From: Acidobacteriaceae bacterium
GTDB lineage: Bacteria > Acidobacteriota > Terriglobia > Terriglobales > Acidobacteriaceae
Reading direction: 5' to 3'
NCBI GenBank assembly: GCA_903642225.1
Contig: CAHJWI010000013.1
Coordinates: 1 to 64,000 of the forward strand
DNA length: 64,000 nucleotides
Both the position numbers and the translations under genes were made by a program. How positions within the stretch are numbered: position 1 is the first letter of the stretch; each line of letters begins with the position of its first letter. This document shows positions 1 through 64,000 of this stretch, in pieces. The notes below the pieces were generated by a model. It saw only the letters and a program-made list of their open reading frames with translations. It searched no databases and was not told where the DNA came from.

Positions 1-930
1 CTTCCGCCGCATCCCCAACCCGGTCAACGCAAAAAATACCGGCAGCGCCAGCAGCAGCAAGGGCCGAAGCCGCCGCTCCAGCTCCAACGGAAAATTGACC
101 ACGCTCCGGGCACGTCGAGGCACGCACATTCCCGCAAAAAAGGCCCCCACAAACAGGTGCAGCCCCAAGGCCTCCGTCGTCCATGCACTCCCAAATCCCA
201 GCGCCACCACCACGGCCAGCAGCACCCCTGTATCGCACCGCAATGCCAGCCACGCCAGCGCCGGCCGCATCCCAAACGCCAGCAGCCCCGCCCCACTCAC
301 CACCAGCACCAACCGCCCGGCAAGCAGCCCGCCAGTTTCCGCCGGATGCATCGCCACCGATAGCGCCGCCAAGCCACACCACGCCACCGAATCGTTCACG
401 GCGGCACTCAGCAGCGCTATCGCCGCCACCTCCCTGGCCACGCCGCGCCGCGCCGTCTCCCGGTCCCGCAAAATGCTCGCCAGCACCGGCAGCGCGGTAA
501 TACTCATCGCAATCCCAAGAAACACACAAAACGTCGCCCGCCCACCCGCTGCGGGAAACTGCTCGAACAGCAATGGCGCAATCGCCATCCCCAGCGCAAA
601 CGGCACAAACACGCTGCCCAGAGTCACGGTCGCAATCGCCCGTTTCCTCTCCCGCACCGCCGCCAGGTCCAGCTCTGCCCCTGTCACCAGCAGAAACAGC
701 ACCAGCCCCGCCCTGCTCACCGCATCCAGCACGCCCAGCGACCCCGGCGCAAACAGCGCATGCGACACACCGGGCAATACGTATCCCAGGCACAGCGGGC
801 CCAGCAGCAAACCTCCTGCAATCTCGCCCACCACACGCGGCTGCCCGGCAAGCCGCAACACCCAGCCCATGCTCCACGTGACTACCAGAATCACCACCAG
901 CTGCGCCACGGCCATCAGCAGCTGCGCCAT
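1..930 (-). CDS. CPA2-family cation:proton antiporter (partial, cut by the left edge)
   Basis: An open frame of 310 codons begins at an ATG and runs off the left edge, so the C-terminus is missing. The translation is almost entirely hydrophobic helices. It shows the motifs GQPRVVGEIAGGLLLGP near residue 28, ETARRGVAREVAAIALLSAAVNDSVAW near the middle, and a glycine-rich TEALGLHLFVGAFFAGM block. These are typical of the Na+/H+ exchanger domain of CPA2 (KefB/NapA-like) antiporters, which exchange K+ or Na+ for H+ across the inner membrane. The DSVAW segment corresponds to the helix where the family carries its ion-binding acidic residue. The ATG overlaps the stop of the upstream gene by one base (TGATG), which implies translational coupling. 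Whether a C-terminal TrkA-N domain follows cannot be seen. Confidence 0.85.
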   Translation of the reverse strand, partial: MAQLLMAVAQLVVILVVTWSMGWVLRLAGQPRVVGEIAGGLLLGPLCLGYVLPGVSHALFAPGSLGVLDAVSRAGLVLFLLVTGAELDLAAVRERKRAIATVTLGSVFVPFALGMAIAPLLFEQFPAAGGRATFCVFLGIAMSITALPVLASILRDRETARRGVAREVAAIALLSAAVNDSVAWCGLAALSVAMHPAETGGLLAGRLVLVVSGAGLLAFGMRPALAWLALRCDTGVLLAVVVALGFGSAWTTEALGLHLFVGAFFAGMCVPRRARSVVNFPLELERRLRPLLLLALPVFFALTGLGMRRK

Positions 931-1427
931 CAGCCCTGCTTCGTCTTCCAGCGTTCGGTCAGCATCACGCCTGCCTCCGTCAGCAGCAAAATCGCACCCG
1001 CCGGACCAATCCGGGACCCCAGCACACCGGGCCACGTCAGGGTAAAGCCGCTCCACCACTCCACCGAACCCAGCACCACGCCCACTGCAAAGCAGCCGCC
1101 GCCTACCCACCGGCGAAACCTCGCGCTCAAAAAGCTCTTGTCTTCGCCTTTCGCGCCCGCAATCACCAGCAGCGGCGGCCGGCCCATCCCATGGCTGTCG
1201 TATATGTTGCAGCGGATATAAGGCTCCCTCACGGTCTCACCGCGCGCATACCTTTCCGCGCTTGCCAGGTCCGCAAACAGCACCGCCACCGGCCCCAGCG
1301 ACGTATCCACCGACGCCGGCTGCCGGTTCTGGAACAGAACCGCATACTGGCCCTCCCGCATCCGCTCGCTCCAAGTCGACGGGCTGCTTTTCGGGTCGTA
1401 AAGGGGCACAACGCACAGGTCCGGCAT
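930..1427 (-). CDS. Uncharacterised protein with two C-terminal membrane segments
   Basis: A 165-residue protein of no recognised family. The start is placed at the second in-frame ATG because a GGGAG motif precedes it; an upstream ATG at 1493 would add 22 unlikely residues. The N-terminal half is soluble and contains the phrase QNRQPASVDTSLGPVAVLFADLASAERYA, where such proteins typically handle display or cytosolic interactions. The C-terminal half has two hydrophobic stretches (around residues 92-108 and 118-135). It overlaps the antiporter start by one base, so the two are probably co-translated and may act together, but no function can be assigned. Confidence 0.6.
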   Translation of the reverse strand: MPDLCVVPLYDPKSSPSTWSERMREGQYAVLFQNRQPASVDTSLGPVAVLFADLASAERYARGETVREPYIRCNIYDSHGMGRPPLLVIAGAKGEDKSFLSARFRRWVGGGCFAVGVVLGSVEWWSGFTLTWPGVLGSRIGPAGAILLLTEAGVMLTERWKTKQG

Positions 1428-1494
1428 CGCTCCCAAGTGTAGCGTGCATCCCCCTGCACACCGCGGCAGCGGCCCCCAAACTCCAGTCGGCACC

Positions 1495-2277
1495 CTACTT
1501 CAGCGGAGCCACCTGCAGATTCCTGAAAGAAATTTCCGACCCCTCCGACTGAAACAGAATCTTGCCTTCCGTCGGAAACGGGTCCGTCCCCACGTTTGCC
1601 AGGTGGCCATTCACATACTGCCGAACAGTATTCCCATCTTCCACCAACTCCAGCAGATTCCACTCGCCGTGCGGCTTCTCGAACTCACCGCTGGTATTCC
1701 GAAACCCAGCAACATTCGTCTCGGGTCCCTTATCGACGTGACCGATATTTACGGCTGACCCCGTCGGCCCCGTCACCCGCTTACCATCAGACCCAGTCAG
1801 CGCCGCCCCATCTGTCATCCAGAAGTCGCCCGTCTGCCCTTCTTGAATCTGGAACTCCAGCGAGCGTGGCCATACCTTCGCCTCACCCTGCACACAATAC
1901 AAAATCCCGCTGTCCCGTGCCTTGCCCTCGCGCTCGCCATACGTACCCTCGCCCCACTTGAACTCCGCCCGCAGATAGAAGCGGTGAAACGTTTGCTTTG
2001 TAACGATATAGCCCATCTCTTTGCCCGACACATGCAGCACGCCGCCCTCAGCCGTAAACACCTGCCCAGGATCGCTGTTCAGCCCGCGCCCGCGAATGAA
2101 AGTATCGAAGCTGTTCATCGTGGGCCCATCCAGCAGACGGACCGCAGCAGCATGCGCAGGAACATCCGCCGCCGGTGCACTTTGCGCACGGCAAGGCAGC
2201 ACAGCGGCAAAGCAAAGAACAGTCGCGGCCAAGCGAACTGGAACTGCACGACAGCGTGCGAGAACGAAACGATCCAT
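1495..2277 (-). CDS. Exported 3-keto-disaccharide hydrolase (DUF1080) domain protein
   Basis: A 260-residue protein with a signal peptide (residues about 1-30, ending near a CRAQ-S cleavage site). It has a single jelly-roll domain of the DUF1080/3-keto-disaccharide hydrolase family. Recognisable family signatures are the FRNLQV strand at the C-terminus, the SGILYCVQGE strand, SLEFQIQEGQTGDFWM, and GEWNLLELVEDGNTVRQYVNGHL. Members bind or hydrolyse 3-keto sugars and are frequent in Acidobacteriota and Planctomycetes. The start at 2277 is chosen over one 49 codons upstream because GGAGG lies nine bases before the ATG and the signal peptide begins there. It is probably a periplasmic or secreted glycan-processing protein; the exact substrate is unknown. 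Confidence 0.8.
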   Translation of the reverse strand: MDRFVLARCRAVPVRLAATVLCFAAVLPCRAQSAPAADVPAHAAAVRLLDGPTMNSFDTFIRGRGLNSDPGQVFTAEGGVLHVSGKEMGYIVTKQTFHRFYLRAEFKWGEGTYGEREGKARDSGILYCVQGEAKVWPRSLEFQIQEGQTGDFWMTDGAALTGSDGKRVTGPTGSAVNIGHVDKGPETNVAGFRNTSGEFEKPHGEWNLLELVEDGNTVRQYVNGHLANVGTDPFPTEGKILFQSEGSEISFRNLQVAPLK

Positions 2278-2556
2278 CAATAAACCTCCGCGTACTCCAG
2301 CGACACAACCCGCCAAGTGTACTTGAGACTCCCGGCCACCGCCCCGCTGCTGCCGCGACCTTACGCACAGCGAACTACTGGCCAACGCGACACAAAAGCT
2401 TACCGTCACTACTGCAACTCTCACCCACTACAAACACCAGCAGAAAACGAAGGAGCAGCGGCAGATGGGCGATGAGTGAAGTAAGCATTGGAAATGCAGA
2501 TGATGTGCAACCGCTGCCAGGCTGCCAGCGGAACTGCAAGCTTAGCTCCTTGCCCA

Positions 2557-3762
2557 TCATTCGACCAGGCTAACTCCTGGGCGAAAAGGGTTACCACCCT
2601 GCACGCTGGAAAAGTTACTTGCGCTGTTAATTCTTGCATTCTTCAACACCAGGTTATCCGCCACAACGCCAGCATAGTTACTTGCGCTTACTATTCCGCT
2701 ATCTATCTTCATGCCCGCTCCCGTCAGGTACCAGATGCCGTCGCCTGTCACGTTTGTACTGGTTAGCAGAAAGTCCTGAGCATTGCTTGTCTGCCACGCA
2801 CGATCCGTCATAAACAGCACACCCGGTATGCTGCCTCCTGACGCCGACGCAGGCGCGCTCAACGTCATCACCGCGCCGTTTGTGACTAACTGGCCGTAGC
2901 TCCCGTTATATTGCGTGAAGAAAAATGTGATACCGCTTCCAGTAAGTGTGCAGTTGGTCACTTTCAGCGTACCCGCAATCACATACAGCCCCGGGTACAG
3001 GGTCAATGTATTTGCAGTCGAGTCGCAGGAGACGGATGTCAACCCGCAGTACGTGCCCGGTCCAGCAGCACCATTCTGGCTGCCCGTTAACGAAACGCCC
3101 TGATTCACCGACGAGCAGCTACCGGCGGCAGGTTCCACGATAGCCGCCAGCGGATCGGCCATCGTCTTTGCTCCATACCGCGGCGGCGCACTTGGGCTAC
3201 CGTTCCAGCTTGACCCACCCGCGCTCCCTGTCACATTCTCCGCCATCGCCGAAAAAGTCGTATTTGCATCCACCGACGCCTGCCCAGCAATGTAATACGG
3301 GCATGTCGCCGCATTCACCGTGGCCGAAGTGGTGCTTAGTTCATACGTCGTCAGGTTGGCTACGCCCATCATGTACATGCACGGTGGCACCACAGCGACT
3401 GATCGAACGTTGACCGTCGTTGGATCCTTACCCAGCACCTTTAAGAACGCCGTGTACTGTGGCTGCGCAATGGTCGTCTGCACAGCATCACGAAAGCCGG
3501 CAAAGGTGCCGGACGTGGGTCGCATAACCGCCGTCACCGACGTAGAGTTTGCTCCGTTTACAAAGCCATTCATACCCGCATCGCCCTGGGCAGCCGCGAC
3601 CCACGCACCCGTGCCGCGTTCAATCTCCATCTCAGCCGCCATTGCCGCAGCGTCGCTCGCAGACTGCATCTGCAGCCGCTTGAACTCGATTGCGCCCACG
3701 TCCACTACCAAGCCGCAAAACAAAAGGAGCACCGGCGTAAGGATTGCAAAGTAAACCAGCAT
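2557..3762 (-). CDS. TadG-like pilus-assembly protein (orphan)
   Basis: A 401-residue protein. It opens with a membrane anchor (LVYFAILTPVLLLFCGLVVDVG), followed by the ASDAAAMAAEMEIERG segment typical of the Tad/TadG N-terminal domain. The long remainder is Ser/Thr/Asn/Gly-rich and beta-like, probably periplasmic, with several cysteines. Family members are minor pseudopilins or envelope-spanning parts of Flp/Tad pili. No other tad gene lies nearby. An in-frame TAA sits three codons before the ATG, so the cytoplasmic N-terminus is unusually short; relatives normally have a few basic residues before the membrane helix. GC content is visibly lower than in the neighbouring genes, which may reflect transfer. 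The family call is good; the role is inferred. Confidence 0.65.
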   Translation of the reverse strand: MLVYFAILTPVLLLFCGLVVDVGAIEFKRLQMQSASDAAAMAAEMEIERGTGAWVAAAQGDAGMNGFVNGANSTSVTAVMRPTSGTFAGFRDAVQTTIAQPQYTAFLKVLGKDPTTVNVRSVAVVPPCMYMMGVANLTTYELSTTSATVNAATCPYYIAGQASVDANTTFSAMAENVTGSAGGSSWNGSPSAPPRYGAKTMADPLAAIVEPAAGSCSSVNQGVSLTGSQNGAAGPGTYCGLTSVSCDSTANTLTLYPGLYVIAGTLKVTNCTLTGSGITFFFTQYNGSYGQLVTNGAVMTLSAPASASGGSIPGVLFMTDRAWQTSNAQDFLLTSTNVTGDGIWYLTGAGMKIDSGIVSASNYAGVVADNLVLKNARINSASNFSSVQGGNPFRPGVSLVE

Positions 3763-3878
3763 GGTTTGTTACAGTCGCATCCTTTCCCATCACCACCGTC
3801 ACTTAGTTATCGGCAGCTCTGTGCGTCTCACTACATGCGCTCATTGCAAGTGCTCTGCTTGCCACCTACACTCCTACC

Positions 3879-4784
3879 ATGAGATTTTTTGCCGCCGCTC
3901 TTCTCCTAGCCTCAATTCTGCCCGCACAGGACTGGGCCAAAGCGAAGCTCGACAGCTCCCCGCGCCACCATGAGTACGCCACCCTTCAAGCCAACGGCAA
4001 GCCTCTCAAGGCCTTCATCAGCTACCCCGAAGTCAAGTCCAAAGCCACCGCCATCGTCCTCATCCCTGAGATATTCGGCCTCTCCGACTGGGCCAAAAGC
4101 ATGGCCGACGAGCTCTCCGCCTCCGGCTACGTCGTTATTGCACCCGACGTCCTCACCGGCATGGGTCCCAACGGCGGCGGTACCGACTCCTACACGTCTC
4201 GCGATGCCGTCACCCAGGCCGTCTCCGGCCTCGACAACGCCACTGTGATGGCCGACCTCGATGCCGCCGCTGACTACGTCAAGACTCTCCCCGCTTCCAG
4301 CGGCACCCTCGCCGTCGCCGGCTTTTGCTGGGGAGGGGGCAAGAGTTTCGCCTTCGCCACCCACCGCCACGACCTCGCCGATGCCTTCGTCTTCTACGGC
4401 CCGCCTCCCTCCGCAGACGACATGAAGAACATCACCACCCCCGTCTACGGCTTTTACGCCGGCAACGACGCCCGCATCGGCGCTACCCTACCCCAGGCAA
4501 CCGCCGATATGAAAGCCGCGAACAAGCCTTTTGATCCCGTCACCTACGACGGCGCCGGCCACGGCTTCATGCGCGCCGGTCAAGACCCGACTGACACCAA
4601 CCCCGCCAACAAAGCCGCCCGCTCACAGGCCTACGCCAAAATGACCTCCATCCTGAAAAGCGCCCAGGCACCTCACCCTCTCGTGAAGTCGGCTGGCGGT
4701 GCTGCAGGCCTGGCCAGCGTCAAACGACAAAAGTCGACAGCTGCCACGCAGTGCCACGACACCAAATCCATGCCGGGCATGTAG
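3879..4784 (+). CDS. Exported dienelactone hydrolase family protein
   Basis: A 301-residue alpha/beta hydrolase with a short signal peptide (MRFFAAALLLASILPAQ). The dienelactone hydrolase signatures are all present: PEIFGLSDW with Glu64, the nucleophile elbow GFCWGGG with Cys150, GNDARIG with Asp197 and GAGHGF with His228. This gives the Cys-His-Asp triad of the family plus its conserved Glu. Relatives hydrolyse lactones or esters; a periplasmic location is implied by the signal peptide. The C-terminal 45 residues (after the SILKSA helix) form a Lys/Ala/Thr-rich tail with no family counterpart. The gene stands alone, divergent from the TadG-like gene, and no pathway partner is adjacent. Confidence 0.85.
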   Translation: MRFFAAALLLASILPAQDWAKAKLDSSPRHHEYATLQANGKPLKAFISYPEVKSKATAIVLIPEIFGLSDWAKSMADELSASGYVVIAPDVLTGMGPNGGGTDSYTSRDAVTQAVSGLDNATVMADLDAAADYVKTLPASSGTLAVAGFCWGGGKSFAFATHRHDLADAFVFYGPPPSADDMKNITTPVYGFYAGNDARIGATLPQATADMKAANKPFDPVTYDGAGHGFMRAGQDPTDTNPANKAARSQAYAKMTSILKSAQAPHPLVKSAGGAAGLASVKRQKSTAATQCHDTKSMPGM

Positions 4785-4888
4785 CGCCCAACTCAGCTGG
4801 CCGCACCAGCACTGTGCGGATAAAGTACAGAGGATACAGACCAGCCGCTCCCAGCCTTCAACGTGCGGCTCTGCGACAATAGAACGTC

Positions 4889-5554
4889 ATGCTGCTCCAG
4901 CCCCGCCTCGACGAGATCACGCAGAACACCCGCAAGCTCGTCCAGCCTGAGCGCCTCGCCCTTTCCGAACAGATCGTCACCGACCTCTTCCACGCCAATG
5001 TCGAAGCCGGTCTAATTCACGTCGGTGCGCAAGCTCCATCCTTCCAGCTCCACGATGCGCGCAGCGGCAATCTCGTACGCTCTGACGATCTCCTCGCCGT
5101 CGGTCCCGTCATCCTCAACTTCTTCCGCGGCCGCTGGGATCCCTACTGCGTGACCGAACTCGAGACCTGGCGCGACCTGTACCCCCAACTCCGCCGCCGC
5201 GGCATCCTCCTCGCCGCCATCTCTCCCCAAACCATCCGCCAAAGCGACTTCGCCGTCCAGCAGCACGGCCTGCCCTTCCCCCTGCTTCATGACGAGGATT
5301 GCCGCGTCGCCGCCCAGTTCGGCATCGCCTATACCGTCACCCCCGCGATGGATCGCTACTACCGGTCCATCCTGGTGAGCCTGCCCTTCATCAATCACGG
5401 CAGAAACGTCATGGCCACCGGCGATAACAGCCCCACGCACCTGCCCCTTCCCGCCACCATAGCCCTCTCCCGCCAGGGCACGGTCCTCTTCGCTGAAGCC
5501 CATGCCGACCCTCGTGTCCGCCCGGAACCGGAAGAGATTCTGGCCCTGCTCTGA
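4889..5554 (+). CDS. Peroxiredoxin-like (AhpC/TSA) protein lacking the first active-site Cys
   Basis: A 221-residue thioredoxin-fold protein of the peroxiredoxin-like AhpC/TSA group, which typically carries a YRGGWCPYC active site. Visible landmarks are VGAQAPSFQLHDARSG (residues 45-60), ILNFFRGRWDPYC (75-87), the ISPQTIRQS strand and the LPLPATIALSRQGTVLFAEA strand. In this copy the expected first cysteine of the CxxC is aspartate (Asp84), while the second cysteine is kept (Cys87). Classical peroxidase chemistry at that position is therefore doubtful. The N-terminal 40 residues are a helical extension. It precedes an IclR-type regulator by 236 bases without obvious linkage. The fold assignment is reliable; the activity is uncertain. 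Confidence 0.75.
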   Translation: MLLQPRLDEITQNTRKLVQPERLALSEQIVTDLFHANVEAGLIHVGAQAPSFQLHDARSGNLVRSDDLLAVGPVILNFFRGRWDPYCVTELETWRDLYPQLRRRGILLAAISPQTIRQSDFAVQQHGLPFPLLHDEDCRVAAQFGIAYTVTPAMDRYYRSILVSLPFINHGRNVMATGDNSPTHLPLPATIALSRQGTVLFAEAHADPRVRPEPEEILALL

Positions 5555-5790
5555 CGGCTCAAAGCGCGTCCGTGCTCCTGCGCCTCCACACCTTCCATAC
5601 CACCCACAGGGAGCCGCACACCTGTGCTTCCAGCGCAAGTGCCGCGTTCGAACACCGTTGCCAGGCCGTACACTGAGAGTGCGCTAATCGACTCAACAGT
5701 GCGATGCTCGCACAGCGGCTGTTCCCGGCCAGTCATGTAGCCCGCCCCTCGGACCCTTCGAGAAGCGTGCAGCCGGCAAGGCGAATCACC

Positions 5791-6642
5791 ATGCCAGCAA
5801 CACACGAAGCTCCTGCTGTGACTGTCCCGGTACCACCCCCTGCCTTCAAGACCGCTGACCACCTGGGCGGCTATGCCGGCGACCCCAACTTCATGACATC
5901 CCTCGCCCGCGGCCTCTCCGTCCTTGAAGCCTTTGCGCAGGAGATGCCCCAGATGACCATCTCCCAACTCAGCAATAAGACCGGCCTCAGCCGCGCAGCC
6001 GTTCGCCGATGCCTGTACACCCTGTCCAAGCTCGGCTACGCCGGCGCAGAAGACGGCCAGCGCTACTCACTGCGCCCAAAAATGCTCACCCTAAGCCACA
6101 CCTACACGGTGTCCAATACACTGGCCTCCGCGGCCCAGCCCATCCTCGAACGGCTCAGTGAGCAGCACCACGAAAGCTTCTCTGTCGCTACCCTCGACGG
6201 AGACGAAATCGTCTACATCGCCCGCGCCCAGGGTGGCCCCACCCAGCGCCTCATGTCAGTCGACCTGCACGTCGGTAGCCGCCTGCCGGCCTACTGCACC
6301 AGCATGGGCCGCGTTCTCATCGCCTCACAGCCACCAGACGTTGTCGACAAGTATCTCGCCCGCGTCCACATTCGTCCGCTCACACCCAAAACCGTCAACT
6401 CCGTCGACAAGCTCAAGCTCCTTCTCCGCAACGTCCGTCGCAACGGCTACGCCATGTGCGACCAGGAGTTTGAGATGGGCCTCCGCTCCATCGCCGTCCC
6501 CGTCTACGCTCCCAGCGGCAAGGTCATCGCCACCGTCAACCTCAGCGGCAACGCCCAGCGCATGCCCATGCTCGACATGCAAACCGAATACCTCCCGCCC
6601 CTCCGCGCCGCCGCCAACGAACTCAGCGTCTTCCTCCGCTGA
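5791..6642 (+). CDS. IclR-family transcriptional regulator (PcaR/PobR type)
   Basis: A 283-residue regulator with an N-terminal winged helix-turn-helix (about residues 35-95, including MTISQLSNKTGLSRAAVRRCLYTL) and a C-terminal IclR effector-binding domain. That domain contains YIARAQGGP, RLPAYCTSMGRVLIAS and the GLRSIAVPVYAPSGKVIATVNLS block. This layout matches the PcaR/PobR branch, which senses aromatic-acid pathway intermediates, but no aromatic catabolism genes are present here. The start at 5791 follows an AAGGCG motif; an upstream ATG at 5704 is possible but adds a non-conserved leader. Target genes are not evident in the window. Confidence 0.85.
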   Translation: MPATHEAPAVTVPVPPPAFKTADHLGGYAGDPNFMTSLARGLSVLEAFAQEMPQMTISQLSNKTGLSRAAVRRCLYTLSKLGYAGAEDGQRYSLRPKMLTLSHTYTVSNTLASAAQPILERLSEQHHESFSVATLDGDEIVYIARAQGGPTQRLMSVDLHVGSRLPAYCTSMGRVLIASQPPDVVDKYLARVHIRPLTPKTVNSVDKLKLLLRNVRRNGYAMCDQEFEMGLRSIAVPVYAPSGKVIATVNLSGNAQRMPMLDMQTEYLPPLRAAANELSVFLR

Positions 6643-6797
6643 GTTCGTGCACTCCCCCTTCGGCACACGTACGCCTTAATTGGTTTAAACGGCTGTCAAA
6701 ATCACCGTAATGGCGTTTCTAGGTACCAATCCGCTCAAAGTCGACTCGCACTCTTCCACAAGCTCTGCATCAGAGCTCCAAAGCAAGGTTTGAGACC

Positions 6798-7385
6798 TCA
6801 GTTACCCTTCGGTTTTGCCTCATTGGCGTATCCCGCAATGACACAACCGTCGTCCCACCGGAGAGTTTGGAATTGCCATCTCAATGTTGGTGTTGGCATT
6901 ACAGGATCGAACTGGAGCAACTCGTCACACATCCTGGCGATTCGGATACCCGCACTTGCCGTTCCTCTGGCTGAGATCACGGTAATATCGAACGTGTCGT
7001 GGCCTTTTTCTCGCTGGTTCCACGCTTTGAACTGTTCCACCCTCTTAGAATCCATCCATTTAAGACCAGACCGCGATAGCTTTTCGATCAAAGCTTTCAT
7101 CTCAGCAGCGGTAATCCAGGCATCGTCGCCCCTTGCGTCCAGCCCACCGAACGAGAGGGTGTGCAGTCTTGGATCGCTTGCGTCCGCTACGTAAAAGTTC
7201 ATAGGTTGACGCCAGTGGCTTTCTATGTCGCCGAACCAGAAGAAGGTTACAGCCGTAGTTCGGCCAACGGGAGAGTTCAACACGACGCTCTCTCCAAGCT
7301 CCTGGGCGAGGCATACAACGGCGGTTAGATAAATAAACGCGGCACAGCGGAGAAGAGTGCTCCAAGGATTGTTGAACTGCTGCAT
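6798..7385 (-). CDS. Hypothetical exported protein
   Basis: A 195-residue protein with a plausible signal peptide (residues about 10-27, TLLRCAAFIYLTAVVCLA). The mature part has no recognised domain. It contains aromatic-rich strands (AVTFFWFGDIESHWRQPMNFYV) and a short helix (AAEMKALIEKLSRSG). Base composition is close to 50% GC, clearly lower than the neighbouring genes, and codon use differs, which suggests acquisition or a poorly expressed gene. It is convergent with the IclR-type regulator, with a 155-base gap in which I see no gene. Confidence 0.5.
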   Translation of the reverse strand: MQQFNNPWSTLLRCAAFIYLTAVVCLAQELGESVVLNSPVGRTTAVTFFWFGDIESHWRQPMNFYVADASDPRLHTLSFGGLDARGDDAWITAAEMKALIEKLSRSGLKWMDSKRVEQFKAWNQREKGHDTFDITVISARGTASAGIRIARMCDELLQFDPVMPTPTLRWQFQTLRWDDGCVIAGYANEAKPKGN

Positions 7386-7587
7386 GCGTTCTTAGACACC
7401 GCCCAAACAGCTTCCGTTCCAAGTCTTACCTACTGCAAAGCTCTCCACGGTATTCAAGAGATATAGGTAATAAGCATTCGCATTGTAGGAAGTAACACGC
7501 GGTTCTGATGCGGCACAACATGAAACACCTGGTGCAGCCGCACCACCCGTGCCAAGCTTTGGAGCTAGATGAACTCTGCTCAGTCCC

Positions 7588-8466
7588 TTATGCCTCCGCG
7601 GCAATCCCATCCAGCCGTGCCAACACCTCCGCACTCAACTCCACATCGGCCGCCTTCAAATTTTCCTCCAGGTGCGCCACCTTCGACGTCCCCGGAATCA
7701 GCAGCACATTCCCCGACCGATGCAGTAGCCACGCCTGCGCCACCGCCATCGGTGTCTCGCCCAACTCCGCAGCAACCTCGTTCAACGTCCCGCTCTGCAA
7801 CGGGCTGAACCCACCCAGTGGAAAGTACGGCACATACGCCACTCCATCGCTCTGCAGACGATCGATAAACACGTCGTCTTTCCGGTTTGCAACGTTGTAA
7901 AAATTCTGGATGCACACCACTGGCGCAATCGCCAGCGCCTCGTTGTACTGCTTTTCGCTCACCGTGCTCAGACCGATGTGCTCGATCAGCCCGTCGTTCT
8001 GCATCTCCGCCATTGCTTCCATCGGCTCGTCAATGGGCAGGTCGTCGGCTTCACTCATCCCGCCCAATCGCAGGTTCACAATCTGCAACCGCTCCAGCCC
8101 TAGGTTCCGCAGGTTGTCCTCGACCGACTTCCGCAGGAACGCCGGCGTCCGCTCCTGAATCCACCCACCCTTGTCGTCCCGCCGCGCACCAACCTTGGTC
8201 ACAATCGTCAGGTCATCGGCATATGGCGAAAGTGCCTCGCGAATAATCTGATTCGTCACATGCGGCCCATAAAAGTCTGACGTGTCGATGTGGTTCACGC
8301 CCCGCTCCAACGCCGTCCGCAGAACGCGCACACATTCCACCCAGTCCTTTGGCGGACCAAATACATGCGGCCCGGCCAGCTGCATCGCGCCGTAACCCAT
8401 GCGCTGTACCGTCAACGTCGTCCCCGGAAACGTAAACTTCCCACCCAATACCGTAGCTGTGCTCAT
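7588..8466 (-). CDS. Aldo/keto reductase (YdbC/PdxI-like)
   Basis: A 292-residue TIM-barrel oxidoreductase. The segment HIDTSDFYGPHVTNQIIREAL (residues 59-79) closely resembles the E. coli YdbC (PdxI, pyridoxal reductase) group. The AKR residues Asp61, Tyr66 and Lys91 (TIVTKVGARR) are present. At the usual catalytic histidine the sequence reads IVNLRLGG (Asn131), as in the YdbC branch. The C-terminal LIPGTSKVAHLEENLKA is the NADPH-phosphate binding motif. It probably reduces aldehydes with NADPH in the cytoplasm. It is divergent from a TetR-type regulator with starts about 62 bases apart, so that regulator is the likely controller. Confidence 0.88.
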   Translation of the reverse strand: MSTATVLGGKFTFPGTTLTVQRMGYGAMQLAGPHVFGPPKDWVECVRVLRTALERGVNHIDTSDFYGPHVTNQIIREALSPYADDLTIVTKVGARRDDKGGWIQERTPAFLRKSVEDNLRNLGLERLQIVNLRLGGMSEADDLPIDEPMEAMAEMQNDGLIEHIGLSTVSEKQYNEALAIAPVVCIQNFYNVANRKDDVFIDRLQSDGVAYVPYFPLGGFSPLQSGTLNEVAAELGETPMAVAQAWLLHRSGNVLLIPGTSKVAHLEENLKAADVELSAEVLARLDGIAAEA

Positions 8467-8528
8467 CTCAAGCTCTCCCTGTCTTGCTGTGTTTAGATGA
8501 AGAAAGCTTCACGTTCGGAGTTCGCATT

Positions 8529-9185
8529 TTGCCACTCGCCCTCAAACGCACAAAAACACCGCAGCAGAGCCGATCCATCGCCACAGTGCAGGCGATTCTG
8601 CAGGCGACCATTCAGGTTTTGCACACGCACGGCAAAGCCCGGCTCACCACCACGCGCATTTCTCAGCGCGCAGGGGTTTCGGTCGGCACCCTCTACCAAT
8701 ATTTTCCAGACAAGACGGTTCTTCTGCAGGAAGCTCTGCGGCGTCACCTGGATACGCTCGCAGCCGCGATTGAAGCCGCCTGCAACCGGTCGCACGGCAA
8801 ATCCATAGAGACCGTTGCAGACGCAATCGCCGACGCATGGATCGCAGCCAAGCTCTCCACCATTACCGCCAGCGTCGCCCTCTATGCCGTGGTTGACGAC
8901 ATAGAAGGTCGTCCCATCGCAAAAGCGTCCAGCACCCGCATCATCCGGGTCATGGCTCAGGCCTTCCGGGCCGCACCGGCAACTTCCATACTCGAGCCCG
9001 AACTGGTAGCGCAGACTCTTCTCGGCACGCTCTCCGGTGTCAGCCGCGACTTGCTCGATCCGTCCGTTAAACCCGCGCAGCGCCTTCTCATAGCGCACCA
9101 GTTGCGCGTCCTCGTACGTGCCTACATCACAGCCCAGGCTCCGCTTAAGCGCAAAACACGCCCGCAATCATCAACCGCGTCATAA
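8529..9185 (+). CDS. TetR/AcrR-family transcriptional regulator
   Basis: About 218 residues. The N-terminal DNA-binding domain contains QSRSIATVQAILQATIQVL, ARLTTTRISQRAGVSVGTLYQYFPDKTVLLQEAL, the classic TetR helix-turn-helix with the YQYFPDK signature. The C-terminal ligand-binding region is helical and not family-specific. No ATG is available near the domain start. A TTG at 8529 preceded by CGGAG at an 8-base spacing is the best start; a TTG at 8484 with no ribosome-binding site would add 15 residues. It is divergent from the aldo/keto reductase, and the short shared upstream region probably holds their common operator. Confidence 0.85.
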   Translation: MPLALKRTKTPQQSRSIATVQAILQATIQVLHTHGKARLTTTRISQRAGVSVGTLYQYFPDKTVLLQEALRRHLDTLAAAIEAACNRSHGKSIETVADAIADAWIAAKLSTITASVALYAVVDDIEGRPIAKASSTRIIRVMAQAFRAAPATSILEPELVAQTLLGTLSGVSRDLLDPSVKPAQRLLIAHQLRVLVRAYITAQAPLKRKTRPQSSTAS

Positions 9186-9199
9186 CCTCGCGCAGCAGT

Positions 9200-9604
9200 C
9201 TAAGGGCAGGTCAGCTGAGCCGAACCGCTGATCTGGCAACCACCGCCGCATGCTGTGATCACGTTGCACACCGGCCCGCTCGTAGGCGTGTCTGCAGCAA
9301 ACACGGTATAGGTACCGCTTGCACCCTTTTGGCACGTCGCAAGCCCCGCCTGTGTCACGGTTACCTGGTCGGTCGCGGCGTCATTCTTGCAAACACCCCA
9401 ACGCGCGGGCAGCGGCGTCACTAGCGTCGGTGCCGTCGTCCAGTGGCCCGTCGCGGCAAACTGCACGCCTGAACCCGTCGCATCAGCGGCCAAAGGTGTC
9501 AGGGTAATGGACTGCAGGTCCCGTGCGGCCGGGGAGGCACACGATAAAAGACCGCCCACGCTGCACAGTGTCATCCAAAGTGCCCAGTTGCGCCAATTGC
9601 ACAT
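9200..9604 (-). CDS. Putative small lipoprotein
   Basis: A 134-residue protein. The chosen ATG gives a lipoprotein-type signal (WALWMTLCSVGGLLSC) with cysteine at the expected cleavage point. The mature part is Thr/Ala-rich with six further cysteines (for example VCKND, TCQKG, PVCNVITACGGGCQ), suggesting a disulphide-bonded extracytoplasmic domain. It resembles Ig-like or bacterial lipoproteins found in Acidobacteriota, but no named family is recognised. An upstream start at 9763 would add an Arg-rich leader that looks non-coding. The stop lies 15 bases from the convergent TetR-type gene end. Confidence 0.55.
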   Translation of the reverse strand: MCNWRNWALWMTLCSVGGLLSCASPAARDLQSITLTPLAADATGSGVQFAATGHWTTAPTLVTPLPARWGVCKNDAATDQVTVTQAGLATCQKGASGTYTVFAADTPTSGPVCNVITACGGGCQISGSAQLTCP

Positions 9605-9722
9605 GCACTGACCCCACTCGCACAGGCGCGCCTTTAGCCGGCGGCCTTCCATTTGGCCGCAAGTATACCCGTCGCGGCGAAGGCTTGGCGCACCAAAGTG
9701 CGACGGCTTGCCGCGCCCTCGT

Positions 9723-10493
9723 CTATCGCGATACGCCTTCCAGTGGTGAGCTCGCCGTCGCATACAAACGACGCGGCATGCGTCCCGCTAAGAACGCCTG
9801 CCGCCCCGCCAGCACGGCGTTGCCCATCGCCTCCGCCATCAGCACCGGCTCCTGAGCCTCCGCAATCGCTGTGTTCATCAACACCGCGTCGAATCCCATC
9901 TCCATCGCCACTGCAGCATCGCTCGCCGTTCCAACACCCGCATCCACAATCAATGGAACCTCGCTGATCATCTCCCGCAATATGCGCAGGTTTGCCAGGT
10001 TCTGCAAACCCAACCCACTGCCGATCGGTGCCCCCAGCGGCATCACAGCCGCCGCCCCTGCATCGATTAGCCGGCGAGCAAATACAATGTCGTCAGACGT
10101 GTACGGCAAAACTGTAAAGCCTTCCTTCACCAGGACCTCTGTCGCGTACAGCGTTCCCGCAACGTCCGGGTACAACGTTCGCTTATCGCCAATGACCTCA
10201 ATCTTCACCCAGTCGCTCAGCCCCACCTCGCGCCCCAGCCGCGCTGCCCGAATCGCCTCCTCGCCCGTGTAGCACCCAGCCGTATTTGGCAGCAGGAAAT
10301 ACCGTTCCGGATCGATGAAATCCAGCAGCGACTCCTTCGACCGGTCCAGATTCACGCGCCGCACCGCGACCGTCACCATCTCCGCGCCGCTTCGTTCGAT
10401 CGCATCCCGCGTCTCCGCGCCATCCTTGTACTTGCCCGTCCCAACAATCAGCCGTGACTGAAATGCCTTGCCCGCAATCACCAAAGGTTCCAT
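9723..10493 (-). CDS. thiG: Thiazole synthase ThiG
   Basis: A 256-residue TIM-barrel enzyme. ThiG condenses 1-deoxy-D-xylulose 5-phosphate, dehydroglycine and ThiS-thiocarboxylate sulphur to give the thiazole phosphate of thiamine. Signatures seen are [52 protein letters not shown] with the Schiff-base lysine (Lys97), [30 protein letters not shown] and [29 protein letters not shown]. Length is normal for the family. Neither thiS nor other thi genes are adjacent, so its sulphur carrier must be encoded elsewhere. I find no TPP-riboswitch consensus upstream; instead there is the leader region described separately. Confidence 0.95.
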
Positions 10494-10547
10494 CGCTCTA
10501 TCTTACGAGGGCCGCCCACGCCAAAGCACGGCGACAACCCAGAAAGC

Positions 10548-10575
10548 AGAAGGCCCACCGTGAGGTGGGCCTTCT
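10548..10575 (-). terminator. 12-bp perfect hairpin upstream of thiG
   Basis: AGAAGGCCCACC pairs perfectly with GGTGGGCCTTCT around a four-base loop. On the minus strand it is followed by GCTTTCT, a weak T-rich tail. On the plus strand the loop reads GTGA (GNRA type) and no T tail follows. It may terminate or attenuate a minus-strand leader transcript before thiG, or cap a small RNA. Strand choice is uncertain. Confidence 0.5.
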
Positions 10576-10601
10576 AACTTCGGTAGACTGTTGAGATTGA
10601 C

Positions 10602-10700
10602 CTGAGGCGTCCACTCTTTTGGAGGGCCTCGGCGGAGACGAGCCGATGATCGTGCTTTCGGCGAGCTAGCCAGGTCTAGAGCGGACGCTCTAAGCCTCAG
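10602..10700. other. Structured intergenic segment (possible leader RNA)
   Basis: The 429-base gap between thiG and the porin holds several complementary blocks: CTGAGGC at 10602-10608 with GCCTCAG at 10694-10700, GCGTCC at 10607-10612 with GGACGC at 10683-10688, GACCT at 10599-10603 with AGGTC at 10672-10676, and GCCGA at 10642-10646 with TCGGC at 10658-10662. Some of these are mutually exclusive, as in switching RNAs, but no known RNA family is recognised. The strand transcribed is not certain; the minus strand would place it in the thiG leader. Confidence 0.35.
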
Positions 10701-10746
10701 TCACCTCACGTACTGTTGAACCACATAAACTACATTCAGATTTCAT
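10690..10746 (-). CDS. Candidate 18-residue CxxC leader peptide
   Basis: A tiny minus-strand reading frame begins with ATG (10746) and ends at TAG (10690). It encodes 18 residues including the motif CSLCGS. It is preceded by AAAGGAGG (10759-10766), one of the strongest ribosome-binding sites in the window, at a 12-base spacing; a second ATG directly abuts that motif (10758). Its stop lies at the edge of the structured segment and about 115 bases before the hairpin at 10548, with thiG downstream. This would fit a translated leader peptide, but no homologue is known to me. Confidence 0.35.
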   Translation of the reverse strand: MKSECSLCGSTVREVTEA

Positions 10747-10922
10747 AGGCTGGATCATCCTCCTTTCCCGTGTGTCTATGTTGTACGCCCACTCAGCCCT
10801 GCACCGCAAGCTGTGCTTTGCGCCAGTTCACGTCAGCATCGCAGGCCTACTTCAGAGGGCATCGTCCTCGCTCCCTCCCACAGCAATCTCATGCTGTAAC
10901 GCTCCGCCGGTATTCTGAGCAG

Positions 10923-12347
10923 ATGGGTTCATTGCACGTCAACGGCTTTTGCCTCGTCCCACTTTTCGTGGCGCTCGCGCTCCTTCCCGCAGCAGGTACC
11001 GCGCAGAGTGCGACCCCGGAGCAGCCCGCCGAAACCACAGGCCACTCCAGCGGGCCGAAGACCCCCGTGACGATGTTTCCTCATACAGAACACAGCCGCT
11101 ACTTTGCCGCCGGTCAGGCCAACATCATCTTCCAGGCAAACCCGCCATTCCACTCTCCCTACCAGGACACCAACTCCTTCGTTGGCCGCGGCGAATACAA
11201 GACCTCCCTCGTAGGCACGCTCTACCTCGGCATGCAGCTCAACCGCAATCCACGCTGGAACACCGACCTGCTCGTCGACTTCGAATCCAGTGGCGGCCGC
11301 GGTCTATCGCAGGCTTTGGGTCTCGCTGGCTTCACCAACCTCGACGTCGTCCGCAACCCCACCCTGGGCTCAAAACCCTACCTGGCCCGCCTTCAACTCC
11401 ACCAAACCCTCGCCCTCTCGTCCAAAATGGAAGCAAACGATCGAGACCAGCTCGGCCTTGCCACCAGCCAGCCTGAAAAACGCATCGAGATCAGCATCGG
11501 CAAAATGACCTTGCCAGACTTCCTCGACCAGAACTCCATCGGTTCCGACAGCCACCTCCAGTTCACCAACTGGACCATCGACAACCAGGGCGCCTGGGAC
11601 TACGCCGCAGACACCCGTGGGTACACCTGGGGTGCCCTCGCCGAACTCGACACCGAGAACTATTCCGTCCGCTACGCCATCGCCACCATGCCCACGATCG
11701 CCAATGGCATCAGTGTGGACTACGCCCTCCGCCGAGCCAGCGGCCAGAACGTCGAGCTCGAATCGCGTCACGCCCTATTCGGTGACTCCAAAACCACCAT
11801 CCGCCTCCTCGGCTTCGTTAACCACGCCAACATGGGCACCTACCGCATGGCCAACCGCGTCGCTCTCGCCACCGGCACCGCGCCAGACGTTACATCCACA
11901 CGCATTCAGGGCACCGTCAAGTACGGCGGCGAGCTCAATGCCGAGCAGGAACTGCCGCACCATCTGCGCGCCTACACCCGCCTGGGCTGGAACGAGGGCC
12001 AGCACGAATCCTTCGCTTACACCGAAGTCGAACAGAGCCTCAGCGGCGGCATGGATTACTCGCTCGCCGGCCACAACCGCCCCAACGACCGCATCGGCCT
12101 TGCCTTCGTCTCCAACGCCATCAAGCGAGATCACCAGCACTACCTCGCCCTCGGCGGCCTCGGCTTCCTCCTCGGCGACGGTAAGCTCAACTACGCACGC
12201 GAAGACATCGTCGAAACGTACTACACCGCTCACACCTGGCGAGGCCTCTTCCTCACCATCGGTGGCTCTGCCATCTTCCACCCCGGCTACAACCAGGACC
12301 GCGGCCCCATCCTCGTCCCCAGTGTCCGCACCCACGTCGACTTCTAG
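10923..12347 (+). CDS. Carbohydrate-selective porin, OprB-like
   Basis: A 474-residue outer-membrane protein with a signal peptide (about residues 1-28, ending GTAQS). The mature part has alternating strands typical of OprB-type sugar porins. It contains YFAAGQANIIFQANPPFHSPYQDTNSF, RVQ-like LARLQLHQTL, the KRIEISIGKMTLPDFLDQN signature with FTNWTIDNQGAWDYAADTRGYTWG, and a C-terminal aromatic residue (HVDF) expected of outer-membrane barrels. The family facilitates sugar uptake. A start at 10770 would add 51 residues without a signal peptide and is rejected. No transport or sugar genes adjoin it. Confidence 0.8.
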   Translation: MGSLHVNGFCLVPLFVALALLPAAGTAQSATPEQPAETTGHSSGPKTPVTMFPHTEHSRYFAAGQANIIFQANPPFHSPYQDTNSFVGRGEYKTSLVGTLYLGMQLNRNPRWNTDLLVDFESSGGRGLSQALGLAGFTNLDVVRNPTLGSKPYLARLQLHQTLALSSKMEANDRDQLGLATSQPEKRIEISIGKMTLPDFLDQNSIGSDSHLQFTNWTIDNQGAWDYAADTRGYTWGALAELDTENYSVRYAIATMPTIANGISVDYALRRASGQNVELESRHALFGDSKTTIRLLGFVNHANMGTYRMANRVALATGTAPDVTSTRIQGTVKYGGELNAEQELPHHLRAYTRLGWNEGQHESFAYTEVEQSLSGGMDYSLAGHNRPNDRIGLAFVSNAIKRDHQHYLALGGLGFLLGDGKLNYAREDIVETYYTAHTWRGLFLTIGGSAIFHPGYNQDRGPILVPSVRTHVDF

Positions 12348-12374
12348 CTGCAGCCACACTCTTATACTTGTCCG

Positions 12375-13241
12375 GTGACACCCACCACGTTCATCGTCCT
12401 GGCCGCCAGCCTCGCTGGCCTGCTCTTCGGCAGCTTCCTGAACGTGTGCATCGCGCGCCTCCCCGCCGACGAATCCATCGTCTCGCCACGATCACGCTGC
12501 CTTTCGTGTGGCCACCCAATCCGCTGGTCCGACAACATCCCCCTGCTCAGCTTCATCGCCCTCCATGGCCGCTGCCGCGATTGCAGAGCGCGCATCCCGT
12601 GGCGGTATCCCGCAGTAGAGCTCGCAATGGTCGCGTGGTCTGCCGCATCCTTCCTCGCACCTGGGCACCTCCTCGCCGTGCAAGGTGTCGACATCGATGT
12701 CCTGCTCGGCTCCTTCGCCCACGCTGCCGGCCTGTTTCTGCTCGGCTTCTTCCTCATCGGCCTCGCGTTCATGGACTGGCACACCGGCCTCCTGCCCAAC
12801 GAGTTCACCATCGGCGGCCTCTGCGTCGGCCTCTTCTTCGCCGGCGTCGAATCCTTCTTCGTCCCGTCCGTCCGCGTCAAAACCTTCTTCACCCCGGAGG
12901 AGGTCTTCATCGCCCACCGCTTCGGCGCGGCACTCGCCGGCTGGCTCCTTCTCTGGACAATCAATCGCCTCTACACACTGGTACGAAAACACCGAGGCAT
13001 GGGCGCCGGTGACGCAAAAATGCTCGCCATGATCGGCGCCTTCCTGGGCTTCGGCCAGGGCATGCTCGCCCTTCTTCTGGCAATCGCCTTCGCCACCGCT
13101 GCAGCAGTCCTCTTGCTCGTTCGCCGCCGCGCAAACTCTTCCACGCGACTTCCGTTCGGCAGCTATCTCGCCACAGGCGGCGCAGTGGCCGCCTTCGCAG
13201 GTCCTCAAATCATCAACTGGTACAGCAGCCTGTTTCGCTGA
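12375..13241 (+). CDS. Prepilin peptidase / A24 leader peptidase (PilD-like)
   Basis: A 288-residue membrane aspartic protease that cleaves type IV prepilin and pseudopilin leaders and N-methylates the new N-terminus. The N-terminal DiS_P_DiS domain has FGSFLNVCIARLP and two CxxC pairs (CLSC and CRDC) for zinc. The A24 domain carries the two catalytic aspartates in FMDWHTGLLPN and GAGDAKML. Seven or more hydrophobic segments are visible. It begins with GTG 27 bases after the porin stop. No pilin operon adjoins it. It ends about 90 bases before nuoA and is probably a separate transcription unit, because a promoter-like element lies between them. Confidence 0.92.
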   Translation: MTPTTFIVLAASLAGLLFGSFLNVCIARLPADESIVSPRSRCLSCGHPIRWSDNIPLLSFIALHGRCRDCRARIPWRYPAVELAMVAWSAASFLAPGHLLAVQGVDIDVLLGSFAHAAGLFLLGFFLIGLAFMDWHTGLLPNEFTIGGLCVGLFFAGVESFFVPSVRVKTFFTPEEVFIAHRFGAALAGWLLLWTINRLYTLVRKHRGMGAGDAKMLAMIGAFLGFGQGMLALLLAIAFATAAAVLLLVRRRANSSTRLPFGSYLATGGAVAAFAGPQIINWYSSLFR

Positions 13242-13265
13242 CCGCACATTTTCCCATGGCGGAAT

Positions 13266-13294
13266 GTGACACGCCGCCGCCCCCAGCCTAGAAT
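13266..13294 (+). promoter_or_regulatory. Sigma-70-type promoter candidate for nuoA
   Basis: GTGACA at 13266-13271 and TAGAAT at 13289-13294 are separated by 17 bases; each matches the -35 and -10 consensus in five of six positions. Predicted transcription would start near 13301, about 30 bases before the nuoA TTG. It is the only good promoter match seen at the head of the complex I operon. Confidence 0.5.
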
Positions 13295-13330
13295 CAGGAA
13301 CGTAGCCCCACATACCAGCTCGGAGCCACC

Positions 13331-13741
13331 TTGAATACTGCTCATCCGTACATCTGGAATTACATTCCGCTCGCCCTGCAGCTGCTGGTCGCCATCGGCC
13401 TGGCCGGCGGCATGGTCGGTGCATCGTTCTTCATCGGCAAACGAAAGGCTAGCAAGGTCAAGGCAGGCGCTTACGAGTGCGGCATGCTCCCCATCGGCGA
13501 CGCCCGCGGCCGCTTCTCCGTCCGCTTCTACATGGTCGCCATGCTCTTCATCCTCTTCGACGTCGAAGCCGTCTTTATGCTCCCCTGGGCCGTCATCTTC
13601 CGTCAGCTCCCCAGCATTACCGGCTCCCGCTTCTTCGGCTTCTGGGAGATGTTCGTCTACCTCGGCTTCGTCGCCGTCGGCCTCTTCTACGTGTGGAAGA
13701 AGGGCATCCTCGACTGGTCCAACGACAAGGCCGACCTCTAA
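13331..13741 (+). CDS. nuoA: NADH-quinone oxidoreductase subunit A
   Basis: A 136-residue membrane subunit of complex I with three helices: a first near residues 12-35, and two in the C-terminal half (VRFYMVAMLFILFDVEAVFMLPWAVIF and FWEMFVYLGFVAVGLFYVWKKG). The family motifs YECGMLPIGDARGRFSVRFY and FDVEAVFMLPWA are complete. It begins with TTG behind CGGAG. It heads the operon; the next gene is nuoC rather than the expected nuoB. Confidence 0.95.
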   Translation: MNTAHPYIWNYIPLALQLLVAIGLAGGMVGASFFIGKRKASKVKAGAYECGMLPIGDARGRFSVRFYMVAMLFILFDVEAVFMLPWAVIFRQLPSITGSRFFGFWEMFVYLGFVAVGLFYVWKKGILDWSNDKADL

Positions 13742-13772
13742 ACCCAGGCCGCTCCAACTACCAAGGACACCC

Positions 13773-14255
13773 ATGACCCCGGCCCTGCTTACACCCGAAG
13801 CCATCGAAGAAGCTCAACCCGGCAACCCGGCCGTCGCCGCCCTGCGCAGCTTCGCCGAACGCATGAAGTGGGATCGCAACGAGCTCACAGTCACCATTGC
13901 CGCGTCGAACATCGTTGCCGCCGCAGCCGCCACCAAGGCCGCCGGCTACAACTACCTCATGGACGTGACTGCCGTCGACTGGTACCCAAGCGAGCCCCGC
14001 TTCCAGGTCAGTTACCACGTGCTCTCCATCTCCACAAAAAAGCTCATGCGCCTGGCCGTCATGCTCTCCGGCGAAGATCCGTCCGTCGACACGGTCACCT
14101 CCGTCTGGCCATCAGCCAACTATTACGAACGCGAAGTCTTCGACCTCTTCGGCATCCGCTTCGCTGGCCACCCCAACATGACCCGCATCATGATGCCCAC
14201 CGATTGGAAGGGTCACCCCCTCCGCAAGGACTATCCCGTCGAAGGCTACCGCTAA
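13773..14255 (+). CDS. nuoC: NADH-quinone oxidoreductase subunit C
   Basis: A 160-residue 30-kDa-type subunit of the peripheral arm. The signature YEREVFDLFGIRFAGHPNMTRIMMPTDWKGHPLRKDYPV at the C-terminus is diagnostic, and the preceding YNYLMDVTAVDWYP and RFQVSYHVLSIS strands fit the family. The ATG follows AAGGA. Subunit C is separate from D here, unlike the fused CD of E. coli. Only 31 bases separate it from nuoA, leaving no room for nuoB. Confidence 0.95.
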   Translation: MTPALLTPEAIEEAQPGNPAVAALRSFAERMKWDRNELTVTIAASNIVAAAAATKAAGYNYLMDVTAVDWYPSEPRFQVSYHVLSISTKKLMRLAVMLSGEDPSVDTVTSVWPSANYYEREVFDLFGIRFAGHPNMTRIMMPTDWKGHPLRKDYPVEGYR

Positions 14256-14290
14256 ACCAAAACGCAGCCCCCGCATCACAAAGGTGAACC

Positions 14291-15544
14291 ATGGCCACCA
14301 TCGCTCCCCCCGACCTCCTCATCCCCGGCATCGACGACGTCATCCGCGACGCGCAGAAGCACTCGCAGGACCCCGGCGGCGAGCAGACCATGGTCCTCAA
14401 CATGGGCCCGCAGCACCCCAGCACCCACGGCGTCCTACGCCTCGTGCTTGAGATCGACGGCGAAACCGTCGTCTCCCTCGCGCCCGACATCGGCTACCTG
14501 CACACCGGCATCGAGAAGACCTGCGAAGCCAAGTTCTATCAGCAGATCGTCCCGCTCACCGACCGCATCGATTACCTCTCCCCCATGTCCAACGAGCTCT
14601 GCTATGTGCTCGGCGTGGAGCGCCTCCTCGAGCTCGAAATCCCGGACCGCGCCCAAACCCTGCGCGTCCTCATGAACGAGCTCACCCGCATCCAGTCGCA
14701 CTTGGTCTGGCTCGGCACCCACGCCATGGACATCGGCGCGCTAACCGTCTTTCTCTACTGCTTCCGCGAGCGCGAAGAGATCCTCCGCATCTTCGAAATG
14801 CTTTCCGGCCAGCGCATGATGGCCAGCTACTTCCGCGTCGGTGGCGTCAGCATGGAGCCGCCGCTCGACTTCTGGCCAAAGGTCCGCAACTTTCTAAAGA
14901 TCATGCCCGGCCGCATCAACGAGTACGAAAACCTCCTCGCCGGCAATCCCATCTGGGCCGGCCGTCTTAAGGGTGTCGGCCCTCTCTCCGCTGCAGACGC
15001 CATCGCCCTCGGCGTCAGCGGCCCGCCCCTCCGTGCCTCCGGCGTCGACTGGGACATGCGCCGCGACATGCCCTACTCCGGCTACGAAAAGTACAACTTC
15101 AAGGTCCCCGTCAGCACCGTCGGCGACACCTGGGCCCGCTTCACCGTCCGCATGGAAGAGATGTACGAGTCCGTCAAGATCTGCATCCAGGCCATGGACC
15201 GCATGCCCGAAGGTTCCATCGTCGCCGACGCCCCCAAGATCGTCCTCCCTGACCGCGAACAGATGAAGACCCAGATGGAATCCCTCATCCATCACTTCAA
15301 GATCGTTACCGAGGGCTTTGCCGTCCCGGCAGGAGAAGTGTTCCAAACGATCGAATCGCCCCGCGGCCTCATGGGCTACTACATCGTCAGTGACGGCACC
15401 GCCAAGCCCCTCCGCTGCCACATGCGCAACCCCAGCTTCGCCACCCTGCAAGCCCTCGAAACCATGTGCAAAGGCAAGCTCCTCGGCGACGTCGTAGCGG
15501 TCATCGGCTCCATCGACATCGTCCTCGGCGAAATCGACCGTTAA
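14291..15544 (+). CDS. nuoD: NADH-quinone oxidoreductase subunit D
   Basis: A 417-residue 49-kDa subunit that, with NuoB, forms the quinone-binding site. Diagnostic stretches are MVLNMGPQHPSTHGVLRLVLEIDGE with the quinone-site histidine, YLHTGIEKTCEAKFYQQIVPLTDRIDYLSPMSNEL, IQSHLVWLGTHAMDIGA and the terminal GSIDIVLGEIDR. Length is typical. The gene has its own short leader and is followed by a 130-base gap with a hairpin, then three unknown genes before nuoE. Confidence 0.97.
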   Translation: MATIAPPDLLIPGIDDVIRDAQKHSQDPGGEQTMVLNMGPQHPSTHGVLRLVLEIDGETVVSLAPDIGYLHTGIEKTCEAKFYQQIVPLTDRIDYLSPMSNELCYVLGVERLLELEIPDRAQTLRVLMNELTRIQSHLVWLGTHAMDIGALTVFLYCFREREEILRIFEMLSGQRMMASYFRVGGVSMEPPLDFWPKVRNFLKIMPGRINEYENLLAGNPIWAGRLKGVGPLSAADAIALGVSGPPLRASGVDWDMRRDMPYSGYEKYNFKVPVSTVGDTWARFTVRMEEMYESVKICIQAMDRMPEGSIVADAPKIVLPDREQMKTQMESLIHHFKIVTEGFAVPAGEVFQTIESPRGLMGYYIVSDGTAKPLRCHMRNPSFATLQALETMCKGKLLGDVVAVIGSIDIVLGEIDR

Positions 15545-15563
15545 GCCGACTTCACCCTCGGTC

Positions 15564-15599
15564 AGAACGCAACGCACGCTCCCCGCGTCGTTGCGTTCT
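15564..15599 (+). terminator. 11-bp hairpin after nuoD
   Basis: AGAACGCAACG (15564-15574) pairs perfectly with CGTTGCGTTCT (15589-15599) around a 14-base loop in the 130-base gap between nuoD and the inserted unknown genes. There is no clean T run, so it may be an attenuator, a processing or stability element, or a partial terminator within the nuo transcript. Confidence 0.4.
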
Positions 15600-15674
15600 T
15601 GCGTTGCGCACTTTGCGGGAGGCTTTTAGCAAAGCTGCGCATCCAACACTTCGAAACTTCAAGGAGCACGAACC

Positions 15675-16115
15675 ATGCCCGACGCAACCGACCCCAAGAC
15701 CGAAGAGCTCGGCAAGCAACTCGCCGAACAGATGCAGGGCAAACTCGACACCGACGAAGCTCACCGCCTCGCCACCGAGCCCGACGCCGACTATGACAAA
15801 CAGGTGCTCACCGTTCTAGAGACAAAGCTGACTGCTGCCACCACTGGCTTCAACGACGTCGCCAGGGCCGCCGACCAGCTTACCGTCGAAAAAGGCAGCA
15901 GCATGCTGCAGCTTTACAAAGCCAACCTCCCCGTCTTTGCCGCAAAGATAAGCCACCGTCAGGTGCAGATCATACCCGCCCTGCAGAGCACTTCGACTCA
16001 GACCTACAACATCGCGGGCGGTCCGGACGAATTTACCTTCAGCGGCAAACCACAAGCCGACTTCCTGAAGGACTTGCTCACTCTGGCGACCAGCGGCAGC
16101 ACTGGTCTCAAGTAG
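15675..16115 (+). CDS. Unknown protein inside the nuo operon (first of three)
   Basis: A 146-residue soluble protein with no recognised family and no signal peptide or membrane segment. The N-terminal 40 residues are charged and helical (KTEELGKQLAEQMQGKLDTDEAHRLA); a long helical middle is followed by a short strand-rich C-terminus. AAGGAG lies eleven bases before the ATG. It is the first of three unknown genes placed between nuoD and nuoE, and its stop is two bases before the next ATG. Co-transcription with complex I is inferred; function is unknown. Confidence 0.6.
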   Translation: MPDATDPKTEELGKQLAEQMQGKLDTDEAHRLATEPDADYDKQVLTVLETKLTAATTGFNDVARAADQLTVEKGSSMLQLYKANLPVFAAKISHRQVQIIPALQSTSTQTYNIAGGPDEFTFSGKPQADFLKDLLTLATSGSTGLK

Positions 16116-16117
16116 CC

Positions 16118-16525
16118 ATGCCCACCCCGGTCAACATCCAGGCCGAACTCGACCGCCATCGCGAGACCAACGCGAAACGCGTGAAGGATCTGGTCGACGG
16201 GCAATACAACACTGAAACTACCCGCGCATTCGAGCTCAACTTCACCAGCGGCAACGAAGGCGATGCCACGGGCCTTGGCCGCCTTCTCTTCGCCAAGGGC
16301 ATGCGCCTGCTCGCCGGCACTCCAGAGGCGGACCGCGAAGGGGCGTGGAACGTCCGCGTAGGCGTAAAGCGCAGCCTGCGTGAGCTTACCTCTCAAGAGT
16401 TCATCTGCGACTTGATCACGATCGCATCGGGCGTCCACAGCTCCTTTCAGACATGGGAGTTCCTGACCGAAGACTCCGCCGAAGGTGCGCAGCCACACCC
16501 CTCGCCGCCCAACACCCACGTATGA
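16118..16525 (+). CDS. Unknown protein inside the nuo operon (second of three)
   Basis: A 135-residue soluble protein of no recognised family. It has an N-terminal charged helix (QAELDRHRETNAKRVKDLVDG), a middle block RAFELNFTSGNEGDATGLGRLLFAKGM and a conserved-looking VGVKRSLRELTSQEFICDLITIASGVHSSFQTWEFL stretch. A Pro-rich tail follows. It starts two bases after the previous stop and its own stop overlaps the next ATG (ATGA), which is strong evidence of translational coupling. No membrane segments or cofactor motifs are visible. Confidence 0.6.
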   Translation: MPTPVNIQAELDRHRETNAKRVKDLVDGQYNTETTRAFELNFTSGNEGDATGLGRLLFAKGMRLLAGTPEADREGAWNVRVGVKRSLRELTSQEFICDLITIASGVHSSFQTWEFLTEDSAEGAQPHPSPPNTHV

Positions 16526-16836
16526 CAGACGAACCCGGCATGACCCCGCAGCTCCACCGCGAGCTCTGGTCCTCCTGGGCCGGAGTCTTGCGTTCCTATG
16601 CCGCAGTCCACTCCCTTGGCCGCGACGGCCACGCCGTCGTTGAAGTGTCCGGCGCGGAAATCCTCCTTCGCTACGGCAACCGAACCCTCCTCTTCCATCC
16701 CACCGCCTTGCGGGAAAGCGGCGGTCCCGAGATCCCGTTCCACCTCACGGTAAACGGACGCGCCGTCGTCGGCAGCACAGAAGATGAAATGGACCTTGCC
16801 GCAGAACGCCTCTGTCGAGAGATAATCGCTGTGTGA
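16522..16836 (+). CDS. Unknown small protein inside the nuo operon (third of three)
   Basis: A 104-residue soluble protein. It carries a strand-rich core (AVVEVSGAEILLRYGNRTLLFHPTAL, then IPFHLTVNGRAVVGS) and a C-terminal acidic helix (TEDEMDLAAERLCREIIAV). No family is recognised. The ATG overlaps the upstream stop, and its own stop overlaps the nuoE GTG (GTGA), so the gene is locked into the complex I translation chain. An upstream in-frame ATG at 16453 would overlap the preceding gene by 70 bases and is rejected. A role in complex I assembly or regulation is possible but unproven. Confidence 0.6.
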   Translation: MTDEPGMTPQLHRELWSSWAGVLRSYAAVHSLGRDGHAVVEVSGAEILLRYGNRTLLFHPTALRESGGPEIPFHLTVNGRAVVGSTEDEMDLAAERLCREIIAV

Positions 16837-17342
16837 GCACGGTCAGTGAGAGCATCTTTACGCCGGCAACCGCCGAGCGCTTCGACAAACTGGTCACCAT
16901 CTACCCGGTCCCGCGTTCCGCGCTGGTCCCCATGTTGCTGTACGCACAGGACGACCTCGGTTACGTCTCTGACGCCGCGGTCGCCGAAATTGCCCATCGC
17001 CTGAACCTGCTGGAACTCGACGTGCGCAACGTCCTCAGCTACTACTCCATGCTGCGCACCAAGCCGGCCGGCAAGTTCAACATCCAGGTCTGCACCAACA
17101 TCTCCTGCATGATCGTCGGCGGCTACGACATTCTCTCCCATTGCCAAAAGCGCCTCGGCATTGGCCACAAGGGCGTGACGGCCGACGGTGAGTTCTCGCT
17201 GGAAGAGGTCGAGTGCATCGGTGCCTGCTGCTGGGCACCCGCCATGCAGGTCAACTACGATTTCCACGACAATCTCACAGTCGAAAAAGTCGACAGCATC
17301 CTCGACGACTACGCCGCAGGACGCGGACAGGACGTAAAGTAA
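16833..17342 (+). CDS. nuoE: NADH-quinone oxidoreductase subunit E
   Basis: A 169-residue thioredoxin-fold subunit that binds the [2Fe-2S] cluster N1a. The four cluster cysteines are visible as Cys87 and Cys92 (VCTNISC) and Cys128 and Cys132 (VECIGACC). The helical N-terminal part (SALVPMLLYAQDDLGYVSDAAVAEIAHRL) is typical. It starts with GTG overlapping the previous stop, and its stop shares a base with the nuoF ATG (TAATG). Confidence 0.96.
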   Translation: MSTVSESIFTPATAERFDKLVTIYPVPRSALVPMLLYAQDDLGYVSDAAVAEIAHRLNLLELDVRNVLSYYSMLRTKPAGKFNIQVCTNISCMIVGGYDILSHCQKRLGIGHKGVTADGEFSLEEVECIGACCWAPAMQVNYDFHDNLTVEKVDSILDDYAAGRGQDVK

Positions 17343-18664
17343 TGCCGACCCTCGTCTCCCATCCCGATGAAGTCAAGGTCATCTCTCGCCGCTTCGGCCA
17401 GGGCGCAGCCCAGCTCGACCGCTACCTTGAGCTTGACGGCTACAAGGCGGCCCAAATGGCCATCGACAACGGGCCCCAGTGGGTGATCGACACCATGAAA
17501 GCCAGCGGCCTTCGTGGTCGTGGCGGCGCCGGTTTCCCCACCGGCCTCAAGTGGTCATTCGTCCCCAAGGTCAGCGAAAAGCCCAAGTACGTCCTGGTCA
17601 ACGGCGACGAGTCCGAGCCCGGTACGTGCAAGGATCACGTGATCTTTCTGCACGATCCGCATGCCGTCATCGAGGGCACCTTGATCGCCGGCCTTGCCAT
17701 CGGCGCAAAGACCGGCTTCATCTATCTGCGTGGCGAGTACCGTTACCTGCTCAAGATCGTAGAAAAAGCCGTTGCCGACTGCTACGCAAAGGGCATTCTC
17801 GGCAAGAACATCTTTGGTCGCGAAGGCGTCGACTTCGACATCATCACCCAGACCGGAGCAGGCGCATATGAGGTCGGCGAAGAGTCCGCCCTCATGGAAT
17901 CGCTTGAAGGCAAGCGCGGCGTTCCCCGCATCAAGCCGCCCTTCCCCGCCGTCGTCGGCCTCTACGGCGGACCCACCGTCATCAATAACGCAGAAACCAT
18001 CGCCTCTGCGCCGCACATCCTGCTCATGGGCGGCGAGGCATACGCCAAGCTCGGCTCGGAACGCAACGGCGGCACCCGCCTCTTCGGTATCAGCGGCATG
18101 GTCGAACGCCCCGGCGTCTACGAGCTTCCCATGGGCTACAGCATGAAGAAGGCCATCTACGACGTCGCCGGCGGCGTCAAGGGCGGCAAAAAGCTCAAAG
18201 CAGTCGTCCCCGGCGGCTCCTCCTGCCCCGTCCTTCTGCCCGACGAACTCGAAGTCGGTCTCGACTTCGATCAGATGGCCAAAGCCGGCACCATGCTCGG
18301 CTCCGGCGGCATCGTCGTGCTCGACGAAACCGTCTCCATCGTAGAGTTCGCCCTGCGCACCATCAAGTTCTATCAGCACGAATCCTGCGGCTGGTGCATT
18401 CCCTGCCGCGAAGGCACGGACTGGATCAAAAAGTCCATGCAGCGCTTCTACGATGGCGGCGGCAGCACGAAGGACATCAGCAACATGCAATACCTGGCCG
18501 AAAACATGCTGGGCCGCACCTTCTGCCCACTGGGCGACGCCGCCGCGATGCCCATGATCGCCTTCTTCAAAAAGTTCCGCCCAGAGTTCGAGGCCTACCT
18601 CGAAGGCAAGCGTACCGCGAAGCACTTCATCACCACCGACGAACTCGTCGGCGTCGCGCATTGA
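17342..18664 (+). CDS. nuoF: NADH-quinone oxidoreductase subunit F
   Basis: A 440-residue subunit with the FMN and NADH sites and cluster N3. Signatures are GLRGRGGAGFPTGLKWSF, the NADH-site NGDESEPGTCKDH, GAGAYEVGEESALMESLEGKRGVPRIKPPFPA, and the [4Fe-4S] ligands in ESCGWCIPCREG with the distal cysteine in FCPLGD. The ATG overlaps the nuoE stop. Its terminal TGA overlaps the TTG start of a HicA-type toxin (TTGA), so the toxin is coupled directly to this subunit. Confidence 0.97.
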   Translation: MPTLVSHPDEVKVISRRFGQGAAQLDRYLELDGYKAAQMAIDNGPQWVIDTMKASGLRGRGGAGFPTGLKWSFVPKVSEKPKYVLVNGDESEPGTCKDHVIFLHDPHAVIEGTLIAGLAIGAKTGFIYLRGEYRYLLKIVEKAVADCYAKGILGKNIFGREGVDFDIITQTGAGAYEVGEESALMESLEGKRGVPRIKPPFPAVVGLYGGPTVINNAETIASAPHILLMGGEAYAKLGSERNGGTRLFGISGMVERPGVYELPMGYSMKKAIYDVAGGVKGGKKLKAVVPGGSSCPVLLPDELEVGLDFDQMAKAGTMLGSGGIVVLDETVSIVEFALRTIKFYQHESCGWCIPCREGTDWIKKSMQRFYDGGGSTKDISNMQYLAENMLGRTFCPLGDAAAMPMIAFFKKFRPEFEAYLEGKRTAKHFITTDELVGVAH

Positions 18665-18843
18665 CACCCAAGAACGCCGTGAAGCTCATGGAAAAGGATG
18701 GCTGGTTCTTCGTTCGGCAAACCGGCAGTCATCGGATGTTCCGTCACCCGATAAAACCTGGAACCGTCAGTGTTCCAATGCACGCACGAGAACTGAAGAT
18801 CGGTACCGAACGGTCTATCCTCAAGCAGGCAGGTTTGCTATGA
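18661..18843 (+). CDS. hicA: HicA-type mRNA interferase toxin
   Basis: A 60-residue protein with the full HicA fold signature: VKLMEKDGWFFVRQTGSHRMFRHP, then PGTVSVPMHARELKIGTERSILKQAGL. The catalytic histidine of the family is His24 in GSHRMF. HicA toxins cleave mRNA and are neutralised by HicB. The reading frame starts with TTG at 18661, sharing three bases with the nuoF stop; a GTG at 18679 is an alternative that would trim six residues. Its stop overlaps the hicB ATG. It is too short to be found by size filters but the family match is clear. The location inside the complex I operon is highly unusual. Confidence 0.82.
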   Translation: MTPKNAVKLMEKDGWFFVRQTGSHRMFRHPIKPGTVSVPMHARELKIGTERSILKQAGLL

Positions 18844-19190
18844 AACGCAGTTATCTTGTGGTGTACGAGAAAGGCCGCAAGAACTACAGCGGCTTTGCAC
18901 CGGATCTTCCCGGTTGCGCTTCCGCGGGTGAAACTCTGGACGAGATGCGCTCCAACATGAAGCAGGCAATCGAAGGCTGGATGGAAGTCTCTTCAGAGTA
19001 CGGCGATTCTGTGCCTGAAGCCACCACAACTTCTGTCACGCTGCCCATCGAAGGTGAACTCGACCCAAAGACGACGTATGTCGTTGAATTCCAGACAGTC
19101 ACCTTGCCCAGACCCGCGAAAGCCAAGGCGAAGCGCACACCGCAGACCAAGCGCGCCATCCATAGGTCGCGCGAACTCGTAGCCGCATAA
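18840..19190 (+). CDS. hicB: HicB-type antitoxin
   Basis: A 116-residue protein. The N-terminal RNase H-like HicB domain shows YLVVYEKGRKNYSGFAPDLPGCASAGETLDEMRSNMKQAIEGWME, typical of the UPF0150/HicB family, which binds and blocks HicA. The C-terminus is not a recognisable ribbon-helix-helix or helix-turn-helix but a basic, Lys/Arg/Ala-rich tail. DNA binding and self-repression through a standard domain are therefore doubtful, which fits a gene read only from the nuo transcript. The ATG overlaps the toxin stop, and nuoG follows after ten bases. Confidence 0.8.
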   Translation: MKRSYLVVYEKGRKNYSGFAPDLPGCASAGETLDEMRSNMKQAIEGWMEVSSEYGDSVPEATTTSVTLPIEGELDPKTTYVVEFQTVTLPRPAKAKAKRTPQTKRAIHRSRELVAA

Positions 19191-19200
19191 GGACTTTTTC

Positions 19201-21600
19201 ATGCCAGACGTTACCTTCACCGTAGACGGCCAGACCCTCACCGCACCCGCCGGCACGCTCCTCATCGACGCCTGCAAGGCCAGCGGCATCCAGATCCCCG
19301 CCTTCTGCTACTACCCCGGCCTCTCGCTCCAGGCCGCATGCCGCATGTGCGTCGTCCGCATTGAGAAAGCACCCAAGCTGCAGACCGCCTGCACCACACC
19401 CGTCGCTGAAGGCATGGTCGTCTACTCCGAGACACCGGAGATCGCGCAGGCACGCAAGTCCACACTCGAACTCCTTCTTGGCAACCACCCGCTCGACTGC
19501 CCCGTCTGCGATGCCGGCGGCCAGTGCGAGCTGCAGGACATGACCTTCAAGTACGGCGCAGCGTCCTCCTTCTACGCCGAACCGAAAAACCATCGCGAAG
19601 AGCAGAAGTGGTCCCCGACCGTCTACTTCGACCGCCCGCGCTGCATCCTCTGCTATCGCTGCATCCGCATGTGCGGCGAAGGCATGGACGTCTACGCCCT
19701 CGGCATCCAGAACCGCGGCTCCTCCGCCGTCATCGCGCCCAACATTCCCGCTACCCAGTCCGAGGACGGCCTCGCCCATCTCGACTGCGAAGAGTGCGGC
19801 ATGTGCATCGACGTCTGCCCTGTCGGCGCCCTTACCTCCGACACCTACCGCTACAAGACCCGCCCGTGGGAGATGAACCACGTCGCCACCGTTTGCACCC
19901 ATTGCGGCGACGGCTGCAAAACCACCCTCGGCGTGCGCGCAACCACCGACGGTTCAGAGATAGTCCGCGGCGACAACCGCGACAAGAGCGGCATCAACGG
20001 CGACTTCCTCTGCAATAAGGGCCGCTACGGCTTCGACTTCGCCAACCGCGAAGACCGCATCACCGAGCCCATGCTCAAGCAGCCAGACGGCACCTTCAAG
20101 ACCGTCACCTGGGACGAAGCCCTCCTCTTCACCGGCACCCGCCTCAAAGATATCCGCGACACCCGCGGCGGCAAAACCATCGGCGTCATCGGCGGCAACC
20201 GCCTCACCAATGAGGAAGCCTACCTTCTGCAAAAGTTCGCGCGATCGGTCCTCGGCACCAACAATATAGACCACCACCGCACCGCCGACTTCGTCACCCT
20301 GGCCGCCGCACTCCGCGACCACCGCGACCGTTTTGCCTCGCAGCACGACAACGAAACCGCCAAGGCCATCCTCCTTATAGGCGGCGACCCCACTAACCAG
20401 GCCCCTCTTACCGCCTGGAATCTCCGCACCAATGTCCGCCTCAACCGGGCAAAGCTCTACGTCGCCAACCACGCCCACATCAAGCTCCACCGTCAGGCAA
20501 AATCTTTCCTGGAGATCGCCCCTTACGGCTACGGCGCGATCGCCGCCTACCTTTCCGGCGACGACGGAGCCGCCAGCTCAGCCGCAACCGACATCGAAAA
20601 GTTAGCTCACTTCCGCGACGCCCTCAAAGCCGAACCCGAGCTCCTGATCCTCGTCGGCTCCGAGCTCCGCGCCGGCGACCTCCGCGCCCTCATCGCCTAC
20701 GGCCTAACCCTGCCCAACACCAAATTCGCCCTCATCGGCGACTACGTCAATGCTCATGGCGCGGCAGACATGGGTCTCCTTCCCGACCTACTCCCCGGCT
20801 ACGCCCCCGTCGTCGCAGACCACGATTACACCGCGGAATATGGCGAACACTTCCCCACCGAGCCCGGCCTCAATCTCCTCCAGATCTTCGACGCCGCCCA
20901 AACCGGCGACCTCGCCGCCCTCTACATAGTCAACGCCAACCCCGTCGCCCGCTTCTCCATCGACCCCGCCACCCTCGCAAACACCTTCATCGTCATCCAC
21001 GAAATGTTCCTCACCGAGACCGCCCGCCTCGCTGACGTCATCTTCCCCGCCGCCAACCTCTACGAAAAGTCCGGCTCCGTCGTCAACAGCTACGGCGATC
21101 TCCAACTCGTCAAAAAAGCCGCTGACCGTGCCGGCGTTCGCACCGACCTGGAGCTCCTCGTCCGCGTCGCCGATCGCATGGGTGCCGAGATCCGTAAGCT
21201 CGTCCCCTTCGGCAAGCGAGCCTCCACTGGACTCCGCGCCGACCTGGGCCAGACCCGCGGCGTACAGTCCGGCGAAGCCGACCGCCACGCCGTCTGGCTC
21301 ACCGCCAACAACCTCGAGCCGAAGCTCAGCCCCTTTGACCCCTTCGCCGTCCTTGACGAGATCCAGCGCCTCGTCCCGGGCTATGACCTTCTCCGCCTGC
21401 AACTGCTCAGCGGCAACGACCAGCATCTCGCGCCGCAGGCACCGGCAGACCTCATCCAGATCGACGAAACCCGCCGCGACCTCGTTCTGCCCGCCGACGA
21501 CACCCTCTTCACGAGTGGCACCCTCGGCCGCTACTCCCCCAAGCTTGTCGAGCTCCAACTCAAGTACGCGCACGAACCCGTAGGCATCCCCGCAGACTAG
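19201..21600 (+). CDS. nuoG: NADH-quinone oxidoreductase subunit G
   Basis: A 799-residue iron-sulphur subunit. The N-terminus carries the [2Fe-2S] N1b region (FCYYPGLSLQAACRMC), the His-ligated cluster motif NHPLDCPVCDAGGQC, and the two CxxCxxC-type sites CILCYRCIRMC and CEECGMCIDVCPVG. A further CTHCGDGC with a distal FLCNKGRYG corresponds to the extra N7 cluster found in some bacteria. The rest is a molybdopterin-oxidoreductase-like domain (ETARLADVIFPAANLYEKSGSVVNSYG). It starts ten bases after hicB and ends 102 bases before nuoH. Confidence 0.95.
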   Translation: MPDVTFTVDGQTLTAPAGTLLIDACKASGIQIPAFCYYPGLSLQAACRMCVVRIEKAPKLQTACTTPVAEGMVVYSETPEIAQARKSTLELLLGNHPLDCPVCDAGGQCELQDMTFKYGAASSFYAEPKNHREEQKWSPTVYFDRPRCILCYRCIRMCGEGMDVYALGIQNRGSSAVIAPNIPATQSEDGLAHLDCEECGMCIDVCPVGALTSDTYRYKTRPWEMNHVATVCTHCGDGCKTTLGVRATTDGSEIVRGDNRDKSGINGDFLCNKGRYGFDFANREDRITEPMLKQPDGTFKTVTWDEALLFTGTRLKDIRDTRGGKTIGVIGGNRLTNEEAYLLQKFARSVLGTNNIDHHRTADFVTLAAALRDHRDRFASQHDNETAKAILLIGGDPTNQAPLTAWNLRTNVRLNRAKLYVANHAHIKLHRQAKSFLEIAPYGYGAIAAYLSGDDGAASSAATDIEKLAHFRDALKAEPELLILVGSELRAGDLRALIAYGLTLPNTKFALIGDYVNAHGAADMGLLPDLLPGYAPVVADHDYTAEYGEHFPTEPGLNLLQIFDAAQTGDLAALYIVNANPVARFSIDPATLANTFIVIHEMFLTETARLADVIFPAANLYEKSGSVVNSYGDLQLVKKAADRAGVRTDLELLVRVADRMGAEIRKLVPFGKRASTGLRADLGQTRGVQSGEADRHAVWLTANNLEPKLSPFDPFAVLDEIQRLVPGYDLLRLQLLSGNDQHLAPQAPADLIQIDETRRDLVLPADDTLFTSGTLGRYSPKLVELQLKYAHEPVGIPAD

Positions 21601-21702
21601 CCACAAACGCCCACATCTCGGCGCGACGTACTCAGCCCGACCGCAACCAGTTAGACTACGGCCTATACCGTTTACGGAAATGCCCTGAGGACCACCGCCG
21701 CG

Positions 21703-22821
21703 ATGCACCTCTCTGACACGCAAATCTTCTTTCTTCTCACCATCCTCAAGATCGTGGTCGTGCTCGTCATCACGCTCACGTCGGTGGCCTACACCGTGCT
21801 GCTGGAGCGCAAGCTCATCGGCCTCATGCAAAACCGCTGGGGCCCCTCGCGCACCGGCCCCTTCGGCCTGCTCCAGCCCCTCGCCGACGGCATCAAGCTC
21901 TTCCTCAAAGAAGACCTGATGCCCCTTGCCGTCGAGCGCCCCCTCTTCGTCCTCGCCCCCATGATCGCGCTCGCCTGCGCCCTCGTCTCCATCGCCGTCG
22001 TCCCCTTCGGCTCGCTCACCGTCTACCATGGCGTCGACCTCTTCGAAATTTCCGACGTCAACATCGGCCTGCTCGTCATCCTCGGCATCACCAGCATCGG
22101 CGTCTACGGCATCGCGCTCTCCGGCTGGGCCTCGAACAACAAGTATTCTCTCCTTGGCTCACTCCGCGCCTCCGCACAAATCGTCAGCTACGAGCTCGCA
22201 CTCGGTCTATCACTCGTCGGCGTCGTCCTCCGCGCCCAGTCCCTCCGCCTGCGCGACATCGTCAACTCCCAGGCTGCCCACGGCGCACTTTCCTGGAACA
22301 TTCTCGGCGGCCCAGCGCGTGAACACACCGCCCACGGCACCGTCTGGGTCATTGCAGGCGGCTTCCAGCTGCTTGGCTTTTTCATCTATCTCATGGCCGC
22401 CTACGCTGAAACCAATCGCGCCCCGTTTGACTTGCCTGAGGCAGAATCCGAGCTCGTCGCCGGCTACCATACCGAGTACTCCTCCATGAAGTTCGCCATG
22501 TTCTTCATGGCCGAGTACGCCAACATGATTACCGTGGCATGCGTCGCCACCCTCATGTTCTTCGGCGGCGCTTCCAGCCCCTTCGGTCACCTCTTCCCCT
22601 ACGTCGGCGGTCACACTGCGCAGATCATTGAGATGGCGCTGCTCCCCATCTTCTGGTTCGTCTTAAAAATCTTCGCCTTCATCTTTCTCTACATCTGGGT
22701 CCGCTCCACGCTACCCCGCTTCCGCTATGACCAGCTCATGAGCTTTGGCTGGAAGTTCCTTCTGCCCATGGCCATGCTCAACATCCTCATCACCAGCCTC
22801 GTCCTTGCCTTTCACGGATGA
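21703..22821 (+). CDS. nuoH: NADH-quinone oxidoreductase subunit H
   Basis: A 372-residue membrane subunit linking the arms and contributing to the quinone channel. Family motifs seen are LLERKLIGLMQNRWGPSRTGPFGLLQPLADGIKLFLKED, SGWASNNKYSLLGSLRASAQIVSYELALGLS and YAETNRAPFDLPEAESELVAGYHTEYSSMKFAMFFMAEYANM. Eight hydrophobic segments are apparent. An insertion of about 25 residues (around AAHGALSWNILGGPAREHTAHG) separates two helices. No nuoI follows; the 94-base gap to nuoJ has no ORF. Confidence 0.96.
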   Translation: MHLSDTQIFFLLTILKIVVVLVITLTSVAYTVLLERKLIGLMQNRWGPSRTGPFGLLQPLADGIKLFLKEDLMPLAVERPLFVLAPMIALACALVSIAVVPFGSLTVYHGVDLFEISDVNIGLLVILGITSIGVYGIALSGWASNNKYSLLGSLRASAQIVSYELALGLSLVGVVLRAQSLRLRDIVNSQAAHGALSWNILGGPAREHTAHGTVWVIAGGFQLLGFFIYLMAAYAETNRAPFDLPEAESELVAGYHTEYSSMKFAMFFMAEYANMITVACVATLMFFGGASSPFGHLFPYVGGHTAQIIEMALLPIFWFVLKIFAFIFLYIWVRSTLPRFRYDQLMSFGWKFLLPMAMLNILITSLVLAFHG

Positions 22822-22915
22822 GTCTCAGCCTTCAACGGTCAATGTCATCGCACCGCGCTACAATCGGTCGTAACCAAACACCCAGTTCAACTTCGATTGA
22901 AGGTCTGTCGGAACG

Positions 22916-23422
22916 ATGCAACTAGCCCTCTTTCTCATCTTCGGCATTCTCTGCGTCGCCGGAGCGCTGAATCTCCTCTTTCAGCGGCACCCCATCAACT
23001 CCGCACTCTCGCTCGTCGTCGTCATGATGTCGCTCGCCGTCATCTACTGGACGCTCGGCGCGGAGTTCCTCGCAGCCGCCCAGGTCATCGTCTACTCCGG
23101 CGCCATCATGGTCCTGTTCACCTTCGTCATCATGCTGCTCAACGCCGGTGAAGAGGTGCGAACACGCGGCTCGAAAGCTGCCTACTTCGCCGGTATTCCC
23201 GGCGTCCTCGGCGTCTTCACCCTGCTCACCTACATCTTTCTGCGAGAAAAGAGCGCCCTCGGCTACGCCAACCTCGGCGGCGGACTGAACAACGGCGTCT
23301 CCAACATCGCGGAAATCAGCCGCGTCCTCTTCACCGACCTCCTGCTCCCCTTTGAAGTCACCTCCGTCCTCATCCTCGTCGCCATCCTCGGCGCGGTCGT
23401 TCTCGCACGAAAGGAGAACTAA
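22916..23422 (+). CDS. nuoJ: NADH-quinone oxidoreductase subunit J
   Basis: A 168-residue membrane subunit with five helices. The signatures [28 protein letters not shown] and the early [31 protein letters not shown] are diagnostic. It ends with TAA immediately before a GTG that opens a small ORF; the AAGGAG that would serve that ORF lies within the last codons of nuoJ. Confidence 0.95.
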
Positions 23423-23581
23423 GTGCACCTGTCCGACTTCTTCCGGATGCTCACGGCTGTGGGCGTACTCGCCATGTTTGCCGGTCGTCTTCCGGCTCTG
23501 CGCGAAAAGGCCCGCACGCAGGCCATGCCCTCACCGGTGATCTCACTCGGCCTGGCCGCATCGCACAGGGTGGACCGCTAG
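23423..23581 (+). CDS. Small 52-residue ORF between nuoJ and nuoK
   Basis: This frame is open from a GTG directly after the nuoJ stop to a TAG two bases before the nuoK ATG, filling the whole gap. AAGGAG (23411-23416) precedes the GTG at a 6-base spacing, an excellent ribosome-binding site. The product begins [29 protein letters not shown]: a short amphipathic or weakly hydrophobic helix, then a basic stretch and a mixed tail. No family is recognised. It could be a small accessory subunit or a coupling ORF; the tight fit and ribosome site are the evidence. Confidence 0.5.
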
Positions 23582-23583
23582 CC

Positions 23584-23886
23584 ATGGTGCCCATCGCCTA
23601 CTACCTCATCCTCGCCGCAATCCTGTTCTCCATCGGCATCGGCGCATTCCTGATCAAGCGCAACATCATCACCGTCTTCATGTCCATTGAGCTCATGCTC
23701 AACGCGGTCAATCTCACCTTCGTCGCCTTCGCCCACATGCGCCACGCCGTCCAGGGACAGATCTTCGTCTTCTTCGTCATGGTTGTCGCCGCCGCTGAAG
23801 CCGCCGTCGGCCTTGCCATCATCATCTCGGTCTTCCGCTCACGGCAAACGCTGGACATCGACCAGATCAACCTGATGAAAAACTGA
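23584..23886 (+). CDS. nuoK: NADH-quinone oxidoreductase subunit K
   Basis: A 100-residue subunit with three helices. The family signature is complete: [31 protein letters not shown] with the conserved membrane glutamate, then [23 protein letters not shown] with the second glutamate. Length is normal. It follows the small ORF by two bases, and nuoL begins 23 bases after its stop. Confidence 0.96.
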
Positions 23887-23909
23887 CCGGAGCGCTCTCG
23901 AAAGACACC

Positions 23910-25925
23910 ATGCCTGAACATCTGCTCTGGTTCATCCCGCTGCTTCCCTTCACCGGCTTCCTGCTCAACGGCTTTATCGGCCGCAAACTCCCGCGCTCCG
24001 GTGTCGCGGCCATCGCTCTGCTCTTCACCGCTCTGCCCGCCGCACTGGTCGCGTGGCTCTGGCAGTACATGCTGTCCACCGGGACCCTCGCAATAACGGC
24101 AAACAGCCGCCCATGGATTGCGGTCACCGGCTTTGACGTCCGCTTCGCCTTCACCGTCGACCATCTCACGCTCATTATGCTGGGTGTCATCACCGGCGTC
24201 GGCTTCCTGATCCACCTGTACAGCATCGGCTACATGGCGCACGAGGAAGGCTACTGGCGCTTCTTCGCCTACCTCAACCTCTTCATGTTCTTCATGCTCG
24301 TCCTCGTCCTGGCGCAGAACTTCCTTCTGCTCTTCGTGGGCTGGGAAGGCGTGGGTCTCGCCTCCTACCTGCTCATCGGCTTCTACTGGCACAAGCCCGC
24401 CGCCAACGCCGCGGGACGCAAGGCCTTCGTCGTCAATCGCGTCGGCGACTTCGGCTTCCTGCTCGCCATGTTCCTGCTCATCAAGCACTTCGGCACGCTC
24501 GACTTCACCCGTATCTTCGCCGCCATCCAGCTTCACCCCGGCCTGCAGGGTGGCTTCCTCACCGCCATCGCTCTGCTCCTCGTCGTAGGCGCAGCCGGCA
24601 AATCCGCGCAGATTCCCCTTTACGTCTGGCTGCCGGACGCCATGGAAGGTCCCACGCCCGTCTCCGCTCTCATCCATGCGGCAACCATGGTCACAGCGGG
24701 TGTTTACCTCGTCTGCCGCACCCACGCTATCTTCGACCGTTCTCCCTACGCTCTCGGCATCGTCGCCATCATCGGCGCACTCACCGCCCTCTTCGCAGCC
24801 AGCATCGGCATAGTGCAAAACGACATCAAGCGCGTCCTCGCCTACTCCACCATCTCGCAACTCGGCTACATGTTCCTCGGCTGCGGCGTCGCTGCGTACT
24901 CCGCGGCTGTCTTCCACCTCATGACCCACGCCTTTTTCAAGGCACTGCTCTTTCTCGCTGCTGGCTCCGTCATCCACGCCCTCTCCGGCGAGCAGGACAT
25001 GCGCAAGATGGGCGGCTTGCGAAAACGCATCCCCGTAACCTTCTGGACCATGAGCGCCGGCGTCCTCGCCATCGCAGGCATCCCTCCCCTCGCCGGCTTT
25101 TTCTCCAAGGACGAGATCCTCTATCGCACCTTCGATTCCGGCCACATTCTGCTCTGGGACATTGGCCTTCTCACAGCCGGACTCACGTCCTTCTACATGT
25201 TCCGCCTCTGGTACAAGACCTTTTTCGGCACCGAGCGCTTCAACGAGCACGATCTGGGCCAGGTTCACGCCGGCGAAAACGAGCACGACGAAGGCCAGGC
25301 ACACGCCCACGGCGTCCACGAATCCCCCTGGATCATGCTCGGCCCCCTCGTCATCCTCGCTGTTCTCTCGGTTGTCGGTGGCTGGGTCGGCGTGCCCGCC
25401 GCCCTCCACGGCCACAACGAGATCGAGCATTTCCTCGCTCCCGTCTTCACTGCCACCATCCCCGGTGCGGTGGAAGCCGCCACTCCGGTTGAGTCCCATG
25501 CCGGCCCTGAGCTCGGCCTCGCCTTCACCTCTGTCCTGGTCGCCCTTATTGGCTGGGCAGCCGCATGGTTCTTCTATGTAAAGCGACCCGGTACCCTCGG
25601 CGAAAAGACGATCGGCACCTCCCCGTACCGCCTCGTCTCGCACAAGTTCTACATCGACGAGATTTACAACGCCGTCTTCGTTCAGGGCACGCTGCTGTTC
25701 ACCCGCGCTGCAGACCTCGTCATCGAATCCGGCCTGGTCAACGGCTCCGGTTCGCTCGCCGCCTTCGTCACTCGCGCCTCAAGCTCCGCAACCCGCCGCA
25801 TGCAGTCCGGCAACATCCGCTCCTATGCAGGCTGGCTCGCCGCCGGTGCAGCCGTCGTCATCCTCGTCATGACCTACTCGGTCCTCGCCGCTCACCCGCT
25901 TGTCGGTCACGCGGCAACTCGCTAG
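23910..25925 (+). CDS. nuoL: NADH-quinone oxidoreductase subunit L
   Basis: A 671-residue antiporter-like proton-pumping subunit. It has the Proton_antipo N-terminal region, the NFLLLFVGWEGVGLASYLLIGFYW block, KSAQIPLYVWLPDAMEGPTPVSALIHAATMVTAGVYL with its functional lysine, and IKRVLAYSTISQLGYMFLGCGV. A His-rich loop (about residues 445-470) lies between C-terminal helices, a feature known in some other NuoL proteins. The C-terminal long-helix region is present. It ends 11 bases before nuoM. Confidence 0.96.
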   Translation: MPEHLLWFIPLLPFTGFLLNGFIGRKLPRSGVAAIALLFTALPAALVAWLWQYMLSTGTLAITANSRPWIAVTGFDVRFAFTVDHLTLIMLGVITGVGFLIHLYSIGYMAHEEGYWRFFAYLNLFMFFMLVLVLAQNFLLLFVGWEGVGLASYLLIGFYWHKPAANAAGRKAFVVNRVGDFGFLLAMFLLIKHFGTLDFTRIFAAIQLHPGLQGGFLTAIALLLVVGAAGKSAQIPLYVWLPDAMEGPTPVSALIHAATMVTAGVYLVCRTHAIFDRSPYALGIVAIIGALTALFAASIGIVQNDIKRVLAYSTISQLGYMFLGCGVAAYSAAVFHLMTHAFFKALLFLAAGSVIHALSGEQDMRKMGGLRKRIPVTFWTMSAGVLAIAGIPPLAGFFSKDEILYRTFDSGHILLWDIGLLTAGLTSFYMFRLWYKTFFGTERFNEHDLGQVHAGENEHDEGQAHAHGVHESPWIMLGPLVILAVLSVVGGWVGVPAALHGHNEIEHFLAPVFTATIPGAVEAATPVESHAGPELGLAFTSVLVALIGWAAAWFFYVKRPGTLGEKTIGTSPYRLVSHKFYIDEIYNAVFVQGTLLFTRAADLVIESGLVNGSGSLAAFVTRASSSATRRMQSGNIRSYAGWLAAGAAVVILVMTYSVLAAHPLVGHAATR

Positions 25926-25936
25926 AAGAGGGAGCC

Positions 25937-27625
25937 ATGAACTTAGACCACAGCATCCTCTCGCTCATTGTCTTCACGCCACTGGCCGGCGCACTCCTCC
26001 TCGCCCTCCTGCCGGACCGCGGCCGCACTCAGCAGTGGGCCGCCCTCGCCGTCACCCTCGTTACCTTCGGTCTTACACTTCACCTGCCGTACTACTTTGC
26101 AGGCACCGACATCAGCACCACCTTCGGCTCCCCACTCGGTTTCCGCTTCGTCACCGACGTCCCCTGGATCGCTCAACCCGCCATCCGCTACCACCTCGGC
26201 GTAGACGGCCTTTCCATGTGGCTTTTGGTCCTAAGTGGCTTCCTTGCACCACTTGGCGTGCTTGCCTCGTGGAACGCTATAGGTTCCCGCCGCAAACTGT
26301 TCTACACCCTCTTCTTGCTGCAACAGGTCGCCATGCTCGGCGTCTTCGTTTCGCTCGATTTATTCCTCTATTACGCCTTCTGGGAACTCTCCCTCGTTCC
26401 CATGGCCATCCTCATCGCCACCTTTGGCCGTACAGACAATCGCCGCCGCGCCGCCATCAAGTTCTTCCTCTACGCCTTCATCCCCTCGGCGCTGCTGCTG
26501 GTCGGCATGCTCTGGCTCTATACCGCGACCGGCACCTTCCAGCTGCCCACCCTTTCTGCCCTCGCTGCAACTCACTCAATCCCGGGCACTTCACATGCAC
26601 TCTGGCTCTGCTCGCTGGCCTTCCTCGTAGCGTTCGCGGTCAAGGTCCCGGTCTTTCCGCTGCACGGATGGCTCATTGACGCCATCGCCGAAGGCCCAAC
26701 AGCCGCCATCATGGTCCTCGCCGGCAAGCTCGGCCTCTACTCCATCCTCCGCTTCTCGTTCGCCATCTTCCCAGACCAGATGCACTACGCAGCTCCGGTC
26801 ATGATCGCTCTCGGCGCTATCGGCATCGTCTACGGCGCGTGTATGGCGCTCATTCAAAACGACTTGAAGCGCCTTGCAGGCTTCTCCACGCTCGGCCACC
26901 TGTCCTTTTGTGTGCTCGGCATCTTTACCTTCACCGTCAACGGCGTCGACGGCGGCATGTACCAGATCCTCAACCACGGCATCTCTGGCGGTGCGCTCTT
27001 CCTGCTCATGGGCTTCCTCTACGAGCGATATGGCACCTATGACATGCGCGACCTGGGCGGCCTCTCCGGAAAGCTGCCCTGGATGGTAACCCTCTTTGTT
27101 ATCACGGCGTTATCGAACGTCGGCCTGCCCATGCTCAACAGTTTCGTGGGCGAGTTCCTCATCCTCAGCGGCTCTGCACAGACCGTCTGGTCACACCACG
27201 CCATGCTGTGGACCACCCTCGCCACCTCGGGCGTCATCTTCTCCGCGGCCTACCTGCTCACCATGATCCAACGCGTCTTCTACGCAGATCTCGGCAACAT
27301 CTCCGCCGAACGCCGAGGCTGGGACTTGACCGCCCGCGAGCATATCGCGCTCTGGCCATTTGTCGCGCTCTTCCTCTTCATGGGCGTTGCATCCCCGTAT
27401 TTTACCAAGACACTCGACCTGCTCGGCGCACCATACGCAGGTCATACCTCCACTCTGCAGAGCGGCGAAGGCCAAAACGCCACCATGGATGGCCATACGA
27501 ATCACATGCAGCCAGCAGCTGAATCAGTGCTGAAGGTCAACGACGTTGCGTTCGCCTCCGCAGATACACGCCTGTTGCGCTCGAAGACACTGTCCTCCGC
27601 CAACTCACAAGGAGCCGCACGCTAA
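25937..27625 (+). CDS. nuoM: NADH-quinone oxidoreductase subunit M
   Basis: A 562-residue antiporter-like membrane subunit. Seen are [47 protein letters not shown] with the key glutamate, [39 protein letters not shown] and [23 protein letters not shown]. The C-terminus carries a soluble tail of some 60 residues rich in Thr, Ser and His, longer than in most homologues. The ATG follows GAGGGAG; an in-frame start far upstream inside nuoL is rejected. The stop overlaps the nuoN ATG (TAATG). Confidence 0.95.
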
Positions 27626-29256
27626 TGTTCGATCCACCCAACGTGCTCGCCCTCCTGCCGGAGTACATCCTCACCCTTGTCGGTGTCGCCGTCATGATGC
27701 TCGAGCCCGTGCTGCCTGCCGGTCGCTCCCGCAAGCCGCTCGGCTGGTTAGCTATTCTCGGCGCCATTGCCGCATGCGCCGCCAGCTTCTACCAGGTGTC
27801 ACTTATCCGTGCCATCGGCGGCCCGCTCTTCGCCTTTTCCAACACGGTCCAAGTCGATCGTTTCTCCATCTTCTTCCAAATCCTCGTCACTGCCGTCGCG
27901 GTCATCACCCTTCTTAGTTCACTCGACTTCTTTGAAGGCGACGCCACCAACGCCGGCGAGTACTACGCTCTCGTTTGCTTCGCAGCCGTCGGCATGCTGC
28001 TGATGAGCGTGTCCCCTGAACTGCTCGTCATCTTCGTCGGCCTGGAAATCTCCTCGATCTCCACCTACATCATGGCCGGTTTCCGCAAGACAAGTGCGGC
28101 CGGCGGCGAAAGTTCTATCAAGTATTTTCTGCTCGGCTCCTTCGCCACAGCCTTTTTCCTGTACGGCATCGCACTCACCTTCGGCGCAACCGGCTCCACA
28201 AACCTGCGCATGGTCGCGCCCGCCCTCGCCGGAACCAGCGCCCCCCTGCTCGCCATCCTTGCCATCGCCATGATCATTATCGGCATCGGCTTCAAGGTCT
28301 CTGCGGCACCCTTCCATGTCTGGACACCCGACGTCTACCAGGGTGCACCGCCCCCGGTCGTCGGCTTTATGTCGACTGCCCCCAAAGCCGCCGCCTTCGC
28401 CGTCCTGCTCCGCATCCTGTTTGGCGGCTACCCCCTCTTTGAATCCAAATGGTCAGTCCTGCTCTGGGGCATAGCAGCTCTCTCCATGACCATCGGCAAC
28501 CTGGGCGCGTTGTTGCAGCGTGACGTAAAGCGTATGCTGGCCTACTCTTCGATCGCGCATGCCGGTTACTTACTTGTTGCCTTTACTGCCCTGCCGCAGG
28601 ACGGCATTCCCGCCGCAGCCTTCTACACCGCCGCATACGCCGCCATGAATGTCGGTGCGTTCGTCGTCATCACCCTTGTTTCCGGCAATCGCGAACGCAT
28701 GCGTACCGGCGAAGATTTTACCGGCTTGGCGATCCAGCATCCCGTTCTCGCCGCCGCTTTCAGCTTCTTCCTGCTCTCCATGATCGGCATTCCCTTCACA
28801 GGTGGATTTTTTGGCAAGTTCTACGTCTTTACCGGGGCCATCCACGCCGGTCACATCTGGCTTGCAGTCGTCGGCCTGCTCAACTCCGGTATCGCCTGCT
28901 TTTACTACCTCCGTTTGATCGCGCGTATGTATTCTGCACCGACCGGCTACTCCGCCGCGCCGGCGATTGACTTTGACCCGGCAGGCAGTACGAACCCGTT
29001 ACTGGATCCTGTCGCCGCAGCCGCACTTGCTCCAGACGCGCGCATAATCCGCCCCACCGCAGCCTACCTGGCCCTCGCGTTCTGTGTAATCGCAACGCTT
29101 CTTCTCGGCATTCTTCCCGGGCGTGTTCTGCGCCTCGTCCAGTTCCCGGCCTTCACCCAGGAAGATCGCACGATTGCCGCCGAACCGCGCATGGAATGCT
29201 GCCCGAGCCCGCATCGCACAGCATTGGCACAGCTTGTCTCAGGCCTTAAGCGGTAG
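27625..29256 (+). CDS. nuoN: NADH-quinone oxidoreductase subunit N
   Basis: A 543-residue antiporter-like subunit, the last gene of the operon. Diagnostic are [66 protein letters not shown] and [25 protein letters not shown] hydrophilic tail of about 33 residues follows the last helix, making it slightly longer than usual. It is convergent with gltB, with a GC-rich hairpin in the 84-base gap. Confidence 0.95.
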
Positions 29257-29280
29257 CGTCAAACGACTAACCAAGCCGAC

Positions 29281-29313
29281 GGGCCGCCGTGTGTTTCATG
29301 TTGCGGCGGGCCC
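29281..29313. terminator. GC-rich hairpin between convergent nuoN and gltB
   Basis: GGGCCGCCG (29281-29289) pairs with CGGCGGGCCC (29304-29313), with one bulged base and a 14-base loop, in the short gap between two convergent genes. The position suits a bidirectional terminator, although a clear T run is lacking on either side. Confidence 0.5.
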
Positions 29314-29340
29314 AACCTGCTTTCCCGGATGCGCTTGTCG

Positions 29341-32300
29341 TTATACCTGAGGCTTCGGCAGCAGCAGCAGGAACTTCTCCGAGGTCCGCGACCACATCGC
29401 GAGCAGGGACTGCGCCAGCGAACTTCCGCTTCGGTCCGCATGCTCCTGCAACAGCGCAAGCAGCCTCTCCTGGGCAGCGGTATCCGCTTCATCAAACCGT
29501 TGCGGCTGCAAAAATTCTTCGTGGAACCGGCGCTGCTCAAGTACCGAGCCATCCTCGTCGTAGATCCACGTCAAGCCACCCGTCATGCCGGCGCCAAAGT
29601 TCATACCGATCTTGCCCAGAATGACTGCCACGCCACCGGTCATGTACTCGCAGCCGTGGTCGCCCACACCCTCCACCACAGTAACGGCACCGCTATTACG
29701 CACCGCAAAGCGCTCACCGGCTCGGCCCGCAGCAAACAGCTTGCCGGCGGTCGCCCCATACAGCGCCACGTTACCCAGGATTACGTGCTCCCCGGAGTTT
29801 GCTGCCGCGAGGCCTCGTGCGCGGAGCACCAGTTCCCCACCGCTAAGGCCCTTACCCACAAAGTCGTTCGCCTGGCCGTTGAGGATCAGGTGCATGCCGT
29901 CCACCGTGAACGCGCCAAAAGACTGCCCAGCCGTTCCATTCAACGTCAGCGTCACGGACGGTGTTGGCATTGGTTCTTCTGCCGCCGCACGCAATGCGGC
30001 AAGTTCTCCGGCAATGCGCGATCCAACAGCCCGGTCTCTGTTTGCGATTGAACTCTCGACTGCGTAGGCCTGACCGGCGCGCACCGCTGCAACCGCCGCA
30101 TCTACCCACGGCTCATCGAGGGCGGCGGAGGCATCCGGTCGATCGTTCCGCTGCCCTGCCCATTGCAGGGACCCGGTCGGCACGTGCGCCAGCATCGGCG
30201 CAAGGTCAAGACCACCGTCGAAGCGCACCTGCTCCAGCAGGTCCACCCGCCCAATGGCGTCCTTGATGGACGCAAAGCCATACGACGCCAGTAGTTGCTG
30301 TAACTCATGCGCAAGCTCGTTAAAGAAGCGAACGATGTGCTCCGGCTTGCCACGGAAGCGCGCACGCAGTTCCGGCCTTTGCGTTGCAATGCCGGTGGTA
30401 CAGGTGTTGAGATGGCACTGGCGGGCCATGTCGCAGCCGATCGCGACCAGAACAGAGGTGCCGAAGGCGTATTCATCCGCACCCAGCAGAGCCGCAATCA
30501 GGATGTCGCGCGCCGTGGCCAGGCCGCCATCGGTGCGCAGCCGGACACGTCCACGCATGCCATTCTGCATCAGCACCTGCTGTGCTTCCGCCAGGCCAAG
30601 CTCCCACGGGTTGCCGGCGTACTTGATGCTGCTCAACGCCGCGGCACCCGTGCCGCCACCGTTGCCGGCAATGACGATGTAATCCGCATACGCCTTGGCG
30701 ACGCCCGCGGCAACGGTACCAACGCCACAGCTCGACACCAGCTTTACGCCCACGGCTGCACGCTTGTTTACCCGCTTCAGGTCGTAGATCAGCTGGGCCA
30801 GATCCTCAATGGAATAGATGTCGTGGTGCGGCGGCGGCGAGATCAACGGCACACCGGGTTGGGCATGTCGCAAACGAGCGATCAGCCCACTCACCTTGTG
30901 CCCTGGCAGCTGTCCACCTTCGCCGGGCTTTGCACCCTGCGCCACTTTGATCTCGATCTCCTCCGCGTGCACCAGGTACTCCGCCGTCACGCCGAAGCGG
31001 CCGCTGGCCACCTGCTTGATCTTGTTGTTCAGGTGCGTATGCACTGCTGGTGCCTCCACAATGGGCTCGGCAACGGCAACACCGCCGTCGCTCCCCTTAG
31101 GCACCGGCTTGTTCACAAAGCTGCTGGCCTCGCCCGGCTCGGGAATGCGCCGGTTACCGGGATGGGGCCGGTACACGTCCGAGTCCTCGCCGCCTTCGCC
31201 CGTGTTGGAGCGGCCGCCAAGCATGTTCATCGCGATCGTAATCGTTGTGTGTGCTTCAGGGCTCAGCGAACCAAGTGACATGGCGCTCGAGATAAACCGT
31301 GCCTGCAGCGTTTCGATACTCTCCACTGTCTCCAACTCGACCTCCGGCCCAACAGGTCGAATTTCAAGCAGGTCCCGCAGGTTCGCGGGCTCCTTAGCCG
31401 AGGCTTCGGCGGAGTACATGCGGAAGGCGTTGGCAGGGTCGGCAGGTAGAGGCACGTTGCGCGCACTGCCCACCACGCTCTGCAACGCCTTCACGGTCAT
31501 CGGTGCCCATGCGTGCGGCTCCGTCACGTCGGCGCGGCGAAACTTCACCCAGCCATAGTCCGGCAGCTCCGGCTTGCTGGCGGCGTCCGCGGCAGGAGCG
31601 TCCCACAGCACACGCACATTCTTCTCAATCTCTGCAAAGCCGATGCCCCCCAGCGGTGCCGGCGTCAGCGGAAAGCAGCGATCCACCACCTCATTATTCA
31701 GGCCCAGGATGTCGAACTGGTACGCACCGCGGTAGCTGTCGACCACGCTGATGCCCATCTTGGACATGATCTTGGCCAGGCCCGCGTCAAAGGCCTTGAT
31801 CATGCGTACTTCCGGTGTGTTCGGATCGTCCGGACTGGAAGCGCGGGCCGTCTCCAGCGCCAGCCACGGGCACACCGCACCCGCACCATAGCCAATCAGC
31901 ACGGCCGCATGGTGCACGTCGCGCACGTCAGCCGCTTCCACGGCGATACCGGTGTGGGTGCGCAGGCCAGCTTCTACCAACGCGTGGTGCACCACGGCCA
32001 CCGCGATCGCCATGGGGATGGGCAGCTCTTCTTCTGACGCGTTGCGATCGCTCAGCAGCAGGATTTCCGTGCCGCCTTGAACCAGCTCGATAGCGTTCGC
32101 ACACAGGGCTTCCACGCCGGTCTGCAAGGAAAAGCGTGCAGAAAAGACGCATTTCAACTCCCGCAACCGGAGTGTGTCGTTATGCGGGTACCGTCCCTGC
32201 CGCAACGACTCCAGCTTGCCTACCGAAAGAATCGGCGACTTGAGCGAGATGCCCGGCAGCGCTGCATGTTTGTCCAGCAGGTGCGACCACGGTCCAAGGC

Positions 32301-33903
32301 GGGTGTGCAGCGACACCACCACGGCCTCGCGCAGCGGATCGATCGCCGGGTTGGTCACCTGCGCGAAGCGCTGGCGAAAATACGCGTACACCGGCCGCGG
32401 AGCCTTGGCCAGGTAGGCCAGCGGCGTGTCGTCGCCCATCGACCAAATGGCATCCTTGCCGTCCGCAAACATGGGCTGCAACACCATGCGCATGTCTTCG
32501 CGGGTGTAGCCAAAACTCTTCTGTGCGCGTTCGATTTTTCCCATGTCTGTCGCCGGCAGGTCTACCCACTCGGCCTCGATGGTGCGGTCGTCCGCCAGCG
32601 CAGCATAGCTGCCGTCAGCGTCAAACAGGTCCAACAGCGCTTCGTTCTCGTAGACCTTCTGTTCCTGCAGATCGACCACAAGCATCTGCCCAGGGCCAAG
32701 CCGACCGCTGTGAATCACCTGCTCCGGATCGAGGTCCACAAGTCCCGCCTCGGAACCCGCAACAACAAGCCCGTCCGCGGTAAAGGCGTACCTGCTCGGA
32801 CGCAGACCGTTACGGTCAAGCGCCGCGCCTACGTATCGGCCGTCTGTGAATCCCAGCGCAGCAGGACCATCCCACGGCTCTGCCGTGTCGCGGTGGTATT
32901 GCAGAAACGCAGAGGGGTGCTCGGTAACGGCGGGTGGCAGCAGGATCCGGATGGCTTCGGCAACGGTACGACCGTTGCGGGTCAGCAACTCGACTGTCTC
33001 ATCCAGCGAGGTGGAGTCGGTCCCATCCTTTGTCAGGATGGGCTGGCACTCCGCGGGCAGGGTGCTGTAGCGGGCTTCCATGCGCGCCCTGTTGCCCCAT
33101 ACGGTGTTGATCTCGCCGTTGTGGGCCAGCATGCGACCAGGCTGCGCACGGTGCCAGGCAGGTGTCGTGTTGGTGGCGTAGCGCTGGTGAAACAGGGCAA
33201 ACGCGGTGATGTAGCTTGGGTCACGTAAGTCGGCATAGAAGGCGGCAAGCAGCCGCCCGATACACAGCGACTTGTACACCACGACGCGCGCGGATAGCGA
33301 CGCAATATATCCGCTGACCTCACCGGCTTCAAAGCGTCGTTCGTAGTCCTTGCGCGCCAGGTACAGCTTTCGCTCGGTAGCCTCGATCGGGTCGCCACTG
33401 TCATCCGTCACCAGCATGTGCCGAATGGTCGGCATCGACCCCAGGGCGATCTCACCAAGTGTTGCCGGATCAGTCGGCACGGTGCGCCAGCCCAGCACGC
33501 GCAATCCCCGCGCCTGCACACAGCCAGCCAGCGCAGCCTCGTTCGCCTCCGTATCGGTGTGGCTAAACAGCACACCGACGCCCAACGGCTTGTTCTCCTC
33601 CAGCGTGTACCCTGTCTCACGCAGCAGCAAATCACGCGGCACAGCAGCGGCAATGCCCACACCGTCGCTGCTCTTGCCGTCGGCCGCAACCGCGCCACGG
33701 TGTGCCAGCCGCGACAACGCCGTCAACGCTTGCTCGAGGATCAGATGCGACGCTTCGTTCCGGCTCGATGCAACAAATCCCACACCGCAGGAGTCCCGTT
33801 CAAAGCGGGGATCGATCAGCGACGGCACCGCTGCGGGTGCGTCGGGGTTCCACGAACGATGGGCCGCCTGGGAGCGACGAGAGACAACAATGGTGGAGTC
33901 CAT
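29341..33903 (-). CDS. gltB: Glutamate synthase large (alpha) subunit
   Basis: A 1520-residue enzyme that makes two glutamates from 2-oxoglutarate and glutamine. The N-terminal class-II glutamine amidotransferase domain begins, after a propeptide of about 38 residues, with the nucleophile Cys39 in RDSCGVGFVA. The central domain, the FMN-binding synthase domain (GEGGEDSDVYRPHPGNRRIPE, LPGHKVSGLIARLRHAQPGVPLISPPPHHDIYSIEDLAQLIYDLKR) and the [3Fe-4S] cysteines in CDMARQCHLNTC are all present. The C-terminal GXGXG beta-helix domain completes it. No gltD small subunit is adjacent. It is divergent from argR, so its promoter shares the 255-base region that holds the ARG boxes. Confidence 0.97.
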   Translation of the reverse strand: MDSTIVVSRRSQAAHRSWNPDAPAAVPSLIDPRFERDSCGVGFVASSRNEASHLILEQALTALSRLAHRGAVAADGKSSDGVGIAAAVPRDLLLRETGYTLEENKPLGVGVLFSHTDTEANEAALAGCVQARGLRVLGWRTVPTDPATLGEIALGSMPTIRHMLVTDDSGDPIEATERKLYLARKDYERRFEAGEVSGYIASLSARVVVYKSLCIGRLLAAFYADLRDPSYITAFALFHQRYATNTTPAWHRAQPGRMLAHNGEINTVWGNRARMEARYSTLPAECQPILTKDGTDSTSLDETVELLTRNGRTVAEAIRILLPPAVTEHPSAFLQYHRDTAEPWDGPAALGFTDGRYVGAALDRNGLRPSRYAFTADGLVVAGSEAGLVDLDPEQVIHSGRLGPGQMLVVDLQEQKVYENEALLDLFDADGSYAALADDRTIEAEWVDLPATDMGKIERAQKSFGYTREDMRMVLQPMFADGKDAIWSMGDDTPLAYLAKAPRPVYAYFRQRFAQVTNPAIDPLREAVVVSLHTRLGPWSHLLDKHAALPGISLKSPILSVGKLESLRQGRYPHNDTLRLRELKCVFSARFSLQTGVEALCANAIELVQGGTEILLLSDRNASEEELPIPMAIAVAVVHHALVEAGLRTHTGIAVEAADVRDVHHAAVLIGYGAGAVCPWLALETARASSPDDPNTPEVRMIKAFDAGLAKIMSKMGISVVDSYRGAYQFDILGLNNEVVDRCFPLTPAPLGGIGFAEIEKNVRVLWDAPAADAASKPELPDYGWVKFRRADVTEPHAWAPMTVKALQSVVGSARNVPLPADPANAFRMYSAEASAKEPANLRDLLEIRPVGPEVELETVESIETLQARFISSAMSLGSLSPEAHTTITIAMNMLGGRSNTGEGGEDSDVYRPHPGNRRIPEPGEASSFVNKPVPKGSDGGVAVAEPIVEAPAVHTHLNNKIKQVASGRFGVTAEYLVHAEEIEIKVAQGAKPGEGGQLPGHKVSGLIARLRHAQPGVPLISPPPHHDIYSIEDLAQLIYDLKRVNKRAAVGVKLVSSCGVGTVAAGVAKAYADYIVIAGNGGGTGAAALSSIKYAGNPWELGLAEAQQVLMQNGMRGRVRLRTDGGLATARDILIAALLGADEYAFGTSVLVAIGCDMARQCHLNTCTTGIATQRPELRARFRGKPEHIVRFFNELAHELQQLLASYGFASIKDAIGRVDLLEQVRFDGGLDLAPMLAHVPTGSLQWAGQRNDRPDASAALDEPWVDAAVAAVRAGQAYAVESSIANRDRAVGSRIAGELAALRAAAEEPMPTPSVTLTLNGTAGQSFGAFTVDGMHLILNGQANDFVGKGLSGGELVLRARGLAAANSGEHVILGNVALYGATAGKLFAAGRAGERFAVRNSGAVTVVEGVGDHGCEYMTGGVAVILGKIGMNFGAGMTGGLTWIYDEDGSVLEQRRFHEEFLQPQRFDEADTAAQERLLALLQEHADRSGSSLAQSLLAMWSRTSEKFLLLLPKPQV

Positions 33904-34009
33904 GGGTCATCCTACATGGCTGAAAAGGGCCGAATCCAGCGGCTTTCCAGCAGGTTTTTGAATTTTGTCGGGAATGGTGCGCGAGAGCCTCTACGTGGAG
34001 TCTCTGTCC

Positions 34010-34043
34010 TGTATAGTTATACATGTTGGTGCATATTTATGCA
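34010..34043. promoter_or_regulatory. Tandem ARG-box-like operator
   Basis: Two near-perfect palindromes, TGTATAGTTATACA (34010-34023) and TGCATATTTATGCA (34030-34043), have centres 20 bases apart. ArgR hexamers bind pairs of such AT-rich palindromes about two helical turns apart, so this fits an ArgR operator. It lies 115 bases before argR and about 107 bases before gltB, and could act on both. Confidence 0.65.
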
Positions 34044-34158
34044 TCCCGCCAACGGTAAAGGCGTCTAACGTTGTATCGTCACAATTGGCGGTTAACCCAA
34101 GTCTATCCCCTGCCGAGTCGATCCCTGCAATGACTCGTCCGATTCGTTCCGGAGCACA

Positions 34159-34593
34159 GTGAAACAGCAACGGCATCAGGCAATCCGGGAACTTTTATTC
34201 AGTTCGTCGGTGCTCAGTCAGGATGCGCTTCGCCGCCAGTTGATAAAGCGCGGCTTTACCGTCACGCAGGCCACGCTGTCGCGCGACATGCATGAGCTGC
34301 ATATCTACAAGGGACCGAATGGATATGCACTGGCGGCCCCGAACGAGGAAGACGATGTACCCGCCATCAAAGAAACACTTGAAAACTTCGGCCTGGAGGT
34401 AAAGCAGGCGCAAAACCTGCTGGTCGTCATCACCACCACGGGCAGCGCGCAACCGGTGGCCGCCGCGCTGGACTACGAAGACTGGCCGGAGGCAATGGGT
34501 ACCATCGCCGGCGACGACACCGTTCTCATCATCTGCGCCGACGCGGCAAACGCCACCGTGTTGAAACAACGGATGGAAGGGTTGATCAAGTAA
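34159..34593 (+). CDS. argR: Arginine repressor ArgR
   Basis: A 144-residue regulator. The N-terminal winged helix-turn-helix (residues about 1-60, KQQRHQAIRELLFSSSVLSQDALRRQLIKRGFTVTQATLSRDMHELHI) matches ArgR, including the SRD recognition motif. The C-terminal domain, which binds arginine and forms hexamers, carries AQNLLVVITTTGSAQPVAAALDYEDWPEAMGTIAGDDTVLIIC. It starts with GTG behind GGAG. It heads the arginine operon and argC begins directly after its stop, so it very probably represses its own operon through the upstream palindromes. Confidence 0.95.
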   Translation: MKQQRHQAIRELLFSSSVLSQDALRRQLIKRGFTVTQATLSRDMHELHIYKGPNGYALAAPNEEDDVPAIKETLENFGLEVKQAQNLLVVITTTGSAQPVAAALDYEDWPEAMGTIAGDDTVLIICADAANATVLKQRMEGLIK

Positions 34594-35685
34594 GTGGACG
34601 TTTTGTTACAGGAAGAGACGCTGGTGAAGCAACAGGGCCTTCCGGCACCGTCTGTGCGCACGGCGGTCGCCGGTGTCTCCGGGTACTCCGGTGCTGAACT
34701 GGCACGTCTGCTGCTGGCGCATCCCCGGCTCACGGCGGACACACCTCTCTTCCTCGGACGGATGGACGCCGGCGCAACAACCAACTCACTGTTCGATCTG
34801 CATCCACACCTGGCCCGCAACGACGGCAGACCATCGCCGCTCATCGTCCCGTTTACGTGGCAGCTGTTGCGCGACAGCGGAACCGAAATCCTGTTCCTGG
34901 CAACCCCGCACGAGCAATCCCGCGAGTGGGTGCCGGAAGCCGTTGCCAACGGCCTGCGCGTCATCGATCTGTCGGGCGCGTGGCGATTGCATGAACTTGA
35001 AAATGCGGCGGTGTACAAGTTGTCGGACGCCGACCCGGCACGCGCTTCCTTCTTGCAGGCTAAGGCCGTGTACGGCAGTCCCGAGTTGCATCGCGCAGCC
35101 ATTCGCACGGCCCGGCTCGTCGCGAACCCCGGCTGCTATGCAACGTCCATCATCCTTGCGCTGGCACCGTTTGTGCAGGCCGGCGTCGTCGACCTGGAGC
35201 GCGGCATTGTGTGCGACGCAAAGAGCGGCGTGAGTGGCGCAGGCAAGGCAGCAACGGCCAAGACCCACTTCATGTACGCCGCAGATAACCTCTCCGCGTA
35301 CGGCGTCTTCGGCCATCGCCACACTGGTGAGTTGCTGGAGCAGCTGCACCTTTCCGCCGACCAGATTCGCTTTACACCGCACCTCTTACCAATTCCACGC
35401 GGCATCCTGTCGACAATCTATCTACGGCTGAAGGCACCGGTGGATGCGGCAATCGTGCATACCTTTTACGCCGACAGCCCTATGGTGCGTGCACGCACGT
35501 CGTTGCCGCAGATCCAGGATGTTGTGCACACAAACTTCTGCGACATAGGCTTCGAGATCGGTCCCAACGGCCGGGACGTGGTCGTTGTCAGCTGCCTTGA
35601 CAACCTGCTGAAAGGCGCTGCCGGACAGGCGGTGCAGAACATGAACGTGATGTGCGGTTGGAAGGAAGAGGAGGGCCTGCTGTGA
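34594..35685 (+). CDS. argC: N-acetyl-gamma-glutamyl-phosphate reductase
   Basis: A 363-residue enzyme for the third step of arginine synthesis, the NADPH-dependent reduction of N-acetylglutamyl phosphate. Visible are the Rossmann start VAGVSGYSGAELARLL, the catalytic-cysteine motif NPGCYAT, KSGVSGAGK and HRHTGELLEQL (with the conserved histidine). It starts with GTG immediately after the argR stop; a GTG ten codons on is an alternative. Its stop overlaps the argB GTG (GTGA). Confidence 0.95.
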   Translation: MDVLLQEETLVKQQGLPAPSVRTAVAGVSGYSGAELARLLLAHPRLTADTPLFLGRMDAGATTNSLFDLHPHLARNDGRPSPLIVPFTWQLLRDSGTEILFLATPHEQSREWVPEAVANGLRVIDLSGAWRLHELENAAVYKLSDADPARASFLQAKAVYGSPELHRAAIRTARLVANPGCYATSIILALAPFVQAGVVDLERGIVCDAKSGVSGAGKAATAKTHFMYAADNLSAYGVFGHRHTGELLEQLHLSADQIRFTPHLLPIPRGILSTIYLRLKAPVDAAIVHTFYADSPMVRARTSLPQIQDVVHTNFCDIGFEIGPNGRDVVVVSCLDNLLKGAAGQAVQNMNVMCGWKEEEGLL

Positions 35686-36464
35686 AGTATGTCGTCAAAC
35701 TCGGCGGTGCTTCGCTTGAAAAACCGGAGCTGCTGCACGCCATCGGCAAAGCCATTGCAGAGCTTGTGGGCGATGGTCACAAGGTCGCGATTGTCCACGG
35801 AGGCGGCGTTCAACTGACCCGCACGTTGGCGCAGATGGGAAAGACCAGCCAGTTCATCAGCGGCCTGCGCGTCACCGACGCTGAAACCCGCGACGCCGCT
35901 CTGATGGTGCTTGCGGGACGCGTCAACAAATCGCTCGTCGCATCCCTCAATCAGCAGGGCCAATCCGCAGTCGGCATCTGCGGCGGCGACGGCCAGGTCT
36001 TTCGCGCACGCAAGAAAAAGACAGTTCCAGACCTCGGCTTTGTCGGCGAAATTGCTGCCACAGATCCGCGCTGGCTCGACGCCATCTGGGCTATGGGGTC
36101 CGTGCCCGTCATCAGCTCCATCGCGCTCGGCTTTGACGGCGAATATTACAACATCAATGCCGACGAGATGGCCTCCGCCACTGCTGCCTGCGTCAAGGCA
36201 GATGCCCTGGTCTTCTTGACCGACGTCCCCGGCGTGAAGGGTGCGGATGGCCAGATCATGCGGTGGCTTTCACTCAAAGAAATTCCGCAGCTCACGAGCG
36301 CGTCGATCATCACCGGCGGCATGCTGCCAAAGCTCAACGCCTGCCGCGATGCCCTGCTTGCCGGCGTGAAACGCGTACGCATCCTGCCGGCGGAAGCCGC
36401 CAGGGTCTTGCCGGATCTCATTAGCAGCCGGGTCAACGACGGCACGGAGGTGATGGTCGCATGA
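35682..36464 (+). CDS. argB: Acetylglutamate kinase
   Basis: A 260-residue amino-acid kinase-fold enzyme that phosphorylates N-acetylglutamate. Motifs are YVVKLGGASL (phosphate binding), VAIVHGGGVQLT, FISGLRVTD, NINADEMASATAACVKADALVFLTDVPGV and GGMLPKLNACRDAL. The GTG is preceded by GAGGAGG and overlaps the argC stop. The argD ATG overlaps its own stop. Length and motifs fit the arginine-insensitive short form, which lacks the N-terminal helix of feedback-inhibited enzymes. Confidence 0.95.
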   Translation: MKYVVKLGGASLEKPELLHAIGKAIAELVGDGHKVAIVHGGGVQLTRTLAQMGKTSQFISGLRVTDAETRDAALMVLAGRVNKSLVASLNQQGQSAVGICGGDGQVFRARKKKTVPDLGFVGEIAATDPRWLDAIWAMGSVPVISSIALGFDGEYYNINADEMASATAACVKADALVFLTDVPGVKGADGQIMRWLSLKEIPQLTSASIITGGMLPKLNACRDALLAGVKRVRILPAEAARVLPDLISSRVNDGTEVMVA

Positions 36465-37801
36465 CCATGTCATCCACACAACTTGAAGCAGATGTCACGA
36501 CCACAACAAACGGAGGCGCAACGAACATGAACCTTGTTGCTACAGCAGCCGCAGAAAAGACACTGCTGCTCAATACCTATGATCGTTATCCCATCCTGTT
36601 TACACGCGGCGAAGGCGTGCACCTTTACGACGAGGCAGGCACCGCGTACCTCGACCTGCTGAGCGGCATCGGTGTCTGTGGCCTGGGCTACAACCACCCC
36701 GCCATCAACCGCGCCATCCTTGCGCAAACGTCCACCGGTCTGCTGCACACCTCCAATCTCTTCTTCCATAACCACACCGCCACCCTCGCGCTCAAGCTCA
36801 CAGAGATCACCGGCATGGACCGCGTTTTCCTGTGCAACAGCGGAACCGAGGCGTGGGAGGCCGCACTCAAGCTGGCGCGTGCCCATGCAGACCTGCTGCG
36901 CTCTGAGGGCCGGACCATGGGCACACAGATGATCGCGCTCGAGCACTCCTTCCACGGCCGCACGATGGGGTCGGTGGCGACGACGCACAAGCAGAAGTAT
37001 CGCGAGCCGTTCCAACCGGTCATGCCCGGCGTCCTCTTCGTTCCGTTCAATGACGTGAAGGCGCTGCGCGAAGCCTTCTCCACTGACATTTGCGCAATCT
37101 GCATTGAACCTCTGCAGGGCGAGGGCGGAATCCACCCCGTGTCCGCGGAGTTCTACGCTGCCGCACGCGAGCTGTGCGACACAACCGGTGCACTGCTGAT
37201 GGCCGACGAAATTCAAAGCGGCATGGGCCGTACCGGCAAGTGGTGCGCCTACCAGCATCACAGCGCGCTGCCAGACGTCACCACCCTCGCGAAGCCCATT
37301 GCCGGCGGTCTACCCATGGGTGCCATGCTGTGCACGGAAGAAGCCGCGCGCTCTATCACCCCCGGCATGCACGGCACTACCTTCGGCGGTGGTCCGCTCG
37401 CCTGCGCAGTCGCGCTGGCCGTCATTGACGAGATCCAGGACGCAAACCTTCTCGATCACGTCAAAGAGATCGGCGGCTACTTCATTGCCCAACTCAAGGC
37501 ACTCGCCGCCAGGCACACCAGCATTGCTGAGGTACGCGGCATGGGTCTCATGATCGGCATCGACCTACACAGCGCCGACCTTGCCGGCGAGTTGCAAAAG
37601 CGGATGATGTTTGAGCGCCACACCCTTCTCAACCGCACCAGCGAAACCGTTCTCCGCTTTTTGCCGCCCTTTCTCATCACGCGCGCACAGGTGGATGATA
37701 CTGTCGCTACTCTGGACGAATTGCTCACCGAATCTGAACACGGCAACACAGCACAGCTTGCACACTCCACCGTGCAGGCCAAGGAAGCGGTCCATGGATA
37801 G
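36461..37801 (+). CDS. argD: Acetylornithine aminotransferase
   Basis: A 446-residue class-III, PLP-dependent aminotransferase converting N-acetylglutamate semialdehyde to N-acetylornithine. Signatures are YLDLLSGIGVCGLGYNHP, FLCNSGTEAWEAALKLAR, HSFHGRTMGS, LLMADEIQSGMGRTGKW and TLAKPIAGGLPMGAML with the PLP lysine. An N-terminal Thr/Asn-rich extension of about 30 residues precedes the usual start. It overlaps argB by four bases, and argF begins eight bases before its stop. Confidence 0.93.
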   Translation: MTMSSTQLEADVTTTTNGGATNMNLVATAAAEKTLLLNTYDRYPILFTRGEGVHLYDEAGTAYLDLLSGIGVCGLGYNHPAINRAILAQTSTGLLHTSNLFFHNHTATLALKLTEITGMDRVFLCNSGTEAWEAALKLARAHADLLRSEGRTMGTQMIALEHSFHGRTMGSVATTHKQKYREPFQPVMPGVLFVPFNDVKALREAFSTDICAICIEPLQGEGGIHPVSAEFYAAARELCDTTGALLMADEIQSGMGRTGKWCAYQHHSALPDVTTLAKPIAGGLPMGAMLCTEEAARSITPGMHGTTFGGGPLACAVALAVIDEIQDANLLDHVKEIGGYFIAQLKALAARHTSIAEVRGMGLMIGIDLHSADLAGELQKRMMFERHTLLNRTSETVLRFLPPFLITRAQVDDTVATLDELLTESEHGNTAQLAHSTVQAKEAVHG

Positions 37802-38894
37802 TAAGACTGTAGTGATGATGCCGGAAGGTAAGCTGGATGGCTTTGCGGATGCACCCAGGGCCAAAGTCACGCTCGGCATTCAATCCGAAGCAGCGTTCGC
37901 TGAAGCTGCAAAGGCCCTGCATGGCCGTGATCTCGCCTCCATCGCCGACCTGTCCGTGCAGGAAATGGCTGCCCTGATGGAGCTTGCCCACGCCGTTAAA
38001 GCGTACCCGCAAGACTTTCGCCACGCTCTCGACGCACGACAAATGGTGCTCATCTTTGAGAAGGCATCCCTGCGCACACGCCTCACCTTTGAAGCCGCCA
38101 TCAACACCTGCGGTGGCAACGCAATCTTTGTCGACCAGACGCACTCTCCCCTTGGTGAGCGCGAATCCCTTGCCGATGTAGCCCATAACATTGAGCGCTG
38201 GATGGACGTGATCGTGCTGCGCACCTACGCACACGAGACCGTGACCGAGATCGGCGACAAAGCCAAGATCCCGGTCATCAATGCACTCTCCGACTATGAG
38301 CATCCATGCCAGGCTCTTACCGACTTCTTCACTCTTGAAGAACGATTCGGCTCCTGCGAAGGCCTTAAGTTCACGTACGTTGGCGACGGCAACAACGTCT
38401 GCCATTCCCTCATGCTCGCCGGCGCCCTGCTGGGCACGCACGTTACCGTTGCCACACCCAAGGGGTATGAGCCCGACCTCGACATCATCCATAAGGCCAT
38501 GGAACTTGCGGAGCAGACCGGCGGCTCCATTCAGCTCATGCACGACCCCCTTAAGGCCGTTGCCGGTGCCGACGCCGTCTACACCGACGTCTGCATCAGC
38601 ATGGGCCAGGAAAACGAAACCACCAAGCGTACGCCCATCTTCAAGCCCTATCAGGTGAATGAAGCGCTCATGGCACACGCATCGCAGAACGCTGTCTTCA
38701 TGCATTGCCTCCCGGCGCATCGGGGTGCAGAGGTGACAGATGCCGTCATCGACTCCCCGCAATCCATCGTCTTTGACGAAGCAGAGAATCGTCTGCACGC
38801 GCAAAAGGCTTTGCTGCTCATGTTGCTCGGTGGTGCCAAGCGCATACCTCGCGACCGCGGCCTCAACGGCAAGCGCCGCAAGTCGCTGTCGTAG
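37794..38894 (+). CDS. argF: Ornithine carbamoyltransferase
   Basis: A 366-residue transcarbamylase joining carbamoyl phosphate and ornithine into citrulline. Phosphate-binding SLRTR (in FEKASLRTRLTFE), EHPCQALTDFFTL, the GDGNNVCHSL stretch and the ornithine-binding HCLPAHRG are present. These favour a true ornithine enzyme over the acetylornithine-specific type, which differs at the latter motif. The N-terminus is about 30 residues longer than usual. The ATG at 37794 overlaps argD by eight bases; an upstream in-frame start would lie deep in argD and is rejected. A 129-base gap with a hairpin follows. Confidence 0.93.
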   Translation: MDSKTVVMMPEGKLDGFADAPRAKVTLGIQSEAAFAEAAKALHGRDLASIADLSVQEMAALMELAHAVKAYPQDFRHALDARQMVLIFEKASLRTRLTFEAAINTCGGNAIFVDQTHSPLGERESLADVAHNIERWMDVIVLRTYAHETVTEIGDKAKIPVINALSDYEHPCQALTDFFTLEERFGSCEGLKFTYVGDGNNVCHSLMLAGALLGTHVTVATPKGYEPDLDIIHKAMELAEQTGGSIQLMHDPLKAVAGADAVYTDVCISMGQENETTKRTPIFKPYQVNEALMAHASQNAVFMHCLPAHRGAEVTDAVIDSPQSIVFDEAENRLHAQKALLLMLLGGAKRIPRDRGLNGKRRKSLS

Positions 38895-38907
38895 GTCTCT
38901 CACTATT

Positions 38908-38958
38908 CGTTGCGGGTCATCGCCTGCTCCCGCACAACACAGGCGATGGCTCGCAACG
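38908..38958. other. Long imperfect hairpin between argF and argG
   Basis: CGTTGCG-GGT-CATCGCCTG (38908-38926) is complementary to CAGGCGATG-GCT-CGCAACG (38940-38958): 16 paired bases with a three-base internal loop and a 13-base terminal loop. No T tail follows. It occupies the only sizeable gap inside the arginine operon and may modulate transcript stability or read-through into argG. Confidence 0.45.
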
Positions 38959-38984
38959 CCGATACACTGAACAGCAACACCTAG

Positions 38985-40355
<1,371 letters not shown>

Positions 40356-40361
40356 GCGTTT

Positions 40362-41900
40362 ATGGCAAACCAGTCCAGTTCTGCAGAAGCCACAAAGATG
40401 TGGTCCGGCCGTTTCCGCGAACCCCTGAACAAAGACTTCGAAGAGTGGCAGCGCAGCTTCCCCTTCGACTGGCGTCTGCTCCCGCAGGAACTCGCCGCCA
40501 GCTCCGCCCACGCGCGCGCCATTGCCGCCGCCGGCATCCTCTCCGCAGACGAGCTGCAAACAACGCTGGACGGCCTCATCGCCGTCGGCCTCACCGCACA
40601 AGCAGACGCGGCAGAGTTCTGGTCCGCGCACCTTGCAGCAATCACCAAGATCGACGACGCAAAGTTCGGCGCAGCCCTCGTCGCACTCAACCCCCAGGCT
40701 GAGGACATTCACCACTTCGTCGAACTCTCGCTCACCAGGCACATCGGCCCGCTCGCCCTCAAGCTCCACACCGGCCGCAGCCGCAACGAGCAGATCGCCA
40801 CCGACCTGCGCCTCTACGTGCGCGACAGCATCGACCTCGCACTCACCAATCTAGCCGTCTGGGCCGACGCACTCGTCACAACCGCAGAAGCTGCACGCGA
40901 CGCGATCATGCCCAGCTACACTCACCTGCAGCGCGCAGAGCCTGTACTCCTGGCGCACTGGCTCTTGGCCTACGTAGAGATGGTTCTGCGTGACTGCTCG
41001 CGACTTGCAGACTGCCGTCGCCGCCTCAACCTTTGCCCGCTCGGCTCTGGTGCCATTGCCGGCGCTACCCTCGCGCTGGACCGCACCATCGCCGCACGCA
41101 TCCTTCGCTTCGATGCACCGACCGCCAACAGCATGGACGCAACCAGTGACCGCGACTTTGCGGTTGAGTTTGCCCAGGCAGCCAGCACGATCGGTCTACA
41201 CCTTTCGCGCTTTGCAGAGGAGATCACCCTGCACGCCACCGCCGAGTTTGGGTTTATCGACCTGCCGGAAGCCTTCTCCACCGGCTCCTCGGCCATGCCG
41301 CAGAAGAAAAATCCCGACTTCACGGAACTCCTCCGCGGCAAAAGCGGCCGCCTTCTCGGCGCAGCGACCACCCTGGCCACCATCGTCAAGGGCCTGCCGC
41401 TTGCCTACAACAAAGACATGCAGGAGTCACAGGAGGCCGTCTTCGAAGTCGCAGAAACGCTGGAAGGCACGCTGCCCCTGCTCGCGCCGTTCACCCAGGC
41501 CCTGCGCTTCCGCCACGACCGCATGCAGCAGGCCGCAGCCATTGGGTATCTCAACGCAATGGCCGGCGCCACCTACCTCACGCACCGCGGCATCCCCTTC
41601 CGCACCGCTCACGAAATCATCGGCAAAGCCGTCCGCTTTGGGCTGGAAACAAGTCGCGAGCTCAACGAACTCACGCTTGAGGAGTTGCAAACGTTAAGCC
41701 CAGAGTTCGGCCCGGACTTCTTCGACAGCATCACCTTGCGTGCCACGCTCGATTGTCATGACGTTATCGGGGGCACAGCCACCACCCGCGTCCATGCCGC
41801 ACTCGCTGAAGCACGCACTCGCATCGCCGCGCTGCTTGACGCCATCGGCGACGGCAACCCCGACGACCCGGGCGCAGAGGAGGCCGATGCCCCGCGCTGA
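40362..41900 (+). CDS. argH: Argininosuccinate lyase
   Basis: A 512-residue fumarase-superfamily lyase that releases arginine and fumarate. It has KMWSGRFREPLNKDFEEWQRSF at the N-terminus, HTGRSRNEQIATDLRLY, MPSYTHLQRAEPVLLAHWLLAY and the signature GSSAMPQKKNPDFTEL with the catalytic serine loop. The protein is somewhat longer than the usual 460 residues. The acetyltransferase gene begins inside its last five codons. Confidence 0.95.
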   Translation: MANQSSSAEATKMWSGRFREPLNKDFEEWQRSFPFDWRLLPQELAASSAHARAIAAAGILSADELQTTLDGLIAVGLTAQADAAEFWSAHLAAITKIDDAKFGAALVALNPQAEDIHHFVELSLTRHIGPLALKLHTGRSRNEQIATDLRLYVRDSIDLALTNLAVWADALVTTAEAARDAIMPSYTHLQRAEPVLLAHWLLAYVEMVLRDCSRLADCRRRLNLCPLGSGAIAGATLALDRTIAARILRFDAPTANSMDATSDRDFAVEFAQAASTIGLHLSRFAEEITLHATAEFGFIDLPEAFSTGSSAMPQKKNPDFTELLRGKSGRLLGAATTLATIVKGLPLAYNKDMQESQEAVFEVAETLEGTLPLLAPFTQALRFRHDRMQQAAAIGYLNAMAGATYLTHRGIPFRTAHEIIGKAVRFGLETSRELNELTLEELQTLSPEFGPDFFDSITLRATLDCHDVIGGTATTRVHAALAEARTRIAALLDAIGDGNPDDPGAEEADAPR

Positions 41901-42441
41901 CATTCGCAAGGCCACTCTGCAGGACGCCGCCAACATCTTCGAACTCGTCAACTCGCTTTCAGGCGACGGCACCCTCTTGCGCCGCCAATACGCCGAAATC
42001 TGCGAAAACGTTCGCGACTTCCACGTCGCCCTGTCAGAGGGCGGCATCTTCCTCGGCTGCGGGGCGCTCCACCTCTATGGCCCGCACCTGGCCGAGATCC
42101 GCTCCATCGTCGTCACGCCGGAGGCGAAGGGCCAGGGCGCTGGTGGCGGCCTTCTTAAAGCCCTGCACGCTGAGGCCGATCTGCACGGCGTCCTCACCAC
42201 CTGCCTCTTCACCCGCATCCCAGACTTCTTTTTCCACTACGGCTATCGCACCACCATGGACCGCACTGCGTTGCCGGACAAAATTTACAAAGACTGCCAG
42301 AAGTGCCCGCGCCTGCACGCCTGTGACGAGGTCGCCATGATCCGCGGACCCGTGCCCCGCGTCGCCGTTCTTGGCCCGCAAAAAATTCGCCAGCCCGAGC
42401 TCGTTCCGCTGCAGATCGCCTTCACCGGTACCGACCACTAG
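41887..42441 (+). CDS. argA: GNAT-type N-acetylglutamate synthase
   Basis: A 184-residue GNAT acetyltransferase that closes the arginine operon. The acetyl-CoA loop lies in IRSIVVTPEAKGQGAGGGLLKALHAEA, and the C-terminal block FFFHYGYRTTMDRTALPDKIYKDCQKCPRLHACDEVAM matches the short stand-alone N-acetylglutamate synthases. Those lack the amino-acid-kinase domain of classic ArgA. The operon position supports this first-step role; the cysteine-rich CQKCPRLHAC segment is a family trait. The ATG overlaps argH by 14 bases. Its stop overlaps the stop of the convergent Dabb gene. Confidence 0.85.
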   Translation: MPRADIRKATLQDAANIFELVNSLSGDGTLLRRQYAEICENVRDFHVALSEGGIFLGCGALHLYGPHLAEIRSIVVTPEAKGQGAGGGLLKALHAEADLHGVLTTCLFTRIPDFFFHYGYRTTMDRTALPDKIYKDCQKCPRLHACDEVAMIRGPVPRVAVLGPQKIRQPELVPLQIAFTGTDH

Positions 42442-42725
42442 GCCTGTTCCGGCGCGATCACATCCAGATCGACAGCCTCCACCAGCGGGACCATCCAGTG
42501 CAGCAGCGCCATGTGCACTGCGCTCACCTGGTACGCATCCAGCGCGTCCTGATCCACAAATCGCATCATCGCCGCAAACTCATACCCCTGCCCGCGCGCC
42601 GAGGTGTTCATCCCCGCCACGGTTTCTAGCAGCCCCGGCACCACGCCCTGAAACGCTTTGATCTGTGCCGACGCACGCGACTTGTCTTCAGGCATTGCAT
42701 CCGGCTTCCAGCGCAAACCGAACAT
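42438..42725 (-). CDS. Dabb (stress-responsive A/B barrel) domain protein
   Basis: A 95-residue single-domain protein. The pattern matches the Dabb dimeric alpha/beta barrel: an N-terminal strand, a helix (ASAQIKAFQGVVPGLL), the GMNTSARGQGYEFAAMMRFVDQDALDAYQVSAVH core, and a terminal EAVDLDVIAPEQA strand. The family includes stress proteins and olivetolic-acid-cyclase-like enzymes; the function here is unknown. The ATG is divergent from the phosphodiesterase gene, and its stop codon overlaps that of argA. Confidence 0.8.
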   Translation of the reverse strand: MFGLRWKPDAMPEDKSRASAQIKAFQGVVPGLLETVAGMNTSARGQGYEFAAMMRFVDQDALDAYQVSAVHMALLHWMVPLVEAVDLDVIAPEQA

Positions 42726-42797
42726 GTGGATGATCAGCGGAAGCCTCCGCGCTCAGCCTAGCATCGCTCACTGCTCTGTTCGCGAGATGATGAGAGC

Positions 42798-44330
42798 ATG
42801 TTCCGACGCCTCATCGACCCGGCGCACTGCCTCCTGGCCGCTCTCGCACTTGCGACTTTCTACTCCAGTCCCTGCAGCGCAGCCACAGCAAGTGTCAGCG
42901 CGGCGCTCCTCGCCGATCCGCACTTCGATCCCTTCCGCAACGTCTCCAAAGTCGAGCGCCTCGCCGCCGCAAACGTCGAGCAGTGGGCCGCCATCTTGGC
43001 TGAACCGCCGGCCCCCGGCGATGCCCAGGCCTTCCGCGCGCTACAAACGGCCTGCAAGGAGACCAGCACCGATGCTGCCAACGATCTCCTGCTCTCCGCG
43101 TTCGACGCCTCCGCACAGAAGACCGCAACTGGCGCACCGGCCTTCGTCATGCTCGCCGGCGATCTGCTCGTCCACCGCTTCGATTGCCGCGTTGAAAAGC
43201 TGCTCGGTCACCCCGCCGCCGCACCCGGCACCAAGTATGACGACGCCGAAGCCCACCCCGCTCCCGGCACAGCACGCACCGTCATGGCTTTTGCCCGGAA
43301 GACCGTTGACTACATCGCGCTGCAACTCCACACCCGCTTCCCTCATACACCGGTCTACATCGCACTCGGCAACAACGACTCCGGTTGCGGCGATTACCAG
43401 TTCAACGAGCACGACCCGCTACTCGCCGGCACAGCCACTGCCGTCGCCAGCGGCTGGGTGGGCGTAGCACCTGTCGAGTCAGAAAAGGCTCGAGCAGACT
43501 ACACTCGCTTCGGCTCCTATACCCTGCCGCTTCCAGCACCCCTCGTGAAAGGGCGAGTTCTGGTCCTGGACGACATCTATCTCTCAAGCCGCTTCCAGAA
43601 CTGCGCCGGCAAGCCTGACAGCACCAGCGGCAAAGACCTGCTCGCCTGGGTCGACGCGGAACTCACCGCCGCCGAACGCCACGGCGAATTTGTCTGGGTG
43701 CTTACCCACATCCCGCCCGGCATCAACGTCTACTCTACCAACGTTAACGGAATCGACGTCTGCGCCGGCAAGCCCCCTGTTACGTTCCTCTCCTCTACTG
43801 CTCTCAGCGAAGTCCTTGCAAGGCACGCGGCCGCCATCCGCGTTGTGGTCGCAGGTCACACTCATGTGGACGAAATCCGCGTCTTTGGCGGGGACGAGTC
43901 GCATGGCAAAAGCAGCTTCGCCGTCAAGGGCGTTCCGTCCATCTCGACGGTCAGCGGAAATCCCCCCGCATTCCTCCGCGCCACGGTCGACACAACCGGC
44001 GTGCTGCAGGATTACACGCTGCATGTTGCCAGCAACGCAAAGGCTGGTGCACCTGCATCCTCGCTCACCTGGATTACCGCCTACGATTTTCGCTCCACCT
44101 ACGCCGAGCCGGCCTTTACCGCAGCGTCTATCGCCGACCTCGTCAAACGCTTCACTGCCGGCGCACCCGCCGATGACCAAGCCATCGCTACCTACCAGAA
44201 CTACTTCGCCGGCAGCGGCCTCCGCCGCCTTGCCCTCCAGGCAGTCTGGAACCAGTACACCTGCCACATGCAGCACGACGACCCGGCAGCCTTTACGGCC
44301 TGCGTCTGTGCCACCGCAACCAAACGCTAG
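42798..44330 (+). CDS. Exported metallophosphoesterase (acid sphingomyelinase-like)
   Basis: A 510-residue protein with a signal peptide (about residues 1-28, ending CSAA). The calcineurin-type metal-binding motifs are present: LLADPHFD, MLAGDLLVHRF, ALGNNDSGCGDY, LTHIPPG and AGHTHVDE. The arrangement and length fit the acid-sphingomyelinase-like branch of secreted phosphodiesterases, and the C-terminal cysteines (YTCHMQH, FTACVCA) fit the disulphide-bonded domain of that branch. It probably hydrolyses a phosphodiester in the periplasm or outside the cell; the substrate is unknown. Confidence 0.82.
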   Translation: MFRRLIDPAHCLLAALALATFYSSPCSAATASVSAALLADPHFDPFRNVSKVERLAAANVEQWAAILAEPPAPGDAQAFRALQTACKETSTDAANDLLLSAFDASAQKTATGAPAFVMLAGDLLVHRFDCRVEKLLGHPAAAPGTKYDDAEAHPAPGTARTVMAFARKTVDYIALQLHTRFPHTPVYIALGNNDSGCGDYQFNEHDPLLAGTATAVASGWVGVAPVESEKARADYTRFGSYTLPLPAPLVKGRVLVLDDIYLSSRFQNCAGKPDSTSGKDLLAWVDAELTAAERHGEFVWVLTHIPPGINVYSTNVNGIDVCAGKPPVTFLSSTALSEVLARHAAAIRVVVAGHTHVDEIRVFGGDESHGKSSFAVKGVPSISTVSGNPPAFLRATVDTTGVLQDYTLHVASNAKAGAPASSLTWITAYDFRSTYAEPAFTAASIADLVKRFTAGAPADDQAIATYQNYFAGSGLRRLALQAVWNQYTCHMQHDDPAAFTACVCATATKR

Positions 44331-44340
44331 AACCGTAACG

Positions 44341-45132
44341 TCAGCGCGCCGTGTAACACCCGTCGGAATTTGACACCGCCAGCGGCACGCCAAACAGCGC
44401 GGACAGCCGTTCACCGGTCAGCATCTCCGCTGCCGCGCCGTCGCCCACAATGCGGCCCTCCCGCATCAGCAACACCCGCCGTATTGCCGGCACTATGTCC
44501 TCCACATGGTGCGTAATCAGCACAATGCCAGTGCCCTGCTCTGCCAGCTCTTGTAGCGTCCTCCGCAACTCCCGCTGCGCCGGCAGGTCGAGCGTGTTGC
44601 TCGGCTCGTCCAGCAGTAGCATCCGCTGCGCGCCGTTGCCGCTGGCCGCTAACGCCCGTGCAATCATCAGCCGCTTCTGCTGCCCGCTTGAGAGGGTTCG
44701 TAGCGGCCTCTCCGCCAGGGCCTCGACACCTGCATCCACCATCGCCTGCTGCGCCCGTTCCCGCATCTCGTCCGTTACCTGCAGGTTGGGCCACAGTCGA
44801 GCCGCAGAAAAAAAGCCGCTCAGCACGATCTCCCGCGCCGGCACGTCTAGTGCATCACGCACGGGTGCGTCGCTGCTCACCACACCCATCATCCGGCGCA
44901 GCAGCGTCACATCCCACCGCGCCCGTCCAAACAGCTTCACCTTCATGCCCGGCTCAGCCAGCGGGTATAGCTCGCAGGTCAACGTCTTCAGCAGGGTCGA
45001 CTTGCCGCACCCATTCGGCCCAACAATGGCAACCGACTCTCCGGCGGCAACTTGCAGGGAAACATCGTGCAACACATGCGCGTCCCCACGCACGACATTC
45101 ACACGGCGCAGGTCCACCGCAAACTCGCTCAC
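44341..45132 (-). CDS. ABC transporter ATP-binding protein
   Basis: A 263-residue ABC ATPase. Walker A is GPNGCGKST, the signature is LSSGQQKR, Walker B is MLLLDEPSNTLD, and the switch histidine is in LITHHVED. The protein resembles the ModF/YlmA-type stand-alone ATPases, in which no membrane partner is adjacent. It starts with GTG without a clear ribosome site. It is divergent from the FAD oxidoreductase gene. The transported substrate cannot be inferred. Confidence 0.85.
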   Translation of the reverse strand: MSEFAVDLRRVNVVRGDAHVLHDVSLQVAAGESVAIVGPNGCGKSTLLKTLTCELYPLAEPGMKVKLFGRARWDVTLLRRMMGVVSSDAPVRDALDVPAREIVLSGFFSAARLWPNLQVTDEMRERAQQAMVDAGVEALAERPLRTLSSGQQKRLMIARALAASGNGAQRMLLLDEPSNTLDLPAQRELRRTLQELAEQGTGIVLITHHVEDIVPAIRRVLLMREGRIVGDGAAAEMLTGERLSALFGVPLAVSNSDGCYTAR

Positions 45133-45240
45133 GTGCTATGCACCGCAGGCGCAGCCGTCTTCTTTTCTATCAACCCCGCAGCAGCACTCATCGTTATCCA
45201 GCGAAGACCTTTACTCAAAACAAGCATCCCACTCCCTAGT

Positions 45241-46674
45241 ATGAAGCGAGCCAACATCGTCGGCAGCGGTCCCAACGGCCTCAGCGCAGCTATCGCCCTT
45301 GCACGCGCTGGCGTCCAGGTCACCGTCTTTGAAGGTGCGGACCAGCCCGGCGGCGCCGTTCGTACCCAGGAGGCGACCCTTCCCGGCTTCCGCCACGACA
45401 TTGGCTCGGCCGTCTACCCGCTCGGCATCGCCTCACCTTTCCTCCGCTCCCTTCCCCTCGCCGAGCACGGTCTCCGCTGGATCGAGCCCGATATCCCCCT
45501 CGCCCATCCACTGCCTGACGGCGACGCCGTCGCCCTTCTGCACTCGCTGGACGCTACCGCCGATCTCCTCGGCCCCGACGGCCCCGCCTACCGCAAGCTC
45601 ATGCAGCCGCTCGTCGCCGCCTGGCAAGACCTCATCCACGACGTGCTCGGTCCCGTCTTCCACATACCGCGTCACCCCTTTGCACTCGCCCGCTTCGGCC
45701 TCACTGGCCTGCAGCCCGCGCTCAGCACCGCCCACCGTCTTTTCAAGACAGAGCGTGCCCGCACCCTGTTTGCCGGCATGGCCGCCCATGCCGTCGTCCC
45801 GCTTGATTTTGCTGCGACCACCGCCGTTGCCCTCACCCTTGGTGTCACCGCCCACGCAGATGGCTGGCCCATCGCCGCAGGCGGTGCCCAGTCGCTCACC
45901 GGCGCTCTCGTCAGCATTCTTCAGTCCTACGGTGGCACAGTCCACACCGGTTCCTTCGTACAGCGCCTCACTGACCTGCCACCCGCCGACTGCACCCTGC
46001 TTGACGTCACGCCCAGCCAGTTCCTCACCCTCGCCGGCAACGCCATCCCTGCTGAACGCACCCGCCCCTACCGGCAGTTCCAGCACGGCCCCGGCATCTT
46101 CAAGCTCGATTGGGCCCTCTCCGCACCCATTCCCTGGCTCAACGACCTCTGCCGCAACGCCGGTACCATCCACCTCGGCGCATCGGTACACGAGATAGCC
46201 GCCTCTGAAGCTGACAGCTGGTATGGGCGGCCGAACGATCGACCTTTCATCCTGCTCTCCCAGCCCAGCCTCTTCGATCCCACCCGCGCTCCCGCTGGCC
46301 AGCACACCGCCTGGGCTTACTGCCACACACCCAACGGCAGCACAGCCGACGCTACCTCCTCCATCGAAAACCAAATCGAGCTGTATGCCACCGGCTTCCG
46401 CAGTACCATCCTGGCGCGCAATGCACGCAACGCCGCCGCCATGCAGCAGTGGGATCCCAACCTCGTTGGCGGCGACGTCTCCGGCGGAGCCATGACTCTC
46501 GCCCAACTCCTACGCCGTCCCCGCCTGCCGCCCTACAGCACGCCTCTCCCTGGCGTCTACCTTTGCAGCTCTTCCACGCCGCCCGGCGGCGGAACCCACG
46601 GTATGTGTGGCGCACTGGCCGCCGCGTCTGCCGCCGTCGGAACACTCGGCATGTCCCTGCCCCCGCTACGCTGA
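45241..46674 (+). CDS. FAD-dependent oxidoreductase (phytoene-desaturase-like)
   Basis: A 477-residue flavoprotein. The dinucleotide-binding motif is IVGSGPNGLSAAIALARAGVQVTVFEGADQPGGAVRT at the very N-terminus. The closing GVYLCSSSTPPGGGTHGMCGALAAASA is the FAD-binding C-terminal motif of the phytoene dehydrogenase / amine-oxidase-like group. No carotenoid gene is nearby, so the substrate is open. The ATG at 45241 is directly ahead of the Rossmann strand; an upstream in-frame start is rejected. Confidence 0.85.
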   Translation: MKRANIVGSGPNGLSAAIALARAGVQVTVFEGADQPGGAVRTQEATLPGFRHDIGSAVYPLGIASPFLRSLPLAEHGLRWIEPDIPLAHPLPDGDAVALLHSLDATADLLGPDGPAYRKLMQPLVAAWQDLIHDVLGPVFHIPRHPFALARFGLTGLQPALSTAHRLFKTERARTLFAGMAAHAVVPLDFAATTAVALTLGVTAHADGWPIAAGGAQSLTGALVSILQSYGGTVHTGSFVQRLTDLPPADCTLLDVTPSQFLTLAGNAIPAERTRPYRQFQHGPGIFKLDWALSAPIPWLNDLCRNAGTIHLGASVHEIAASEADSWYGRPNDRPFILLSQPSLFDPTRAPAGQHTAWAYCHTPNGSTADATSSIENQIELYATGFRSTILARNARNAAAMQQWDPNLVGGDVSGGAMTLAQLLRRPRLPPYSTPLPGVYLCSSSTPPGGGTHGMCGALAAASAAVGTLGMSLPPLR

Positions 46675-46690
46675 CTCTTTCGCGCCTCCC

Positions 46691-46720
46691 GTGACTGTCA
46701 TCCAGCCACTCGGCGATAAT
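46691..46720 (+). promoter_or_regulatory. Promoter candidate for tRNA-Leu
   Basis: GTGACT (46691-46696) and GATAAT (46715-46720) are spaced by 18 bases. The predicted start is near 46727, about 32 bases before the tRNA 5' end, a plausible leader for a single-gene tRNA transcript. Confidence 0.4.
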
Positions 46721-46758
46721 CAAGAACGGCAGCATCGCACGGTAAGCCGCGCACGACC

Positions 46759-46847
46759 GCCCGGATGGTGAAATCGGCAGACACAGCGGACTTAAAATCC
46801 GCAGACCTTAAACGGTCGTGGGGGTTCAAGTCCCCCTCCGGGCACCA
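46759..46847 (+). tRNA. tRNA-Leu (anticodon TAA)
   Basis: An 89-base tRNA with an encoded CCA end. The acceptor arms GCCCGGA and TCCGGGC pair fully, the T-loop is GTTCAAGT, and the anticodon stem GCGGA/TCCGC encloses CTTAAAA with anticodon TAA. A long variable arm (GACCTTAAACGGTC) marks it as a class-II (Leu-type) tRNA. Confidence 0.97.
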
Positions 46848-46880
46848 CAAAAGGTCATGCTTGCGAAGGCACATATGAAA

Positions 46881-46923
46881 GAGCCAATACCGATCCGTCT
46901 TTCCCGGGGATCGGTATTGGCTC
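46881..46923. terminator. 16-bp perfect inverted repeat after tRNA-Leu
   Basis: GAGCCAATACCGATCC (46881-46896) pairs with GGATCGGTATTGGCTC (46908-46923) around an 11-base loop. It sits between the tRNA and the convergent cellulase gene. On the minus strand it is followed by TTTC, so it can end the cellulase transcript; on the plus strand it follows the tRNA by 33 bases. Confidence 0.6.
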
Positions 46924-46943
46924 ATAGTAAGTAAACGTGACAG

Positions 46944-48311
46944 CTAAAACGCACTGTTCTGCAGCAGCGTGCACGCAATGGGCTCGGAAAACTGGCCTGC
47001 GGGTGGTCCTCCGTTGCATGTTCCGTCTGACGTACCCGGGTTCTGCACCCAAAGATATCCGTCCAGCAAACCAGAAGCCATACCTTGCGACGGCAGTCCC
47101 AGGCCACGGTTTGCCGGATTGCACCACTGGTGGTCCCACGTGGCACCGACTCCATTTCGGCTGGTATCGACTACATAGTGCTTACCACCCGTAAACCTGG
47201 AGATCTTATTGCCGTAATCCACGTTACTTTGCAGACTTTCATAGTTACTTACATTCACCGCAAAGCCCGCCGCCTGACTTACTCCAGCACCCGTTAACGC
47301 CTTGGCCATTTGGGCAGCATTGATCCCATTCGGCGGGCCGCCATCCAGGTACACAACTGCATTCGGAGCGTTCTGCTTTAGACTGGATATCGCGTACTGC
47401 AGCAGGCTCAGGCGTTCAGATTGCTGCCCCTGATTCAAACAGCCCTGGGTGTTGTACTGGGTCAAGGAATCTGGTTCCAGCACGATCACCGCCTGGCCGC
47501 TTCCGATACCGCTTGCAAAGGCATCGATCCAGTCTCGATACGCACCAGCGTTGGCCGCACCACCACTGGAATACCCGCCACAATCACGATTGACGATGTT
47601 ATATACCGTCAGAATCGGCACTGTCCCGCTAGCTGCCGCACTCTGCATCACCGTCGCCACATCCCCTGCCGGATTCCAATTCCAGTTGCCGAACCACGTC
47701 GACTGTGCCTGTGCCGCAATCTTGCCAATCGACTGGCCGTTGGAACAGCCCTGCCAGCTGTTTTGTCCTGCGGCACTGTAGGAATTTACAAAGAACTTCA
47801 TTCCAAAAAGCGGATTTCCCGCGGCGGGTACCTGTGCCGCCGCCGTCGCCAGCGGCGTCAATAGAATGCCGGCAAGGTTAAACGCCTGAACGGGTGATCC
47901 GGCTGCAATTCGCAGGATCGATCGGCCGGCGGGGAGTGTGACCGTGCTGGCCGTATCCAGTTGAAAGTTGCTCCAACCCCCGGTACTTGCCAGCGACGCC
48001 GGAGCCTGGGCATCGCCCGACACAAGTATCGTCGCCGTCCCGCTCGTGGGCGTGCCGTTGGAATAATAGAGCTGCAGGGAGTACGTTCCACCAGCACCGG
48101 CGGACAGCGCATATTCGACATATCCGTTCTCTTGCAGATCTCCCCAGATGGCGGGGCTACCTGGATAGAACGTGTAGCGGCTCGCGCTGCTGTATAACGC
48201 CACATTCAACCCCGTTGCTGAGGTCGAGCTCACTGGCATCACTTGTGCCCTTGCCGTCGCTCCTAGCGCCAGCGCACAGATTATCCATAAACAGCTTTGC
48301 AAAATGCGCAT
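46944..48311 (-). CDS. Secreted GH6 cellulase with N-terminal carbohydrate-binding-like domain
   Basis: A 455-residue protein with a signal peptide (residues 1-22). Residues about 30-155 form a beta-sandwich domain of CBM6/CBM35 type (GLNVALYSS, ENGYVEYALSAGAGGTYSLQLYYS, AGRSILRIAAG). The rest is a glycoside hydrolase family 6 domain. Its catalytic motifs are NRDCGGYSSGG with Asp243, VIVLEPDSL with Asp281, and VDTSRNG with Asp382. GH6 enzymes are inverting endoglucanases or cellobiohydrolases acting on cellulose. No CBM linker region is visible and no other glycoside hydrolase adjoins it. It is secreted or periplasmic. Confidence 0.9.
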   Translation of the reverse strand: MRILQSCLWIICALALGATARAQVMPVSSTSATGLNVALYSSASRYTFYPGSPAIWGDLQENGYVEYALSAGAGGTYSLQLYYSNGTPTSGTATILVSGDAQAPASLASTGGWSNFQLDTASTVTLPAGRSILRIAAGSPVQAFNLAGILLTPLATAAAQVPAAGNPLFGMKFFVNSYSAAGQNSWQGCSNGQSIGKIAAQAQSTWFGNWNWNPAGDVATVMQSAAASGTVPILTVYNIVNRDCGGYSSGGAANAGAYRDWIDAFASGIGSGQAVIVLEPDSLTQYNTQGCLNQGQQSERLSLLQYAISSLKQNAPNAVVYLDGGPPNGINAAQMAKALTGAGVSQAAGFAVNVSNYESLQSNVDYGNKISRFTGGKHYVVDTSRNGVGATWDHQWCNPANRGLGLPSQGMASGLLDGYLWVQNPGTSDGTCNGGPPAGQFSEPIACTLLQNSAF

Positions 48312-48869
48312 GCATTCCTCTTATCCCGTTTAGGGATTGCTGCGGACCCACATGCAGTGAGTCCCGTTTCGAATGGGTAAAGGCAAGCTGAAGAAGAGAA
48401 ATCAGAACGCAGGAAACACTTCGGGAACTACCGTCTCACTCCGAAGGAGCGGATCTATATTTGCCTTTGGTCAAAGTCTAATCAGCGTGCGCGCATCGTC
48501 ACCATACCCATTTTTTCCCGGAATCGGGTAAGAAGTTCCTCAAAGGCACGACGCTCCGTTTGCATTCGCAGGCCGTGATTACTGAGCCGCTCGGCCGCAT
48601 CTTACTCGAGGGCTTAACCAAGTCTGGCAAGCTACCCGAAACCTCTACCTCGACGGCATCACGCACGCATCCCCCTTTGGTGTAAGTAATCCGTTACAGA
48701 ACAACTTGCGCTTCCAGCCAAACCCAACAACAGGCCTATTCCTGAATAAAACAGCATGTTACCGGTGGGTGAACATGCCCCGAACTACCGTAACCGAGCC
48801 CCAAAGGTAGCCTTGTGTCACGTCATGTTCATGTGCTTATCATGAGCTTTACTCTACGGAGTTGATTCA
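48312..48869. other. Divergent intergenic region between cellulase and sensor kinase
   Basis: A 558-base gap with no credible gene. It must carry the promoters of the minus-strand cellulase and the plus-strand histidine kinase. ACGGAG lies before the kinase ATG. A short CTCCTTCGGAG stem-loop is seen on the cellulase leader strand, but no known riboswitch consensus, including cyclic-di-GMP types, is recognised. Confidence 0.5.
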
Positions 48870-51800
48870 ATGGATTCGCATTATCTGCCGCATCCCGACG
48901 AGAGTCGGTATGAATCTCTTTGGCAAGAAGAGCCTCCACTTCTCTTCGTGTTGGTCGTCGTTATAGCTTCTGCCGATGCGCAGGCGCAGCTTGCCAGTTT
49001 GGCTGCGCAGCTTAAGCCGACATCTGTCCAGACCGCCTATCTTTTTCTATGTTCGTCAGCCGACCAAAATGCCGCGGCGCAGATCTTCGCCGCATCGTCC
49101 GCGCTCCCCTGCCTACTCGCCCAAAGTGGTGAGCGGCTCGCATCAGACAGCATCTACCTTGTCCCCTACCAGTCATCCGCGACGGTGCACGACGGTAACG
49201 TCTATCTGACACCATTGAGCACGGAAAACACGTTTATCCAAGGGACAAACGCTCTTCTAGAGTCCGTCGCTCTCCAGCACAAGTACCTCACCGTCGCGGT
49301 GAATCTTGGCGATCAGACCAGCACAGAATTTGCCTCTATGAGCCAGGTTCGCGAAGCAGGTGGACTCGCCCTGCAGGCCCTTGCGGCAGGTCGCCTGCAA
49401 GCAGCGGATGCTATAGCTCTCACCGGTAGCTACGACGCCGTCTTTTCATCGGACGCGTTGCCTGCTGAACTACTACGACTTACAACGGGGATCAATCCGT
49501 TTCAAAACAGCAACAACTCCTGTCTCAATGGTGAGACAGTTCAGCCGGTACTTACTCTTTTACGCACACACCTGGGAATTGACTTACAAGGATATTGCCT
49601 GTCCATCATCTGCCGTAGGCTTCACAGGCGCATGCTTCTGCGGATGAAGGATAGGTCCACCTATTACACGTTGCTGCAATCCTCTTCTACCGAAGTACAA
49701 AAGCTTGGCTCCGATCTCTTAATGCCGTTCACCCGATTTTTTCGAGACGCCGAATGTTGGACTACTCTCAGCGACCTCGGTCTTCCCCGCCTTTTCGCAC
49801 TGGGTGAGGGCAAACCAACGCGCATCTGGAGTGCCGGCTGTTCCACCGGCGAAGAGGCTTACTCCCTGGCCATGCTGTTGGTCGAGCATCAAACGAAGAC
49901 AACCTCACCAGTGCCGTTCGTCATCTTTGGTACCGACGTCGATACCACCGCTCTACTCGCCGCCAGAGCTGGCCTTTACAGCCACACCATCGAACAGGAA
50001 CTGTCACCTGAGCGCCTGAAACGCTTCTTCATCAAGGAGGAGCGCGGGTACAGGGTGGTGTCTGAGCTCAGGGACATCTGTATCTTCTCGGACCATAACC
50101 TGTGCTTTGACGCCCCTCTGGCCGATGTCGATCTACTCGTTTGCCGTAACACGATCGGCCTCTTCGATCATCCTCTTCAGGAGCAGGCGATAGTCAACAT
50201 CCTGTATGCCCTGGCACCTCAGGGCATCTGTATGCTTGGGAAGGCAGACGTGACGGTGGGCCTGGATAGCCACTTGACCCCACTGCACGCAGGCCACCGG
50301 TTATACTTCAAGGCTCCCACAACGATGGACCGAAACACCGCTCAGACCCGGCCACAGACGGCACCCAAGCCGCAGGCCACAGATATGGAAAGTTTACCCA
50401 CGCAGGACATGCGCAGCCCTGTGGCAATGCCTGGCGCGCTTCAACGATACGCAAACAGCGTCGTTTCTACACGCTTCGGTCCGCCCGGCATCATCGTCGA
50501 CAGCAGTCTTAACGTTATCGAGATCAGAGGTGAACTCGCACCTTTCATTCAGGTCTCGGCAGGGCTCGCCAGTGGAAAGCTGCAGCAACTCGTTAAACCG
50601 GTACTCGCAAGCAGCATCTTTGATCTTGTCCAGCAAGCGACACCCGGTAACGCACCGCTTTCCAGCAATTGTCTGCTCCCCGGCTTCACAGAGAGTGTCA
50701 CTATAGAGGTGTTGCCTCTACCCACGGACAGCCTTGAAAGGCTATTCTTTCTCGTCCTCTTGCAGGGGGGTGCAATGGCCCCGGAAAACGCCGCTCGCAA
50801 TATAGTTTCACCCACGAGAAGCTCAGCAGACTCCGTCAGCTTTGTCCCGGAGCCCTCCTCGAGTTCCTCGGTCATAGATGCCGACCAGCAGACAAACAAG
50901 GAGCAGGAGAGCCGCCGTGAAGAGAGAACCGCCGCTCAGCGTCCCATCGCACCCGCGCCTACATTGTCCCTTAACGAGCAACGAAACTCGCGTTCAAACG
51001 CGGCCGGCACGCTCGTGCAGCAAGCCGTACAGATCGAGGCAGAAGGCCCTGCCCACCGGGTTAACGCAGAAGTGATCGGCCTGATTGCAAGTTCTGACAT
51101 TCCTCTGCTGCTGTTGACCAAGGATTTTGTGATTCGCCTGTTGTCTCCACCCATGGCGGACATTCTTGGACTCAGCCCATCCGACGTCGGAAAAGTTCTC
51201 ACGACGCTCGATCTGCACCTGAATGACTTCGGTCCTATAGAACCCCTTCTCACAGAGGTTCTGCAGACTCTGCGCACACACGAGCAGGAAGTCCAGGATC
51301 GCCAGCAGCATTGGTTCAGACTTGTCATACGCCCCCACCGGGTTACAAACGAGATTCGTGGTCTGGTCGTCATGCTTGTGGACATCGACACCGAACGGAC
51401 GCTTCGCCATCAACTCATCCACGCACGCGACTTCGCAGCGTGCATTCTGCAGCAGATTCCGGTGCCCCTCGCAGTTCTGCATGCTGATTTAAGTTTCCGT
51501 TCTGCAAATGCCGCATTCCAGAACGTCACGGGGTCAGCAAACCAAATCTTGACTGGCTGGTCGCTGCAGAACTTCACACAGAGATTTTGGGGTGTCTCAG
51601 CCGACGAAACCGAACTTCACAAATTGGAAGCGCTACCCATCGGCGGTCTCATCGAAACCGAGTTCAGCACGCGCTCCGCACCCGGACAAACACTTCTGAT
51701 CAAGGGTCAAGCCCTGCTCAACGGCACCGCTCGGGTCGTGCTGTTGCTGGTTGAAGACGTAACGCTCCGGCGAGAAACCGAACGACTTCTCGCCCGTCAG

Positions 51801-52508
51801 CAATCCGCACTCACTGACCAGCTGAAGAACAGAGACACCCTCCTGAAAGTGACGCAGAAGGAGTTGCACGATCTGGCACAGCATCTCTTTACCGTTCAGG
51901 AGCAGGAGCGGGAACGTATCGCCAGCGAATTGCACGACGATGTCAGCCAGCGCCTCAGCCTTCTGCACATGGCCTGCGACCGGCTTTCGCAGCTGCATCA
52001 TCCACCCGCTGAAGCAGCGGAGATCAACAGCATTACGCAGCAGGTCCAATCTCTTGCCAGCGACGTACGCGTCATGTCTCACAACCTTCATCCGGCGCTG
52101 TTAAAGCAACTTGGCCTGGTTGTCGCTCTCAAATCCCTGGTCGATGATTTCCGCGAAAAAGAGAATCTGCCCGCCACCTTGACCTCCACCATCGGCGCGC
52201 TCCAGCCCTCTGATCTGGCATCCACCACGTGCTACCGCGTCGTTCAGGAAGCTCTCCGCAACGTCGCAAAGCACGCCGGGCAAACACACGTCAAAATCAG
52301 CCTCGATTCCATGGATGACCTGCTCCGGCTTCAGATCCGTGACTTTGGCAACGGCTTCGACCAGGGCTCCTCTGTCCCTCAATCAGGTCTGGGTCTCACA
52401 AGTATGCGAGAGCGAACCCGTATCGCGGGAGGCACGTTCTCCATTACGTCCACACTGGGGGAAGGTACCGTCATCGTGGCCGAAGTGCCGGCAGGAATCG
52501 ATGCCTAG
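48870..52508 (+). CDS. CheB/CheR/PAS hybrid sensor histidine kinase
   Basis: A 1212-residue multidomain sensor. Residues about 20-200 resemble a CheB methylesterase domain but lack the clear catalytic Ser-His-Asp pattern. Residues 225-470 form a complete CheR methyltransferase (FTRFFRDAECW, the SAM motif WSAGCSTGEEAYSLA at 320-334, DLLVCRN). Two or three PAS-like domains follow (about 520-640, 740-860, 860-970). A coiled segment leads to the HisKA_3 phospho-acceptor His1022 in SELHDDVSQR and a HATPase domain (YRVVQEALRNVAKHA, RDFGNGFD, GLGLTSMRERTR). It ends by overlapping the response-regulator start. Composition is less GC-rich than neighbouring genes. Confidence 0.88.
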   Translation: MDSHYLPHPDESRYESLWQEEPPLLFVLVVVIASADAQAQLASLAAQLKPTSVQTAYLFLCSSADQNAAAQIFAASSALPCLLAQSGERLASDSIYLVPYQSSATVHDGNVYLTPLSTENTFIQGTNALLESVALQHKYLTVAVNLGDQTSTEFASMSQVREAGGLALQALAAGRLQAADAIALTGSYDAVFSSDALPAELLRLTTGINPFQNSNNSCLNGETVQPVLTLLRTHLGIDLQGYCLSIICRRLHRRMLLRMKDRSTYYTLLQSSSTEVQKLGSDLLMPFTRFFRDAECWTTLSDLGLPRLFALGEGKPTRIWSAGCSTGEEAYSLAMLLVEHQTKTTSPVPFVIFGTDVDTTALLAARAGLYSHTIEQELSPERLKRFFIKEERGYRVVSELRDICIFSDHNLCFDAPLADVDLLVCRNTIGLFDHPLQEQAIVNILYALAPQGICMLGKADVTVGLDSHLTPLHAGHRLYFKAPTTMDRNTAQTRPQTAPKPQATDMESLPTQDMRSPVAMPGALQRYANSVVSTRFGPPGIIVDSSLNVIEIRGELAPFIQVSAGLASGKLQQLVKPVLASSIFDLVQQATPGNAPLSSNCLLPGFTESVTIEVLPLPTDSLERLFFLVLLQGGAMAPENAARNIVSPTRSSADSVSFVPEPSSSSSVIDADQQTNKEQESRREERTAAQRPIAPAPTLSLNEQRNSRSNAAGTLVQQAVQIEAEGPAHRVNAEVIGLIASSDIPLLLLTKDFVIRLLSPPMADILGLSPSDVGKVLTTLDLHLNDFGPIEPLLTEVLQTLRTHEQEVQDRQQHWFRLVIRPHRVTNEIRGLVVMLVDIDTERTLRHQLIHARDFAACILQQIPVPLAVLHADLSFRSANAAFQNVTGSANQILTGWSLQNFTQRFWGVSADETELHKLEALPIGGLIETEFSTRSAPGQTLLIKGQALLNGTARVVLLLVEDVTLRRETERLLARQQSALTDQLKNRDTLLKVTQKELHDLAQHLFTVQEQERERIASELHDDVSQRLSLLHMACDRLSQLHHPPAEAAEINSITQQVQSLASDVRVMSHNLHPALLKQLGLVVALKSLVDDFREKENLPATLTSTIGALQPSDLASTTCYRVVQEALRNVAKHAGQTHVKISLDSMDDLLRLQIRDFGNGFDQGSSVPQSGLGLTSMRERTRIAGGTFSITSTLGEGTVIVAEVPAGIDA

Positions 52509-53154
52509 ACCGCGGGTCATCATCGCAGATGACCACGCTCTCATGGCCGAGGGGATCCAGCGCCTGCTGGCAGCCCATTACGACGTCATCGGTATCTGTT
52601 CCAACGGCAGAAAGCTTGTGGAAGAAGCCCGCGTGAAAAATCCAGACATCATCGTTCTGGATATCGGCATGCCGGAACTCAATGGAATCGAAGCGGCGCG
52701 ACAGCTCAAGCTGTGGTCCTCGCGGGTTCGACTTGTTTTTGTCACGCAACAACTGGATCTTGACTATCTTCGTGCCGCCTTTCAGGCTGGCGGCCTCGGC
52801 TACGTTGCAAAGCAGTCAGCCTCTACGGAACTCATCACCGCCGTCAAAAGTGTCTACTACGGACGCCCGTTCGTTACCCCTCTGCTGGCCGATACCATGA
52901 CAGCGGTCGAGCTCGAGCGTGCCACCACCGGTCAGCTGCCCGGCAAAATGGTCCTCACCGCGCGACAAAGAGAGGTCCTTCAACTGGTCGCCGAAGGCCG
53001 CACCGTCAAAGAGATTTCAAGCATCCTCTCCATCTCGCCAAAGACCGTGGAATATCACAAGAGCGCGTTGATGAACGAGCTTGGCCTTCGCACCACTGCC
53101 GAGCTCACAAGGTATGCCCTGGCACGCGGACTTCTCTTGCACCGCGACACATAA
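52501..53154 (+). CDS. NarL/FixJ-type response regulator
   Basis: A 217-residue regulator with a receiver domain (acidic pocket Asp10/Asp11, phospho-acceptor Asp54 in VLDIGMPE, Thr82, Lys104) and a C-terminal LuxR-type helix-turn-helix (LTARQREVLQLVAEGRTVKEISSILSISPKTVEYHKSALMNELG). The ATG at 52501 lies eight bases before the kinase stop, so it is clearly the cognate partner of the CheB/CheR/PAS kinase. Upstream in-frame starts are inside the kinase. Targets are unknown; the exopolysaccharide locus begins 363 bases downstream. Confidence 0.93.
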   Translation: MPRPRVIIADDHALMAEGIQRLLAAHYDVIGICSNGRKLVEEARVKNPDIIVLDIGMPELNGIEAARQLKLWSSRVRLVFVTQQLDLDYLRAAFQAGGLGYVAKQSASTELITAVKSVYYGRPFVTPLLADTMTAVELERATTGQLPGKMVLTARQREVLQLVAEGRTVKEISSILSISPKTVEYHKSALMNELGLRTTAELTRYALARGLLLHRDT

Positions 53155-53517
53155 GCCCAACGAGCCCCAATGCCGCACTCCTGCAGGACGGCCTCGGCGT
53201 GAAGCTGCAGCTGCGAGATGCGTGCGTTAGTGTCCGCCAGCTCACGCCACAGCCGCAGAACTCAGGAAATCACTGGCGCGTTGCCTTGCTTGATCGCAAT
53301 GTAGGCAATAAGCGGCATTGACGACAATGGCCAGAAATGTAGGCAGTAGACGCTTTTAGTCCAACAGCCTACCCACATACTCAGCTTAGTTACAAACGAC
53401 AAGGGTACTTCTTGCCGTTGCCTTTAATCACCCCGCTCCGCGGGATCTGTTTTCCTACTCTGCCTGGCTTGTAATTTGCTTACCTTCCGCGTGAAGGGGC
53501 TTTCGAGGTGCGACACT
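53155..53517. other. Intergenic region ahead of the exopolysaccharide locus, with short repeats
   Basis: A 363-base gap without a credible gene. AATGTAGGCA occurs twice (53298-53307 and 53336-53345), 38 bases apart, and the small inverted repeat CATTG-ACGA-CAATG lies between the copies. This could be a regulator-binding site for the downstream operon, but no family consensus is recognised. Confidence 0.35.
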
Positions 53518-54978
53518 GTGCCATCCGCCTTTGCTGATTTTCTGCTGCAACGCCCAACTGACGTTATTGCCCCTGAACGCACAAACATCTTTCGTCCGGC
53601 TGTTCTAATGCAACGAGCTGAACTGCTCATGGACGCCATCACCGGCTGCCTGTCGCTTGGTTTCACCGCCTTGCTCCTCAGTCTGCTCTCTCACGGCGAC
53701 GTGATGCCCGGCAGCACCCGCCACGCGCTTGCGGCGTGCCTGCTCTTTCTTTGCCTCCTCATTCTTTTCCTCAATCAGTCTGGCACCTACCGTCTTACAG
53801 GTGGCTTGCTCGGCCTGCGTGAGACAGAATGTGTGCTGCGCGCAGTGGCTTCGTTGTTCGTCATCATCATCCCGTGTGCCCTGCTCTTCAGCTCACGCAA
53901 GTCGATGCTTGCCATCTTCGTGGAAGCACCAACCCTCGCCATCCTGCTGGTGCTGCAGAAGCAATTTCTTCACAAAGCACACGACCGTCTTCCGAGCCTT
54001 CTTTTTCCCCGCAAACGGGTCGTGATTTATGGATCCGCCGTCTCTGCCCGGCTGGTGTTCTCTACCCTACAGCGTTCCACAAAGTCCCGCATGCGGCCGG
54101 TGGCCATCGTTACAACAGAAGCGTCAGGCACACACTCCGCCGAAGTCGACGACGCCAACGACATGTCGTCGCTGGTGGAACACAACTCAACCGGCATCAG
54201 CGAACAGATGTTGCGGAAACACCGCGCGGATGTCGTCCTGGTCACTGAGACACCGCACTCCTCTGAAGCTTTTCAGCACATCATTCAGCAAAGCAGGCTG
54301 GCCGGTGCTCAGGTCGCATTTCGCGCCTTCGGCCCCATGCAAGACGCGTCCACCAACATTGATTACCTCGACCTGGACGGCCACATCGTGTACGGCCTGC
54401 ACCAGGTCTCCCCGCATGGGACACGGCCAACGCTCTCGCGCATCATCGATCTGGTCTTCGCTGTCGCCATGCTGTTGCTGCTTGCACCGGTGCTGCTGAT
54501 CACCGCGATCCTGGTTCGGCTCGATTCACCCGGCCCGGTCTTCTTCCGCCAAAAGCGGATAGGTCTTTACGGTGGTGCATTCACCATCTTCAAGTTCCGC
54601 ACCATGGGGCTGCAGCACTGCGGCAGTGGCGTCAGCCCGTCGGCATCCTCTGACCCCAGAATCACGCGCGTGGGCCGATGGCTGCGCAAGTCCAGCATCG
54701 ACGAGCTGCCTCAGCTCTGGAACGTCTTGCGCGGAGACATGGCGCTGGTCGGCCCCCGACCAGAGATGCCGTTCATCGTGGAGCAGTACACACCCATACA
54801 GCGTGCACGGCTCGATGCTTTGCCGGGGGTGACAGGTGTCTGGCAGCTCAGCGCTGATCGCTGCCGACCCATCCACGAGAACGTCCACTACGACCTTTAC
54901 TACCTACGGCATCGCTCACCTTTCTTTGACATGGCGATCCTGCTCCACACCATCTTTTTTGCAATGCGCGGTGTCTGA
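53518..54978 (+). CDS. Polyprenyl-phosphate sugar phosphotransferase (initiating enzyme)
   Basis: A 486-residue membrane protein of the WbaP/WcaJ type that transfers a sugar phosphate to undecaprenyl phosphate, the first step of exopolysaccharide repeat-unit assembly. The N-terminal half has four hydrophobic segments and a CoA-binding-like NAD domain (RVVIYGSAVSARLVFS). After a fifth helix (LVFAVAMLLLLAPVLLITAILVR) follows the catalytic domain: GPVFFRQKRIGLYGGAFTIFKFRTM, RKSSIDELPQLWNVLRGDMALVGPRPE and GVWQL. The start is taken as GTG at 53518, because GAGG lies ten bases before it; a TTG at 53476 is an alternative. Confidence 0.92.
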   Translation: MPSAFADFLLQRPTDVIAPERTNIFRPAVLMQRAELLMDAITGCLSLGFTALLLSLLSHGDVMPGSTRHALAACLLFLCLLILFLNQSGTYRLTGGLLGLRETECVLRAVASLFVIIIPCALLFSSRKSMLAIFVEAPTLAILLVLQKQFLHKAHDRLPSLLFPRKRVVIYGSAVSARLVFSTLQRSTKSRMRPVAIVTTEASGTHSAEVDDANDMSSLVEHNSTGISEQMLRKHRADVVLVTETPHSSEAFQHIIQQSRLAGAQVAFRAFGPMQDASTNIDYLDLDGHIVYGLHQVSPHGTRPTLSRIIDLVFAVAMLLLLAPVLLITAILVRLDSPGPVFFRQKRIGLYGGAFTIFKFRTMGLQHCGSGVSPSASSDPRITRVGRWLRKSSIDELPQLWNVLRGDMALVGPRPEMPFIVEQYTPIQRARLDALPGVTGVWQLSADRCRPIHENVHYDLYYLRHRSPFFDMAILLHTIFFAMRGV

Positions 54979-55032
54979 GCTGAACTCTGGCTTCTACACA
55001 TCCATACTCTGCACAAACCAAGGAGAACATCA

Positions 55033-56124
55033 ATGGCAATCGCCATCATTACAGGAGCTGCTGGACTTATTGGCTCTGAAGCCGTGAAGCACTTTGCCGA
55101 ACAGGGTATGGATGTCATTGGCATCGACAACAACATGCGGTCGGTCTTCTTCGGCGAAGAAGCGTCCACACTCTGGATGGGCAACCATCTCCGCAAGTCC
55201 GTCACCAACTATCGCCAGCACAGCATCGACATTCGCGATCGCGAAGCCGTCTTCGACCTCTTCCGCCGCTACGGCGACGAGATCAAGCTCGTCGTGCACA
55301 CCGCCGCCCAGCCTTCGCACGATTGGGCCGCGCGCGAGCCGCTCACTGACTTCGGCGTCAACGCACTGGGCACCTTGACCATGCTTGAGGCAACCCGCCT
55401 GCACAGTCCCGACGCGGTCTTCATCTTCACCTCGACCAACAAGGTCTACGGCGACACCCCCAACAAACTGCCGCTCGTTGAAATGCCCACGCGCTGGGAG
55501 ATCGCACCCGATCACGCCTACAGCATCGGCATCGACGAGAACATGAGCATCGACCACTCCACACACAGCGTCTTTGGTGCCTCCAAGGTCTCGGCAGATG
55601 TCATGGTCCAGGAATACGGTCGGTACTTCGGCATGCAAACTGCAGCCTTCCGCGGCGGCTGCCTCACCGGTCCTGCCCACTCCGGTACCAAGCTCCATGG
55701 CTTTCTCGCCTACCTTATCAAGTGCACCGTCAATCGCACACCCTACCAGGTCATCGGATACGGCGGCAAGCAGGTGCGCGATAACATCCACAGCTATGAC
55801 CTCATCCAGGCATTCGACGCCTTCTACAAGAAGCCGCGCGTCGGCGAGGTCTACAACATCGGCGGTGGCCGTTTCAGCAATTGCTCCATGATTGAAGCCA
55901 TCGCACTCTGTGAAGAGATCGCGGACGAGCCCCTGCAGCAAAGCTACCTCGACACCAACCGCATCGGCGACCACCAGTGGTACATCAGCGACCTTACCAA
56001 GTTCAAGAGCCACTACCCCGAGTGGAAGCTCACCTATGACGTCAAAGCCATTCTGCAGGAAAGCTACAGCTTGAATGCGGACCGCTGGATGAAGGAACGC
56101 AACGGCATGCAGGTGGCCGCATGA
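55033..56124 (+). CDS. NAD-dependent nucleotide-sugar epimerase/dehydratase (CDP-paratose 2-epimerase-like)
   Basis: A 363-residue extended short-chain dehydrogenase. The glycine motif is [13 protein letters not shown] at the N-terminus. In place of the usual YxxxK the sequence is FGASK ([14 protein letters not shown]), a pattern I associate with CDP-paratose/tyvelose 2-epimerase relatives of this kind. The rest of the fold ([43 protein letters not shown]) is intact. It is probably a nucleotide-sugar modifying enzyme of the exopolysaccharide pathway; the substrate is not certain. The ATG follows AGGAG. Its stop overlaps the next ATG. Confidence 0.85.
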
Positions 56125-56921
56125 TCGACCAGGGCAAAAAGAACGTCCTCGGCATCTATGTGGACGCAGTCGATTACGAAGCGGCGCTGTCACGCATCTC
56201 TGACGCCGCCCACCAGCAACGCGAGTACTGTGTCTCTGCGCTCGCCGTGCATGGTGTCATGACCGGCGTGCAGAGCGCCCAGCACAAGCACCGCCTGAAC
56301 GCATTCCACCTCGTCGTTCCGGACGGTCAGCCGGTACGCTGGGCACTCAACCTGCTCCATCGCACCAGGCTCCGCTCGCGTGTCTACGGCCCGGAACTCA
56401 CCCAGCGAACCATCGCCATGGCAGAACGGGAAAGCCTGCCGGTCTACTTCTACGGCTCCACCCCCGAGATCCTTGCAGGTATGGTCAGCCGTCTCAGGCA
56501 GACCTACCCGCAGCTTGAGGTTGCCGGCGTCGAACCGTCTAAATTCAGGTCCCTCTCCTCCGCGGAATGCACTGAGCTGGGCGAGCGCATCACAGAATCC
56601 GGTGCAAAGATTCTGTTCGTCGGCTTGGGCTGCCCCCGGCAGGAGGTCTTTGCCTACGAGATGCAGAACCTCGTCTCCATGCCGGTGATCGCAGTCGGCG
56701 CCGCGTTCGCATTCCTCTCCGGCCAGCTGGCGCAGGCACCTCCCCGCCTGCAAAGGCTAGGTCTGGAATGGCTCTTCCGCCTGCGTGAGGAACCAAAGAG
56801 ACTCTGGCGCCGCTATGTCTACCTGAACCCCTACTACATGGTCCTGCTTGCCGGTCAGTGGATGGGCTTTTCCTTCAAAACCCAGGGTGTGCCGCCCGTC
56901 ACGTCGCTGCGCCACGGTTGA
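56121..56921 (+). CDS. WecG/TagA/CpsF-family glycosyltransferase
   Basis: A 266-residue GT26 glycosyltransferase. Key stretches are [14 protein letters not shown] (the conserved catalytic-aspartate motif), [38 protein letters not shown] and [42 protein letters not shown]. Members transfer N-acetylmannosamine(uronic acid)-type sugars onto polyprenyl-linked intermediates. It overlaps the preceding epimerase by four bases and belongs to the same operon. Start and length are normal. Confidence 0.93.
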
Positions 56922-56956
56922 ACTGAACTGATCCGCTTTCCCTTTTAGGAGGCTCT

Positions 56957-57931
56957 ATGCATGTCTTGGTAACCGGCGGTGCCGGATTTTTAGGATCGCA
57001 CTTGTGTGATGCCCTTCTCCACCGTGGAGATTCGGTCGTCTGCGTCGATAACTTGTGCACTGGCTCTGCTGCAAATATTCAGCATCTCGCCGGCAATCCT
57101 AACTTCGAATTCCTTCAGTGCGATATCTGCCAGCCTTTCTCGCCAGGCAAGGTCGACTTCATCTTTCATCTCGCTTCGCCAGCCAGCCCCTTCGACTATC
57201 TCCGGCTCGGTGTCGAAACCCTCGATGTGGGCTCCGTTGGCACCCGCAATGTGCTCGAGCTCGCCCAGCAGTACAACGCAGGCTATCTCGTTACCTCCAC
57301 ATCAGAATGCTACGGTGACCCGTCCGTCCATCCGCAACCCGAAAGCTACTGGGGCAACGTTAATCCCATCGGCCCTCGTTCGGTCTATGACGAGTCCAAG
57401 CGGTTCACCGAGGCCCTCACCATGGCCTATCACCGCTACCGCGGTGTCGACACCCACATTGTTCGTATCTTCAATACCTACGGCCCGCGCCTCAAGCCGG
57501 ACGACGGCCGCGTCATTTCCACCTTTGTCCGCCAGGCCCTCGCCGGCGAACCTCTCACCATCTTCGGTGACGGCTCGCAGACGCGCAGCTTCTGCTACGT
57601 CAGCGACCAGGTAAACGGCATCCTCAAGCTTGCCGCAAGCGGGGAGCACATGCCCGTCAACATCGGCAACGACGGCGAGTTCACCATGCTGGAGTGTGCA
57701 CAACTTGTGCTGGAACTTACAGGAGCCAATAGCCGTCTCGTCTTCCAGCCGCTGCCGCAGGATGATCCGCGCCAGCGTCGCCCGGATCTTACCCGTGCCC
57801 ACACACTCCTGCACTGGGCACCCACAGTTGATCTGCGCGAAGGTCTTACTCGCACGATTGCGCATTTCTCCAGAACGTCGCCTGTGCTGGAAAAGATTAC
57901 TTCCGAACGACCAACATTTCTTCCTGTATGA
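56957..57931 (+). CDS. UDP-glucuronate decarboxylase (UDP-xylose synthase)
   Basis: A 324-residue short-chain dehydrogenase. The N-terminal [13 protein letters not shown] motif, [28 protein letters not shown] (the YxxxK of UXS enzymes), [26 protein letters not shown] and [18 protein letters not shown] are diagnostic of UDP-xylose synthase. It converts UDP-glucuronate to UDP-xylose and NADH is recycled internally. With the UDP-glucose dehydrogenase downstream it makes the donor pathway complete. AGGAGG lies before the ATG. Confidence 0.93.
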
Positions 57932-58133
57932 CAGGTATTTTGTTCCCGAACCTAGGTATCTCCCTAGTGTCGAGAACAGGAGTCAGCCGCTAAGTTTTAG
58001 ATAGACACAAGTCTCTCTGAAAGTTTGCGGATTGTAGCGAACCGCCTACGGACGAACCCAGAGCACTATAAGTGCCAACAACGTCCCGAGGCCAACCTTC
58101 AGATTGTGATTCCTCTCCCAGGAGCTTCACTCA

Positions 58134-58430
58134 ATGCACCTCTATCAGCCGAAACAGTTCCCTGTCCACCCCGTTACCATGGCATTTGACTCGACCCGGT
58201 CCCAACCGCAGGTCGCGTCACGCACCGTCGCCAGCCGCTTTGGCCTCCGCCTACGCCAGCTGCGACGAGAACGGAATCTCACCCAACTCGATATGGCCAT
58301 CACCTTCGGCATTGATCGCAGCTTTATCAGCGATGTGGAGCGAGGACGTAAGTCCATGTCACTTCCCATGCTGGAGATTGTCGCTCTGGGGCTGCAGGTC
58401 TCCCTCTCCGATTTGCTCCGCGATCTCTAA
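58134..58430 (+). CDS. XRE-family DNA-binding protein
   Basis: A 98-residue regulator made of one helix-turn-helix domain: SRFGLRLRQLRRERNLTQLDMAITFGIDRSFISDVERGRKSMSLPMLEIVALGLQVSLSDLLRDL. The N-terminal 30 residues are a non-conserved leader. AGGAG lies before the ATG at a 9-base spacing. It is placed between the two UDP-sugar genes and has its own 202-base upstream gap, so it may regulate the exopolysaccharide locus; this is inference from position only. Confidence 0.85.
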   Translation: MHLYQPKQFPVHPVTMAFDSTRSQPQVASRTVASRFGLRLRQLRRERNLTQLDMAITFGIDRSFISDVERGRKSMSLPMLEIVALGLQVSLSDLLRDL

Positions 58431-58511
58431 GTAAGCTGCGGATATTCTGCCTTTAGCCGTCACGGTCAATCCGTGCCAACGCCCCACTGCGTCCCTTTAA
58501 TGGAGTTCATG

Positions 58512-59930
58512 ATGAAAATTGCTGTCATTGGTGTCGGTTATGTCGGTCTTGTGTCTGCGGCGTGTTTTGCAGAGCTGGGTCATACCGTCGTTGCAGTTGA
58601 TAACGATCCGGCGAAGGTCGCCATGCTGGATGCCGGGCACATGCCCATTCACGAAGATCTGCTCCCTGAGCTGGTCAAGCGCCACCACGGGGAGCGGCTC
58701 CACTTCTCCAGCGACATCCGCGAAGCCTCCAGTGACGCCGATGTCATCTTCATCTGCGTGGGAACCCCGCCCGCCATCAACGGCGACGCGGATATGTCCT
58801 ACGTGGAGGGCGTTGCCCGTGAACTCGCGGCTTCCCTTCACGGCCACAAGGTCGTCGTTGAAAAGAGCACCGTCCCCGTCGGCACAGCAGAAGCCGTGCA
58901 GCGCACCATGCTCCTTCACGGTGCTTCGCCGAACCACTTCAGCGTTGCCTCCAACCCGGAGTTCCTGCGCGAGGGTACTGCAGTGTCGGACTTCCTCTTT
59001 CCCGACCGCATCCTCCTCGGTGTGCCGAACGACCGCACCGGCAAGCTTCTGACAGAGCTCTACCAGCCCATTCTTGACGGCAGCTACTACCAGCGGCCCG
59101 ATGCGATCCCCGGCGACACCACCAAGGCAGCTCAACTCATCGTCACCAGCGTCAAGAGTGCGGAACTGATCAAGCACGCCTCCAACGCCTTCCTCGCCCT
59201 CAAAATCTCCTTCATCAACTCGGTCGCAAATGTCTGTGAACGCGTCGGTGCCGACGTTCGCGAGGTTGCGCTCGGCATGGGCACCGACTCCCGCATCGGC
59301 CCCAAGTTCCTCACGCCAGGCATCGGCTACGGCGGCTCCTGCTTTCCCAAGGATGTCCTGGCCTTCCGCTCGGTCGCAAAGCAGGTGGGCTACGACTTCA
59401 CCCTCCTCACCGAGGTCATGGAAGTGAACGAAGATCAGAAGGAACGCTTCGTCGCCAAGGTACGTGAGGCGCTCTGGACCATCCGCGGCAAAAAGCTTGC
59501 GGTTCTCGGCCTAGCCTTCAAGGGCGGTACCGACGACGTTCGCGACTCACCCGCGCTTGAGCTCGTGCGCCGCTTTGTCGAAGAGGGTGCACAGGTCACC
59601 GCATACGATCCCGCCGCCATGTCCCGCGCCCAGGCCACGCTTCCTCCCGGCTCGGTAACGTACGCCACCGACGCCTACGCCGCCTGCCTCAATGCAGACG
59701 CTGTCCTGGTCCTCACCGAATGGCCGGAGTTTGCCGACCTCGACCTGGCACGTGTGCGCAAGCTGCTCAAGCTGCCCATCGTCCTGGACGGCAAAAACCT
59801 GCTTGACCCGAACAAGGTCAAGGCCGCCGGTCTGCATTACTACGGCGTTGGCTGCTGTGCCTCTCCGTCGCCCCTGCCAGTCTCTTCCGCCCCTGCCCCG
59901 CGAGTTGCAGTCGAAACGGCTGCGGCTTAG
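58512..59930 (+). CDS. UDP-glucose 6-dehydrogenase
   Basis: A 472-residue enzyme that oxidises UDP-glucose twice to UDP-glucuronate. The NAD motif IGVGYVGLVSAACFAELGH opens the protein. KSTVPVGTAEAVQ, SNPEFLREGTAV, ELIKHASNAFLALKISFINSVAN with Lys221, and GIGYGGSCFPKD with the catalytic Cys277 are present. A Pro/Ala-rich tail of about 25 residues ends the protein. The second of two adjacent ATGs is chosen because GGAG is then six bases away. It supplies UDP-glucuronate to the UDP-xylose synthase. Confidence 0.95.
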   Translation: MKIAVIGVGYVGLVSAACFAELGHTVVAVDNDPAKVAMLDAGHMPIHEDLLPELVKRHHGERLHFSSDIREASSDADVIFICVGTPPAINGDADMSYVEGVARELAASLHGHKVVVEKSTVPVGTAEAVQRTMLLHGASPNHFSVASNPEFLREGTAVSDFLFPDRILLGVPNDRTGKLLTELYQPILDGSYYQRPDAIPGDTTKAAQLIVTSVKSAELIKHASNAFLALKISFINSVANVCERVGADVREVALGMGTDSRIGPKFLTPGIGYGGSCFPKDVLAFRSVAKQVGYDFTLLTEVMEVNEDQKERFVAKVREALWTIRGKKLAVLGLAFKGGTDDVRDSPALELVRRFVEEGAQVTAYDPAAMSRAQATLPPGSVTYATDAYAACLNADAVLVLTEWPEFADLDLARVRKLLKLPIVLDGKNLLDPNKVKAAGLHYYGVGCCASPSPLPVSSAPAPRVAVETAAA

Positions 59931-60014
59931 CACCCACCACCAACTGAAGTCTCTGTTCCACCTTGTTGTTCTTGTTTTGCTACTGCTTTTGGCTGTAAGC
60001 CCTTGGAGATTCCC

Positions 60015-63000
60015 ATGATCAACGATTCTGCTCTGGTACCTGCATCCCAACCGTCCGCAGACCTGGTGCATATGCCACTGCGGTCCCGCGACTACAACCT
60101 TCTCGACCTGTGGAAGGTTGTCAGTCGACGGCGGCTCTGGATCCTGTCCTGCGTGGCCGTCGCGCTTACCCTGGGTGTCCTCTACAACCTCATCATCCCG
60201 CGTCTGTACCGTGCCACGGCACAGCTGCAAATCCTCAAACAGGATTCTGCAACGGATCTGTCTGACCCCGCGCAGGCAGCCGGCACCGCCGCCGCCGACG
60301 CCCTCGACTTCAACCTCGCCGTCCAGACTGACGTCAACGTTCTGCGTTCGCGCAACATGGCCCTCCGCGTCATCCATGAGCTCCATTTGGATCAGGACAA
60401 GGACTACCAGTTGCGCGGGGACGCCGAAGAAAACGGCCGGCAGCTTGAAGACGCCCCCAAACGCATGGCCTCCGTGCTCGAGCGCTTCGACAAACGACTT
60501 TCAGTGGATTCCGTCTCCGGCACCCGTCTGCTCGCGGTCAGCTTCATGGACCGCGATCCCAAACGTGCAGCCTCGGTCGTTAACCAGCTGCTCACCGACT
60601 TCATTGACTACAACTACCAGCTTCGCTTTGTCGCCAGCACCCAGGCCACCGGCTATCTTGGCAACCAGCTCCAGGCCATGAAGGCGCAGGTCGATGCAGC
60701 CCAGGCGAACGTCACCAAGTTGCAGCAAGCCTCCGGCATCTACGGCGTCGATGAAACCAACAACGCCGTCAACGCCAAGCTCCAGCAGCTCAACGCGCAG
60801 CTCACCCAGGCTGAGGCCAATCGCGCCGTCAAGGAGTCTATCTACAAGCTCGCCATCACCCGCTCGCCTGAGGTCCTCGCAGGCCTCATCGGTCAACAGG
60901 CGACCGGCGTCACCACCGCAAATGCACCGCTCCAACTCCTACGCCAGCAACAGGCTGAGGCTCAGGCCAACTACGCCGACCTCAGCGCGCACTACGGCGC
61001 GCAGTACCCCAAGGTCATCCAGGCCAATCAGCGCCTCCAGTCCATCCAGGCGTCCATTGACAAGGAAATGAACCGGCTCGTAGGCCAGGCCACCGCGGAG
61101 TACAGGGTAGCCGCCGACACGGAATCCGCGGCTTCCCGTGCGCTCGCCGCCCAAAAAGCCTCTGCCACGCAGATGAATCACGATGCTGTCCTGTACACCT
61201 CGGCGAAGCACGATGCGGACACCAGCCGCGACCTGTACGAAAAGCTGCAGCAACGGCTTAAAGAAGCCGGCATCCTCTCCAGCCTGCACTCCACCAATCT
61301 CAATATCCTCGACCGCGCCATCGCCCCCTCCAAATATGCGCAGTCCATCCTCCTCAGCCTCCTCATCGCACTGGCAGCCGGTATCCTCCTCGGCCTCATC
61401 GGCGCGTTTGGATCTGAAGCCTTCGACACCGCCATCCGCGATCCCCAGAAGATCGAAGATCTCCTCGGCATCCCGGTCCTCGGCCTGCTTCCCCCAGTCG
61501 AAACCGTGCTGCCGCGTGTCGCCGTTCAGGCCCTGCGCAAGAACGGTATCGGCCCGTCCTGGCAGTATCAGGTCACCGCCAAGGCTCCGCGCTCCCGCGT
61601 TGCGGAGGCTTTCCGTGTCCTGCGTACCTCCATTCTCTTCAGCCTGCAGCGTCGCCCCGCCCGCGTGCTTGCCATCACCAGCACGTCTGAAGGAGAAGGC
61701 AAGAGCTTCACTACCTTCAATCTCGCATCGGCCTTTGCCCAGTCCGGGCGCACCGTTCTTGTCATCGATGCAGATCTCCGCAAGCGCACCCTCAGCGTTG
61801 CGCTCGATATGCAGGAGCACGACGGCCTCGACCAGGCACTGTCCGGCGACGACTGGCACAAAGCCGTCGTCAGCTATCCGGAGATGCCTGGCCTCTTCGT
61901 CATGCCGGCGGGTCGCGTCGGTGAGTATCCGGCTGACCTGCTCGGCTCTGTCGCGATGGCAGAGCTTGCCGGCAGCCTGCGCGACGCTTTCGACCTCGTC
62001 CTCGTCGACACGCCGTCCATGCTCGCTGTCTCGGACACGCTCTCCCTCACCACCTCGGTCGACGCCTTCATCGTGCTCGCACAGTGCGGTGTCACCGCGC
62101 AACACTCGCTGTCGCGCACGTTGGACATGCTTTCCCGCGCCGGCGCACGCGTCCTCGGCGTCGTTCTCAACGGCATCGATTTCCGCTCGGCAGACTTCTA
62201 CTACTACTGGGGCAAAACCAGCAGCGGCTACGACGCACCATCCGCCCAGATTCTCGCCCCCGTCCTTCCGCCCTCCCGCTCCACCAAGAAGCCGATCGGC
62301 ATCATCGTTGCTCTGGCCATCGCCCTCGGCCTCTCCTGCACACACCGCAGCGGGGCGCAGATCAGCGCAGAACATCCAGTACCCGTCGCGACAAAGGTAC
62401 CCGTAACATCATCTGTTCCTGCCGGTAATGCGTCAGCCGCCGCCACCACCACCCCCGAAAGCTCTGCCCAAAAAGTGCTCATCGGCTCCGGCGATCTGCT
62501 TTCCATCACCGTCTACGACGCGCCGGAGCTCGCCCAGGACGTGCGCGTCAGCTCCACCGGCAACGTTCATCTCACCATTCTCGGCGACATCCATGCCAAC
62601 GGCCTCCAGCCTGACGCACTCTCCGAGGTGATTGAGGGCCAGCTCCGCGACCGGCAGCTCATCCAGCAGCCCCACGTCTCCGTCACCATCAAGGAGTTCA
62701 CCACACAGGGCGTCACGGTCGAAGGCGAAGTCAAGAAGCCCGGCGTCTACCCCATCTATGCCGAGCGAAGCCTGCTTGACATGATTGCCATGGCGGACGG
62801 CCTCACCCCCAACGCGGACACCCATATCAGCATCCGCCGCCACGGTAACGGTACGGTCGACAAGGTCCTCGTCAGCCAAAACGACCCAGACCTCTCGCAG
62901 CGCAGTGTCCGCGTCTATCCCGGCGACGTCGTCATCGTTCCCCGCGCCGGCCTCGCCTATGTTCTGGGAGATGTTCAACGCCCCGGCGGTTACATCATGC

Positions 63001-63281
63001 ACGACGATGGCCGCATGAGCGTCATCCAGGCCATCTCTGAAGCTCAGGGCACCACCAAGCTCGCCTCCATGAAGCACGTCGTGCTCCTACACAACGCCTC
63101 CTCCGGCATCGTTCGCACGGAACTTCGCCTGGACGACATTCTGCGCGGCAAGCTTCCGGACGTCCCCCTCGAAAACGGCGACATCCTCTTCGTCCCCGCC
63201 AGCGGCATGAAGACCTTCGCGCAAAACACCGCCGGCATCACCTCCTCCGTCTCCGGTGCCGCACTTTACACGGTGCGCTAA
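60015..63281 (+). CDS. Wzc-type tyrosine autokinase fused to a Wza-type polysaccharide export protein
   Basis: A 1088-residue single reading frame. Residues 1-465 are a Wzz-type co-polymerase domain with helix 1 (about 41-61), a long coiled periplasmic part and helix 2 (about 444-466). Residues about 520-745 are a BY-kinase: Walker A TSEGEGKS (557-564), Walker A' VLVIDADLRK, Walker B LVLVDTP, then a tyrosine cluster (Tyr729-731 and Tyr739). A third helix (about 760-775) follows a basic RSTKK. Residues about 820-1088 form an export (OPX/Wza-like) domain with an SLBB repeat pair (QGVTVEGEVKKPGVYPIY, AYVLGDVQRPGGYIM). No in-frame stop or start codon separates the halves. The TTGGAG at 60003 serves the ATG; an in-frame TTG at 60003 is less likely. 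Confidence 0.9.
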   Translation: MINDSALVPASQPSADLVHMPLRSRDYNLLDLWKVVSRRRLWILSCVAVALTLGVLYNLIIPRLYRATAQLQILKQDSATDLSDPAQAAGTAAADALDFNLAVQTDVNVLRSRNMALRVIHELHLDQDKDYQLRGDAEENGRQLEDAPKRMASVLERFDKRLSVDSVSGTRLLAVSFMDRDPKRAASVVNQLLTDFIDYNYQLRFVASTQATGYLGNQLQAMKAQVDAAQANVTKLQQASGIYGVDETNNAVNAKLQQLNAQLTQAEANRAVKESIYKLAITRSPEVLAGLIGQQATGVTTANAPLQLLRQQQAEAQANYADLSAHYGAQYPKVIQANQRLQSIQASIDKEMNRLVGQATAEYRVAADTESAASRALAAQKASATQMNHDAVLYTSAKHDADTSRDLYEKLQQRLKEAGILSSLHSTNLNILDRAIAPSKYAQSILLSLLIALAAGILLGLIGAFGSEAFDTAIRDPQKIEDLLGIPVLGLLPPVETVLPRVAVQALRKNGIGPSWQYQVTAKAPRSRVAEAFRVLRTSILFSLQRRPARVLAITSTSEGEGKSFTTFNLASAFAQSGRTVLVIDADLRKRTLSVALDMQEHDGLDQALSGDDWHKAVVSYPEMPGLFVMPAGRVGEYPADLLGSVAMAELAGSLRDAFDLVLVDTPSMLAVSDTLSLTTSVDAFIVLAQCGVTAQHSLSRTLDMLSRAGARVLGVVLNGIDFRSADFYYYWGKTSSGYDAPSAQILAPVLPPSRSTKKPIGIIVALAIALGLSCTHRSGAQISAEHPVPVATKVPVTSSVPAGNASAAATTTPESSAQKVLIGSGDLLSITVYDAPELAQDVRVSSTGNVHLTILGDIHANGLQPDALSEVIEGQLRDRQLIQQPHVSVTIKEFTTQGVTVEGEVKKPGVYPIYAERSLLDMIAMADGLTPNADTHISIRRHGNGTVDKVLVSQNDPDLSQRSVRVYPGDVVIVPRAGLAYVLGDVQRPGGYIMHDDGRMSVIQAISEAQGTTKLASMKHVVLLHNASSGIVRTELRLDDILRGKLPDVPLENGDILFVPASGMKTFAQNTAGITSSVSGAALYTVR

Positions 63282-64000
63282 TGAACCTGCCCACCCTCAC
63301 TGAAGGCGGTGCCGCCGCACAGGTGCACCGCATCTCCACCATCGCACTCATGCTTGCCATGATGGGCGTCATCGTCGGCATCACCACACCCGGCCTGGCA
63401 GACACGGACCTCGGTGTCGTCGGCACGGAAGTTCACCTGCCGGTCGTCCTCACCACCGCCGTGCTGTATGTGCTTGTCCTGTCCCCGCTCATTCTGCAGC
63501 CGCAGGCCATGCTCCGCGGCCTCAAGTCGCTCGCCTGGTTCACGCCCCTGGTGGCGTATAGCATGCTCTCCGCCAGCTGGAGTCACACACCCTCCATCAC
63601 GCTTCGCCGCTCGCTCTTTCTTGCTCTCACCACACTCACCGGCGTCGTTCTCGGTACCAAGTACAACCTTCGACAGCTGGGCCGCATGCTCGCCGCAGCC
63701 AGCGCCATCCACCTCCTTGTCGTTGCCGTGCTGCTGGTGGTCGATCCCGCCTGGGTCACCTCCTACTCCGACGGCCACGCCATCAAGGGCCTCACGTCCC
63801 ACAAAAACATCTTTGGTCTCGAGGCGGGTCTGGCAGCCATTGTCTTTGCGCTCGTTCCCTTCCCTCGCCTCACCCGCCTGCGATGGCCGCTGGTTGCGCT
63901 CGCTCTCGCGATGCTCATTTTCTCCCGATCGGCAGGTTCGCTTGTCGCCACCGTCGCCGGTTTCGCCTGCCTTCCGCTCTTCCTTCCCATGCGCTTCCGT
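63281..64000 (+). CDS. O-antigen ligase/polymerase-like membrane protein (partial, cut by the right edge)
   Basis: 240 codons are visible, starting at an ATG that overlaps the stop of the Wzc/Wza fusion (TAATG). Six or more hydrophobic segments are seen, with LVLSPLILQP, SWSHTPSITLRRSLFLALTT, and a KGLTSHKNIFGLEAGLAAIVF block, typical of the O-antigen ligase/Wzy superfamily (the conserved H-K-N and nearby residues). It probably polymerises or ligates repeat units at the inner membrane. The C-terminus and thus the final assignment are outside the window. Confidence 0.75.
   Translation, partial: MNLPTLTEGGAAAQVHRISTIALMLAMMGVIVGITTPGLADTDLGVVGTEVHLPVVLTTAVLYVLVLSPLILQPQAMLRGLKSLAWFTPLVAYSMLSASWSHTPSITLRRSLFLALTTLTGVVLGTKYNLRQLGRMLAAASAIHLLVVAVLLVVDPAWVTSYSDGHAIKGLTSHKNIFGLEAGLAAIVFALVPFPRLTRLRWPLVALALAMLIFSRSAGSLVATVAGFACLPLFLPMRFR

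Follow-up and report, generated by a model that had tools for sequence, protein, structure and literature searches.

In a 64,000-nucleotide stretch of Acidobacteriaceae DNA (the window), one open frame joins a Wzz/GNVR co-polymerase, a BY-kinase and a complete OPX part (60015-63281, Table 1). The frame runs from ATG to TAA over 1088 codons on the + strand (1116 codons from stop to stop), and the calculated mass of its full product, P0001, is 116.9 kDa, near the ~115 kDa of the original prediction, which had described a PCP-2a kinase and an OPX exporter encoded by a single gene. That arrangement was found in three genera. We consider it probable that kinase and exporter are made as one chain, whether as a polyprotein cut 1:1 or as a permanent tether, and that co-polymerase and OPX have been joined at least twice in this lineage.

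Domains of the fused gene and the surrounding cluster

The Wzz part of P0001 is flanked by both strong membrane helices detected by hydropathy (TM1 and TM2). A GNVR match at residues 398-465 scored under its own Pfam cut-off in P0001 and over it in P0002, the orthologue from genome G218. The TIGR01007 match of P0001 reached 144.9 bits against a cut-off of 108.05, while EpsE/EpsF-type NCBIfam models stayed under theirs. Stretches that we take, by eye, to be Walker A (EGEGKSF), A' (VLVIDADLRKR) and B (LVLVDTPS) are intact in the kinase and are kept in the G218 orthologue, as judged by eye from the alignment. Wzz and GNVR, two membrane helices and then a kinase thus follow one another in a single chain, which is the PCP-2a/BY-kinase (Wzc-type) arrangement. 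The tyrosine-rich tail of E. coli Wzc is a free chain end. In P0001 the tyrosine cluster is followed by the OPX part at the point where a Wzc-type tail would end the chain; the same four tyrosines align in G218, and only one is found in that stretch of the G794 fusion.

The C-terminal third carries Poly_export followed by two SLBB domains, all over their Pfam cut-offs. This is the make-up by which PMC9603273 defines an OPX protein (Wza type), a single SLBB domain after Poly_export being enough. Wza_C (PF18412), the outer-membrane helix of OPX class 1, was absent among the Pfam matches of P0001 at E<=0.001; the last 28 residues, which are conserved in the three fusions, could possibly form a short outer-membrane helix. 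In a profile built from the window protein and its G218 orthologue, positions 356-741 matched solved Wzc chains (best E 5e-41) and positions 820-1032 matched solved Wza chains (E about 1e-16).

Table 1. Features of the fused gene and its neighbours (positions in the window)
Feature	Residues	Position	Strand	Basis and remarks
Fused gene, Wzz/GNVR co-polymerase + BY-kinase + OPX (P0001)	1-1088	60015..63281	+	1088 aa; translation, Pfam, NCBIfam
Wzz domain	28-123	60096..60383	+	PF02706, 43 bits vs cut-off 25.5
TM1	43-61	60141..60197	+	hydropathy peak 2.34
TM2	445-463	61347..61403	+	hydropathy peak 2.73
BY-kinase domain AAA_31	550-707	61662..62135	+	Pfam over cut-off; NCBIfam
Tyrosine cluster YYYWGKTSSGY, four Tyr	729-739	62199..62231	+	internal, not C-terminal; translation
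Internal signal-sequence-like segment, KKPIGIIVALAIALGLSCTHRSGA	758-781	62286..62357	+	hydropathy, motif comparison
Pro/Ala/Thr/Ser-rich linker	782-816	62358..62462	+	translation
Poly_export (Wza D1-like)	817-892	62463..62690	+	Pfam over cut-off
First SLBB	900-943	62712..62843	+	Pfam over cut-off
Second SLBB (SLBB_2)	981-1060	62955..63194	+	Pfam over cut-off
Conserved C-terminal stretch, PASGMKTFAQNTAGITSSVSGAALYTVR	1061-1088	63195..63278	+	alignment of three fusions
Polyprenyl glycosylphosphotransferase, WcaJ type		53476..54978	+	TIGR03025 over cut-off
UDP-glucose 6-dehydrogenase-type gene, directly upstream of fusion		58506..59930	+	TIGR03026 over cut-off
Wzy-like gene		63281..64000, on to about 64582 past the window	+	weak EpaQ-family match under cut-off; name inferred

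The gene lies in a Wzx/Wzy-type cluster whose gene names were mostly inferred by eye from sequence. The WcaJ-type glycosylphosphotransferase would start the polymer, and the ATG of the Wzy-like gene, which has the same place in G218, overlaps the TAA of the fusion by one base. The clusters of the window and G218 are largely syntenic (glycosylphosphotransferase, epimerase, WecG-like, UDP-glucose dehydrogenase, fusion, Wzy-like, Wzx-like, then two glycosyltransferases, a co-polymerase-like and a kinase-like gene). An epimerase-like gene occupies 56957-57931 in the window cluster; none was seen in the G218 gene list. Past the window (L039) follow a short OPX of 183 aa and a 487-aa protein that had no Pfam or NCBIfam match and from its appearance may be an outer-membrane barrel. 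Both are missing from the corresponding place in G218, and they were therefore rejected as obligatory partners of the fusion. Since both are missing there and tblastn found no OPX in 16 kb of that genome (G218:C1:130000-146000), export in the G218 cluster probably depends mainly on the fused OPX. Further on, L039 encodes a small co-polymerase-like protein and then a kinase-like one; by eye, the motifs of the latter look degenerate.

Integrity, distribution and origin of the fusions

The junction of the fused chain reads ...SADFYYYWGKTSSGYDAPSAQILAPVLPPSRSTKKPIGIIVALAIALGLSCTHRSGAQISAEHP... in translation. As the original prediction had claimed, it offers no start for a separate export gene: ATG, GTG and TTG are absent in frame between codons 726 and 820. 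ATT (62250), ATC and CTG do occur in frame, without a Shine-Dalgarno match of at least 4 bases, and a TTG at 62308 and an ATG at 62428 are out of frame with the fused gene. Third-position GC is the highest of the three throughout, although the contrast weakens at the junction (0.60/0.58/0.70 at 62265-62414). Base-shuffled junctions were free of stops in 23% of trials for the window, 10% for G218 and 6% for G794, so that an open junction by itself says little.

Faulty sequencing or assembly might be suspected of having joined two genes, or the gene might be decaying in the window strain: the genome is a draft assembly of 62 contigs at 94% completeness, and at E<=1e-35 a spanning match came from just one of 19 same-genus genomes, that of the window. 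The orthologues largely refute this and leave it at most a very slight chance. In G218, another genus, P0002 is free of stops on a 4.7 Mb contig, with 63% identity in the family search and 62% over the alignment. In G794, a third genus, the end of the kinase and the OPX part share a single open frame, 454 codons long, on contig C183; the gene is split across two contigs, its front lying on C219 and cut by the contig end, and the fused junction itself is intact. Between the fusions the junction has diverged to 30% identity, against 63-65% in the rest, with the reading frame kept. Kinase motifs and OPX domains are conserved, and none of the forward frames has an ATG, GTG or TTG within 62161-62307 for a small frame error to hide. 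We regard the stop-free G218 orthologue and the fused G794 junction as decisive for the reality of the fusion. The frame error that the original prediction named as its refutation is rejected on their evidence, and the one-gene arrangement that it proposed to look for in relatives occurs in G218 and, as a fused junction, in G794.

The kinase-containing fusion is rare. At E<=1e-150 it was found in three of 398 same-family genomes (the window's, G218 and G794); G124 and G771 also passed this limit and were rejected because of an in-frame stop between the halves. The other 18 same-genus genomes had no match at this limit. Among the matches listed for a class sample of 399 genomes, those of the window and G218 were the stop-free spanning ones, and a phylum sample of 396 genomes added no further one. 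These large searches scored two or three candidates per genome under strict limits, by which divergent fusions could be missed, and the long kinase frames of the class search were opened in part (G265, 946 codons, for example, was left out). An apparent 1330-codon frame in G037 proved to contain a stop separating its genes; two-gene arrangements with one stop were likewise seen in G028, G037, G124, G203, G262, G322, G337 (two places), G385, G399 and G771. Pattern scans of genome contigs, a set that may omit records close to the genome of the window, returned 5 and 111 matches, none of them confirmed. In a plasmid tblastn search (best 40 of 799), matches to both halves mostly covered at least two annotated genes, and five had no annotation there. 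On the question raised in the original prediction, whether such fusions are common in the phylum, the answer for the kinase form is no at the limits used.

In trees of 54 kinase and 89 OPX sequences from the collected loci, the window, G218 and G794 fusions form one clade with local support of 1.0 on both sides, which indicates that the three share one origin. A second form is commoner in the class sample. At nine loci (G020 and eight of 20 regions) Wzz and OPX stand in one frame with no kinase, and a profile of five such fusions recovered the form, free of internal stops, in 14 of 399 class genomes from two genera. In these proteins the second Wzz helix leads into an OPX signal-like segment and then a conserved QAPTPSTSGLP-type start. 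Like the window gene they have a signal-like join ending [A/G]↓Q (G047, G140, G353 and others); unlike it, the protein has no kinase domain, and tblastn found none around the fusions in three 19.5 kb loci. In the OPX tree all nine group in one clade with support of 1.0, away from the three kinase fusions; a clade must take in 60 members before it includes all twelve. As the OPX tree places it, the kinase-less fusion is of separate origin.

Unfused neighbours suggest a route. The kinase gene comes first in 26 of 27 loci carrying both halves, and in 15 of these 27 there is a 4-base overlap (ATGA or GTGA) between the kinase stop and a candidate OPX start; the loci were picked for having both halves, and one place is counted twice among them. 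G401, the nearest unfused relative, has an overlap of one base between the two genes, and in several more distant relatives they share one frame with a single stop between them. Because unfused genes overlap or share a frame, loss of the stop and then of the start would be a short path. The ancestral arrangement was likely kinase then OPX. A paralogous pair in the window genome (G000:C30, L058) and pairs in related genomes have the order and domains of the fusion; unlike it, these separate genes retain both stop and start and encode two proteins.

The G794 fusion looks like a halfway state between separate genes and full fusion: ATG codons stand in frame ahead of its signal sequence, and one of them (L150:272) has GGAG six bases upstream by eye and would allow extra OPX to be made. 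The window ATT at 62250 corresponds to ATG in G794 and to ATC in G218. If such a site were used in the window gene, the OPX half would also be started within the frame and two products would arise. We hold this to be improbable, as neither the window nor G218 has an in-frame ATG, GTG or TTG before the signal sequence, the in-frame TTG of G218 falls within the hydrophobic stretch and the window ATT lacks a Shine-Dalgarno match. With no usable start left to the OPX half, the predicted 1:1 synthesis of the halves is supported for the window gene.

Possible fates of the internal signal-like segment

The basic stretch and hydrophobic helix at the junction are consistent with the predicted passage of the OPX half to the periplasm. 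The segment in P0001 has a basic n-region, a hydrophobic core and small residues before a candidate cut, and its hydrophobic stretch (759-779) is weaker than TM1 and TM2 of the same protein by hydropathy. Of the 12 fused proteins, 11 have a motif [AGSC]↓Q after the stretch when scored by script, and all 12 have it when read by eye; in L041, where the two differ, the script chose TM2 in place of the junction stretch, which by eye reads HG↓QAPTP. The motif follows the corresponding stretch in 69/77 unfused OPX proteins, against 8/66 for TM1 and 5/66 for TM2 of the co-polymerases. Since nine of the fusions are one clade, 12/12 does not amount to twelve independent events. Median hydropathy before the Q, over 19 residues, was 1.76 for the 12 fused and 1.64 for the 69 unfused proteins, compared with 2.14 for TM1 and 2.22 for TM2 in 54 kinases. 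From these comparisons the internal stretch looks like a retained OPX signal sequence; like that of unfused OPX proteins, it ends in [A/G]↓Q.

Because the stretch resembles an OPX signal sequence that keeps its cleavage-type motif, we favour cleavage: signal peptidase I somewhat more probably than otherwise cuts the fusion after A781 (A781↓Q782), and does not leave a permanent tether. The cut would yield products of about 84.5 and 32.5 kDa (calculated). At the candidate site, HRSGA↓Q, H and R lie near the cut. C775 could be read as part of a poor lipobox; judged by eye, the fit was loose, and the lipoprotein reading was set aside. The single polypeptide of the original prediction stands as one translated frame, while a lasting single chain is less likely, as the helix looks like an OPX signal sequence with its cleavage-type motif.

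Were the helix instead a third membrane anchor that stays uncut, kinase and exporter would remain one chain, and an eightfold kinase ring would be inseparable from the exporter ring, unlike in the cycle of assembly and disassembly proposed for E. coli Wza-Wzc. The single frame kept in three genera, two of them without a normal internal start, is in keeping with this, and some fused segments are as hydropathic as anchors and could stay uncut: the most hydrophobic, L132 (2.25) and G794 (2.15, for which the script used an earlier S↓Q and not the NA↓Q read by eye), lie in the range of ordinary anchors. An internal signal within a polytopic protein also has a precedent in the Streptomyces Rieske protein (PMC13186574). 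On the other side, the cleavage-type motif is retained and the stretch is closer to unfused signal peptides than to TM1 or TM2. Linker length matters as well. From the Q to the first OPX domain there are 41 residues in the window protein and 33 in G218 (more in G794 and in the kinase-less fusions), which at 3.5 A per residue span at most about 140 A and 115 A. Wzc is reported to measure 220 A and the periplasm to span about 250 A, and a rough subtraction that assumes E. coli dimensions leaves about 140 A between the inner membrane and Wza D1. If these dimensions apply, the window and G218 linkers are tight for an uncut chain because of this gap, and we regard a lasting tether as a rather unlikely outcome.

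In the explanation that we favour, the fused gene most likely arose when the stop was lost between a kinase gene and the OPX gene next to it, in an exopolysaccharide cluster of the Wzx/Wzy type, and it would be translated as a single precursor. The Wzz part would enter the membrane by its two helices, with the kinase in the cytoplasm, and the old OPX signal peptide, now internal, would carry the C-terminal third over the inner membrane. Signal peptidase I would then most likely cut between A781 and Q782, behind the small residue that precedes the Q. Equal numbers of a Wzc-like kinase (about 84 kDa) and an OPX exporter (about 32 kDa) would result, and the two might assemble like the Wza-Wzc machine. 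Here we infer membrane insertion, cleavage, assembly and the gain from equal synthesis of the halves.

Comparison with known systems

Current questions are how Wzc and Wza meet across the periplasm and whether every export cycle requires them to come apart; a natural fusion is a ready test of both. If it functions uncut, disassembly of kinase and exporter is unnecessary; a cut fusion would be an unusual polyprotein for bacteria, one by which a subunit ratio is fixed. For annotation it is a warning that a single gene can count both as a kinase and as an exporter.

A cut precursor has a parallel in Bradyrhizobium FbcH, a cytochrome b/c1 precursor with an internal signal sequence that is cut into two. 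FbcH is like the proposed fusion in that one precursor supplies a protein of the inner membrane together with a partner that is exported, and unlike it in that the proteins are unrelated and the pathway is another. Our literature search did not find this precedent; for cut internal signals it led to the Streptomyces Rieske protein alone (PMC13186574).

No published kinase-OPX or PCP-OPX fusion was found in the portions of the literature available, which included parts of PMC12004946, PMC9603273 and PMC9601211. According to PMC12004946, the PCP-2 variants Wzc, CapAB and EcpK/EpsV have co-polymerase and kinase in one chain or two. In those variants it is the kinase that is joined or split, whereas the window fusion joins an OPX exporter. 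The E. coli Wzc-Wza complex, resolved by cryo-EM (Nat Commun 2026, PMC12881504), has the same partners with the same domain order in each. The window fusion is like it in that its profile matches both proteins and the surrounding cluster is of the Wzx/Wzy type; its OPX part is without a recognised Wza_C, unlike E. coli Wza. In E. coli, Wzc and Wza are two proteins from two genes, and in the window there is one gene. Neither half is new; it is their union in one conserved gene that is unusual.

Junctions between kinase and OPX genes

At four loci (L142, L145, L121 and L126, in genomes G124, G771, G203 and G322, respectively), the kinase and OPX genes lie in the same frame and are divided by one stop codon alone, so that loss of this stop codon, or read-through, would fuse them. 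In G794, which carries a kinase-OPX fusion, the fused frame (L150:230-320) contains an in-frame ATG with GGAG six bases 5′ of it, and the kinase tail has only a single tyrosine. These two features suggest that the G794 gene may represent a halfway state in the conversion of two genes into one.

Wzz-OPX fusions without a kinase

Wzz-OPX fusion proteins lacking a kinase, 841-884 codons in length, were found at L130-L137 and L041 (genomes G140, G353, G393, G047, G295, G214, G401, G277 and G020), and this form is present in 14 of 399 class genomes. A conserved QAPTPSTSGLP-type start follows their internal signal-like helix. By eye, a Wzy-resembling membrane protein is encoded next after the fusion in two of three wider loci.

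Other genes in the window's genome

Locations of additional features
Feature	Location	Remarks
1212-aa protein, CheR/PAS/histidine-kinase appearance	window:48870-52508	by eye
Second export set, in the exopolysaccharide cluster of the fusion	L039:10037-13744	same contig, downstream of window
Further OPX match	L005 (G000:C22:46385-46612)	open frame around it is very long, 794 aa or more

Judged by eye, a response regulator gene comes next after the CheR/PAS/histidine-kinase-like gene, both upstream of the exopolysaccharide cluster. The second export set comprises a short OPX (183 aa), a 487-aa protein, a protein resembling co-polymerases and one resembling BY-kinases; in the last of these, the Walker A′ motif appears degenerate. 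Both the short OPX and the 487-aa protein, possibly an outer-membrane barrel, are absent from the corresponding place in G218, another genome with a kinase-OPX fusion.
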